Shown here in pieces: positions 1-30,987 of a stretch of 30,987 nt of DNA. The translations under genes were made by a program, and so were the position numbers. Position 1 is the first letter of the stretch. Each line of letters opens with the position of its first letter. The stretch is from a virus: IMG/VR virus record IMGVR_UViG_3300034120_001349, positions 1 through 30,987 of that record. One strand, given 5' to 3'. Below the pieces are notes generated by a model. The model was not told the DNA's origin. It saw only the letters and a list, made by a program, of their open reading frames with translations, and did no database searches.

Positions 1-635
1 CCGAAGCGTCCGAGCGGCTTCGGGAGCAGTGGGAGCGGATGCACCGCGGGCCGGACCGTGCACACCGCACGGCGGTCTTGCCGAACGGCGTGAAGGCTCA
101 CGAGCTCAGCGGCAGCAACGAGGCGGCCCAGTTCCTGGAGACTCGGCAGTACCAGGTCATCGAGATCTGCCGGGCCTTCCGCGTGCCACCGCACATGATC
201 CAAGACCTGACCCGGTCGACCTATTCGAATATCGAGGTACAGGGGACGGAATTTGTTCAGCATTGCCTTTTGCCTCACCTGAAGCGATGGGAGGCGGCCA
301 TCAGCCGTGACCTCATCGTGGACGACGAGCGGTACTTCGCTGAGCACAGCGTGAGCGGCCTGCTGCGTGGTGATCATGCCAGCCGGTCGGCCTACTACGT
401 GTCGGCACTGCAAAATGGCTGGATGACGATTAACGAGATCCGCGAGCTTGAGAACCTGAACCCGATCGGGCCGGAAGGCGACAAGCACTTTGTGCAGCTG
501 AACATGACAACGCTCGACAAGGTTGGCGAGGAGCCGGCCGCGGACGCGATGCCCGAGCCACCGGTCGAGGACGAGGAAAGCCCAGCCGACGACACCGAGG
601 ACCAATCCGAGGAGGACGCTACCGATGGAAATTGA
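1..635 (+). CDS. Phage portal protein, HK97 family (C-terminal part)
   Basis: The reading frame is open from base 3 and has no start in the window, so the 5' part is missing. The visible 210 residues include the segment running from NGVKAHELSGSN through FRVPPHMIQDLTRSTYSNIE to VQHCLLPHLKRWEAAI, which is characteristic of the conserved C-terminal half of HK97-type portals. The portal is the dodecameric ring at the capsid vertex through which DNA enters. The last 40 residues are an acidic, proline-rich tail, usual for portals. It overlaps the protease start by 11 bases, as expected for a portal-protease-capsid operon. Family assignment is by recalled motif and by position. Confidence 0.9.
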   Translation, partial: EASERLREQWERMHRGPDRAHRTAVLPNGVKAHELSGSNEAAQFLETRQYQVIEICRAFRVPPHMIQDLTRSTYSNIEVQGTEFVQHCLLPHLKRWEAAISRDLIVDDERYFAEHSVSGLLRGDHASRSAYYVSALQNGWMTINEIRELENLNPIGPEGDKHFVQLNMTTLDKVGEEPAADAMPEPPVEDEESPADDTEDQSEEDATDGN

Positions 636-1263
636 ACGCCGCGACTTCGCCTTTGAAGACGAGCAGGAACTGATCGTCGAGAGCCGGGCCGACGGCCGGG
701 CAGCCATCATCGGATACGCTGCGGTCTACAACCGGCTGTCGCTCGACCTGGGCGGTTTCCGTGAGGAGATCCTGCCCGGTGCCTTCGACAAGATCCTGAG
801 CCGCCAGCGGGGCCGCCAGGACGTTGTGGCGCTCTTCAACCACGACAGCAACATCGTGCTGGGCCGCACGTCGAGCGGCACGCTCGAGCTCTCGTCGGAC
901 GACAAGGGCCTGCGGTACGTTGTGACTCCTCCCGTAAGCCGGGCCGACGTGATGGAGTTGATCCAGCGGCGTGACGTTCGCGGCTCGTCGTTTGCCTTCA
1001 CGGTCGACAAGGCCGGAGAAGGCTTCCGCCAGGGCGAGGACGGCAAGGCCGTGCGGCAGATCCGCGAGGTGTCGGGGCTCTACGATGTGGGGCCGGTTCT
1101 GGTTCCCGCGTACCCCAGCACGTCGGCCGGCGTTGCGATGCGTTCGTACGAGGCGTGGCTGGCTTCGCAGGCGCAGCCCGAGACTGTGGCCGCTGTTGTT
1201 GCGAAGCGTTCGCTGGCCCGTGATGCGGCAGCCGCCGCGGTTCTGAGGCTTCGCCGTGTCTGA
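625..1263 (+). CDS. Prohead protease (U35/HK97 gp4-like)
   Basis: The 212-residue product starts at ATG 625, preceded by a GAGGAGG ribosome site at 608-614 inside the portal gene; an upstream in-frame start at 523 is rejected for that reason. It reads as a serine protease of the HK97 prohead family: GYAAVYN near residue 30, FREEILPGAF near 45-54, catalytic-type His in LFNHD (H73), catalytic-type Ser in RGSSFAF (S121/S122), and the closing EVSGLYDVGPVLVPAYPST block. Its role is to cut the capsid N-terminal delta domain and itself during head maturation. Length is normal for the family. The neighbours, portal and capsid protein, fit exactly. Confidence 0.93.
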   Translation: MEIERRDFAFEDEQELIVESRADGRAAIIGYAAVYNRLSLDLGGFREEILPGAFDKILSRQRGRQDVVALFNHDSNIVLGRTSSGTLELSSDDKGLRYVVTPPVSRADVMELIQRRDVRGSSFAFTVDKAGEGFRQGEDGKAVRQIREVSGLYDVGPVLVPAYPSTSAGVAMRSYEAWLASQAQPETVAAVVAKRSLARDAAAAAVLRLRRV

Positions 1264-1426
1264 CGCACGCTGCACCTGCGGCGAAAAGTTGCGCTGCCGT
1301 TCCAGCCGTCCGGTCGGTGACGAGCGGCAGCGGTATCTGCGCTGCCCGAGGTGCGGCGCGCGTGCTGTTGCGTTTGTGAAAACAACACTTTCTGGCGTTC
1401 GCTTCTGCAAGGTACCCCGTCCCTAG
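1256..1426 (+). CDS. Small zinc-ribbon protein, Com-like
   Basis: A 56-residue frame starts at GTG 1256, overlaps the protease end by 8 bases and stops at TAG 1424. Two cysteine pairs are visible, CTCG near residue 6 and CPRCG near residue 30, with a further Cys at 14, and the second lies in the sequence YLRCPRCGA. This pattern resembles the zinc-ribbon fold of Com, the translational activator of phage Mu mom, and other small phage zinc ribbons. The likeness is a pattern match only. The overlap with the protease and the empty 49 bases before the capsid gene support it being a real gene. RNA binding or regulation of a neighbour is inference. It could also be an unrelated metal-binding structural protein. 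Confidence 0.6.
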   Translation: MSDARCTCGEKLRCRSSRPVGDERQRYLRCPRCGARAVAFVKTTLSGVRFCKVPRP

Positions 1427-1475
1427 TGGCACCGTGGACTCCATCGGCAATACCGCCGCAGGAGTCTCACGACAC

Positions 1476-2810
1476 ATGGACAACCTCAAGAAGCTTCAGG
1501 ACGAGGCGGCTGCCCTCGCCAACCGGATCGACGCCGTGCGGGCCATCGAAGGCGACGCCGACAAGATCGCCGAGCGCGACCTCGAGCTCGAGACGCTGAC
1601 GGCCGACGCCGCCAAGCTCTCCAAGAAGATCGACTTCGAGAAGAACGTGGCCGAGTCGGCCAAGAACCTGCGGGCGGTTGTCGACCGCTGCACGCCTGCC
1701 CCCGAGGTGACCGAGGAGCGGAGCGAGAAGGCCCGCGTCGAGGCGGTTCCGTTCTCGGGCCGGCTGCGTGCGTTCGGCAAGGCCGAGGACGCCTACAAGG
1801 CAGGTATGTGGTTCAAGGCGAAGAGCGGCGACGCTCACGCCAAGCGGTGGTGCGAGGACCACGGCGTCGAGGTGCGTGCCCTCGGTGGTGCGTCCGGTGC
1901 CGGCAGCAACTTCGTGCCCGACGTGCTGTCGAGCACCGTGCTGCGGCTCGTCGAGCAATACTCGGCCTTCGCTTCGAACGCCACCAGCGTTCAGATGCCG
2001 AGCGACGTGGTGCTGTTCCCGAAGCGGACGGCGGGCGTGAGCGGTGGGTGGATCTCGGAAAATTCCGCGATCACTCCGGCCGACCCGTCGGCCACTCAGG
2101 TGACCGTGACGGCCAAGAAGCTCGGCGCCGCCGTGGTGGTGTCCAGCGAGCTGCTCCAGGACTCGATCGTTTCGATCGCCGACTGGGTCGCGGCTGAGCT
2201 GGCCCTCGGCATCAGCAATGCCGTGGAGGCGGCAGCGTGGCTCGGCAACCCGAGCAACGCTCCGGGTGTCGCGGGCATCGTGACTTCGCACGCTGGCGGT
2301 CTGCTCAAGACCACCACGGCAGACACGGTGACGACCTACGACTACGCGGCGTCGCTCGTGGCCGCGGCCGGCGACACGCCGGACGAGGTGACCAAGGCCA
2401 ACCTGCTCGCCATGATGGCTGCCGTTCCGCAGCACAGCCGGGCGGGTGCCAAGTGGTACTGCTCGCCGTACTTCTTCGCTACCTGCATGCAGGCCCTCGA
2501 CCTGAACCAGGGTGGTTCGGTCGGCCTGTCGCAGGGCCTCGGCCTCACGTTCCTCGGTTCGCCGGTCGTGTTCACCGACCAGCTGCCGGGCAGCGACGAT
2601 GCCACCGGCAAGGTCATGTGCCTCTACGGCGATCTGGCCAACTCCTCGATCTACGGCACCCGCGCGGGTCTCGAGATCCAGAGCTCGGACCAGGTGAACT
2701 TCCTGTCCGACCAGACCGTGATCAGGGCGATCGCTCGGGTGGGAATTTCCCACCACACGATCGGCAGCTCGACGGTCGCCGGCCCGGTCATCGCCCTCCG
2801 TGGCGTCTGA
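1476..2810 (+). CDS. Major capsid protein, HK97 gp5 family
   Basis: The product is 444 residues from ATG 1476, with GGAG at 1461-1464; a GTG at 1434 lies in frame but has no ribosome site. The first 110 or so residues are charged and coiled-coil-like (alternating K/E/A heptads), matching the delta scaffolding domain removed by the protease. The mature shell part probably begins near RALGGASGAGSNFVPD. Features such as GGWISENSAITPADPS, VSSELLQDS and the closing VRAIARVGISHHTIG correspond to the HK97-fold A and P domains of this family. A strong terminator follows the gene, so capsid mRNA can be made in excess over the downstream genes. Confidence 0.95.
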   Translation: MDNLKKLQDEAAALANRIDAVRAIEGDADKIAERDLELETLTADAAKLSKKIDFEKNVAESAKNLRAVVDRCTPAPEVTEERSEKARVEAVPFSGRLRAFGKAEDAYKAGMWFKAKSGDAHAKRWCEDHGVEVRALGGASGAGSNFVPDVLSSTVLRLVEQYSAFASNATSVQMPSDVVLFPKRTAGVSGGWISENSAITPADPSATQVTVTAKKLGAAVVVSSELLQDSIVSIADWVAAELALGISNAVEAAAWLGNPSNAPGVAGIVTSHAGGLLKTTTADTVTTYDYAASLVAAAGDTPDEVTKANLLAMMAAVPQHSRAGAKWYCSPYFFATCMQALDLNQGGSVGLSQGLGLTFLGSPVVFTDQLPGSDDATGKVMCLYGDLANSSIYGTRAGLEIQSSDQVNFLSDQTVIRAIARVGISHHTIGSSTVAGPVIALRGV

Positions 2811-2835
2811 TCCAGCTTGACAGCGGTGCAATCCT

Positions 2836-2875
2836 GAACGGGCGGTTCTCACGCGAGAACCGCCCGTTCTCTTTT
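2836..2875 (+). terminator. Rho-independent terminator after capsid gene
   Basis: A perfect 15-bp stem (2836-2850 with 2855-2869) closes a four-base loop and is followed by TCTTTT. This is the strongest terminator in the window. It sits between the capsid gene and the glycosyltransferase-like gene, whose ribosome site GGAGG starts right after the T run at 2876. Later genes have no obvious own promoter, so partial read-through is likely. Confidence 0.88.
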
Positions 2876-2884
2876 GGAGGTTGC

Positions 2885-3622
2885 ATGGTCATCAAGGTAG
2901 GCGGCACCGAGGTCGAGATCCGCGCGGAAGCCATCCTGTCCGGCCCGCGGTTCGGCCCTCTAGCCAACCTGTTCGGCTGGGCTCAGGCCCTCATGCCGCT
3001 GGGCATCCGGCCCACGCTCGGCCAGGGTGCGTTCTGGAGCCAGGTACTAACGCGGATGATGGAGCAATTCGTCGACCAGTGCGAATACATCATCACGCTG
3101 GATTTCGACACGTTTGTTTCCCGCCAGGACATCGAGCAGCTGTTCGCCATGGCGCTGGCGTTCCAGTGCGATGCCATAGCTCCGCTGCAGGTGAAGCGTG
3201 AGGACGGCCGGCCGATGCTCACGCTGCTCGGCACACTAGACGACCCGCCGGCCAGCGGCTCGACCACGCTGCCCACGTCGTGGTTTGCCGAGCCTGTGCA
3301 GCAAGTAGATAGCGCCCACTTCGGCTGCACGATCCTCTCGACGGCCGCCCTGAAGCGAATGAAGAAGCCGTGGTTCTGGGAACAACCGGACCCGCAGGGA
3401 AGTTACGGCGAGGGCCGCGTGGACTCGGACATCGGGTTCTGGCGGACGTGGCGTGACTCAGGGAACAAGTGTTTCGTTACGCCGCGGGTGTCGATCGGCC
3501 ACGGCGAGTACGTCGTGACGTGGCCTGGCAAGGATCTCGGCAAGCCGGTGTTCCAATACACGAGCGATTGGATGAAGGCGAACAAGGCCCCCGAAACTGC
3601 ATGGAGCGTAGGACAATCGTGA
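2885..3622 (+). CDS. GT-A type glycosyltransferase-like protein
   Basis: The product is 245 residues from ATG 2885, behind GGAGG at 2876-2880. A DxD-type motif, TLDFDTF (D73 and D75), follows a hydrophobic strand and would bind metal and a nucleotide sugar. Further on are HFGCTILSTAALKRM and a block with DSDIGFWRTW, then GNKCFVTPRVSIGHG, whose His matches the third metal ligand seen in many family-2 enzymes. These are the usual marks of a GT-A glycosyltransferase. The sugar and acceptor are unknown. Its place between capsid and connector genes suggests modification of a virion protein, but that is inference. Confidence 0.7.
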   Translation: MVIKVGGTEVEIRAEAILSGPRFGPLANLFGWAQALMPLGIRPTLGQGAFWSQVLTRMMEQFVDQCEYIITLDFDTFVSRQDIEQLFAMALAFQCDAIAPLQVKREDGRPMLTLLGTLDDPPASGSTTLPTSWFAEPVQQVDSAHFGCTILSTAALKRMKKPWFWEQPDPQGSYGEGRVDSDIGFWRTWRDSGNKCFVTPRVSIGHGEYVVTWPGKDLGKPVFQYTSDWMKANKAPETAWSVGQS

Positions 3623-3816
3623 AACTGAAGTTTATCCGGTCGTGGCGTGCTTACTGCTCAGGTCAGACGGTTGACATCCCCGGCGGCCGGGCTGCCGAGT
3701 TGCTCGCCAGAAAAATCGCGGTTGAGGACAAACAGCAGCAGTTGATCGAAACGGCTGCGGTCGAAACGCCAGTGAAGACGGCCGACGCCACGCCACGCAG
3801 GAAACGCACGCGATGA
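3619..3816 (+). CDS. Small phage protein of unknown function
   Basis: A 65-residue product reads from GTG 3619, overlapping the previous stop; GTAGGA at 3608-3613 is a plausible ribosome site. An ATG at 3601 in the same frame is the alternative start. The N-terminal half (KLKFIRSWRAYCSGQ, then a hydrophobic-charged helix) looks folded; the C-terminal third is a basic tail ending RRKRTR. I do not recognise a family. Small proteins at this place, before a gp6-like connector, are common in HK97-type phages. Confidence 0.7.
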   Translation: MKLKFIRSWRAYCSGQTVDIPGGRAAELLARKIAVEDKQQQLIETAAVETPVKTADATPRRKRTR

Positions 3817-4424
3817 CGTACCGCAGCCTCACCAGAGCCACGCAGTCTGTCGTTGAGCCCGTGACCATCACGGACGCCAAGGCCCACCTGCGCGTCGATA
3901 CGGACGACGACAACGCCTACATCATGGGCCTGGTTGCAGCTGCTCGAGGGTGGGTCGAGGAGTACCTGGACCGCTCGCTGGTTCACACGCAGTGGACGAT
4001 GCGGCTAGATGGCTTCCCGCCGAACGGCCTCGACAACATCGAGCTACCACGGCCGCCGATGGCAACCGCCTCGGCCGTCACCTCAGTGGCGATCACGTAC
4101 ACCACGGAGACCGGTGCCGTGGTTGTGTTCCCGTCGAACGAGTACCGGGTCGACCGGCACTCCACGCCTGGCACCATCAGCCCGCTGTACGAGCAGGCGT
4201 GGCCAGTGCATCGCCGGGATGACAACTCGGTGATGGTTACCTGGTGGGGCGGGTACGGCGAAGACGGCCGCAGCGTTCCGACGCAGATCCGGCACGCGAT
4301 TTTGATGCTGGTGGCCCATTGGTATGACCGACGTGAGTCTGTACTGACCGGCACCGCATCCAAGGAAATCGAGTTTGGCGTGAAGTCGCTGCTCGACTCG
4401 TGCCGCTGGGGGACTTACCGATGA
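3813..4424 (+). CDS. Head-tail connector, gp6-like / phiE125 gp8 family
   Basis: The product is 203 residues and starts at ATG 3813 in an ATGA overlap. The N-terminus carries the typical sequence EPVTITDAKAHLRVD followed by acidic residues and then YIMGLVAAARGWVEEYLDRS, the mark of the gp6-like connector family. The middle has the beta segment around FPPNGLDNIELPRPP, and the C-terminal helix HAILMLVAHWYDRRES is also typical. These proteins form a ring below the portal that lengthens the DNA channel and binds the head closure protein. Length is usual. The matching closure gene is found 2.6 kb later at 7008, beyond a fibre cassette. Confidence 0.88.
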   Translation: MTYRSLTRATQSVVEPVTITDAKAHLRVDTDDDNAYIMGLVAAARGWVEEYLDRSLVHTQWTMRLDGFPPNGLDNIELPRPPMATASAVTSVAITYTTETGAVVVFPSNEYRVDRHSTPGTISPLYEQAWPVHRRDDNSVMVTWWGGYGEDGRSVPTQIRHAILMLVAHWYDRRESVLTGTASKEIEFGVKSLLDSCRWGTYR

Positions 4425-4744
4425 GCACCTACACCCAACTTCCCGGCCAGCTGGGGCTGTCGCTTCGCCGCGGTGACGAGCTCGGCACGACGATCGACTT
4501 CTCCCCCACGACGATGACCGGCTACACGGTCTCGGCGGTGATCACGTCGCTGGTGACCGGCAACACGGTGGCGGCGTTCACGACCACGCTGACCAATGCC
4601 GCGGCCGGCGTCGTGAACATTGCACTTACGGAGCAGCAGACGGCCGCTCTACCGGTTGGAACGTACGGCTGGCGTCTTGAGTGGGACGCTCCGGGTAGTG
4701 TGCGGAGGACCGCACTGCAGGGTCTGGTGGAGGTCGTCGGGTGA
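4421..4744 (+). CDS. Small beta-sheet protein, fibre cassette 1, paralogue of 13689
   Basis: The 107-residue product begins at ATG 4421 in an ATGA overlap. The sequence is rich in Thr, Val and Ala, with a region around [15 protein letters not shown], then [23 protein letters not shown]. This is the pattern of a small immunoglobulin-like or BppU-N-like beta sandwich in which a polymer (T/S)LT-type strand precedes a YxWxL strand. The protein encoded at 13689 shares the same layout (GDEFGMFVDLDID, then INLSLTEAQTSLLDP, then YRWYLRG). Both lie immediately before a fibre gene. A role in attaching or assembling the fibre is inference. Confidence 0.75.
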
Positions 4745-5487
4745 CAACGGCAAGCGTCACTAGCAACCCGATCACGGCCACCGTTTCAGGAATGGCGGTC
4801 TCGGCGGCTGTCACGAGCTCGAGCACGTCCGTGAGCACGTCGGGCGGCGTCGGGCCGCAGGGGCCTCAGGGAGCGTCCGGCGTTGAGGGAGATGCTGGCA
4901 GCGTTGGCCCACAGGGTCCTGCTGGTGCTGCTGGACCAGCAGGCCCGCAAGGTGCATCCGGCCCAAAAGGCGACCAGGGCGACCAGGGCGCTACAGGCCC
5001 CGCTGGCGCAACCGGGCCGCAAGGCCCAAAGGGAGACACCGGGGACGCAGGGCCGCAGGGTGTTGCTGGCGCCACAGGGCCAGCAGGTCCTACTGGCTTG
5101 ACTGGACCGGCAGGCCCTGCTGGTGCAACAGGGCCGCAAGGTGACATAGGGCCAGCAGGACCAACAGGGCCGCAGGGCGCTGCAGGAACAACTTCGTGGA
5201 GCGGCATAACAGATAAGCCTTCCACATTCGCTCCGAGTTCGCACACCCACCCGCTGTCCGAGCTGACGCAGTCCGGCGCGACGACCGGGCAGGTCGCCAC
5301 ATGGAATGGTTCGGCATGGGCGCCAGCTGCCGCCGCTGGTGGCGTGTCGGACGGCAGCAAGGGCGACATCACGGTGAGCGGCAGCGGCTCAGCGTGGACG
5401 ATTTCTGCCGGTGCCGTCACTGAGGCCGATCTCGCCGACGCTGTCCGCAACCAGATTTTCCATCCGTTTTTGCTCATGGGAGGCTGA
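4741..5487 (+). CDS. Collagen-like tail fibre protein
   Basis: The 248-residue product starts at GTG 4741, overlapping the previous stop. Residues 1-37 are a Thr/Ser/Val beta segment ([17 protein letters not shown]), probably the virion anchor. Residues 38 to about 148 are an unbroken run of about 37 Gly-X-Y triplets, often GPQ, GPA or GAT, which predicts a collagen-type trimeric shaft. After it come [20 protein letters not shown], a HxH motif like those in other fibres, and a short beta-rich tip ending at residue 248. No long C-terminal adhesin is present, so the binding tip may be supplied by the next genes. The fibre at 14051 has a related N-terminus. Confidence 0.9.
4852..5184 (+). repeat. 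Collagen-like Gly-X-Y coding repeat
   Basis: About 37 consecutive nine-base units coding for Gly-X-Y fill this stretch. The repeated GGNCCNCANGG type units make it prone to recombination and length change. It is a protein-level repeat, not a CRISPR array. Confidence 0.9.
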
Positions 5488-5490
5488 CTT

Positions 5491-5820
5491 ATGCCGCAGA
5501 CGCACAAGGTTCTCGGGCAAAGCAATCCAGCCGCCACCACGCTCACCACGCTCTACACGGTGCCGTCATCCACGCAGGCGATTGTGTCGTCGCTGACGGT
5601 CTGCAATCAGTCTGCGTCCGCAGCGTCCTATCGCCTTGCCGTGCGGCCTGTCGGTGCGGCGGCAGCGGCACAGCATTACCTGGTGTGGGATTCCGCCATT
5701 GGCGGAAATGATTCGATAACGCTGACACTGGGTATCACGCTGGCAGCTACCGATGTGGTCAGCGTTTACGCGTCATCTGGCACGGTATCTTTTTCCGCAT
5801 TTGGCGTTGAAATCGCATGA
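5491..5820 (+). CDS. Small beta-rich fibre cassette protein, paralogue of 15624
   Basis: The product is 109 residues from ATG 5491, with GGGAGG at 5478-5483. It reads as alternating short beta strands with many Ala, Ser, Thr and Val (VLGQSNPAATTLTTLYTVPS, then VSSLTVCNQS, then DVVSVYASSGTVSFSAFG). The protein at 15624 has the same plan: an N-terminal N(P)AATT-like segment, a VxSxxVxN strand, a basic RxA strand and a final DxxxVxxS(A) strand. Both follow the fibre gene in their cassette. Related small proteins occur near tail fibres of many phages; the exact role is unknown. Tip or collar of the fibre is my guess. Confidence 0.75.
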   Translation: MPQTHKVLGQSNPAATTLTTLYTVPSSTQAIVSSLTVCNQSASAASYRLAVRPVGAAAAAQHYLVWDSAIGGNDSITLTLGITLAATDVVSVYASSGTVSFSAFGVEIA

Positions 5821-6662
5821 CCACTCGCCTAGCCAGCGCCTCAAACCTTAGACGGTCATCGCTTGCAATGCAGTCGCCAGCGCTGGTGGCTGTGCGTTAT
5901 TTGATCGTTGGCGGTGGAGGATCTGGCGGTGCCGGCTCTCGCGGCGCTGGAGGTGGTGCTGGTGGCGTTGTTGCCGGTACGGCCTATGTAGTGCCTGGCG
6001 TCAGCTACGCGATCGTCGTCGGTGCGGGCGGCGCTGTTGGTGTCTACACGAACACAGTCAATTCCGTCTCGGTAGGCAGCCAAGGGACAGCGTCAATCGC
6101 GCTCCTGCTGACTGCTGTTGGAGGAGGCGGCGGCGGCGGCGGTGACGCTACATCGTCAGGGAGGCCCGGTGGCTCCGGTGGCGGTGCGTGGTGGCTCGGC
6201 AGCGCAGGTGCAGGCACGCAGCTGCAAGGGAACACAGGTGGTACTGGCGTGACCACCGGATCGTTCGGGACTGGCGGCGGGGGAGGCGCGTCTGCCGCTG
6301 GAGGTAACGGCACATCGTCGGCTGGCGGTGCAGGCGGCGGTGGAGTTGCCAACGACATCACTGGCTTGTCTGTGACATACGGTGGCGGCGGATCTGGCGC
6401 TCTTTTCAACTCAGCGACATCCGGTGCGGCTGGCGCTGGTGGCGGCGGCAAGGGAAATAACACGACGCCCAGCGGTCAGTCTGGCAGTAGCGGCACCGCA
6501 GGCACTGGTGGAGGCGGCGGCTCTGGCGGCTCGGGCGGAAGTGGCGTGGTCATCCTTCGCAGTCTGTTTCCGGCGTCCGCGACAACTGGGTCGCCAACTG
6601 CGTCTCGCGTTGGCGTGGAATACCTCTACACGTTCTCGGGTGCTGGGAGCATCACCTATTAA
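5817..6662 (+). CDS. Glycine-rich tail adhesin-like protein
   Basis: The product is 281 residues, ATG 5817, overlapping the previous stop. After 28 residues it enters a strand YLIVGGGGSGGAG and then about 190 residues made mainly of Gly runs separated by short variable segments, ending GGSGGSGGSGVVILR. The last 30 residues form a conventional beta end (GVEYLYTFSGAGSITY). Glycine-rich domains of this kind form polyglycine-helix sandwiches with variable loops in phage adhesins such as S16 gp38, where the loops contact the receptor. That comparison is by pattern. The position at the end of the cassette fits a receptor-binding tip. Confidence 0.82.
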   Translation: MTTRLASASNLRRSSLAMQSPALVAVRYLIVGGGGSGGAGSRGAGGGAGGVVAGTAYVVPGVSYAIVVGAGGAVGVYTNTVNSVSVGSQGTASIALLLTAVGGGGGGGGDATSSGRPGGSGGGAWWLGSAGAGTQLQGNTGGTGVTTGSFGTGGGGGASAAGGNGTSSAGGAGGGGVANDITGLSVTYGGGGSGALFNSATSGAAGAGGGGKGNNTTPSGQSGSSGTAGTGGGGGSGGSGGSGVVILRSLFPASATTGSPTASRVGVEYLYTFSGAGSITY

Positions 6663-6964
6663 TGGCACACTTTGCAGAACTGACTCCTGGCGGCGTTGTG
6701 GTCGCCGTGCTCGTCATCGCAAATAACGAAATGCTCGTAGACGGCGCTGAGCAAGAGATCCGTGGCGTCGACCTTCTAGAATCGCTTTTCGGCCATCGAA
6801 GATGGAAGCAAACGTCGTACAACGGCCGCATCCGAAAACGCTACGCTGGCATCGGCCATCACTACGACGAGCGGCTCGACGCCTTCGTGCCGCCATGCCC
6901 CGGCGAAGGATGGACGCTCGACGAGGCGACGGTGACGTGGGTGGAGCCGGCCGCGTCTGAGTGA
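6662..6964 (+). CDS. Conserved small tail-fibre-associated phage protein
   Basis: The product is 100 residues from ATG 6662 in a TAATG overlap with the adhesin gene. It carries the sequence HFAELTPGGVVVAVLVIAN at the N-terminus, then RRWKQTSYNGRIRKRYAGIG, YDERLDAFVPPCPG and a closing W-rich strand. I recognise this as a small protein widespread among aquatic phages and usually found close to fibre genes. Its function is not known. It may be a fibre-tip or virion decoration protein. It has no counterpart after the second cassette. Confidence 0.8.
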   Translation: MAHFAELTPGGVVVAVLVIANNEMLVDGAEQEIRGVDLLESLFGHRRWKQTSYNGRIRKRYAGIGHHYDERLDAFVPPCPGEGWTLDEATVTWVEPAASE

Positions 6965-7007
6965 CAGCGTCTGCCAGTAATCCCAGCTTTACGCGTACGG
7001 TGGTGGA

Positions 7008-7331
7008 ATGATCCGACCAGGCGACCTACGAGAACGCGTAACCGTGCAGATCGCCAGCGGCACCACAAACGCCCTTGGCGAGACCGTGCTGGCGTGGTCC
7101 GACTCGTCGGCCGTGTGGGCCAGCGTCGAGGGCGTATCCGCCCGCGAGGCCCTGGCGGCTGGCCAGCAGGAGACGACCGTCACGCACCGGCTGCGGCTGC
7201 GGTACCTGCCTGGCCTCACTAGCCAGATGCGGTTCGCGTGGCGTGGCCGCACGCTGGAGATCGCCAGCCTGCTCGAGCACGGGCACCGCACCGAACACGA
7301 AGCCATTTGCATGGAGCGACGCAATGGCTGA
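7008..7331 (+). CDS. Head closure / head-tail adaptor, SPP1 gp16-like
   Basis: The 107-residue product starts at ATG 7008 after GGTGG. It begins MIRPGDLRERVTVQ, then has an AVWASVEG strand and the ending FAWRGRTLEIAS with HEAICMER, the standard pattern of the phage head-tail joining family. These proteins seal the connector after packaging and dock the tail. It resumes the connector module broken off at 4424 and overlaps the next gene by 8 bases. The 43 bases before it hold no gene. Confidence 0.92.
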   Translation: MIRPGDLRERVTVQIASGTTNALGETVLAWSDSSAVWASVEGVSAREALAAGQQETTVTHRLRLRYLPGLTSQMRFAWRGRTLEIASLLEHGHRTEHEAICMERRNG

Positions 7332-7875
7332 GCAGGTCGGCATCAGGATCACGACAAGCATCCCTGGGCTGGAAAGCATCCGCAATGCCTTTTTGGCCCT
7401 GCCGAAGAACCTCGCCGCCAAGCACATGGCTGCCGGGCTACGGCGTGCGGCTGAGAAGGGCGGCACGCTGCAGGCCCTGAAGTCAGCCACGCCGAGAGGC
7501 CCTACTGGGAACCTCCGGCGGTCGATCGCCGTGAAGAGCAAAAGGTACCCGCGAACCGGTGTGGGCATTGCCATTCTCGGGTTCAAGTCTGGCCGGAAGA
7601 TGAACGAGCCATACGACAACACAAAGCTGGGCTACCACCAGGGGCTTGTCGAGTTCGGCACCAAAGAGCGTTTCCGCCGCACGCAGGACGGCCGCAGGGT
7701 GTCGACCGGGAAGATGCCGGTCGGCGGCTCGTACGGTCGGCCTCCAATCCGATCGGCATGGGAGCAGACACGCGAGCGTGTTGAATCGCTGATGGTCGAG
7801 GAAATGACCAACGCTTTCGACAAGGCCGCCCGCGAGCTCGCCGACAAAATCAAGTCACTCCAGGGGCCGTTCTGA
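7324..7875 (+). CDS. HK97 gp10-like tail completion protein
   Basis: The product is 183 residues from ATG 7324. The N-terminal GLESIRNAFLALPKNLAAK, the central GNLRRSIAVK and the YHQGLVEFGTKE block, followed by RPPIRSAWEQTRERV, are the landmarks of the HK97 gp10 family. Members act at the head-tail joint or tail completion. An in-frame GTG upstream at 7075 would run through the previous gene and is rejected. The order closure, gp10-like, tail terminator is the usual one. Length is slightly above the family norm because of a basic insertion near residues 110-130. Confidence 0.88.
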   Translation: MAEQVGIRITTSIPGLESIRNAFLALPKNLAAKHMAAGLRRAAEKGGTLQALKSATPRGPTGNLRRSIAVKSKRYPRTGVGIAILGFKSGRKMNEPYDNTKLGYHQGLVEFGTKERFRRTQDGRRVSTGKMPVGGSYGRPPIRSAWEQTRERVESLMVEEMTNAFDKAARELADKIKSLQGPF

Positions 7876-8297
7876 TGGCGCTGAAATCCCCCGAGGCTGT
7901 TCTACGAAACGCCCTGGTGTCGGACGTTGACGTGCAGGCGTTGATCAGCGGACGTATCTACCCGCTGCGTTACGTCGGGCCGTCCCCGATCCAGTTCCCG
8001 CTGATCATCTGGCGGCGTGCCAGGGTGCTGCGGGAAATGACCATGGCCGGAACGCCGAGCGGCCTGCCCCGAGTCACGGTCGAACTCTACGTCTACGGCG
8101 TGACCTACGAGGCGGCGCGGGATCTGGCTGACAAGTGCCGCCGCGTTCTGGATGGGTACGCCGGCAGTTTTGACAATACAGAAGTTCGGCAGACGTTTCT
8201 GATGGACGAGGCCGACGACCTCGTGGAGATCGACGGAGCGGAGAACTCGCTCTATCTGGTCCGGCAAACTTACGACCTCTTTTGGGTGGAGAATTAA
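7875..8297 (+). CDS. Tail terminator / tail completion protein (DUF3168-like)
   Basis: The product is 140 residues in a TGATG overlap with the gp10-like gene. It starts SPEAVLRNALVSDVDVQALI, then ISGRIYPLRYVGPSPIQFPL, ADKCRRVLDGYAG and a final strand VRQTYDLFW. This is the shape of the DUF3168/gpU-type tail terminator: short, with the GRIYP turn and central helix. It caps the tail tube. Its place right before the tail-tube genes fits well. Confidence 0.85.
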   Translation: MALKSPEAVLRNALVSDVDVQALISGRIYPLRYVGPSPIQFPLIIWRRARVLREMTMAGTPSGLPRVTVELYVYGVTYEAARDLADKCRRVLDGYAGSFDNTEVRQTFLMDEADDLVEIDGAENSLYLVRQTYDLFWVEN

Positions 8298-8300
8298 CTC

Positions 8301-8669
8301 ATGGCAACTCACGGTCAGGGCACGACGCTCACGTTCGGCGGCACGGGCTACACGGTCACGAACATCACCTACTCGATGACCGACGTGTCGGCTGGCGACA
8401 CCATCGACGTGTCCCACCTCAGCCTGTCCGCAGGCAGCAGCGTTGCCACCATGGATCGCCCCCTCAAGGGTTCGGCCACGGACACGGGTCGCGAGGTCAG
8501 CATCGAGTACCTCGGCACCGCGCCGATCACCGACGGGTCGACCGGCACGCTGGTGATCTCTGGCGGCCTGACGCTCAGTGCTGCTGCCACGGTCAGTTCT
8601 TCCAGCGTCACGCTGGCGACGAACGACGCCACGCGGGGCCAGGCCACCTTCCGAGTCGCGCGGGTCTAG
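8301..8669 (+). CDS. Tail tube protein 1 (probable major tail protein)
   Basis: The product is 122 residues from ATG 8301. It reads GQGTTLTFGGTGYTVTNITY, then SAGDTIDVSHLSLSAG, then VSIEYLGTAPI and VISGGLTLSAAATVSS. The short beta-rich chain with a Gly-rich N-terminal hairpin and a final VTL-ATNDATRGQATFRVAR strand is as expected for a siphovirus tail-tube subunit. It is on the short side for the family. The next gene is a divergent copy. I cannot tell which of the two forms the main tube, but this one is longer and its length and place favour it. Confidence 0.75.
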   Translation: MATHGQGTTLTFGGTGYTVTNITYSMTDVSAGDTIDVSHLSLSAGSSVATMDRPLKGSATDTGREVSIEYLGTAPITDGSTGTLVISGGLTLSAAATVSSSSVTLATNDATRGQATFRVARV

Positions 8670-8687
8670 TCCGCTACGGGGGTTTCC

Positions 8688-8996
8688 GTGGCGACATACT
8701 CGCAAGGCTGCACGGTGTCGTTTGCCGGTTCTTCACTGACCGAGCTGACAAGCGTGCAGTTGGAGCTTGGCGGCGGCCTGCCTATTGGTCGCAGCGGCAC
8801 CTATGCACCAAGCGGCGGCAGCGTGAGCGTCGAGGGACTCGCTCCGGGCTCTTTCAATTGGGGCCAATACGGGTCGCTCGTTATTAGCGGTGGCGGCGTC
8901 AGCTTGACATACAACGCAGTATGTACGGGCAAGGGAGCCACCGCGGCTGCCAACGATGTGACGCGTTACACGTTCACGTTCGACCTCATTGGATGA
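8688..8996 (+). CDS. Tail tube protein 2, tandem paralogue of 8301
   Basis: The product is 102 residues from GTG 8688, preceded by GGGGG at about 8678-8683. Its plan repeats that of the previous protein: MATYSQGCTVSFAGSS at the N-terminus, SVSVEGLAPGSFNWGQYGSL, VISGGGVSLTYNAVC and an AANDVTRYTFTFDL end (compare ATNDATRGQATFRV). A tandem duplication with divergence is the simplest reading. It may be a minor tube, a tube-tip or a decoration protein. A tail tube role is inferred from the paralogy and from the chaperone gene that follows. Confidence 0.7.
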   Translation: MATYSQGCTVSFAGSSLTELTSVQLELGGGLPIGRSGTYAPSGGSVSVEGLAPGSFNWGQYGSLVISGGGVSLTYNAVCTGKGATAAANDVTRYTFTFDLIG

Positions 8997-9000
8997 AACC

Positions 9001-9345
9001 GTGGCACTGACGAAAGAACAAATTCTTGCAGCGGACGACCTGGGCCTCCTCGAGGTCAAGGTCAAGGAGTGGGGCGGCAGCGTGTTCATCCGCGTGATGA
9101 CCTGCGGCGAGCGAGACTCTTACGAGAACGATTGGGTGGCGAACAAGGGTAAGGGTGTCGAGAACTTCCGCACGAAGTTCCTGGCACGCTGCCTGTGTGA
9201 CGAGAAGGGCGCGCGGCTGTTCACCGACGCGGAGGTCGAGCAGCTGGCAAAGAAGTCGGCCAAGGTGATGAGCCGCGTGTGGGCCAAGGCGATGGAGCAC
9301 AACGCTCTCACCGACAAGGACGTGGAGGAACTCGCAAAAAACTAG
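9001..9345 (+). CDS. Tail assembly chaperone, short form (gpG-like)
   Basis: The 114-residue zero-frame product starts at GTG 9001; a TTG at 8989 is the alternative start. It is mostly helical and acidic (ALTKEQILAADDLGLLEVKV, FRTKFLARCLCDE, FTDAEVEQLAKKSAKVMSRV), typical of the gpG-type chaperone that coats the tape measure before tail assembly. It stops at TAG 9343 just after the slippery sequence. The gene order tail tube, chaperone, tape measure is the hallmark of long-tailed phages. Confidence 0.88.
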   Translation: MALTKEQILAADDLGLLEVKVKEWGGSVFIRVMTCGERDSYENDWVANKGKGVENFRTKFLARCLCDEKGARLFTDAEVEQLAKKSAKVMSRVWAKAMEHNALTDKDVEELAKN

Positions 9346-9653
9346 CAGTCCGCCCGACGCGTGTTTTTCTGTTTCGTCTGGCGGCACATCTCGGAATGAC
9401 GGTCAAGCAGTTGTGCCAGGAAATGGACAGCCGGGAGTTTGCCGAGTGGATTGCATACCACCGGCACTTCCATCCGCTTCCTGACACATGGCGGCAGACG
9501 GGCCTGGTGGCCAGTGCGACGCTCGCGCCGTACTGCCCGCGGGGCAGGACGCCGAAGGCTGAGGACTTCGTTCCGGTTGTGAAAGCACCGCAGCACGAAC
9601 TGCAGATACAGGAAGCGTTGGAACAGTTGGCGAAAGACTTGGCGGGTGACTAA
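9001..9653 (+). CDS. Tail assembly chaperone, frameshifted long form (gpGT-like)
   Basis: A -1 shift at 9336-9342 joins the short form to an overlapping frame that runs to TAA 9651, giving about 217 residues. The added 103 residues begin LAVRPTRVFLFRLAAHLGMT and contain KQLCQEMDSREFAEWIAYHR, a helical T-part of normal kind, then PHELQIQEALEQLAKD-like helix near the end. The fused form is known from lambda gpG/gpGT to bind both tape measure and tail-tube protein. The T-part has no good start codon of its own, which supports translation by frameshift. The tape measure starts at the stop (TAATG). Confidence 0.88.
9336..9342 (+). promoter_or_regulatory. Programmed -1 ribosomal frameshift site A AAA AAC
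   Basis: The heptamer A AAA AAC is in the right register for a -1 shift (codons GCA AAA AAC then TAG in the zero frame). It is one of the most efficient bacterial slippery sequences. It ends directly before the zero-frame stop and leads into the T-part frame. Confidence 0.92.
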
Positions 9654-12600
9654 TGGCGACGGTGATCGGACTCGGCGTGCAGTTCTCGGCCAATGCCAAC
9701 GGCATGACCAAGGGGCTGTCACAGGTCGACCGTCAGCTGCAGAACCTCGGCAAGCAGGCCGCGGCTGCGTCGTCGCTCTTCGACTCGTTCACGGCGGCAA
9801 GCGGTGCGGCAGCTGCGGCCCAGCAGCAAGTGGCCACGGATATCGCGTTTCTCGGCAGTGCCCTGAAGACCGGGCAGATTTCTGCCCAGGAGTACGCCTC
9901 GGAACTGCAGGCCATCGTCGGCAGCGCCCAGACGGCGGCGGCAGCGTTTGCCGAAGGTGCACGGATCACCGACCAGGTGGCCACGGCCGAGGAGCGGCGT
10001 ACGGCTGAGCTCGAGCGGCTGGGCCAGCTGCTCGCGGCCGGAGCGATCAGCGAGGAGACGTACAGCCGTGCGGCGGCAGAGGCCAGCGGTGCCAACGAAG
10101 AGGCGGCGAAGGCCGAGACCGACCGGGCAAAGGCCCTGGCACGCGCGGCTCAGATCACGCAGGCCAACCTAAGCCCTCAGCAGAAGTACGACGCGGCGGT
10201 CCAGGAATTGAGCGACCACCTGGCCGCTGGCCGCATCTCGCAGGAGACGTACAACTCGGCAATCGCCAAGGCTACGACTGACTTCGACAAAGCCAGCAGG
10301 GCCGCTGCAGGATTTGAAGACGCAGCCGCGGCTGGTGGCGACGGCGGCACGATGAAGTTCAACGAGTTGTCCGGCGTGCTGTCGGCCTTGCCAGGCCCGA
10401 TCGGCAATGTGGCCGGCCGTCTGTCAGGTCTGGCGTCTGCTGGCGAGGGTCTCGGCAAGGTCTTCGGCGGCGGTGCCGGCCTGTCTGGCGGCCTTGCCAA
10501 CATCGGAGCCTCGGTGGCTGGGATGGTGAATCCGTTCACTGTCGGCCTCGCTGCGGTGGCTGCGTTTGGTGCGGGTGCTACCGCGGTGGCCAGCGGGCTG
10601 CTCGACCTCGAGGACCGCGTCGAGACGCTCGGCAACACGGCCGACAAGCTGGGCGTGTCGTTTGAGTTCATCCAGACGCTCGAGGAAGCGGGCAACCGCT
10701 CGGGCGTTTCCATCGAATCAGTCAGCAGCGCCTTCGGCAAGCTACAGAAGACGCTCGCCGGTGCAGACGAGGAGAGCAAGGCCGCGACTGCGGCCCTGGC
10801 CAAGCTGGGCATTTCGTTCACGGACTTGGAGAACTTGAGCCCGGAAGAGCAGATCCGCCTGGTCGGCGAACAACTGCAGGGCATCGAAGATCCCGCGAAG
10901 CGGACGGCCGCTGCCATGCAGATCTTCGGCAAGAGCGGCGCCGACCTGCTGCCGTTCTTTGCCAACCTCGGCCCGGCAGCCGACGACATCGAGCGGCTCG
11001 GTGGATCACTATCGGCCATCGACCGTGGCCGCATTGATGACTTCGGTGCAGGCATCGACGCCCTGGGCGTTGCCAGTTCCCGGCTCGGCGAGCTGCTGCT
11101 GCTGCCGTTTGTGGGCCTCGGTGAAGGCATCGCACAAGGCTCTGCCGAGTTCCTGGGCGGCATCAACGCTATCGTCGGGCCGATTGGCGACGTTCTGGAA
11201 CCGGTGCTTTCTGGTCTGGGTACAGCGTTCGAGGTTGTCGGCGTGGTCATCGGCGGCATCGGCCGCGTAATCGGGGAAATCATCTCGCCTATCGGAGACC
11301 TGGCCCAAGCGTTCGGCGCGGTCGGTGAATCGTTCGGCACCGCGTTTATCGACGTTGTGCGATATCTAGTCGACGGCGCGGTAGCTGCTACAGATTTCGC
11401 CGTATCGTTCTCGCCGCTCGGTGCAGTTGCTGACAACCTTGGCGGTCTTGGCGAAACCGTCTCGCGTGTTGCCAACATCATTGGCACGGCGCTCTCACAG
11501 GTCGGCAGCTACATCGGCGACTCGCTGGCGTCGTGGGCTGAGTTCTTCGGCCTGCAGTCTGCCATTGAACAGATCGGCGGCGTGATCTCGTCCGTATTCG
11601 GTGGCGTGTCGTCCACATTCGAAACGATCGCCAACGCCATCGGCGGGACCGTTGGACGCCTGCTCACCATTGCCGAGAACTTCCTCGGCATCACCGCCGA
11701 GGTCGAAGAGCCGGTGATTCCCGAACTCGACCTGTCACAGCCCACGCTGGCCGCCTCGCAGTTCGCCAAGGAGATCGGCACGGCGGCCACGGCGGCCGCG
11801 GAGTTCGGCCAGGCTGGCTTTGAGGCTGCAGTCGCCTATCAGACCTCGCTAGAGCAGATCGCACAGCTTCAGGCCGACAACACGTTGACGGCCGACGAGG
11901 CGAAGAAGGCGGCCGAGCAGGAGAAGGCTGCGTTCGAAGCCAAGATCGAAACGCTGGACCAGGAGGCACAGGCCCAGGCCCGTGCTTCCGAAGCTGCCCA
12001 GAAGGCCGCCGACGAGAAGATCGCAGCGGCTGAGCGTGCTGCAGCTGCTGCCGTCGAGGCCGACCGCAAGCTGGCCGACGCGTTCATTTCCGCACAAGGT
12101 CTCGGCGGCGGTGACGGAGCGACGCCAGCCGACACGCTCCTGGCGATCGTCAGGCAGATCGAGGAGACCGAGGCGGCCATCGTCGAGGCCCGTGCCAGCG
12201 GCGACAAGGCTGCGGAGGATGCTGCCATCCGGCGGCTGCAGGTTCTCGACCAGGCCCAGGCCGCGGCGGAAGAAACGGCCCAGTTTGGGTTCTCGACCCA
12301 GGACGCCGAGCGGGCGATTGCGTCGGTGCGTGACACGCTCGACGAGACGTTCTCGTTCGTGAACTTTGAGCTTGCCCCGGAGGCGTTCACGGCAGCCCAG
12401 GAGCAGTTGGCCCAGCTGGAGGCGGACCTCGAGGCGAAGGTCATCGACCCCGAAACCTTTGAACAGGCTGCCGACGCGATCCGCTCTGGCTTTGAGGACG
12501 CCCTCAAGACGGCCGAGAGGATCCGCGACCTGAACGAGCAGTACGCCCAGCGTGCGGCCGAGATCGAAGCCAGCCGGCTCGACGCACTCTCGCAGGTGTC

Positions 12601-12784
12601 GCAGACACCGCTGCAGGCCACTGACGTGCGGACCAGCGAAGGGGCGAGCGAGTTTATTCGGCTCGCTACTGGCCGAGAGGATCCAGCGATCGCGGAATAC
12701 CGCAAGCAGCTGTCAGAGCTTCGCAAGATTGCCAATGAGATCGGCAAGCTCGGCGGCGTGGTCGACATTGTGGGGGCAGCGTAA
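9653..12784 (+). CDS. Tape measure protein
   Basis: The product is 1043 residues from ATG 9653, the longest gene in the window. The N-terminal 240 residues are Ala/Gln/Glu-rich coiled coil. A Gly/Ala-rich hydrophobic region with membrane-like stretches spans residues 250-340 (for example ASVAGMVNPFTVGLAAVAAF), followed by a helical part and a second hydrophobic part with GVVIGGIGRVIGEIISPIGD repeats near 530-660. The C-terminal 350 residues are again coiled coil. This is the classic tape measure layout. At about 0.15 nm per residue, a general rule for these proteins, the tail would be near 150 nm. No lysozyme or peptidase domain was recognised. Confidence 0.93.
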   Translation: MATVIGLGVQFSANANGMTKGLSQVDRQLQNLGKQAAAASSLFDSFTAASGAAAAAQQQVATDIAFLGSALKTGQISAQEYASELQAIVGSAQTAAAAFAEGARITDQVATAEERRTAELERLGQLLAAGAISEETYSRAAAEASGANEEAAKAETDRAKALARAAQITQANLSPQQKYDAAVQELSDHLAAGRISQETYNSAIAKATTDFDKASRAAAGFEDAAAAGGDGGTMKFNELSGVLSALPGPIGNVAGRLSGLASAGEGLGKVFGGGAGLSGGLANIGASVAGMVNPFTVGLAAVAAFGAGATAVASGLLDLEDRVETLGNTADKLGVSFEFIQTLEEAGNRSGVSIESVSSAFGKLQKTLAGADEESKAATAALAKLGISFTDLENLSPEEQIRLVGEQLQGIEDPAKRTAAAMQIFGKSGADLLPFFANLGPAADDIERLGGSLSAIDRGRIDDFGAGIDALGVASSRLGELLLLPFVGLGEGIAQGSAEFLGGINAIVGPIGDVLEPVLSGLGTAFEVVGVVIGGIGRVIGEIISPIGDLAQAFGAVGESFGTAFIDVVRYLVDGAVAATDFAVSFSPLGAVADNLGGLGETVSRVANIIGTALSQVGSYIGDSLASWAEFFGLQSAIEQIGGVISSVFGGVSSTFETIANAIGGTVGRLLTIAENFLGITAEVEEPVIPELDLSQPTLAASQFAKEIGTAATAAAEFGQAGFEAAVAYQTSLEQIAQLQADNTLTADEAKKAAEQEKAAFEAKIETLDQEAQAQARASEAAQKAADEKIAAAERAAAAAVEADRKLADAFISAQGLGGGDGATPADTLLAIVRQIEETEAAIVEARASGDKAAEDAAIRRLQVLDQAQAAAEETAQFGFSTQDAERAIASVRDTLDETFSFVNFELAPEAFTAAQEQLAQLEADLEAKVIDPETFEQAADAIRSGFEDALKTAERIRDLNEQYAQRAAEIEASRLDALSQVSQTPLQATDVRTSEGASEFIRLATGREDPAIAEYRKQLSELRKIANEIGKLGGVVDIVGAA

Positions 12785-13656
12785 TGGCAATTATTGCCGG
12801 TCGGGAAGTCATCCCACGCACGTTTACGCACCGGTTCGGCGAGTCGCCGACGGCCGAGATCAAGTACCACCTGACCACCAGCGGCCCTGTTGGCGTGCAG
12901 CAGGCACTTGATTACGTCGGCATCTATCACGGATCACCTCATCCCGAGTACCCGTACTTATGGTGCACGGAAGGTGCCGTAAACGAACTCGACCGCTTCC
13001 ACGTCGAAATAACCTACTCGTATTCCGTGCCGGCCGTTGGCACTGAGGACAGCGACCCAAACCCCCTGGCGCGTGCTGATATCTGGTCTTTCTCCACGGG
13101 AGGGTCAGCGGTCCCTGCGTTGGCGTATTTCCATGGCAGCGGGAACGGCGACCTGCGTGCCCTGGTCAACTCGGCCTACGACTTCTTCGAAGGTGCGATG
13201 ACTGAGGAGAGCGAGCTGCGTTGCACGATCTCTGGCAACCGTGCGTCGTTTCCCGTTGGCGTGGCCGCCCAAGTGACCAACTGTGTGAACGCAGACGCCT
13301 ACCTCGGAGCCCAGCCGTACCAATGGAAGTGCCAGGGAATCAGCGGCCAGCAGCAGGTCGAGGTGGTCAACGGGTTTGAGTTGAAGTATTGGTCAGTCTC
13401 CGTAGAGCTCGCGTTCAGGCAGAGCGGCTGGCGGCTGATGCTGCCTGACGTTGGCTACAACTACCTCGAGGGAAGCCAGCAGAAGCGGGCGTACGTGATC
13501 GACCCGGAAAGCGGCGACAAGGTCGCGTCGTCGAACCCTGTGGCTCTGAACTCAAACGGCTCTCTTAAAAGCTCGGGCACCGCCCCGGACATCCTCTACC
13601 GCCGCGTCCACCGCGAGGTCGCCTTCGCTCCCCTGTTTGGCACGCCGCCGTTCTAA
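12784..13656 (+). CDS. Probable distal tail / baseplate hub-side protein
   Basis: The product is 290 residues in a TAATG overlap with the tape measure. It is beta-rich and acid/aromatic rich, with IIAGREVIPRTFTHRFG at the start, GIYHGSPHPEYPYL, FHVEITYSYSVP, and a C-terminal beta block around FELKYWSVSVELAFRQSGWRLMLPDVGYNYLEG. I do not recognise the family. Position directly after the tape measure is where distal tail proteins usually lie, so a Dit-like role is inferred. The segment WSVSVELAFRQSGW resembles the core strand of tail-tube-like folds, which would agree. It could instead be a baseplate protein of its own type. Confidence 0.6.
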   Translation: MAIIAGREVIPRTFTHRFGESPTAEIKYHLTTSGPVGVQQALDYVGIYHGSPHPEYPYLWCTEGAVNELDRFHVEITYSYSVPAVGTEDSDPNPLARADIWSFSTGGSAVPALAYFHGSGNGDLRALVNSAYDFFEGAMTEESELRCTISGNRASFPVGVAAQVTNCVNADAYLGAQPYQWKCQGISGQQQVEVVNGFELKYWSVSVELAFRQSGWRLMLPDVGYNYLEGSQQKRAYVIDPESGDKVASSNPVALNSNGSLKSSGTAPDILYRRVHREVAFAPLFGTPPF

Positions 13657-13688
13657 AAGCCCGCGAGGCTGCAGGATAGGTTGATTCT

Positions 13689-14054
13689 ATGAGTGAGTTT
13701 CTTGCACTGCCGGGTCCGCTTGCCATCTCCATGACTGTTGGAGATGAGTTCGGGATGTTCGTCGATCTTGACATCGACACGACGAACTTCGCATGGACCG
13801 GCATTGTCTACGAAGTCACCACGACCGTTTCTTTTTCGAGCCCCAGTGGCGTGTCTTCGCAGGGGGCGACAGCTGCGACGTTCACTGTGACTAGCGTCAG
13901 CGCTGCGAATGGGCAAATCAACCTGTCGTTGACTGAGGCGCAGACAAGCTTGCTTGATCCGACAAAGAAATACCGCTGGTACCTCAGAGGCGTAAGCCCA
14001 TCGCTCGTCACACGCACATACCTTAGCGGAACTTTTACGGCGTACGCACCATGA
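13689..14054 (+). CDS. Small beta-sheet protein, fibre cassette 2, paralogue of 4421
   Basis: The product is 121 residues from ATG 13689, with AGGATAGG at 13673-13680. It has GDEFGMFVDLDIDTTNFAW, then VSFSSPSGVS, INLSLTEAQTSLLDP and KYRWYLRGV. The order of features matches the protein encoded at 4421 ([28 protein letters not shown]). It precedes the second fibre gene by an ATGA overlap, exactly as its paralogue precedes the first. Its role in the fibre is unknown. Confidence 0.75.
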   Translation: MSEFLALPGPLAISMTVGDEFGMFVDLDIDTTNFAWTGIVYEVTTTVSFSSPSGVSSQGATAATFTVTSVSAANGQINLSLTEAQTSLLDPTKKYRWYLRGVSPSLVTRTYLSGTFTAYAP

Positions 14055-15619
14055 TTAATGTCACAGTCTCGGGAACGGCCGTTGGCGTTTCGGTCAGTAG
14101 TGGCATTGGCCCTGCCGGATTCATCAACGCCCCTGGCACGTCGACCAACGCTTTCGGCACGTTCCAGTTAACTGCTGGCAATGGTATTACCATCTCGACC
14201 AGCGTCGGGCAGTTCCAGGTTGCTTCATACAACACGTCACAGGTCGCTGGCCTGGCCCCGGTCCAAAGCGTCGCCGGGCGTGTTGGCTCCGTGCAGCTGC
14301 AGGCGTCCGACGTGACGGCTGGCACGTTCGCTATCGCACGGATTCCGACGATCTCGTACACGGCCCTCGCCAATGTACCGACGAGCTTTGGCCCGTCAGC
14401 CCACACGCACTCGACCAGCGACGTTGTGTCGTTTACGTCTGCCGCTGCGGCAGCCGCCCCGGTGCAGAGCGTGGCAGGTCGCACCGGTGCTATCTCGCTG
14501 GCAGCCGCCGACGTGAGCGGGCTGGCTTCCGTTGCGACCAGTGGCTCGTACACGAGCCTGCAGAACGTGCCTGCCACGTTCGCTCCAGTGGCTCACACGC
14601 ACGGCACAGCCGACATCACCGGCATCTCGAGCTCGTTTGCGGCAGCTAGCCACACCCACGAAGCCTCGGCGATTGCCAGCGGCGTGCTTGAGCTCGCCCG
14701 CATCCCGACCATCGGCTACACGGCGCTGTCAGGCGTGCCGACGACGTTCGCACCGCAGGCCCACACGCACAGCACGGCCGACGTGGCTGGGCTCACGGCC
14801 TCGTTCTCGCAGGTCGGCCACACGCACGACTACGCGGCCAGCAGCCATGGTCACGCGGCCAGCGATGTGACCAGCGGCACGTTCGATGTCTCTCGCATCC
14901 CGGCCATCTCTTACACGGCGTTGCAGAACATCCCGGTTTCGTTTGTGCCGGCAACGCACACGCACGACTACGCGGCGTCGATCCACACGCACTCCACCGC
15001 CGACATTGCCGGCTATCTGGCACTGCCTTCACAGGGCGGCAAGGCCGGCCCGCTGGTCACGGATGGCACGGCAGCGACCTGGTCGACCCGGTACGGCGTG
15101 GTCGATCCGGTGCTAGTTCAGGGCGCTGGCATGACCCTAACGCGTGACACGGCCGCCGGGTCCATTACTGTCGCGTTTGCTGGCGGCACGTCAGGGATCG
15201 TTGTCGGATCTGCCACGCCGCAGCCTCTGGGTGTCGCAGCTGCTGGATCTTCAGGAGATGCTGCCCGTATAGATCATGTTCACGCAATGCCAACGGCAGC
15301 AGACGTTGGGGCAGCTGCGGCGGCTCATACACACTCCGCTGGCGACGTGACGAGCGGGACGCTCGACATCGCACGGATTCCGACGATTGGCTATACAGCA
15401 CTTAGCGGGGTGCCGCTCACGTTTGCCCCCGTTTCTCACACGCACTCGACAACAGACATCACTGGCTACACGCTCACTAGCGTGAACGGTTTGACTGGCA
15501 CTGTCACAATTGCCGGCGGTGCTGGTGTCACGGTCAGCACGGCCAGCAGCTCGATCACGATTGCGGCTGGTGGCGGCAGTGGCGGCGTATCTCTAGGTCT
15601 TGTCCTCGCACTGAGTTGA
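14051..15619 (+). CDS. Tail fibre protein with HxH repeats
   Basis: The product is 522 residues from ATG 14051. The N-terminus (INVTVSGTAVGVSVSSG, then IGPAG) resembles the first fibre's start ([16 protein letters not shown], then GPQG). The body consists of about ten units of FAPxxHTHSTADI type spaced 30-45 residues, alternating with VQSVAGRTGAISLAAADVSG strands and ARIPTIGYTALSGVP links. HxH motifs bind octahedral iron or other metals in trimeric fibres such as T4 gp37, which I take as the likely fold. The last 100 residues are another such unit followed by a Gly/Ser-rich end. It lacks a separate adhesin domain. Confidence 0.9.
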   Translation: MINVTVSGTAVGVSVSSGIGPAGFINAPGTSTNAFGTFQLTAGNGITISTSVGQFQVASYNTSQVAGLAPVQSVAGRVGSVQLQASDVTAGTFAIARIPTISYTALANVPTSFGPSAHTHSTSDVVSFTSAAAAAAPVQSVAGRTGAISLAAADVSGLASVATSGSYTSLQNVPATFAPVAHTHGTADITGISSSFAAASHTHEASAIASGVLELARIPTIGYTALSGVPTTFAPQAHTHSTADVAGLTASFSQVGHTHDYAASSHGHAASDVTSGTFDVSRIPAISYTALQNIPVSFVPATHTHDYAASIHTHSTADIAGYLALPSQGGKAGPLVTDGTAATWSTRYGVVDPVLVQGAGMTLTRDTAAGSITVAFAGGTSGIVVGSATPQPLGVAAAGSSGDAARIDHVHAMPTAADVGAAAAAHTHSAGDVTSGTLDIARIPTIGYTALSGVPLTFAPVSHTHSTTDITGYTLTSVNGLTGTVTIAGGAGVTVSTASSSITIAAGGGSGGVSLGLVLALS

Positions 15620-15623
15620 ACAC

Positions 15624-15998
15624 ATGGCAAATCCAAATCTCGGCTCCGCCACGAACGTCTACGCGAACAATGCGCAACTGTCGCTGACTGCCACCACGGC
15701 TGCGCAGCTGATCACCAACGCGGCATCGAGCGGCAAGGTGTTCCTGGTCGACTCGATCATTGTCGCCAACGTCGACGCCACGAACGCCTGCGACGTGACG
15801 GTTACGCGGTTTGCGTCCGCGACCAACACTGGCACGGCGTTCCCGATTGCCTCGACGATCACAGTGCCCGCGAAGGCATCGCTGATCGTCGTCGGCAAGG
15901 ATAACCCAATCAACCTCACGGAGGCCGAGTCGGTCTACGTCACGGCGAGCGCGGCGAATCGGTTGGTCGTGGATGCCAATTGGAAGGAATTGTCGTGA
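15624..15998 (+). CDS. Small beta-rich fibre cassette protein, paralogue of 5491
   Basis: The product is 124 residues from ATG 15624, five bases after the fibre stop. The chain (NLGSATNVYANNAQLSLTAT, VFLVDSIIVANVDATNACDV, TVTRFASATNTG, STITVPAKASLIVVGKDN, VYVTASAANRLVVD) is a compact beta protein with a layout like 5491. It sits in the same place of the cassette as its paralogue, between fibre and tip gene. Similar proteins occur behind phage fibres; the function is unknown. Confidence 0.75.
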   Translation: MANPNLGSATNVYANNAQLSLTATTAAQLITNAASSGKVFLVDSIIVANVDATNACDVTVTRFASATNTGTAFPIASTITVPAKASLIVVGKDNPINLTEAESVYVTASAANRLVVDANWKELS

Positions 15999-16777
15999 GC
16001 AGGCAGCGTGGCGGATACATCGGATTTAATCGCGTCCCCGACGCTGCTGCGTTCAACTCTGCGGCCGTCGGCATGTGGAAATTGCGTGAGGCTGAGGCGA
16101 TGCGCCGTGCAGGAACATGGCCGACTGCCACGCCGGCCGACCTCAACTTCAGCAACGTGACGTTATTGATGCACATGGACGGCACGGGCAGCACATTCAC
16201 GGATTCCAGCGGCACGCCAAAAACGATCACGGCAAACGGCAACGCAACGCAGTCAACAGCTCAAAGCAAGTTCGGCGGCGTGTCTGCTTTGTTTGACGGC
16301 AGCGGAGACTACCTGTCTGGCGCAACGTCGGATGCTACTCGTTTTCCTGGAGACTTTACCGTGGAGTTCTGGGCTTTTGTGCTTGTTCACAAGAGCTTCA
16401 ATGTTTGGTTTGATTGTCGTTCGGCTGTTCCATCTGCAGCAGGTTTTGCGATTGCGTCGAACTCTTCAGGTGAGATGACATTGTTTACCAACAATGGTTT
16501 TGCGATTACGGGTTCTTCCGCGTTTACTGCATCGCAGTGGACACATTTTGCGTTGGTGCGAAGTGGCTCAACTATCACTCTTTACCAAGGCGGGCAGTCA
16601 GTAGGGACAACGACAAACTCAACACACTTTAGCGACGGCACGTTGGCGGTGGGCATCTCTTTTGCTGACATAAATCACTCGGTCAATGGCTACATAGACG
16701 AACTCAGGATCACCAAGGGCGTCGCCCGCTACACGGCCAACTTCACGCCACCCACGGCAGCTTTCCCTGACGCATGA
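15995..16777 (+). CDS. LamG/concanavalin-like tail tip protein
   Basis: The product is 260 residues from GTG 15995, with GGAAGGA at 15982-15988; an in-frame TTG at 15980 is less likely. Residues 1-55 are an Arg-rich linker (GGYIGFNRVPDAAAFN). From about 60 the sequence has the LamG pattern: LLMHMDGTGSTFTDSSGT, ALFDGSGDYL, DFTVEFWAFV, WTHFALVRSGSTITLYQGG and a final NGYIDELRITKGVARYTANF. That last motif is very characteristic. Such jelly rolls commonly bind sugars. Its place at the end of the second cassette corresponds to the glycine-rich adhesin in the first, so it may be the second receptor-binding tip. Confidence 0.88.
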   Translation: MSRQRGGYIGFNRVPDAAAFNSAAVGMWKLREAEAMRRAGTWPTATPADLNFSNVTLLMHMDGTGSTFTDSSGTPKTITANGNATQSTAQSKFGGVSALFDGSGDYLSGATSDATRFPGDFTVEFWAFVLVHKSFNVWFDCRSAVPSAAGFAIASNSSGEMTLFTNNGFAITGSSAFTASQWTHFALVRSGSTITLYQGGQSVGTTTNSTHFSDGTLAVGISFADINHSVNGYIDELRITKGVARYTANFTPPTAAFPDA

Positions 16778-16902
16778 TCCGCCTCCCCCTCTTCCTCGCC
16801 GCCCTCGCCACAGCCGGTGCCGCCGCGCTGGTGCTATCGGCTCGCGCCGGAGCGGCGGCAATGCGGTGGGCGATTGGCAGGGCGATCCTGAGCTATTGGT
16901 GA
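16774..16902 (+). CDS. Tiny membrane peptide, 42 residues
   Basis: ATG 16774 overlaps the LamG stop (ATGA) and the frame runs 42 residues to TGA 16900. Residues 4-22 are hydrophobic (LPLFLAALATAGAAALVLS) with a positive residue before them, so this is a membrane segment or signal peptide. A second, weaker amphipathic stretch follows (AMRWAIGRAILSYW). The next gene starts four bases later. The tight packing supports a real gene. A lysis role such as a small holin is possible but unsupported. Confidence 0.55.
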   Translation: MIRLPLFLAALATAGAAALVLSARAGAAAMRWAIGRAILSYW

Positions 16903-16905
16903 CGC

Positions 16906-17352
16906 ATGGCAAAGAAGCCTGACGGTGCAGCTGCTGGCACGCAGCGTGTGACGTTCACCAAGCCGGCCGCAGAGCGGATCGGCAAGGTCGTCCGCCAGGT
17001 CGAGGCCGGGAACCGGGATCTCGGGCCGCTGGAGTGGGGGCCTCGAGGTGGTGCTGCGTCCGGCAAGGTGTTCCGCGTCTGCACGTTTACCGGGGCGTGG
17101 GCGATTGACACCAGCAAGACTGTCACGTTCCGTGGCGTGACGAGCACGCCGAATACGGCCAGCGTGATGAACCTCGTGTGCGGCCTGAGTCCGGCTGGGT
17201 CGTGTGATGTGTCGATCGCCAAGGACGGGACGGCGTGGTATCTCGTGCAGCCGAACCTGACCCAGCAACCCGGCTACTCGTCGACAGGCACTCAGGTTCT
17301 CTCTGTCGTGAACGGAACTCTTAGATGGGTCGGCACTACTGCGTGCTCGTGA
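16906..17352 (+). CDS. Late phage protein of unknown function
   Basis: The product is 148 residues from ATG 16906. It has a short basic, Pro-rich N-terminus, then RIGKVVRQVEAGNRDLGPLE, a beta-rich middle with CTFTGAWAIDTSKTVTFRG and CDVSIAKDGTAWYLVQP, and a Thr/Ser-rich end. I do not recognise a family. Cys residues at about 56, 83, 91 and the C-terminus may pair or bind metal. The place after the fibre cassette suggests a virion or fibre-associated protein; the sequence alone does not decide. Confidence 0.75.
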   Translation: MAKKPDGAAAGTQRVTFTKPAAERIGKVVRQVEAGNRDLGPLEWGPRGGAASGKVFRVCTFTGAWAIDTSKTVTFRGVTSTPNTASVMNLVCGLSPAGSCDVSIAKDGTAWYLVQPNLTQQPGYSSTGTQVLSVVNGTLRWVGTTACS

Positions 17353-17356
17353 TCAC

Positions 17357-18349
17357 ATGACACTCGCCACGAAAAACGGATCGCTGATCGTCACAGGCGG
17401 CAAGATCGCAGAGAACTGCGGGTGCTGCGATCCGTGTCCACTGCCGCCGCTCCCTGATTTCATTGAAGTCGAAATTGCTTCTGGCCAATCTGAAACCGCT
17501 TCATTGGTGATGGGCCAAAATCCTGCCAGCGGACCAGTCGTTTACAAGTATGCCGCTACTGCTGTGTGGACAATACCCGGTGGAACATTTGTCCTAACGC
17601 CAGGTTCAACGGCTGGCAGCTATGGGTACAGCAATGGCTCGATCGGTGTGTTTCTTGAAGCATTCATTGTGAAGGACTCGGCTACAACTAGACGTATTGA
17701 GCTAGGTTTTACATTTAGCCCGCTTCGCGTCAAAACACTGCTCGATACCTCTGTGCCGCCAACAACTGAGAGTATGCTTGCTGATTCGTGGCTGGACGAT
17801 GGCTGCCTAGAAGCACGTCACCCGGACTTCTTTGCTGGCGGCATAACTTATCAGCCATACAAATGCACTTTTGGCAGTGGCTCTCAGAGCAGGTTTAGAG
17901 CGCCATTTCGCTTGCGTGACTCTTGCAATGCAGGCACTGTGACGCGGCAGCTGACGGCTAATTTTACCAATACAAGTTCGGTGCATCTTGCGTGCCTGTC
18001 TTCTGGCTGTATTTTTCCGGCCGTGATAGAGTCGGGCCAGCACGCTATAATTATCCCACGCACGGCATCTAACCTAATGCAGGCAACAACAGACCTAAAC
18101 TATCACAGGGTTTTCCCGAATTACCTTTTTATCTTCGACCGTTCAGGTAATGCGCCGTCAGCCACATACCAACCTACAGCGTCCGGGAAAGCCACTGCCA
18201 CTATTCAATCCGTGTCGCTTGTATACGGGTCCGCTAGAGTTGCGATGTTTGCGGCGAATGGCACGGAAGCCTGTTCGGCACGCGCGGGAAACAACTTCAA
18301 CCATTTCCCTACGCTACCAAGTTCTCTTGTACCACTGACGTGCCCGTAA
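17357..18349 (+). CDS. Cys-containing beta-rich late protein of unknown function
   Basis: The product is 330 residues from ATG 17357, with no clear ribosome site. It starts with a beta strand NGSLIVTGGKIAEN followed by CGCCDPCPLPPLPDF, a Cys-Pro knot. The rest is beta-rich with Ser, Thr and aromatic residues and about six further Cys. Codon use and composition differ from the neighbours: a sample at 18061-18120 is about 48% G+C, well below the rest. The region also lacks GTG overlaps. It may be a late virion protein or a recently acquired gene. No domain is recognised. Confidence 0.7.
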   Translation: MTLATKNGSLIVTGGKIAENCGCCDPCPLPPLPDFIEVEIASGQSETASLVMGQNPASGPVVYKYAATAVWTIPGGTFVLTPGSTAGSYGYSNGSIGVFLEAFIVKDSATTRRIELGFTFSPLRVKTLLDTSVPPTTESMLADSWLDDGCLEARHPDFFAGGITYQPYKCTFGSGSQSRFRAPFRLRDSCNAGTVTRQLTANFTNTSSVHLACLSSGCIFPAVIESGQHAIIIPRTASNLMQATTDLNYHRVFPNYLFIFDRSGNAPSATYQPTASGKATATIQSVSLVYGSARVAMFAANGTEACSARAGNNFNHFPTLPSSLVPLTCP

Positions 18350-18769
18350 ATGGATTGCATCTACAACAGCGGAAAATGTGCAACGTGCGGCAACGAGATG
18401 GGCTCGGAAAAGGTGCGTCGTAATTGCTTACGCTTTGGCGATCCCATTGACTCAGTGAGTTCAGACCAGCCCGGAGCGGTGCCGCCAGCACCGCCTCCTG
18501 ACCTCACCCGCACCGACGCCCCCAGCTTCCTTGAAAAGATCCGCAACTTCGCATCTGCCGCCGTCTCGCACGTCGCCGCCGGGATGCCGATGTGCGATGA
18601 CGCCGAGATCATCAGAAGGCACGACATCTGCCTGACGTGCGAGCACCTCAAGGACAACGCCTGCCAGCTGTGCGGATGCCCGGTGGCACGGTCGGCGGGC
18701 TACGTGTCGAAGCTCAGCTGGGCGGATCAAGAGTGCCCAGCGGGGAAGTGGGGCCGTGCCACCGCTTGA
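18350..18769 (+). CDS. Cys-rich putative zinc-binding phage protein
   Basis: The product is 139 residues, starting one base after the previous stop. N-terminal Cys residues are at CIYNSGKCATCG, a Pro-rich linker (PPAPPPDLTRTD) follows, and the C-terminal half holds CLTCEHLKDNACQLCGCPV and then SKLSWADQECPAGKW. I recall the latter arrangement, C-x2-C, C-x2-CGC and CPxGKW, from small phage proteins of unknown function near structural genes. At least one zinc site is likely. The role is unknown. Confidence 0.72.
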   Translation: MDCIYNSGKCATCGNEMGSEKVRRNCLRFGDPIDSVSSDQPGAVPPAPPPDLTRTDAPSFLEKIRNFASAAVSHVAAGMPMCDDAEIIRRHDICLTCEHLKDNACQLCGCPVARSAGYVSKLSWADQECPAGKWGRATA

Positions 18770-18790
18770 CGCCCCTGCCACGATGCAGGC

Positions 18791-19087
18791 ATGGGCGAGA
18801 CGCACCACTTCAAGCTGGCGGGCAGGGTGTGGCCGGTGAAGTTCACCAGGCTGCGAGGCGGTGCCGTTGGCTGGACGTACCTCGCCGATGCCAAGAATCC
18901 CGAGGTGCAGGAGAAGATCCTCATTGACGAGCGGGCCTATTCCAAAGGCCGCAGCGGCCTCGAGCTGCTGATCCACGAGCTGCTGCACGCCCTGAACCCT
19001 TCCTTCTCTGAGGAAGCCGTGACCGAGCAGGCCGCCGACATCGCCCGCGTGCTGTGGGCGCTCAGGTGGCGAAGGATGGAGGACTGA
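18791..19087 (+). CDS. Mini zinc metallopeptidase-like protein (HELLH)
   Basis: The product is 98 residues from ATG 18791. The metal motif is HELLH at residues 62-66 (LELLIHELLHALNP), and the downstream acidic block FSEEAVTEQAADIARVLWAL offers a third ligand (a Glu near 74-79), as in gluzincin-type peptidases. A beta strand with EKILIDERA precedes it. The chain is about as short as a zinc peptidase can be. The substrate is unknown. It overlaps the next gene by one base. Similar short HExxH proteins appear in many phages without known function. Confidence 0.72.
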   Translation: MGETHHFKLAGRVWPVKFTRLRGGAVGWTYLADAKNPEVQEKILIDERAYSKGRSGLELLIHELLHALNPSFSEEAVTEQAADIARVLWALRWRRMED

Positions 19088-19335
19088 TGGCGAAGACATC
19101 GCTCGCGGACGAGGTGCTATCCAAGGTCACCAACTCGATGCCAGGGTTCTGCTCCTGGTTCGACAGGCTGCCGGCGGACGCTCAGGTCGAGCTCGAGGCC
19201 GTCCGGGCCGCGTTCGATCCTGCGGCCCACCAGAAGCTGGCGTATGCCCGTGCCGTCATCGAGTCCTGCCGGAAGCGTGGATGGGAGACTGCTGGCGTCC
19301 AGGGAGTGATCGCGTGGCTAAACAAGCGAAGCTGA
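19087..19335 (+). CDS. Small helical phage protein of unknown function
   Basis: The product is 82 residues from ATG 19087 in a TGATG-type junction. It is helical: SLADEVLSKVTNSMPGFCSWF, LPADAQVELEAVRAAFDPAA and a last helix AYARAVIESCRKRGWETAG followed by VQGVIAWLNKR. The shape would suit a small DNA-binding or protein-interaction domain; I do not recognise a family. It overlaps the phosphoesterase gene by 22 bases, so the two are likely co-translated. Terminase small subunit is a weak alternative, because no large subunit is nearby. Confidence 0.7.
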   Translation: MAKTSLADEVLSKVTNSMPGFCSWFDRLPADAQVELEAVRAAFDPAAHQKLAYARAVIESCRKRGWETAGVQGVIAWLNKRS

Positions 19336-20393
19336 TCGACGACGTGGCCGAGCATGTGAGCCATGCCGCCCAGCTGGAGGCCGACGCCGAGCTCGCCCGG
19401 CTGCGGTCAGAGCTTGCCTCGTACCGAAATCGGTACAAGGCCGCCCTGGCTCAGATCGACAAGGAGCGGGAACGGGCCGACGCGATCTCGTCGCTCAAGG
19501 GCGTGCAGCCGGTGGCCTTGACCAAGGCTGTCAAAGGAAAGAAGCGGGCCAAGCACCTGGCTACGGCCATCCTCATGCTGTCGGACGTGCACTGCGAAGA
19601 GCGCGTACTTCCTGAAACCGTCAACGGCGAGAACGACTACTCGCTCGACGTGTGCCAGGCCCGGCTGGCCGAGCTCGAGGAGCGGTTCATCGAGTGCCTA
19701 CACCACGAACGCAACCAGGCAGACATCCGCCGCGTGCTCATCTGGCTGGGCGGGGACTTTCTGACCGGTCACATTCACCCGGACTGCGTCGAGGTGGCGC
19801 AGTTATCGCCAATGAACGCCACCAGGTGGATCGCCGAGCGGCTGCGTGGGCTGATCGACAACGTCGCCAAGCACGCCGAGCAGGTGATCGTCTGCACGAA
19901 CGCCGGCAACCACGGCCGCAGCACCGAGAAGAACCGCATCGCCACGGAGTTAGAACACTCGTGGGAACAGCTGATGTACTTCACGCTGGCTCGCGAGGAG
20001 AAGAACAAGAACGTGCAGTGGCAGATCGCCGAGGGCCACCTGGGCTACGTCGACCTCGACGGGTTCCTGGTCCGCACGACTCATGGCCACTCCATCCGGT
20101 TTGCCGGTGGCGTCTACGGTCTGGCACTGCCGGCCAGCAAGGCGATCGCCCGGTGGGACGCTGGCCGCAAGGCCGACCTGACGATCTTTGGCCACTATCA
20201 CTCATGGGGCTGGCTGCGTGGCGCACGGTACGTGGCGAACGGCAGCGTGATTGGACACTCGCCATACGCTGAACGTGTCGCCTCGCCGGAGCGGCCGTGC
20301 CAGGGCATGGCCATCATCGACCATGGCCGGCACGAGGTGACGCGGGCGTATCCATTGTTCTGTGACCGTGATTTGCGAAAGGACACCAAATGA
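19314..20393 (+). CDS. Calcineurin-like metallophosphoesterase
   Basis: The product is 359 residues from GTG 19314, behind GGGAG at 19303-19307. An N-terminal coiled coil of about 75 residues comes first. The metallophosphoesterase motifs follow in order: DVH in MLSDVHCEE, GGDFLTG, GNHG in NAGNHGRS, THGHS and GHYHS, with a final VANGSVIGHS. Two metal ions are expected in the active site. The family includes phosphatases and nucleases such as SbcD/Mre11-type enzymes; the substrate here cannot be told. The position before nucleotide-type genes hints at DNA or nucleotide processing. Confidence 0.85.
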   Translation: MAKQAKLIDDVAEHVSHAAQLEADAELARLRSELASYRNRYKAALAQIDKERERADAISSLKGVQPVALTKAVKGKKRAKHLATAILMLSDVHCEERVLPETVNGENDYSLDVCQARLAELEERFIECLHHERNQADIRRVLIWLGGDFLTGHIHPDCVEVAQLSPMNATRWIAERLRGLIDNVAKHAEQVIVCTNAGNHGRSTEKNRIATELEHSWEQLMYFTLAREEKNKNVQWQIAEGHLGYVDLDGFLVRTTHGHSIRFAGGVYGLALPASKAIARWDAGRKADLTIFGHYHSWGWLRGARYVANGSVIGHSPYAERVASPERPCQGMAIIDHGRHEVTRAYPLFCDRDLRKDTK

Positions 20394-20917
20394 CTGCTGC
20401 GTTTCTTGAGGCCAATGCCGCGATTAAGGCCGCCGTGAGCGAGCGGCTTGGCAACACAGACCCCACCGATCCGAAGCTGCAGGGCTATAGGCCGCCCGCC
20501 CTGGCCGGGTGCCAGCCCGCCCAAGAGTGTGCTGCGGATCTGCTGAGCCGGGCCTCGTCGTGCTGTGAGGGCCAGCGGTTCCTCGGCAGTTCGTTGCTGA
20601 AGTCGGACGTGCACCCGACGAGCCAGGCGTTCTTCGACCTGTGCGACGCCCTGAAAGAGATGCACCGGAGAAAATCCTCTGACTACGGGTGCCCGAGCGG
20701 GACAGACCCGCTGGCGAACATCCGCAACGGTGCCAAGTTCGTCGGGATCCCGGCCTGGAAGGCGGCCATGGTGCGGCTGAGCGACAAGGTCACCAGGCTG
20801 GCCACCTACAACGTCACTGGCCGGCTAGAGAACGAGTCGCTCGACGACAACCTGTTCGACCTGGCCTCGTACAGCCTGTTGGCCCTGCTGCTGCACCGCG
20901 AAGAGCGAGACACTTGA
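20390..20917 (+). CDS. DUF1599 / MazG-like nucleotide-related protein
   Basis: The product is 175 residues from ATG 20390, with AAAGGA at 20378-20383. After 80 variable residues it has the block LKEMHRRKSSDYG, then DPLANIRNGAKFVGIPAWKA, VRLSDKVTRLATYN and a closing LDDNLFDLASYSLLALLLH. This is the pattern of DUF1599, which is distantly related to MazG-type nucleotide pyrophosphohydrolases and is often found near phage DNA-modification genes. The acidic residues are consistent with metal and nucleotide binding. Its activity is inferred from the family, not proven. Confidence 0.78.
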   Translation: MTAAFLEANAAIKAAVSERLGNTDPTDPKLQGYRPPALAGCQPAQECAADLLSRASSCCEGQRFLGSSLLKSDVHPTSQAFFDLCDALKEMHRRKSSDYGCPSGTDPLANIRNGAKFVGIPAWKAAMVRLSDKVTRLATYNVTGRLENESLDDNLFDLASYSLLALLLHREERDT

Positions 20918-20932
20918 TCCGGGCGGCGGCTT

Positions 20933-20968
20933 GAGCGGCGCGGGTTACATCCTTTCCCCGCGCCGCTC
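20933..20968. terminator. Possible bidirectional terminator (inverted repeat)
   Basis: A perfect 12-bp G+C-rich inverted repeat (20933-20944 with 20957-20968) closes a 12-base loop. It lies between the + strand DUF1599 gene and the convergent integrase gene, where a terminator is expected. It has no T run on either side, so factor-independent termination would be weak. Confidence 0.5.
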
Positions 20969-20980
20969 GCCGTCTGCCGG

Positions 20981-21916
20981 TCAGGCTGCTGGCTTGTCGC
21001 CTTCCTGCCCCTCGTCCTTTGGCGGCAGCTGCCGCGGCCCAAGGTCGAGCGGTGGCAGGAAATCCAGAGCAGACTGCTGCCGCACGATCCGCGGGTCCAG
21101 ATAGTGGTCTCTGGTGGTCCGCGGGTTAGCGTGGCCCAGGTGCTCGCTGGCATCTCCGCCCCCTGCCCTGACGTAGCTGCCGCTGGCCTTGCGGATGGCA
21201 TGGAACCCGCGAGGCTTTACGCCGGCCAGGCGGCAGATCCTCCGTATAGTGGGGAAGATGGAGTTCTCGTGCCGATTGTCGAGCCACGGCCAGACATGGT
21301 CCCCTGGCTGCCCGCGGTGCATCTTCAGCCACTCAACCAACTGCGGCGAGATTTGCCGGTGGATGGTCGTGATGTGGTCCTTCCTGTGCTGGCCCAGCAG
21401 CGTGATCATCCGGTGCTCGAGGTCTACCTCCTCCCAGCGCAGCCGCAGCAGAGACCCGATCCTTTCGCCCGACTCCCAGGCACAGACCAAAAGTGTCTGC
21501 CAGAACCACGGCGCAGGCACTGGGCCGATATGGCCTCTGGTCACTCTGGCCTGCCTGACGATCGCCGACAGTTCGTCGACCGTGTAGCCGCGAGGTGGTT
21601 TCATTGGCACGCGAATCCGCGGCCACTCTACACACTGCTCGATCAGCTTTTTTTTGAACGCGTAATTTCCGAGAGAGGCTAGGTGGGCCTTGTCCTTCGC
21701 CACGCTGGCCGGCGACGGCACCTTGCCCTTGTGTGGCGTCGTGGCACGCCATCTGAGGAACTTTGCCATGCCTAGGTCTGTCAGGTCGTCTAGGGCCGGC
21801 TCTCGCCCCAGATGGTCACGCAGGCGATCTATCGTCGATTCGAACAGGACAACGGACCGATGGGACAGGTTGCGAAGCGGGGCATACCTGTCGTTCAGCA
21901 ATTCTTTCAGAGTCAT
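20981..21916 (-). CDS. int: Tyrosine recombinase / phage integrase
   Basis: The product is 311 residues from the start complementary to 21914-21916, with AAAGGTG upstream; the frame stays open much further upstream but that part overlaps the excisionase. The first 110 residues form a core-binding domain. The catalytic set is complete: R152 in ESGERIGSLLRLRW, K179 in GQHRKDH, H239 and R242 in FHAIRKAS, H262 in EHLGHAN and nucleophile Y272 in RDHYLDPR. It joins phage and host att sites. It is the only clear gene on this strand, diverges from the excisionase-like gene and converges with 20390. Confidence 0.95.
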   Translation of the reverse strand: MTLKELLNDRYAPLRNLSHRSVVLFESTIDRLRDHLGREPALDDLTDLGMAKFLRWRATTPHKGKVPSPASVAKDKAHLASLGNYAFKKKLIEQCVEWPRIRVPMKPPRGYTVDELSAIVRQARVTRGHIGPVPAPWFWQTLLVCAWESGERIGSLLRLRWEEVDLEHRMITLLGQHRKDHITTIHRQISPQLVEWLKMHRGQPGDHVWPWLDNRHENSIFPTIRRICRLAGVKPRGFHAIRKASGSYVRAGGGDASEHLGHANPRTTRDHYLDPRIVRQQSALDFLPPLDLGPRQLPPKDEGQEGDKPAA

Positions 21917-22059
21917 ACGGCACCTTTCGCGGCGGTGCCTCCATGCAGTTTTCCGACGCCCTGCCCCATGCAGGACACCGGCTCCATGCTCACGCACCGC
22001 CAAGCGCCAGTATACTAATGTACAGAACAGGCATCCCCATGCCCTCCGCTGGACGGTTT

Positions 22060-22073
22060 GTTCACTACTGAAC
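22060..22073. repeat. Short inverted repeat GTTCA-N4-TGAAC
   Basis: Five-base arms (22060-22064 and 22069-22073) are separated by four bases, in the int-excisionase intergenic region. This is a possible binding site for integrase, excisionase or a repressor. It may also be chance. Confidence 0.35.
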
Positions 22074-22110
22074 CTTACGAGCTCGAGGTCGGGCCTGGCA
22101 AGTGGCGTAT

Positions 22111-22138
22111 TTGACCTGGGTTCCCGCATCGGTACCAT
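22111..22138 (+). promoter_or_regulatory. Promoter P1 for the excisionase-like gene
   Basis: TTGACC (22111-22116) and TACCAT (22133-22138) are 16 bases apart. The predicted start of transcription is near 22145, next to the ATG at 22146, which would make the message leaderless. The spacer carries dyad S1. Confidence 0.6.
22120..22135. promoter_or_regulatory. Operator-like dyad S1
   Basis: GTTCC-N6-GGTAC, overlapping the spacer and -10 box of P1. One of four sites with consensus RTTCC-N6-GGWAC in 800 bases. Confidence 0.6.
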
Positions 22139-22145
22139 TGGGTGC

Positions 22146-22385
22146 ATGATCGCTCTCATGAAAGACGATAAAGGCCGCAAATTGCTGTCTTGCCGCGATG
22201 CTGCCGAGCAATACGGCTGCACGATGCGGTACATCCGCAAACTGGCCCAGGACGGCCGTCTTTCGTTCGAGTTGGTCGGCGGCTCCTACATGGTTGCGGC
22301 CGACGAGGTGGCCAAACTGAAGGCCAAGACCGCAAAGGGGACCGGCCGGCACAAGCCCAAGGCCGAAAAGTTCCGCCCTGGCTGA
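22146..22385 (+). CDS. Excisionase-like small HTH protein
   Basis: The product is 79 residues from ATG 22146; an inner ATG at 22158 is possible. The sequence LLSCRDAAEQYGCTMRYIRK followed by LAQDGRLSFELVGGSYMVAADEVAKLK is the winged-helix MerR/HTH_17 excisionase pattern: helix, recognition helix, then a wing with G and Y/M residues. A Lys-rich tail (KPKAEKFRPG) follows. It diverges from int, where excisionases and directionality factors normally sit. No ribosome site is seen, in line with a leaderless message from P1. A regulator role besides excision is possible. Confidence 0.8.
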   Translation: MIALMKDDKGRKLLSCRDAAEQYGCTMRYIRKLAQDGRLSFELVGGSYMVAADEVAKLKAKTAKGTGRHKPKAEKFRPG

Positions 22386-22445
22386 GTCCCCTGCCCTGCA
22401 TTTTCGCGGCAGAAACCACGAAAACTAAAATTCTCTAATCCCCTC

Positions 22446-22473
22446 TTGCCAATGGTTCCGATTTAGGTACCAT
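22446..22473 (+). promoter_or_regulatory. Promoter P2 before the 22523 gene
   Basis: TTGCCA (22446-22451) and TACCAT (22468-22473), 16-base spacer containing dyad S2. The start of transcription is expected near 22480, about 43 bases before ATG 22523. The rest of 22386-22522 is an AT-rich leader with a weak TTTTCG/CGAAAA inverted repeat at 22401-22424. Confidence 0.6.
22455..22470. promoter_or_regulatory. Operator-like dyad S2
   Basis: GTTCC-N6-GGTAC in the spacer of P2. Followed by CATTGGG as S1 is. Confidence 0.6.
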
Positions 22474-22522
22474 TGGGCCGTGCGAGCGATTGAGACTCGC
22501 GGCGTCCTCAAGGACCACGGAA

Positions 22523-22759
22523 ATGCTTGTCAGCAAGAAAGACGTGCTGCGAAGCCTGGCCGGGATGAAGCCTGGCGAGTGCCGGTTTGTTGGCCGCGAA
22601 GATGTTCACGCTTATTGCCACGGCACCCGCGTCGACGGCAAGTACGACGCCAAGATCAAGAGTTACCGCGTGGTTACCCGCGGCCGCAAGTACGACTCAC
22701 AGGATTGGGTTGGTGCCGAAGCTGCCGCGCTCGTCGTGCTGCAACTGCTCCGCATCTAG
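22523..22759 (+). CDS. Small early phage protein of unknown function
   Basis: The product is 78 residues from ATG 22523, with AAGGA at 22510-22514; a TTG at 22490 in frame is rejected. It begins LVSKKDVLRSLAGMKPGECR, has FVGREDVHAYCHGTRVDG and YRVVTRGRKYDSQDW and ends in a hydrophobic helix ALVVLQLLRI. The charge pattern suits a small nucleic-acid-binding or interaction protein. I recognise no family. It is the first gene behind P2 and is likely early. Confidence 0.65.
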   Translation: MLVSKKDVLRSLAGMKPGECRFVGREDVHAYCHGTRVDGKYDAKIKSYRVVTRGRKYDSQDWVGAEAAALVVLQLLRI

Positions 22760-22787
22760 TTCAAGCAACGCCAAGGAGGGCCACGCC

Positions 22788-22859
22788 ATGAACGCTGATT
22801 TCTGGATCGAGATTTTGATCCTTGCTCTGCGGATTGTTTCCGCAGGCATCGCCAGTTGA
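22788..22859 (+). CDS. Membrane microprotein, 23 residues
   Basis: ATG 22788 follows a very strong ribosome site, AAGGAGGG at 22773-22780, with seven bases between. The frame codes 23 residues (MNADFWIEILILALRIVSAG then IAS) to TGA 22857, nearly all one membrane helix. Such a good start signal before so short a frame is unusual and argues for a real peptide. The stop overlaps the -35 box of P3. Function unknown. Confidence 0.6.
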   Translation: MNADFWIEILILALRIVSAGIAS

Positions 22860-22883
22860 CACTGGTTCCGATTGCGGTACAGT
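22856..22883 (+). promoter_or_regulatory. Promoter P3
   Basis: TTGACA (22856-22861) and TACAGT (22878-22883), 16-base spacer, with dyad S3. The best -35 box of the set. It faces the operon that starts with the 23028 gene. Confidence 0.65.
22865..22880. promoter_or_regulatory. Operator-like dyad S3
   Basis: GTTCC-N6-GGTAC in P3. Its centre is 31 bp from that of S4, about three helical turns. Confidence 0.6.
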
Positions 22884-22895
22884 GCTGCCCAAATG

Positions 22896-22911
22896 ATTCC
22901 GATTTGGGAAC
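22896..22911. promoter_or_regulatory. Operator-like dyad S4
   Basis: ATTCC-N6-GGAAC, the most symmetrical of the four, just downstream of P3. No promoter box is embedded in it. Confidence 0.55.
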
Positions 22912-22972
22912 ACTCAGCACGGTTGGTCGCGTATACGCAAAGTTTAGTCCCACACGATTCTCGTCCGAACGC

Positions 22973-23000
22973 TTGCCAAGAGACTGATCGTATGTACACT
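22973..23000 (+). promoter_or_regulatory. Promoter P4 without dyad
   Basis: TTGCCA (22973-22978) and TACACT (22995-23000), 16-base spacer that lacks the dyad. A start near 23007 would leave a short leader before ATG 23028. A 10-bp palindrome GCGTATACGC lies upstream at 22929-22938. Confidence 0.5.
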
Positions 23001-23027
23001 CCCCCAAAAACAGGAGAAAGGCACCCA

Positions 23028-23279
23028 ATGGACCCACACGAAAACGAGTACGCGGCCGCCGTCGCCGCAATGCCCGAACACACCATCAGCCCCTCGCTCG
23101 CCGACCGGTTCCCGATCGGCAGCGGCGTCACCTATCGCCTCTACGGCTGGCCGCAGAGCTCGTACGACGACGGCCAGGTGATCGGCCACCACGACGGCAA
23201 GGTGCTCTTGGAGACCGTCGACGACATCGTGGAGGTCGACCCGAGGCCGTGGCCGCTGGGCAACGTGTTGCCCTTCTGA
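23028..23279 (+). CDS. Small early phage protein of unknown function
   Basis: The product is 83 residues from ATG 23028, with AGGAGAAAGG just upstream; in-frame starts at 22992 and 22872 lie in the promoter region and are rejected. An acidic, Ala-rich helix (DPHENEYAAAVAAMPEH) is followed by a small beta domain with SGVTYRLYGW, DGQVIGHHDGKVLLETVDD and a Pro-rich end. The beta part looks like an SH3-type or KOW-like small barrel, but the match is loose. It is the first gene of the early operon behind P3/P4. The 145 bases after it hold no convincing gene. Confidence 0.65.
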   Translation: MDPHENEYAAAVAAMPEHTISPSLADRFPIGSGVTYRLYGWPQSSYDDGQVIGHHDGKVLLETVDDIVEVDPRPWPLGNVLPF

Positions 23280-23424
23280 CCGCACAGGACCGGCCAGCGG
23301 TGGAACCGTTGGTCGGAAGGAGGCGGCCGGAGGCCGCGGAGCAAGGACGCACAGCATTGCCCGCCGAGCAGGATGCGGAGCGGGTTCCACATTCCAGAAC
23401 GAAGAACACGAAAGGACACGACAG

Positions 23425-24321
23425 ATGGGATTCACAAAGGCAACCAAGGCAGCCGCAAAACTCAGGGCTGCGATCTTTGGCCCCAGCGGGGCCGGCAAGA
23501 CTTTCACGAGCCTGCGGGTGGCCTCTGGCCTGGCTGCTGGCGGCACGGTGGCGGTGATCGACACCGAGCGTGGATCAGCCAGCAAGTACGCCGACCGGTT
23601 CTCGTTCGACGTGCTCGAGCTCACCGACCAGACCATCGACGGCTACGTGGCTGCGATCGGAGAGGCGGCCAAGGCCGGCTACCCGGTCTTGGTGATCGAC
23701 TCACTGTCGCACGGCTGGCAGACGCTGCTGGAGGAGGTCGAGAAGCTCGCTAAAGCCAAGTACCGCGGCAACACGTGGTCGGCCTGGTCGGAGGGCACGC
23801 CGCTACAGCGTCGGCTCGTGCAGGCGATCCTGACCTACCCCGGCCACGTCATCGCCACGATGCGGTCGAAGACCGAGTGGACAACCGTGGACAACAACGG
23901 CCGCAAGACACCCCAGCGTGTCGGCCTGGCCCCCGAGCAGGGCAAGGGCGTTGAGTACGAGTTCGACCTGCTGGTCGAGATCTCGACCGAGCACGTCGCC
24001 AACGTGATCAAGGACCGCACCGGCAAGTTCCAGGACAAGCTGATCGACAAGCCGGGCGAAGACTTCGGCCGCGACCTCGCGGCATGGCTGTCGGACGGGC
24101 TCGCGGCCCCTGTGGCCGCTGCACCGCAGCCCGCTCGACGCGGCTGGCTGGAGCGTGTGAACGCGGCCACCACCGTCGAGGAGCTCGGCACCATCGGCGA
24201 TGAGGCGGACGAGGCCGTGTCGACCGGCGAGCTGTCGCCCACTCAGCGGGCGCGGCTCGACAAGCAAATCACCATACGCCACCAGCAGATCGAGCCGGAG
24301 GTGGCGAATGGCGTGGCATGA
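23425..24321 (+). CDS. Sak4-like RecA-fold single-strand annealing ATPase
   Basis: The product is 298 residues from ATG 23425, with AAAGGA at 23411-23416. Walker A is GPSGAGKT (residues 19-26), an IDTERGS segment follows near 45, and Walker B is YPVLVIDSLSH with D92. The HVIATMRSKTEW sequence and the GVEYEFDLLVEI part resemble the core of the AAA_24/Sak4 family. Sak4 proteins are RecA-like ATPases that promote annealing together with a phage SSB. The C-terminal 70 residues form a separate, less conserved helical part. The next gene looks like the partner SSB, as in other phages. Confidence 0.88.
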   Translation: MGFTKATKAAAKLRAAIFGPSGAGKTFTSLRVASGLAAGGTVAVIDTERGSASKYADRFSFDVLELTDQTIDGYVAAIGEAAKAGYPVLVIDSLSHGWQTLLEEVEKLAKAKYRGNTWSAWSEGTPLQRRLVQAILTYPGHVIATMRSKTEWTTVDNNGRKTPQRVGLAPEQGKGVEYEFDLLVEISTEHVANVIKDRTGKFQDKLIDKPGEDFGRDLAAWLSDGLAAPVAAAPQPARRGWLERVNAATTVEELGTIGDEADEAVSTGELSPTQRARLDKQITIRHQQIEPEVANGVA

Positions 24322-24373
24322 CTCTTGGGCATCGATGAAGCGGAAGAAACCACCACAGGAGAGGAACGACGAT

Positions 24374-24910
24374 ATGGATATCGAATGGACGATGGACGAG
24401 GCGGCGGACGTGCACGGCACCCGGCCCGAGGAGTACGACATCGTGCCGGTCGGTACGCACCGGCTGAAGATCGTGTCGGCCGAGGTCGGCCCGAACCAGT
24501 GGAAGACGGACGAGACCAACCCGGACGGCATCTGTTTGAAGCTGCGGCTGGAGTTCGACGCCACCCACAGGCACATCTACCACGACCTGCCCAAGCACCG
24601 CCCGTACATGGGTGCCGAGTTGGCCAAGGCCATCGGGCTCCAAGCCGATGGCAACACGCTGCGGGTGTCGCCTGAGGCCGTGCTCGGCCAGACGGTTATC
24701 GCCATGGTCGAGCACTACACGTCGAAGGCCGGCAAGGTCTCGGCCGTGATCAAGAAGTACCTGCCTGGGCCTGCGTCGGCTCCGGCTGCGAAGCCGGCAC
24801 GGACGCCTGCGGCCAAGGTCAAGGCGGCATCCCCGGCGATCGGCTCGGATGACATCCCGTTCCTGTGGCTCGTGCCGCTTCTGGTGGCGCTGATCGGCGG
24901 TGCCGCATGA
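24374..24910 (+). CDS. Phage SSB-like protein with DDIPF motif
   Basis: The product is 178 residues from ATG 24374 (AGGAGAGGA just upstream). Residues 20-130 look like an OB-fold phage SSB (DUF669-type): VPVGTHRLKIVSAEVGPN, GICLKLRLEFDA, TVIAMVEHYTSKAGKVSAVI. An Ala/Pro/Lys-rich linker follows. Then SDDIPF, the tip sequence of bacterial SSB that recruits partner proteins, is not at the end but is followed by 16 mostly hydrophobic residues (LWLVPLLVALIGGAA). The normal SSB tip is terminal, so this arrangement is odd. The gene overlaps the next by ATGA. Confidence 0.75.
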   Translation: MDIEWTMDEAADVHGTRPEEYDIVPVGTHRLKIVSAEVGPNQWKTDETNPDGICLKLRLEFDATHRHIYHDLPKHRPYMGAELAKAIGLQADGNTLRVSPEAVLGQTVIAMVEHYTSKAGKVSAVIKKYLPGPASAPAAKPARTPAAKVKAASPAIGSDDIPFLWLVPLLVALIGGAA

Positions 24911-25182
24911 CGCAACTCTATCGAGCTACGGTCGGCGATGTGCAGGTGGGAAAAGACGGACTGCCCTACTACGTCCAGCAGGGCGAGCCGCACACGATCG
25001 ACGCGACACCGATGGTCCGGCTTGCTCACGGCGTGCTGGTGCCAGCGGCTGGATGGCACGCCGAATACGGCGATGCCGTCCTAGAGGCGGCGCAGCGGAT
25101 CGAGGTGCTCGGGCACCGTCTGCTCGCCCAGGCAGACAGGCTGCGCGTCGAGGCGTTTTCGAAGGCGAAGGTGACGCTATGA
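24907..25182 (+). CDS. Small early phage protein of unknown function
   Basis: The product is 91 residues from ATG 24907 in an ATGA overlap. A beta part (LYRATVGDVQVGKDGLPYYV, HTIDATPMVRLAHGVLVPA) is followed by a helix (AVLEAAQRIEVLGHRLLAQA). I recognise no family. The overlaps at both ends place it firmly in the operon between SSB-like and the next small gene. Confidence 0.65.
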   Translation: MTQLYRATVGDVQVGKDGLPYYVQQGEPHTIDATPMVRLAHGVLVPAAGWHAEYGDAVLEAAQRIEVLGHRLLAQADRLRVEAFSKAKVTL

Positions 25183-25412
25183 GCCGAGACACGGACGACA
25201 TGCACTTCGACCGGCTGGAGCGAGAGGCAGACATCCTTGTGCATCTCTACTACGACGACGAGGAGATGCCAATCGTTGAGCCGTGCCGCGTGCCAACGCC
25301 TTGCACGGTGCCGATCAAGCCCGGCAGCCAGCACGCCCAGGCGGCGCTCAAGGCCGGCTGCGACGACGAGTACAGCGATCGGATGAGAAGCCGCTACGGC
25401 GGCGAGTGGTAG
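25179..25412 (+). CDS. Small acidic early phage protein of unknown function
   Basis: The product is 77 residues from ATG 25179 in an ATGA overlap. It is acidic (MSRDTDDMHFDRLEREADIL, then YYDDEEMPIVEP) and has three Cys (two in PCRVPTPCTVP, one in AGCDDEY), with a basic stretch near the end (RMRSRYGG). No family recognised. Possibly a metal-binding or interaction protein. Confidence 0.6.
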   Translation: MSRDTDDMHFDRLEREADILVHLYYDDEEMPIVEPCRVPTPCTVPIKPGSQHAQAALKAGCDDEYSDRMRSRYGGEW

Positions 25413-25456
25413 GTGGGCGCGTTGCCCTGGTTCGGTGGTTCCAAGGAGGGATCGAA

Positions 25457-25771
25457 ATGAGATTCGCAATGTTGATGGTTTGTGTGCTGTCGTGTTGTGC
25501 TGCCACGGCCAAGGCCGAGCAGGTGATCACGGTAACGACGATCGTTTCGGCGCAGCAGCAGGCCGAGGAGAACGCCCGTACCGGGCGGCTCGCTCACTGC
25601 CGCGTGCTGAACGGCCGGCGTGAGGGTGTGGGTTACTCCTCGAGCTCGGCCCGGCAGGCGCTGGAGTCGTGTTGTTTCTTTCGCGAGGCCCAGCGTGGCC
25701 GCTACCGGATCGTGGAACAGGGCGTGGCCCGCGGGCCTCGCGGGTGGTTCGCGGTCATCCGGTACGAGTGA
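25457..25771 (+). CDS. Secreted small protein of unknown function
   Basis: The product is 104 residues from ATG 25457, behind AAGGAGGG at 25443-25450. Residues 1-20 form a signal peptide (MRFAMLMVCVLSCCAATAKA) with cut site AKA before EQ; the CC in it could also be a weak lipobox. The mature part has HCRVLNGRREGVGYSSSSAR, then ESCCFFREA, then GRYRIVEQGVARGPRGWFAV. The conserved-looking Cys, GVG and GWFAVIRY parts make me recall small exported proteins of planctomycetes, but this memory is weak. A secreted protein inside a phage early operon is unusual. Confidence 0.7.
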   Translation: MRFAMLMVCVLSCCAATAKAEQVITVTTIVSAQQQAEENARTGRLAHCRVLNGRREGVGYSSSSARQALESCCFFREAQRGRYRIVEQGVARGPRGWFAVIRYE

Positions 25772-25895
25772 ACGACGGACCGGCCCGCCCTGGCCGCAGC
25801 GGCGTCTGCATCCGCCTCATGGGTCGTTCCGCGGGAGTATCGAACCGACCACCGCAGTTCGGGCTGGGAAGCCTTCCCCGGTGACCGATCCGCCT

Positions 25896-25912
25896 GCCCG
25901 GCGTAACCGGGC
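25896..25912. repeat. Small hairpin in a gene-poor gap
   Basis: GCCCGG and CCGGGC arms with a five-base loop, in the 162-base gap 25772-25933 where no convincing gene is seen (a 38-residue GTG frame at 25768-25884 is doubtful). No T run follows, so a terminator is unlikely. Confidence 0.3.
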
Positions 25913-25933
25913 CAATTCACGACGAGGTCAGAC

Positions 25934-26071
25934 ATGCCAATGGAAAAGAAAGTCTCACGCGAGCGGGTGCGGCAGCTGCTGGAGCAGGGCTGTACCAACA
26001 AGCAGGTGGCCATCCGCCTTGGCGTGAGCAGGTCGGTGATCTGCACCATCGCAAAGGAGCTCGGCAAGTGA
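25934..26071 (+). CDS. Tiny HTH protein, 45 residues
   Basis: ATG 25934 follows GAGG at 25923-25926. The product has a basic start (EKKVSRERVRQLLEQG) and then TNKQVAIRLGVSRSVICTIA, a textbook helix-turn-helix of the Hin/sigma region 4 kind. The chain is just long enough for one HTH domain. It overlaps the next gene by GTGA. It could be a small regulator; the target is unknown. An inner ATG at 25940 is the alternative start. Confidence 0.65.
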   Translation: MPMEKKVSRERVRQLLEQGCTNKQVAIRLGVSRSVICTIAKELGK

Positions 26072-26394
26072 TCAGACCGCACTACATCACGCCGCCGATT
26101 GAAGAGGCGCTGCCGCTGTTTGCGGCTGCCAGGGCGTCCGACCCGCCGACTTCGCACGAGGCGGCCAAGCGGGCTCCGCTTGTTGGGCACTGCCGCCTTG
26201 TGCTCGATGCCCTGGCCGCCGGGCCAGCCGGCCAGACGGAGATCGCCAGGCGGTGCGGCCTTCTGCCGCACGAGGTCAACAAGCGGCTGTCGGATCTGAA
26301 GCGGCACCGGCTGGCGGAGCCGACAGGCCGGAGGGCGAACGGTGGGACGGAGCGGGAATGGACACGAAAGGAAAACAACAATGACTGTTTGTGA
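26068..26394 (+). CDS. Winged-helix HTH protein
   Basis: The product is 108 residues from GTG 26068 in a GTGA overlap. The N-terminal part has FAAARASDPPTSHEAAKRA, a common lead-in of small phage HTH proteins. The HTH follows: HCRLVLDALAAGPAGQTEIA, then RRCGLLPHEVNKRLSDLKRH and a wing RLAEPTGRRANG. It resembles MarR/winged-helix proteins of phage early regions. It ends 14 bases inside the methyltransferase gene. A regulator or replication-linked role is likely but unspecific. Confidence 0.72.
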   Translation: MIRPHYITPPIEEALPLFAAARASDPPTSHEAAKRAPLVGHCRLVLDALAAGPAGQTEIARRCGLLPHEVNKRLSDLKRHRLAEPTGRRANGGTEREWTRKENNNDCL

Positions 26395-27790
26395 ATTGCT
26401 TTGGAAGAACCACCCAGCCGCAGATGCGTTCCCAATGATGGACGCCGCTCGCCTAGAGGAACTGAAGGCTGACATCGCGGCGAACGGCCAGCGCGAGCCG
26501 ATCACGCTGTGTGACGGAATGATCCTTGACGGCCGGAACCGCTACAGGGCCTGCCTGGAGGCCGGCGTTGAGCCAGTAACGCGGGAGTTTGACGGCGACC
26601 CATGGGCGTTCGCCTGGTCGCTGAACGGGGCGCGGCGTGACCTTGAGGACGTTCGGCGAGCGCTGATCAAGCTGGAGTGCGACAAAGGCTCGGCCAAGTG
26701 GGCGGCAAAGTTGGCCAAGATCGCGCAGGATGGCCGCGAGAAGATGGCGGCCGCGAAGTCTGGAAACAAGAACGCTGCCAAGGTGAAAACAACGGTGGAT
26801 CACAGTGATCCACCGTTGAAATCTGGGAAGAAGCACGTTACCCGCGAGGCCCGCGCTGCCGAGGCCAAGGTTTCGCCGGCGACGATGGGTCGCGCTGAGC
26901 AAATCGCAAAGCGGCCGGACCTCGCGAGGAAAGTGATTCACGGCGAGATCAAGCCTGCCGAGGCCCTGCGAGAGATTCGCAGCGAGAAGCGCCGCCAGGA
27001 GCTCGAGGAGGCTGCGGCAAAGGCTGCCGCCGAGCGTCACGAATCGCATCGGCCGAAGTGGTCGATTATCAACGGCGACGTGATCCAAGGGCTTGAGTCT
27101 GTTCGCGACGAGCACGGACCCGCCAGGCTCATCTTTACCGACCCGCCATACAACATCGGCATTGACTACGGCGACGGTGAGCAAGCCGACAGGCTGTCTG
27201 ACTCCGCCTACATGAAGTGGGTGCGGCAGTGGTTCGCACTGTGCTGGGACTGCCTGACCGATGACGGCTCGCTGTGGGTAATGATTGGCGACGAGTACGC
27301 CGCTGAGTACGCCGTCGAACTCAAGGCCACCGGGTACACGGTTCGCTCGTGGATCAAGTGGTACGAGACGTTCGGCGTGAACTGCGCGAATAAGTTCAAC
27401 CGTACCAGCCGGCACATTTTCTATGCCGTCAAAGACCCGGCAGCGTTCGTGTTCAATCCCGAGGCAGTGACTCGCCCCAGCGACAGGCAGACCAAGTACG
27501 GCGACAGCCGCGCGTCAGCCGGCGGGAAGATTTGGGATGACGTGTGGCAAATCCCGCGGCTGACCGGCACCTGTTCCGAGCGGATCCCCGACTTCCCGAC
27601 GCAGCTGCCGTTGGCCCTGGTCGAACCGATCGTGCTTTGCGCGTCGATGCCAGGCGACCTTGTCGTTGATCCATTCAACGGAAGCGGAACAACTGGAGTG
27701 GCCTGCGTGCGAAACGGCCGTAAGTACGTCGGAATTGAGAAGAGCGAAGTGTTCGCAGACATGGCAACCAAGAGGATAACGGCATCATGA
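26381..27790 (+). CDS. ParB-like domain fused to DNA methyltransferase
   Basis: The product is 469 residues from ATG 26381, with AAAGGA at 26367-26372. Residues 1-115 are a ParB/Srx-like domain: LKADIAANGQREPI, then ILDGRNRYRACLEAG (D50-R54). A helical linker with a second HTH-like part (VTREARAAEAKVSPATMGRA) follows. The methyltransferase part from about 230 has DPPYN (254-258) and then VDPFNGSGTTG (430 on), the order of beta-class N6-adenine/N4-cytosine enzymes. The target site is unknown. It likely protects phage DNA or marks it. A perfect 29-bp palindrome lies in the linker coding part, and the HNH gene downstream overlaps it by ATGA. Confidence 0.88.
   Translation: MTVCELLWKNHPAADAFPMMDAARLEELKADIAANGQREPITLCDGMILDGRNRYRACLEAGVEPVTREFDGDPWAFAWSLNGARRDLEDVRRALIKLECDKGSAKWAAKLAKIAQDGREKMAAAKSGNKNAAKVKTTVDHSDPPLKSGKKHVTREARAAEAKVSPATMGRAEQIAKRPDLARKVIHGEIKPAEALREIRSEKRRQELEEAAAKAAAERHESHRPKWSIINGDVIQGLESVRDEHGPARLIFTDPPYNIGIDYGDGEQADRLSDSAYMKWVRQWFALCWDCLTDDGSLWVMIGDEYAAEYAVELKATGYTVRSWIKWYETFGVNCANKFNRTSRHIFYAVKDPAAFVFNPEAVTRPSDRQTKYGDSRASAGGKIWDDVWQIPRLTGTCSERIPDFPTQLPLALVEPIVLCASMPGDLVVDPFNGSGTTGVACVRNGRKYVGIEKSEVFADMATKRITAS
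26790..26818. repeat. Perfect 29-bp palindrome inside the methyltransferase gene
   Basis: Fourteen-base perfect arms (26790-26803 and 26805-26818) flank one central base. Each arm contains GATC within GGATCAC/GTGATCC. The encoded residues (TTVDHSDPPL) lie between the ParB-like and methyltransferase parts. So long a perfect dyad in a gene is unlikely by chance; it may be a protein-binding site or a strong RNA hairpin. Confidence 0.85.
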
Positions 27791-28245
27791 CTTTCGACGA
27801 ACTCAAGCTGTGCATGGCAATTCACAGGGCAAACCTTGGTGGTAAGGACAGAACTCGCACTGGAGACCGCCATAAGGCAGTCGGTCAAGTCTTCTGGAAT
27901 TGGCTGCACCTGTTCGGAGACAGCCGTTTTCCGTGGTCGATAGACGACGTTCTTCATTGGTCAATGCAGTACCGCAAGAGCAGACAAAGCAGAATGAAAG
28001 TCCAGATCGCACTAGCTCATGGCGAGACATGCTACTTCCGCAACCGCGGAAAGGGGCCATGTTGCGATAGCGCAGAGTGGGGACACATCGTTCCTCGCTG
28101 CCGTGGTGGCGCTGACACTGTCGAGAACGGGCAGATTGAGTGCCGTGCTCACAATCACCAGCGCGGCGTAAACGGCAACGTCATGACTATCGAAGAGTAC
28201 GTCGCCAGCCCGCTGTCGACTGATCGACAGGCAATGATCGTTTAA
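27787..28245 (+). CDS. HNH endonuclease-like protein
   Basis: The product is 152 residues from ATG 27787, in an ATGA overlap with the methyltransferase. The C-terminal half has the HNH pattern: CC at 92-93, GHIVPRCRGG with H100, ENGQ with N114, and C119 then HNH at 122-124. The Cys residues could form the zinc site of many HNH nucleases. The N-terminal half (FDELKLCMAIHRANLGG, WNWLHLFGDSRFPW) is helical and may bind DNA. Translation coupling to a methyltransferase suggests a restriction or modification pair, but a free-standing HNH is equally compatible. Confidence 0.82.
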   Translation: MTFDELKLCMAIHRANLGGKDRTRTGDRHKAVGQVFWNWLHLFGDSRFPWSIDDVLHWSMQYRKSRQSRMKVQIALAHGETCYFRNRGKGPCCDSAEWGHIVPRCRGGADTVENGQIECRAHNHQRGVNGNVMTIEEYVASPLSTDRQAMIV

Positions 28246-28256
28246 GGAGGCCAGGG

Positions 28257-29063
28257 ATGGCCGGTAGTTGGTTCCCATTCTTCGGACGCGATTTCCTTGC
28301 CGCCACCCTCGGGTGGTCGGCCGAGGAGCGTGGCCACTACATGATCCTGCTGGTTGCCCAGTGGGAGCAGGACGGCCTGCCGAAGGACATGAAACGGCTG
28401 GAGCTGATCTCCCCAGGGGTCGGCAAGTGCTGGAAGACCCTTGAGCACAAGTTCCCGCCGGGCGTCGGCGGGAAGCTACGGAACGTCCGCCTCGAGCACG
28501 AGCGGCACCTGTCCCACGAACGGAGCGAGCGGGCTCGTCAGTCTGCCTCCGCAAGGTGGTCAAACAGGAACGCCGGCAAGGTGCCCGATGGCGATAACTC
28601 GGCCGAATCCGGCGATCCCGGATGCGGCGAGCAATGCGACGGCATATGCGACCGCATATGCGGCAGCACATGCTCGGACGATGCTTCCATGACCATGTCT
28701 TATTCTCCTCCTCCTCCTCCCCCGCCTCCGGCTGGATTGGATGAGGAAACAGGCAGGGCATGGGGCCAGCTACGGGACGCCTGGAACGCCGCCTGGGGCG
28801 AGAAGCGGCAGTGGAGGTCCACGGAGCCACCACCGGAGGCGATCGACCGTCTGAGCGAGCCTGGATGGCTCCAGGAAGCGATCACGGCGATCCCTGAGAT
28901 CAAGAAGGGCGCCTGCTCCGGGTTCAAGACGCCGCCGACGCTGCGCCAGTTCTGCCAGCGCGACCCGGAGCGTGGGTCGTTCGTCGCGCGGATGCTCGGT
29001 GGCGAGTTCACAGACACGGCCCGCGGCCACAAGGCCCGAGCACACCAGGAGGTCACCACATGA
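28257..29063 (+). CDS. DUF1376 phage replication protein
   Basis: The product is 268 residues from ATG 28257, with TAAGGAGG upstream. The N-terminal 100 residues match DUF1376: WFPFFGRDFLAATLGWSAEE, then RGHYMILLVAQWEQDGLPKD and RNVRLEHERH. A low-complexity linker of about 60 residues contains five Cys and then eight or more Pro. The C-terminal 110 residues are helical, with LRDAWNAAWGEKRQW and TPPTLRQFCQRDPERG. Proteins of this kind are phage replication initiators or helicase-loader-like proteins. The early location next to a clamp agrees. Confidence 0.82.
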   Translation: MAGSWFPFFGRDFLAATLGWSAEERGHYMILLVAQWEQDGLPKDMKRLELISPGVGKCWKTLEHKFPPGVGGKLRNVRLEHERHLSHERSERARQSASARWSNRNAGKVPDGDNSAESGDPGCGEQCDGICDRICGSTCSDDASMTMSYSPPPPPPPPAGLDEETGRAWGQLRDAWNAAWGEKRQWRSTEPPPEAIDRLSEPGWLQEAITAIPEIKKGACSGFKTPPTLRQFCQRDPERGSFVARMLGGEFTDTARGHKARAHQEVTT

Positions 29064-29284
29064 CCATGCCCTCCGAACGCACTGCCGCGATCGTATGGAC
29101 CCGTGCGTTCCTGGTCCGGCTGTCGAGCCCCTACATGCCGGACGGGTGTAAACGCATCCCGGCCGCCGTCAGGCAGGAGGCCCGGCGGCTGCTGAAGCAC
29201 TACCCGCACGCGTTCGACCTGGCCCAGGGCGACTCGCTGTGCCAGGAGACTGCCACGAAATTGTTGGACGAGGTGACACCATGA
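29060..29284 (+). CDS. Small phage protein (BPSL0761-like)
   Basis: The product is 74 residues from ATG 29060, with AGGAGGT at 29047-29053. It reads MPSERTAAIVWTRAFLVRL, then IPAAVRQEARRLLKHYPHAF. The order RT-AI-TRxFL, then PxxVRxEAxxLLxHYP is one I recall from a family of small proteins of phages and prophages named BPSL0761-like. The function is unknown. It overlaps the genes on both sides. Confidence 0.72.
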   Translation: MTMPSERTAAIVWTRAFLVRLSSPYMPDGCKRIPAAVRQEARRLLKHYPHAFDLAQGDSLCQETATKLLDEVTP

Positions 29285-29520
29285 CGCAGGAGCAGCAGAT
29301 GACCACGTCAGAAAAGACCCCGCTCACGGCGAGGCAACAGGAAGTCTACGAGTTCATCGTGGCTAACATCGAGCTTTATTCGCCAACCGTGCGGGAGATC
29401 GCCAAGGCGTTGTCGATCAAATCGCCGCACGGCGTGACGCAGCACCTTGACGCCCTGGAGAAAAAGGGCTGGATCAGCCGCAAGCCGCACGCGGTGCGGG
29501 GGATCAAGGTGAACGCATGA
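29281..29520 (+). CDS. LexA DNA-binding domain protein without protease
   Basis: The product is 79 residues from ATG 29281. From residue 15 it follows the LexA N-terminal winged helix closely: LTARQQEVYEFIVANI, SPTVREIAKALSIKSPHGV, LDALEKKGWISRK and RGIKVNA, comparable to residues 4-72 of E. coli LexA. The sequence ends where LexA's hinge and self-cleaving, dimerising domain would begin. It is thus a free LexA-type DNA-binding domain. It may compete with host LexA or serve as a phage repressor. It lies right before a clamp gene. Start overlaps by ATGA. Confidence 0.88.
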   Translation: MTQEQQMTTSEKTPLTARQQEVYEFIVANIELYSPTVREIAKALSIKSPHGVTQHLDALEKKGWISRKPHAVRGIKVNA

Positions 29521-29717
29521 GTATCGAACACGCGGTGTTTCTGGCAACGGGTGTGCTGGTCAACGGATTGACTTTTGCCCTCGGCATCGCCGTGGGCGTT
29601 TCCCTCAAGCGAAAGGATTCTCCACATGGTTACGACTTCCAAAAATCGCAATGGCATCGTGTTGAGCGTCGCGGCGTTCAAGGCGGCATTATCGACCGTG
29701 AAAAGCGCGGTGATTGA
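29517..29717 (+). CDS. Small membrane protein, overlapping dnaN
   Basis: ATG 29517 overlaps the LexA-like stop by ATGA. The 66-residue product has one membrane helix (AVFLATGVLVNGLTFALGIA then VGVSLKRK) followed by a basic tail. The last 92 bases overlap the start of dnaN in another frame. The first part looks real; the tail may be shaped by the dnaN frame. Function unknown. Confidence 0.5.
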   Translation: MSIEHAVFLATGVLVNGLTFALGIAVGVSLKRKDSPHGYDFQKSQWHRVERRGVQGGIIDREKRGD

Positions 29718-30729
29718 CCGCACGCCGAAACCAATCCTCCGCAACGTGCTGATCTCGGGCGGCCAGGTGGTCGGCACGGACCTCGAGGTGCAGGTGACGG
29801 CCGCTGTGCCGTTTGACGGCCCGGCCCTGCTGCTGCCAATGCAGCGTGTGTGGTCGATCCTGTCCGAGTGCCACGACGACGAAATCACCATCACGCCGAA
29901 GGACAGCAGCTGCGTGCTGTCCACGGTGCGTGGGTCGTGGACGCTTCCGACCGAGGATCCGGCCGAGTTTCCCACGATGACTGCCGACGGTGCCAAGAAC
30001 CGCATCAAGCTGCCGGCGGACCAGTTCGCCGGCCTGGTGCGTGCCGTGGTGGATGCCTGCGACCTGAAGAGCAGCCGTTACGCTTTGGGTGGCGTGATGG
30101 TCGAGGTGAAGGGCGAAAAGGTGTCCTTCGTGGCCACCGACGGCCGGCGGCTGACGATGGCCGAGGCCGAGCACTTCCTGGCCGTGGACGACTCCGAGAC
30201 GCTGATCCCGCAGCGGGTGGCCAAGATGATGGCCGAGATCGCCAAGGAGGCCGGCGGCGAGGAGCTCGTCGAGCTCGAGGCCAGTGCGACCACGCTGGTC
30301 TGCACCATCGGGTCGACCGTTGTGACGGCCAGGCTGGTCGATGGCAGGTTCCCGAAGTGGCGCGACGTGTTCCCGAAGACCGAGGCCAAGCCGACGAGCG
30401 TGAGCCGTGGGCTGCTGGCTGATGCGACTCGGGCCGCTGCGATCACCACGAGCGAGTCGAGCAAAGGCGTGGACTTTTCGTTCTCGAAGGAGGGCATGCA
30501 CCTGCACGCTCAGAGCAGCGAGGCCGGCGAGTCGAGCGTGACGTGCGACATCGTCGAGTTCGGCAACGCTGCCACGGTGAAGCTCGACCCGAAGTTCCTG
30601 CTAGACTTCCTGGCTGGCCTTGCCAAGGACGGTGAGCCGAACGTGGAGATTCAAGCGACAAAGCCGGGCGATGCCGTGCGGCTCAAGTGCGGCGACGTGC
30701 ATGGTGTGATCATGCCTCTGGCGGACTGA
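29626..30729 (+). CDS. dnaN: DNA polymerase III beta sliding clamp
   Basis: The product is 367 residues from ATG 29626, with AAAGGA at 29611-29616; the length equals that of the E. coli clamp (366). It has the three-domain clamp pattern: VLSVAAFKAALSTVKSAVID with TPKPILRNVLISG, GVMVEVKGEKVSFVATDGRR with LTMAEAEHF, then a third domain ending with NVEIQATKPGDAVRLKC and HGVIMPL. The TDGRRL motif is the family signature. The clamp tethers DNA polymerase. A phage-encoded clamp next to SSB, Sak4 and replication genes suggests its own processivity factor. Confidence 0.93.
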   Translation: MVTTSKNRNGIVLSVAAFKAALSTVKSAVIDRTPKPILRNVLISGGQVVGTDLEVQVTAAVPFDGPALLLPMQRVWSILSECHDDEITITPKDSSCVLSTVRGSWTLPTEDPAEFPTMTADGAKNRIKLPADQFAGLVRAVVDACDLKSSRYALGGVMVEVKGEKVSFVATDGRRLTMAEAEHFLAVDDSETLIPQRVAKMMAEIAKEAGGEELVELEASATTLVCTIGSTVVTARLVDGRFPKWRDVFPKTEAKPTSVSRGLLADATRAAAITTSESSKGVDFSFSKEGMHLHAQSSEAGESSVTCDIVEFGNAATVKLDPKFLLDFLAGLAKDGEPNVEIQATKPGDAVRLKCGDVHGVIMPLAD

Positions 30730-30742
30730 AAAAGTTGACACA

Positions 30743-30760
30743 GCCGCCAATATCGGCGGC
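30743..30760 (+). promoter_or_regulatory. Hairpin directly before the rusA start
   Basis: GCCGCC and GGCGGC arms (30743-30748 and 30755-30760) with a six-base loop end exactly at the ATG. It could hide the ribosome site, which is otherwise not obvious. TTGACA at 30735-30740 precedes it but no -10 box follows at a fitting distance. Confidence 0.35.
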
Positions 30761-30987
30761 ATGTCCATCACGTTCAGCGTTGACGGCGAGCCGGTCCCGC
30801 AACCGCGTCCGAGGATCTCGACGCGGGGCGGGTTCGGCCGTGCGTACGTCGAGGCCAAGCACCCGATCCACGCGTACCGCAAGGCGCTGCAGCTGGCCGC
30901 GGTCGACGCCGGCCTGCGGCCTACCACGGCTACAGTTGAGGTCGTGATCGACGCCGTGTTCGTGCGGCCGAAGTCGCACAGCACCAA
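30761..30987 (+). CDS. rusA: RusA-like Holliday junction resolvase (N-terminal part)
   Basis: ATG 30761 opens a frame that runs off the window after 75 residues. The sequence SITFSVDGEPVPQPRPRIST and later KHPIHAYRKALQLAA, VVIDAVFVRPKSH matches the RusA-type resolvase start: a beta strand, then GxPxPxxRPR, then a helix with Y/K. RusA cuts four-way DNA junctions. It follows the clamp gene. Catalytic acidic residues expected further on are outside the window. Confidence 0.9.
   Translation, partial: MSITFSVDGEPVPQPRPRISTRGGFGRAYVEAKHPIHAYRKALQLAAVDAGLRPTTATVEVVIDAVFVRPKSHST

Follow-up and report, generated by a model that had tools for sequence, protein, structure and literature searches.

We analysed a 30,987-base virus record (GC 63%; hereafter the window), which represents the same phage type as the IMG/VR record G001 (40,151 bases). 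The two records are circularly permuted versions of a ~40 kb circle, with window base 1 corresponding to G001 base 32,342 and G001 base 1 to window base 7,659. At the locus studied here, a tyrosine integrase gene (int) lies beside a small gene for a predicted winged-helix (wHTH) protein of 79 aa, and four promoters and four palindromic sites (S1 to S4) are found on the way to an early operon (Table 1). Further along that operon, a stand-alone LexA domain is encoded shortly 5' of the gene for the DNA polymerase III beta clamp (29626-30729).

Table 1. Positions of genes, promoters and dyads in the window.
Feature	Position	Strand	Details
Tyrosine integrase, 311 aa	20981..21916	-	PF00589, E 2.3e-11; phrog_1 integrase, E 2.1e-28
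Putative int promoter with second-family dyad	22009..22027	-	Dyad TGTACATTAGTATA (22011-22024) overlaps -10 TATACT; no good -35 seen
Promoter of the 79-aa gene (S1)	22111..22138	+	TTGACC-N16-TACCAT; -10 ends 7 nt 5' of ATG
Operator S1	22119..22136	+	GGTTCCCGCATCGGTACC; in other phages kept at -26/-27 of the 79-aa gene
79-aa winged-helix protein, proposed immunity repressor	22146..22385	+	HTH_17; Xis-like fold (predicted)
S2 promoter	22446..22473	+	TTGCCA-N16-TACCAT
Operator S2	22454..22471	+	GGTTCCGATTTAGGTACC
Possible 5' stem-loop of the S2 transcript	22482..22500	+	GCGAG/CTCGC; from single folds and inspection
78-aa ORF behind S2	22523..22759	+	No family match
S3 promoter	22856..22883	+	TTGACA-N16-TACAGT
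Operator S3	22864..22881	+	GGTTCCGATTGCGGTACA
Operator S4	22895..22912	+	GATTCCGATTTGGGAACA; 31 bp 3' of S3, just past the expected start
P4 (fourth promoter), before the early operon	22973..23000	+	TTGCCA-N16-TACACT
Second-family dyad in P4, LexA-box-like	22985..22998	+	TGATCGTATGTACA; 0 mismatches to TGWWC-N4-GWWCA
First early-operon ORF (MDPHENEY...)	23028..23279	+	Similar ORF after P4 in other phages
LexA DNA-binding domain, 79 aa, without peptidase domain	29281..29520	+	PF01726, 74.4 bits (cut-off 23.7)

Operator-like palindromes and their promoters

An earlier reading made from the letters alone (the sequence-only reading) had described four RTTCC-N6-GGWAC dyads in this region. Exactly four are present in the window, all on the plus strand (at 22120, 22455, 22865 and 22896), and they are the sole strong matches in the ~40 kb circle of the phage. 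When one mismatch was allowed, the additional matches were the same sites read backwards and three others (at 237, 19421 and 25438). At up to two mismatches the window holds 89 matches versus 62 expected from shuffled sequence, and 2 of 100 shuffles reached 89. Since this loose pattern is just mildly enriched, the case rests on the exact sites, their clustering and their conservation.

A better consensus was the self-complementary 18-mer GGTTCCGANNTCGGAACC. With a threshold of 13/16 matching positions, it identified four sites in the lysogeny region and none outside it, whether in the window or across the first 40,000 bases of G001. We then scored the window with a matrix of 22 distinct S1/S2 sites, all taken from phages other than that of the window. 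This matrix placed S1 to S4 all among the top five matches (S1, 23.5; S4, 19.8; S2, 17.5; S3, 16.3), with S3 and S4 scoring best on the minus strand. Among 60 first-order Markov copies of the window, the top score per copy averaged 10.9 and was 17.3 at most, a maximum that S2 barely exceeded and S3 did not reach. The remaining top-five match, at 19420 (score 20.3), lies inside a coding gene. As a near-identical copy is found in L077, a phage with another class of operator (class B, below), we read this match as coding and rejected it as an operator.

All three promoters that had been placed over dyads, with the form TTG(A/C)C(A/C)-N16 and the dyad across the spacer and -10 box, were located, and the S1 and S2 promoters do share a continuation, both running on into TACCATTGGG. 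The 16-base spacer turned out to be usual rather than strict: among 47 distinct regions upstream of the wHTH gene, the S1 spacer was 16 bases in 38 and 17 bases in 7. In 45 of these 47 regions the -10 box lies 6 or 7 nt 5' of the wHTH ATG, so close that the mRNA of the 79-aa gene is probably leaderless; the repressor mRNA from lambda PRM is leaderless. The -35 box of the S2 promoter begins some 30 to 65 bp past the wHTH stop codon. S4 is without a promoter of its own, and its 18-mer begins 12 bases beyond the last base of the S3 -10 box.

Conservation of the sites in related phages

Searching viral_contigs for dyads embedded in promoters yielded 27 stretches. Ten of them (GC 60-64%) carry the motif in a promoter setting, three of these being close kin of the window, and in nine of the ten a further dyad follows ~30 bp 3'. 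The other 17 look like chance matches in other genomes. With as many as three mismatches allowed, the window and each of ten full records have between one and four sites, while a reversed control pattern gave none. At the threshold of 13/16, 20 of 21 sites fall in the lysogeny region across six records (the window and G001 represent a single phage) and 28 of 31 over ten records; the three that lie elsewhere (two in G005, one in G008) are of equal strength and in coding DNA.

Sites at places equivalent to S1, S2 and S3/S4 were found in more than 20 distinct IMG/VR relatives. The layout is shared, with int on the minus strand, the wHTH gene on the plus strand, S1 over the wHTH promoter beside int, S2 ~300 bp further on, and S3/S4 5' of the early operon, ~500-1900 bp from the wHTH gene start. 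A wHTH gene adjoins every tandem operator for which there is sufficient flanking sequence (contig G007 begins at the operator). The letters of the sites fall into classes. The window belongs to class A, with GTTCC half-sites, whereas phages with other versions of the wHTH protein keep the promoters but carry GTAAC, GTACC or GTGCC. In class B, where the recognition helix reads EGYIR, the same promoters bear AGTAACG-N-TA-N-CGTTACT. The wHTH protein is 76-79 aa long, or 87-90 aa in other classes.

Of the 27 class A loci, 15 have the S3/S4 tandem pair, and in class B it is present at 15 of 16. Nine of the 12 class A loci lacking the pair have one strong single site; the other three (L155, L158 and L159) have no S3/S4 site, L155 covering just 1.25 kb. 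The distance between S3 and S4 had been taken as about three helix turns, as for cooperative binding. It is indeed 31 bp in the window, but among class A loci with the pair it ranges from 29 to 38 bp (31 in 7; n = 15), and in class B it is 30 bp in 14 loci and 29 bp in one (n = 15), close kin being left unmerged in both counts. Given this variation strict helical phasing is unnecessary, and we rejected it.

Some class A loci depart from the common pattern. L140 and L137 have no S3/S4 pair, and in them one near-perfect operator ends just 5' of the P4 -35 box. In L148, L149 and L150 the right half of S3/S4 is GCAAC, versus GGAAC, and the recognition helix is MSYIR, versus MRYIR, perhaps a sub-specificity.

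The dyads might be chance look-alikes of a promoter consensus, as the right half-site overlaps the -10 box and part of each match is thereby forced, in a window where the loose pattern has its mild excess. However, the left half-site and the centre are not forced, yet S2 retains both in 23 distinct class A loci and they are exchanged as a block in class B, and S4 carries the same dyad with no promoter beneath it. Judged on these sequences, the chance reading is already contradicted by the conservation, and we consider its probability negligible.

The 79-aa winged-helix protein and the operator classes

The sequence-only reading had interpreted the dyads as operators of a lysogeny switch under one repressor. 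The positions of the sites over promoters of the lysogeny region, and their conservation, argue for this part of the interpretation, whereas a need for exactly three helix turns (above) and the dyad-free fourth promoter (below) did not stand. The repressor of S1 to S4 is most likely the 79-aa protein encoded at 22146, to judge from the sequence comparisons that follow.

HTH_17 was matched by 25 of 40 wHTH members at 1e-3, the window protein scoring 21.2 bits, under the cut-off of 27. PHROGs matched by the members point to excisionases and regulators: among the four matched most often, three are for excisionases or directionality factors, and phrog_66, 'excisionase and transcriptional regulator', was matched by 25 of the 40. 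A structure predicted from an alignment of 40 sequences (mean pLDDT 79) had as its closest fold matches Pukovnik Xis (4J2N, E 8.9e-3) and the DNA-binding domains of RacA and BldC; the best-ranked matches to these three have E 0.009 to 0.06 and about 19-24% identity over 45-59 columns, and no solved structure matched at E 0.001 or better. The protein had no match among 50,697 isolated phage records. Pfam (E up to 0.01) returned no HTH or repressor family in 14 ORFs of the 9 kb missing from the window and six more window ORFs, a scan placed outside the window's structural half; domains in those 20 ORFs include terminase, portal, HNH and glycosyltransferase.

This profile raises the alternative that the 79-aa protein is mainly an excisionase (a recombination directionality factor, or RDF), with promoter control as a sideline. 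Its gene adjoins int, it has the small winged-helix fold of directionality factors with Pukovnik Xis as the closest solved relative of the model, and the phrog_66 matches point the same way. Apl of phage 186 and Cox of P2 are likewise small winged-helix proteins of the lysogeny region that act at early promoters with int nearby, and Apl does both jobs (PMC7498355). However, Apl and other RDFs are described as using direct repeats 10-11 bp apart, or one helix turn, with low or relaxed specificity (PMC7498355), whereas the conserved sites here are not direct repeats but single palindromes with class-specific letters. S3/S4 moreover lie far beyond the gene start (the ~500-1900 bp given above), in front of the early operon. 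Because its sites are palindromes in place of the direct repeats of Apl-type excisionases, the 79-aa protein appears to work like an immunity repressor, possibly with a second role as excisionase; we consider a mainly excisive function unlikely. A scan of eight stretches for tRNA genes, as a clue to attP or host, found none.

Another possible reading is activation of the MerR type, by a protein that sits in the promoter spacer and twists the DNA, in that the model has a MerR-superfamily fold and the dyads are located in the spacer. MerR promoters have spacers of 19-20 bp, as opposed to the 16-17 bp counted here in the S1 promoters (38 and 7 of 47). The -35 and -10 boxes look good unaided, P4 shares the geometry with no class dyad, and the dyad holds its position relative to the -10 box even where the spacer is 17 (L182). 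We judged MerR activation to be very unlikely.

By sequence, the 79-aa protein shows the site placement expected of an immunity repressor, its candidate operators lying over the promoter of its own gene as well as over early ones. The arrangement resembles lambda CI/Cro in having several operators of the same sequence over early promoters and an apparently autoregulated repressor gene. In contrast to lambda, the promoters here all point in the same direction, one after another, and the 79-aa protein has HTH_17 only, with none of the features of a lambda-type CI (XRE HTH, S24 peptidase or dimer domain).

The proposed repressor and its operators also diverge together. In addition to the half-sites of classes A and B, S2 carries GTACC in L185, GTTGC in L186 and GTGCC in L160 and L192-L194, and GTCCC is present in L163 and L164, the inner dinucleotides seen being TC, AA, AC, TG, GC and CC. 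To quantify the co-change we started from 70 loci including the window. Ten with no scorable S2 or full protein (L157, L163-L165, L187-L191, L195) and seven with too short an int match (L141, L151, L159, L172, L192-L194) were dropped, and collapsing identical entries removed 12 more, which left 41 distinct loci. Across these, wHTH identity predicted the inner dinucleotide with an AUC of 0.974 and int identity with an AUC of 0.637, a test mainly of TC versus AA since 25 loci have TC and 13 have AA (GC, AC and TG occur once each), and one that classes D and E consequently fall outside. For the 581 pairs in which int is 38-55% identical, the AUC was 0.969 (wHTH) versus 0.523 (int). All of these genes are linked and related and the co-change events are therefore not independent; int is equally linked yet does not follow operator class. 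The correspondence is not strictly one to one, as class C proteins (MSYMR), which differ clearly from class A, go with TC (L161, L166) or GC (L160) at S2, and wHTH identity is as high as 0.74 across operator classes and as low as 0.32 within them.

The same comparison bears on whether S1 to S4 are bound by a host regulator such as LexA or by the phage's LexA-type protein, the phage encoding a LexA DNA-binding domain. L077 encodes a LexA-type protein 97% identical to that at 29281, yet bears a different operator, of class B, at the equivalent promoters, on which ground we rejected 29281, one of three further HTH candidates of the sequence-only reading (with 25934 and 26068), as the S1 to S4 binder. 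A host factor would leave the co-change with the 79-aa protein unexplained, and either form of this proposal strikes us as extremely improbable. The Sak4-like protein of L077 is also 82% identical to that of the window, and the wHTH gene and its operators thus appear to have been exchanged as one unit.

Co-divergence of repressor and operator is a trait that this switch would share with Cluster A mycobacteriophages, whose stoperators are reportedly asymmetric in sequence. In those phages (L5/Bxb1), according to PMC6550527, repressors and operator motifs diverge together with heteroimmunity, and stoperators of 13 bp occur at up to 30 sites genome-wide, mostly off promoters. Here, by contrast, three to four palindromes lie within 1-2 kb in place of many sites across the genome.

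A second dyad family and the proposed switch

P4 had been described as having the geometry of the other promoters but no dyad. The class operator is absent from it, but a different dyad, TGWWC-N4-GWWCA, is present, and this one is independent of class, being found in phages of several operator classes. At one mismatch or fewer it occurs in 26 of 38 distinct P4 promoters (two or more mismatches in the other 12) versus 0 of 41 S2 promoters, none of which came closer than three mismatches. The int leader carries it at 37 of 46 loci versus 3.2 expected from shuffles that preserve single-base composition only. Its right half is partly forced by the -10 box, for which the S2 control answers at P4 but not at int. 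When a matrix of 21 hand-picked, motif-bearing P4 sites (one of them taken from L128, which is closely related to the window, and another entered with an incorrect first base) was run on the window, P4 scored best (25.9), the int-side site at 22009 on the minus strand came second (19.5) and the next match scored 11.4.

RGTACNNNDGTWCB is the cyanobacterial-type LexA box. Its half-sites are similar to those of TGWWC-N4-GWWCA and its gap is equal, and the dyad has the GAAC/GTAC-type half-sites, N4 gap and promoter location of a LexA box. In contrast to LexA proper, the phage's LexA-type protein is without a peptidase domain. The LexA of planctomycetes fails to recognise the E. coli motif (PMC3108266). 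The LexA domain at 29281 is a candidate binder of the second-family dyads, with host LexA as the alternative; P4 and int answering to a LexA-type signal would form the weaker half of the model.

From the operator sites, their positions, promoters and conservation, and their co-change with the 79-aa protein, we infer a mechanism in which this protein, probably as a dimer, would bind 16-18 bp palindromes of the general form GTNNCGNTANCGNNAC (here GGTTCCGANNTCGGAACC). At three promoters these lie across the spacer and the -10 box; the promoters would drive the protein's own gene (S1), the next gene (S2) and the early operon (S3), and S4, just past the predicted start site, would back up S3. Bound protein would exclude RNA polymerase, so that early genes of the prophage would be off, the repressor level self-tuned and superinfection by the same class blocked. 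In a lysogen, the protein would occupy S2 and S3/S4 and limit its own synthesis at S1; an incoming phage of the same class would be repressed while one of another class would escape. Sister phages, in which recognition helix and wing have diverged, the promoters have been kept and the two inner half-site bases have changed, would be heteroimmune, and P4 and int would respond to the LexA-type signal.

We assign a probability of roughly 0.78 to this being the immunity region of a temperate siphophage, with the 79-aa wHTH protein as repressor of the S1 to S4 promoters and with heteroimmune sister phages. That the small DNA-binding protein and its operators shift specificity together between phages looks like heteroimmunity at the sequence level, and the four dyads belong to a recurring and apparently undescribed on/off switch for dormancy. 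No description of this switch was found among the matches listed for phage immunity repressors, excisionases, MerR-like proteins, LexA motifs and planctomycete phages, a literature consisting mostly of papers available without subscription, nor was any paper found for the core operator sequence itself. Much more tentatively, and with the balance of our judgement against it, the locus may exemplify a lysogeny switch of an undescribed type. An Xis-like protein of 79 aa would there have turned immunity repressor with palindromic, class-specific operators, and class-independent LexA-type boxes at the int promoter and P4 would be read by the phage LexA domain, acting like Cro, or by host LexA, giving SOS induction with no cleavable phage repressor.

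If these readings are true, uncultured phages gain a readable immunity code, mutual exclusion being predictable from the 79-aa gene and two inner operator bases. An excisionase-type fold would have been converted into a sequence-specific immunity repressor, and the natural protein/operator pairs would be material for testing specificity change in winged-helix proteins. The second dyad would tie the integrase and the early promoter to a LexA-type signal, suggesting a route of prophage induction.

For clues to the host we turned to bacterial genomes. Searching genome_contigs by peptide pattern, on the basis of the 79-aa alignment, returned five stretches, none of them a relative, and the integrase alignment gave four relatives among 98 stretches of genome contigs. 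Three are short contigs (3.3-3.4 kb) from MAGs whose titles read Proteobacteria or Alphaproteobacteria; the fourth, L202, is in a Pirellulales MAG. One of the short contigs, L199, has a related wHTH gene and a promoter with CTACCGATAGCC at the S2 place; it is too short to establish the host. In the phylum of that Pirellulales MAG, 1 of 392 genomes had a match to the 79-aa profile (E 1e-7), as did 1 of 385 in the class of G012 (E 1e-8), namely G012 itself, and the integrase matched 4 of 396 genomes in the order of the Pirellulales MAG (1e-60). Six distinct loci were then inspected (L206 and L209 overlap). By eye, none of the six has the window's operator; three have a promoter 246-260 bp past the point where the wHTH match begins, and in one of the three that match is weak.

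Two minor features flank the S2 promoter. The possible stem-loop in its leader (Table 1) has counterparts in other phages in which the letters differ yet still pair (CGCGG/CCGCG, GCAGC/GCTGC and CGGG/CCCG); an automatic consensus fold of 31 S2 leaders returned no structure, and an Rfam search of 21900-23100 gave no match. Between the wHTH stop and S2 (22386-22445), and in the same stretch of L134, L139, L144 and L148, there is a recurrent element like GAAAAGATTTTTTC. It is reverse-complemented in some phages and may be a terminator or else an upstream element rich in A/T.
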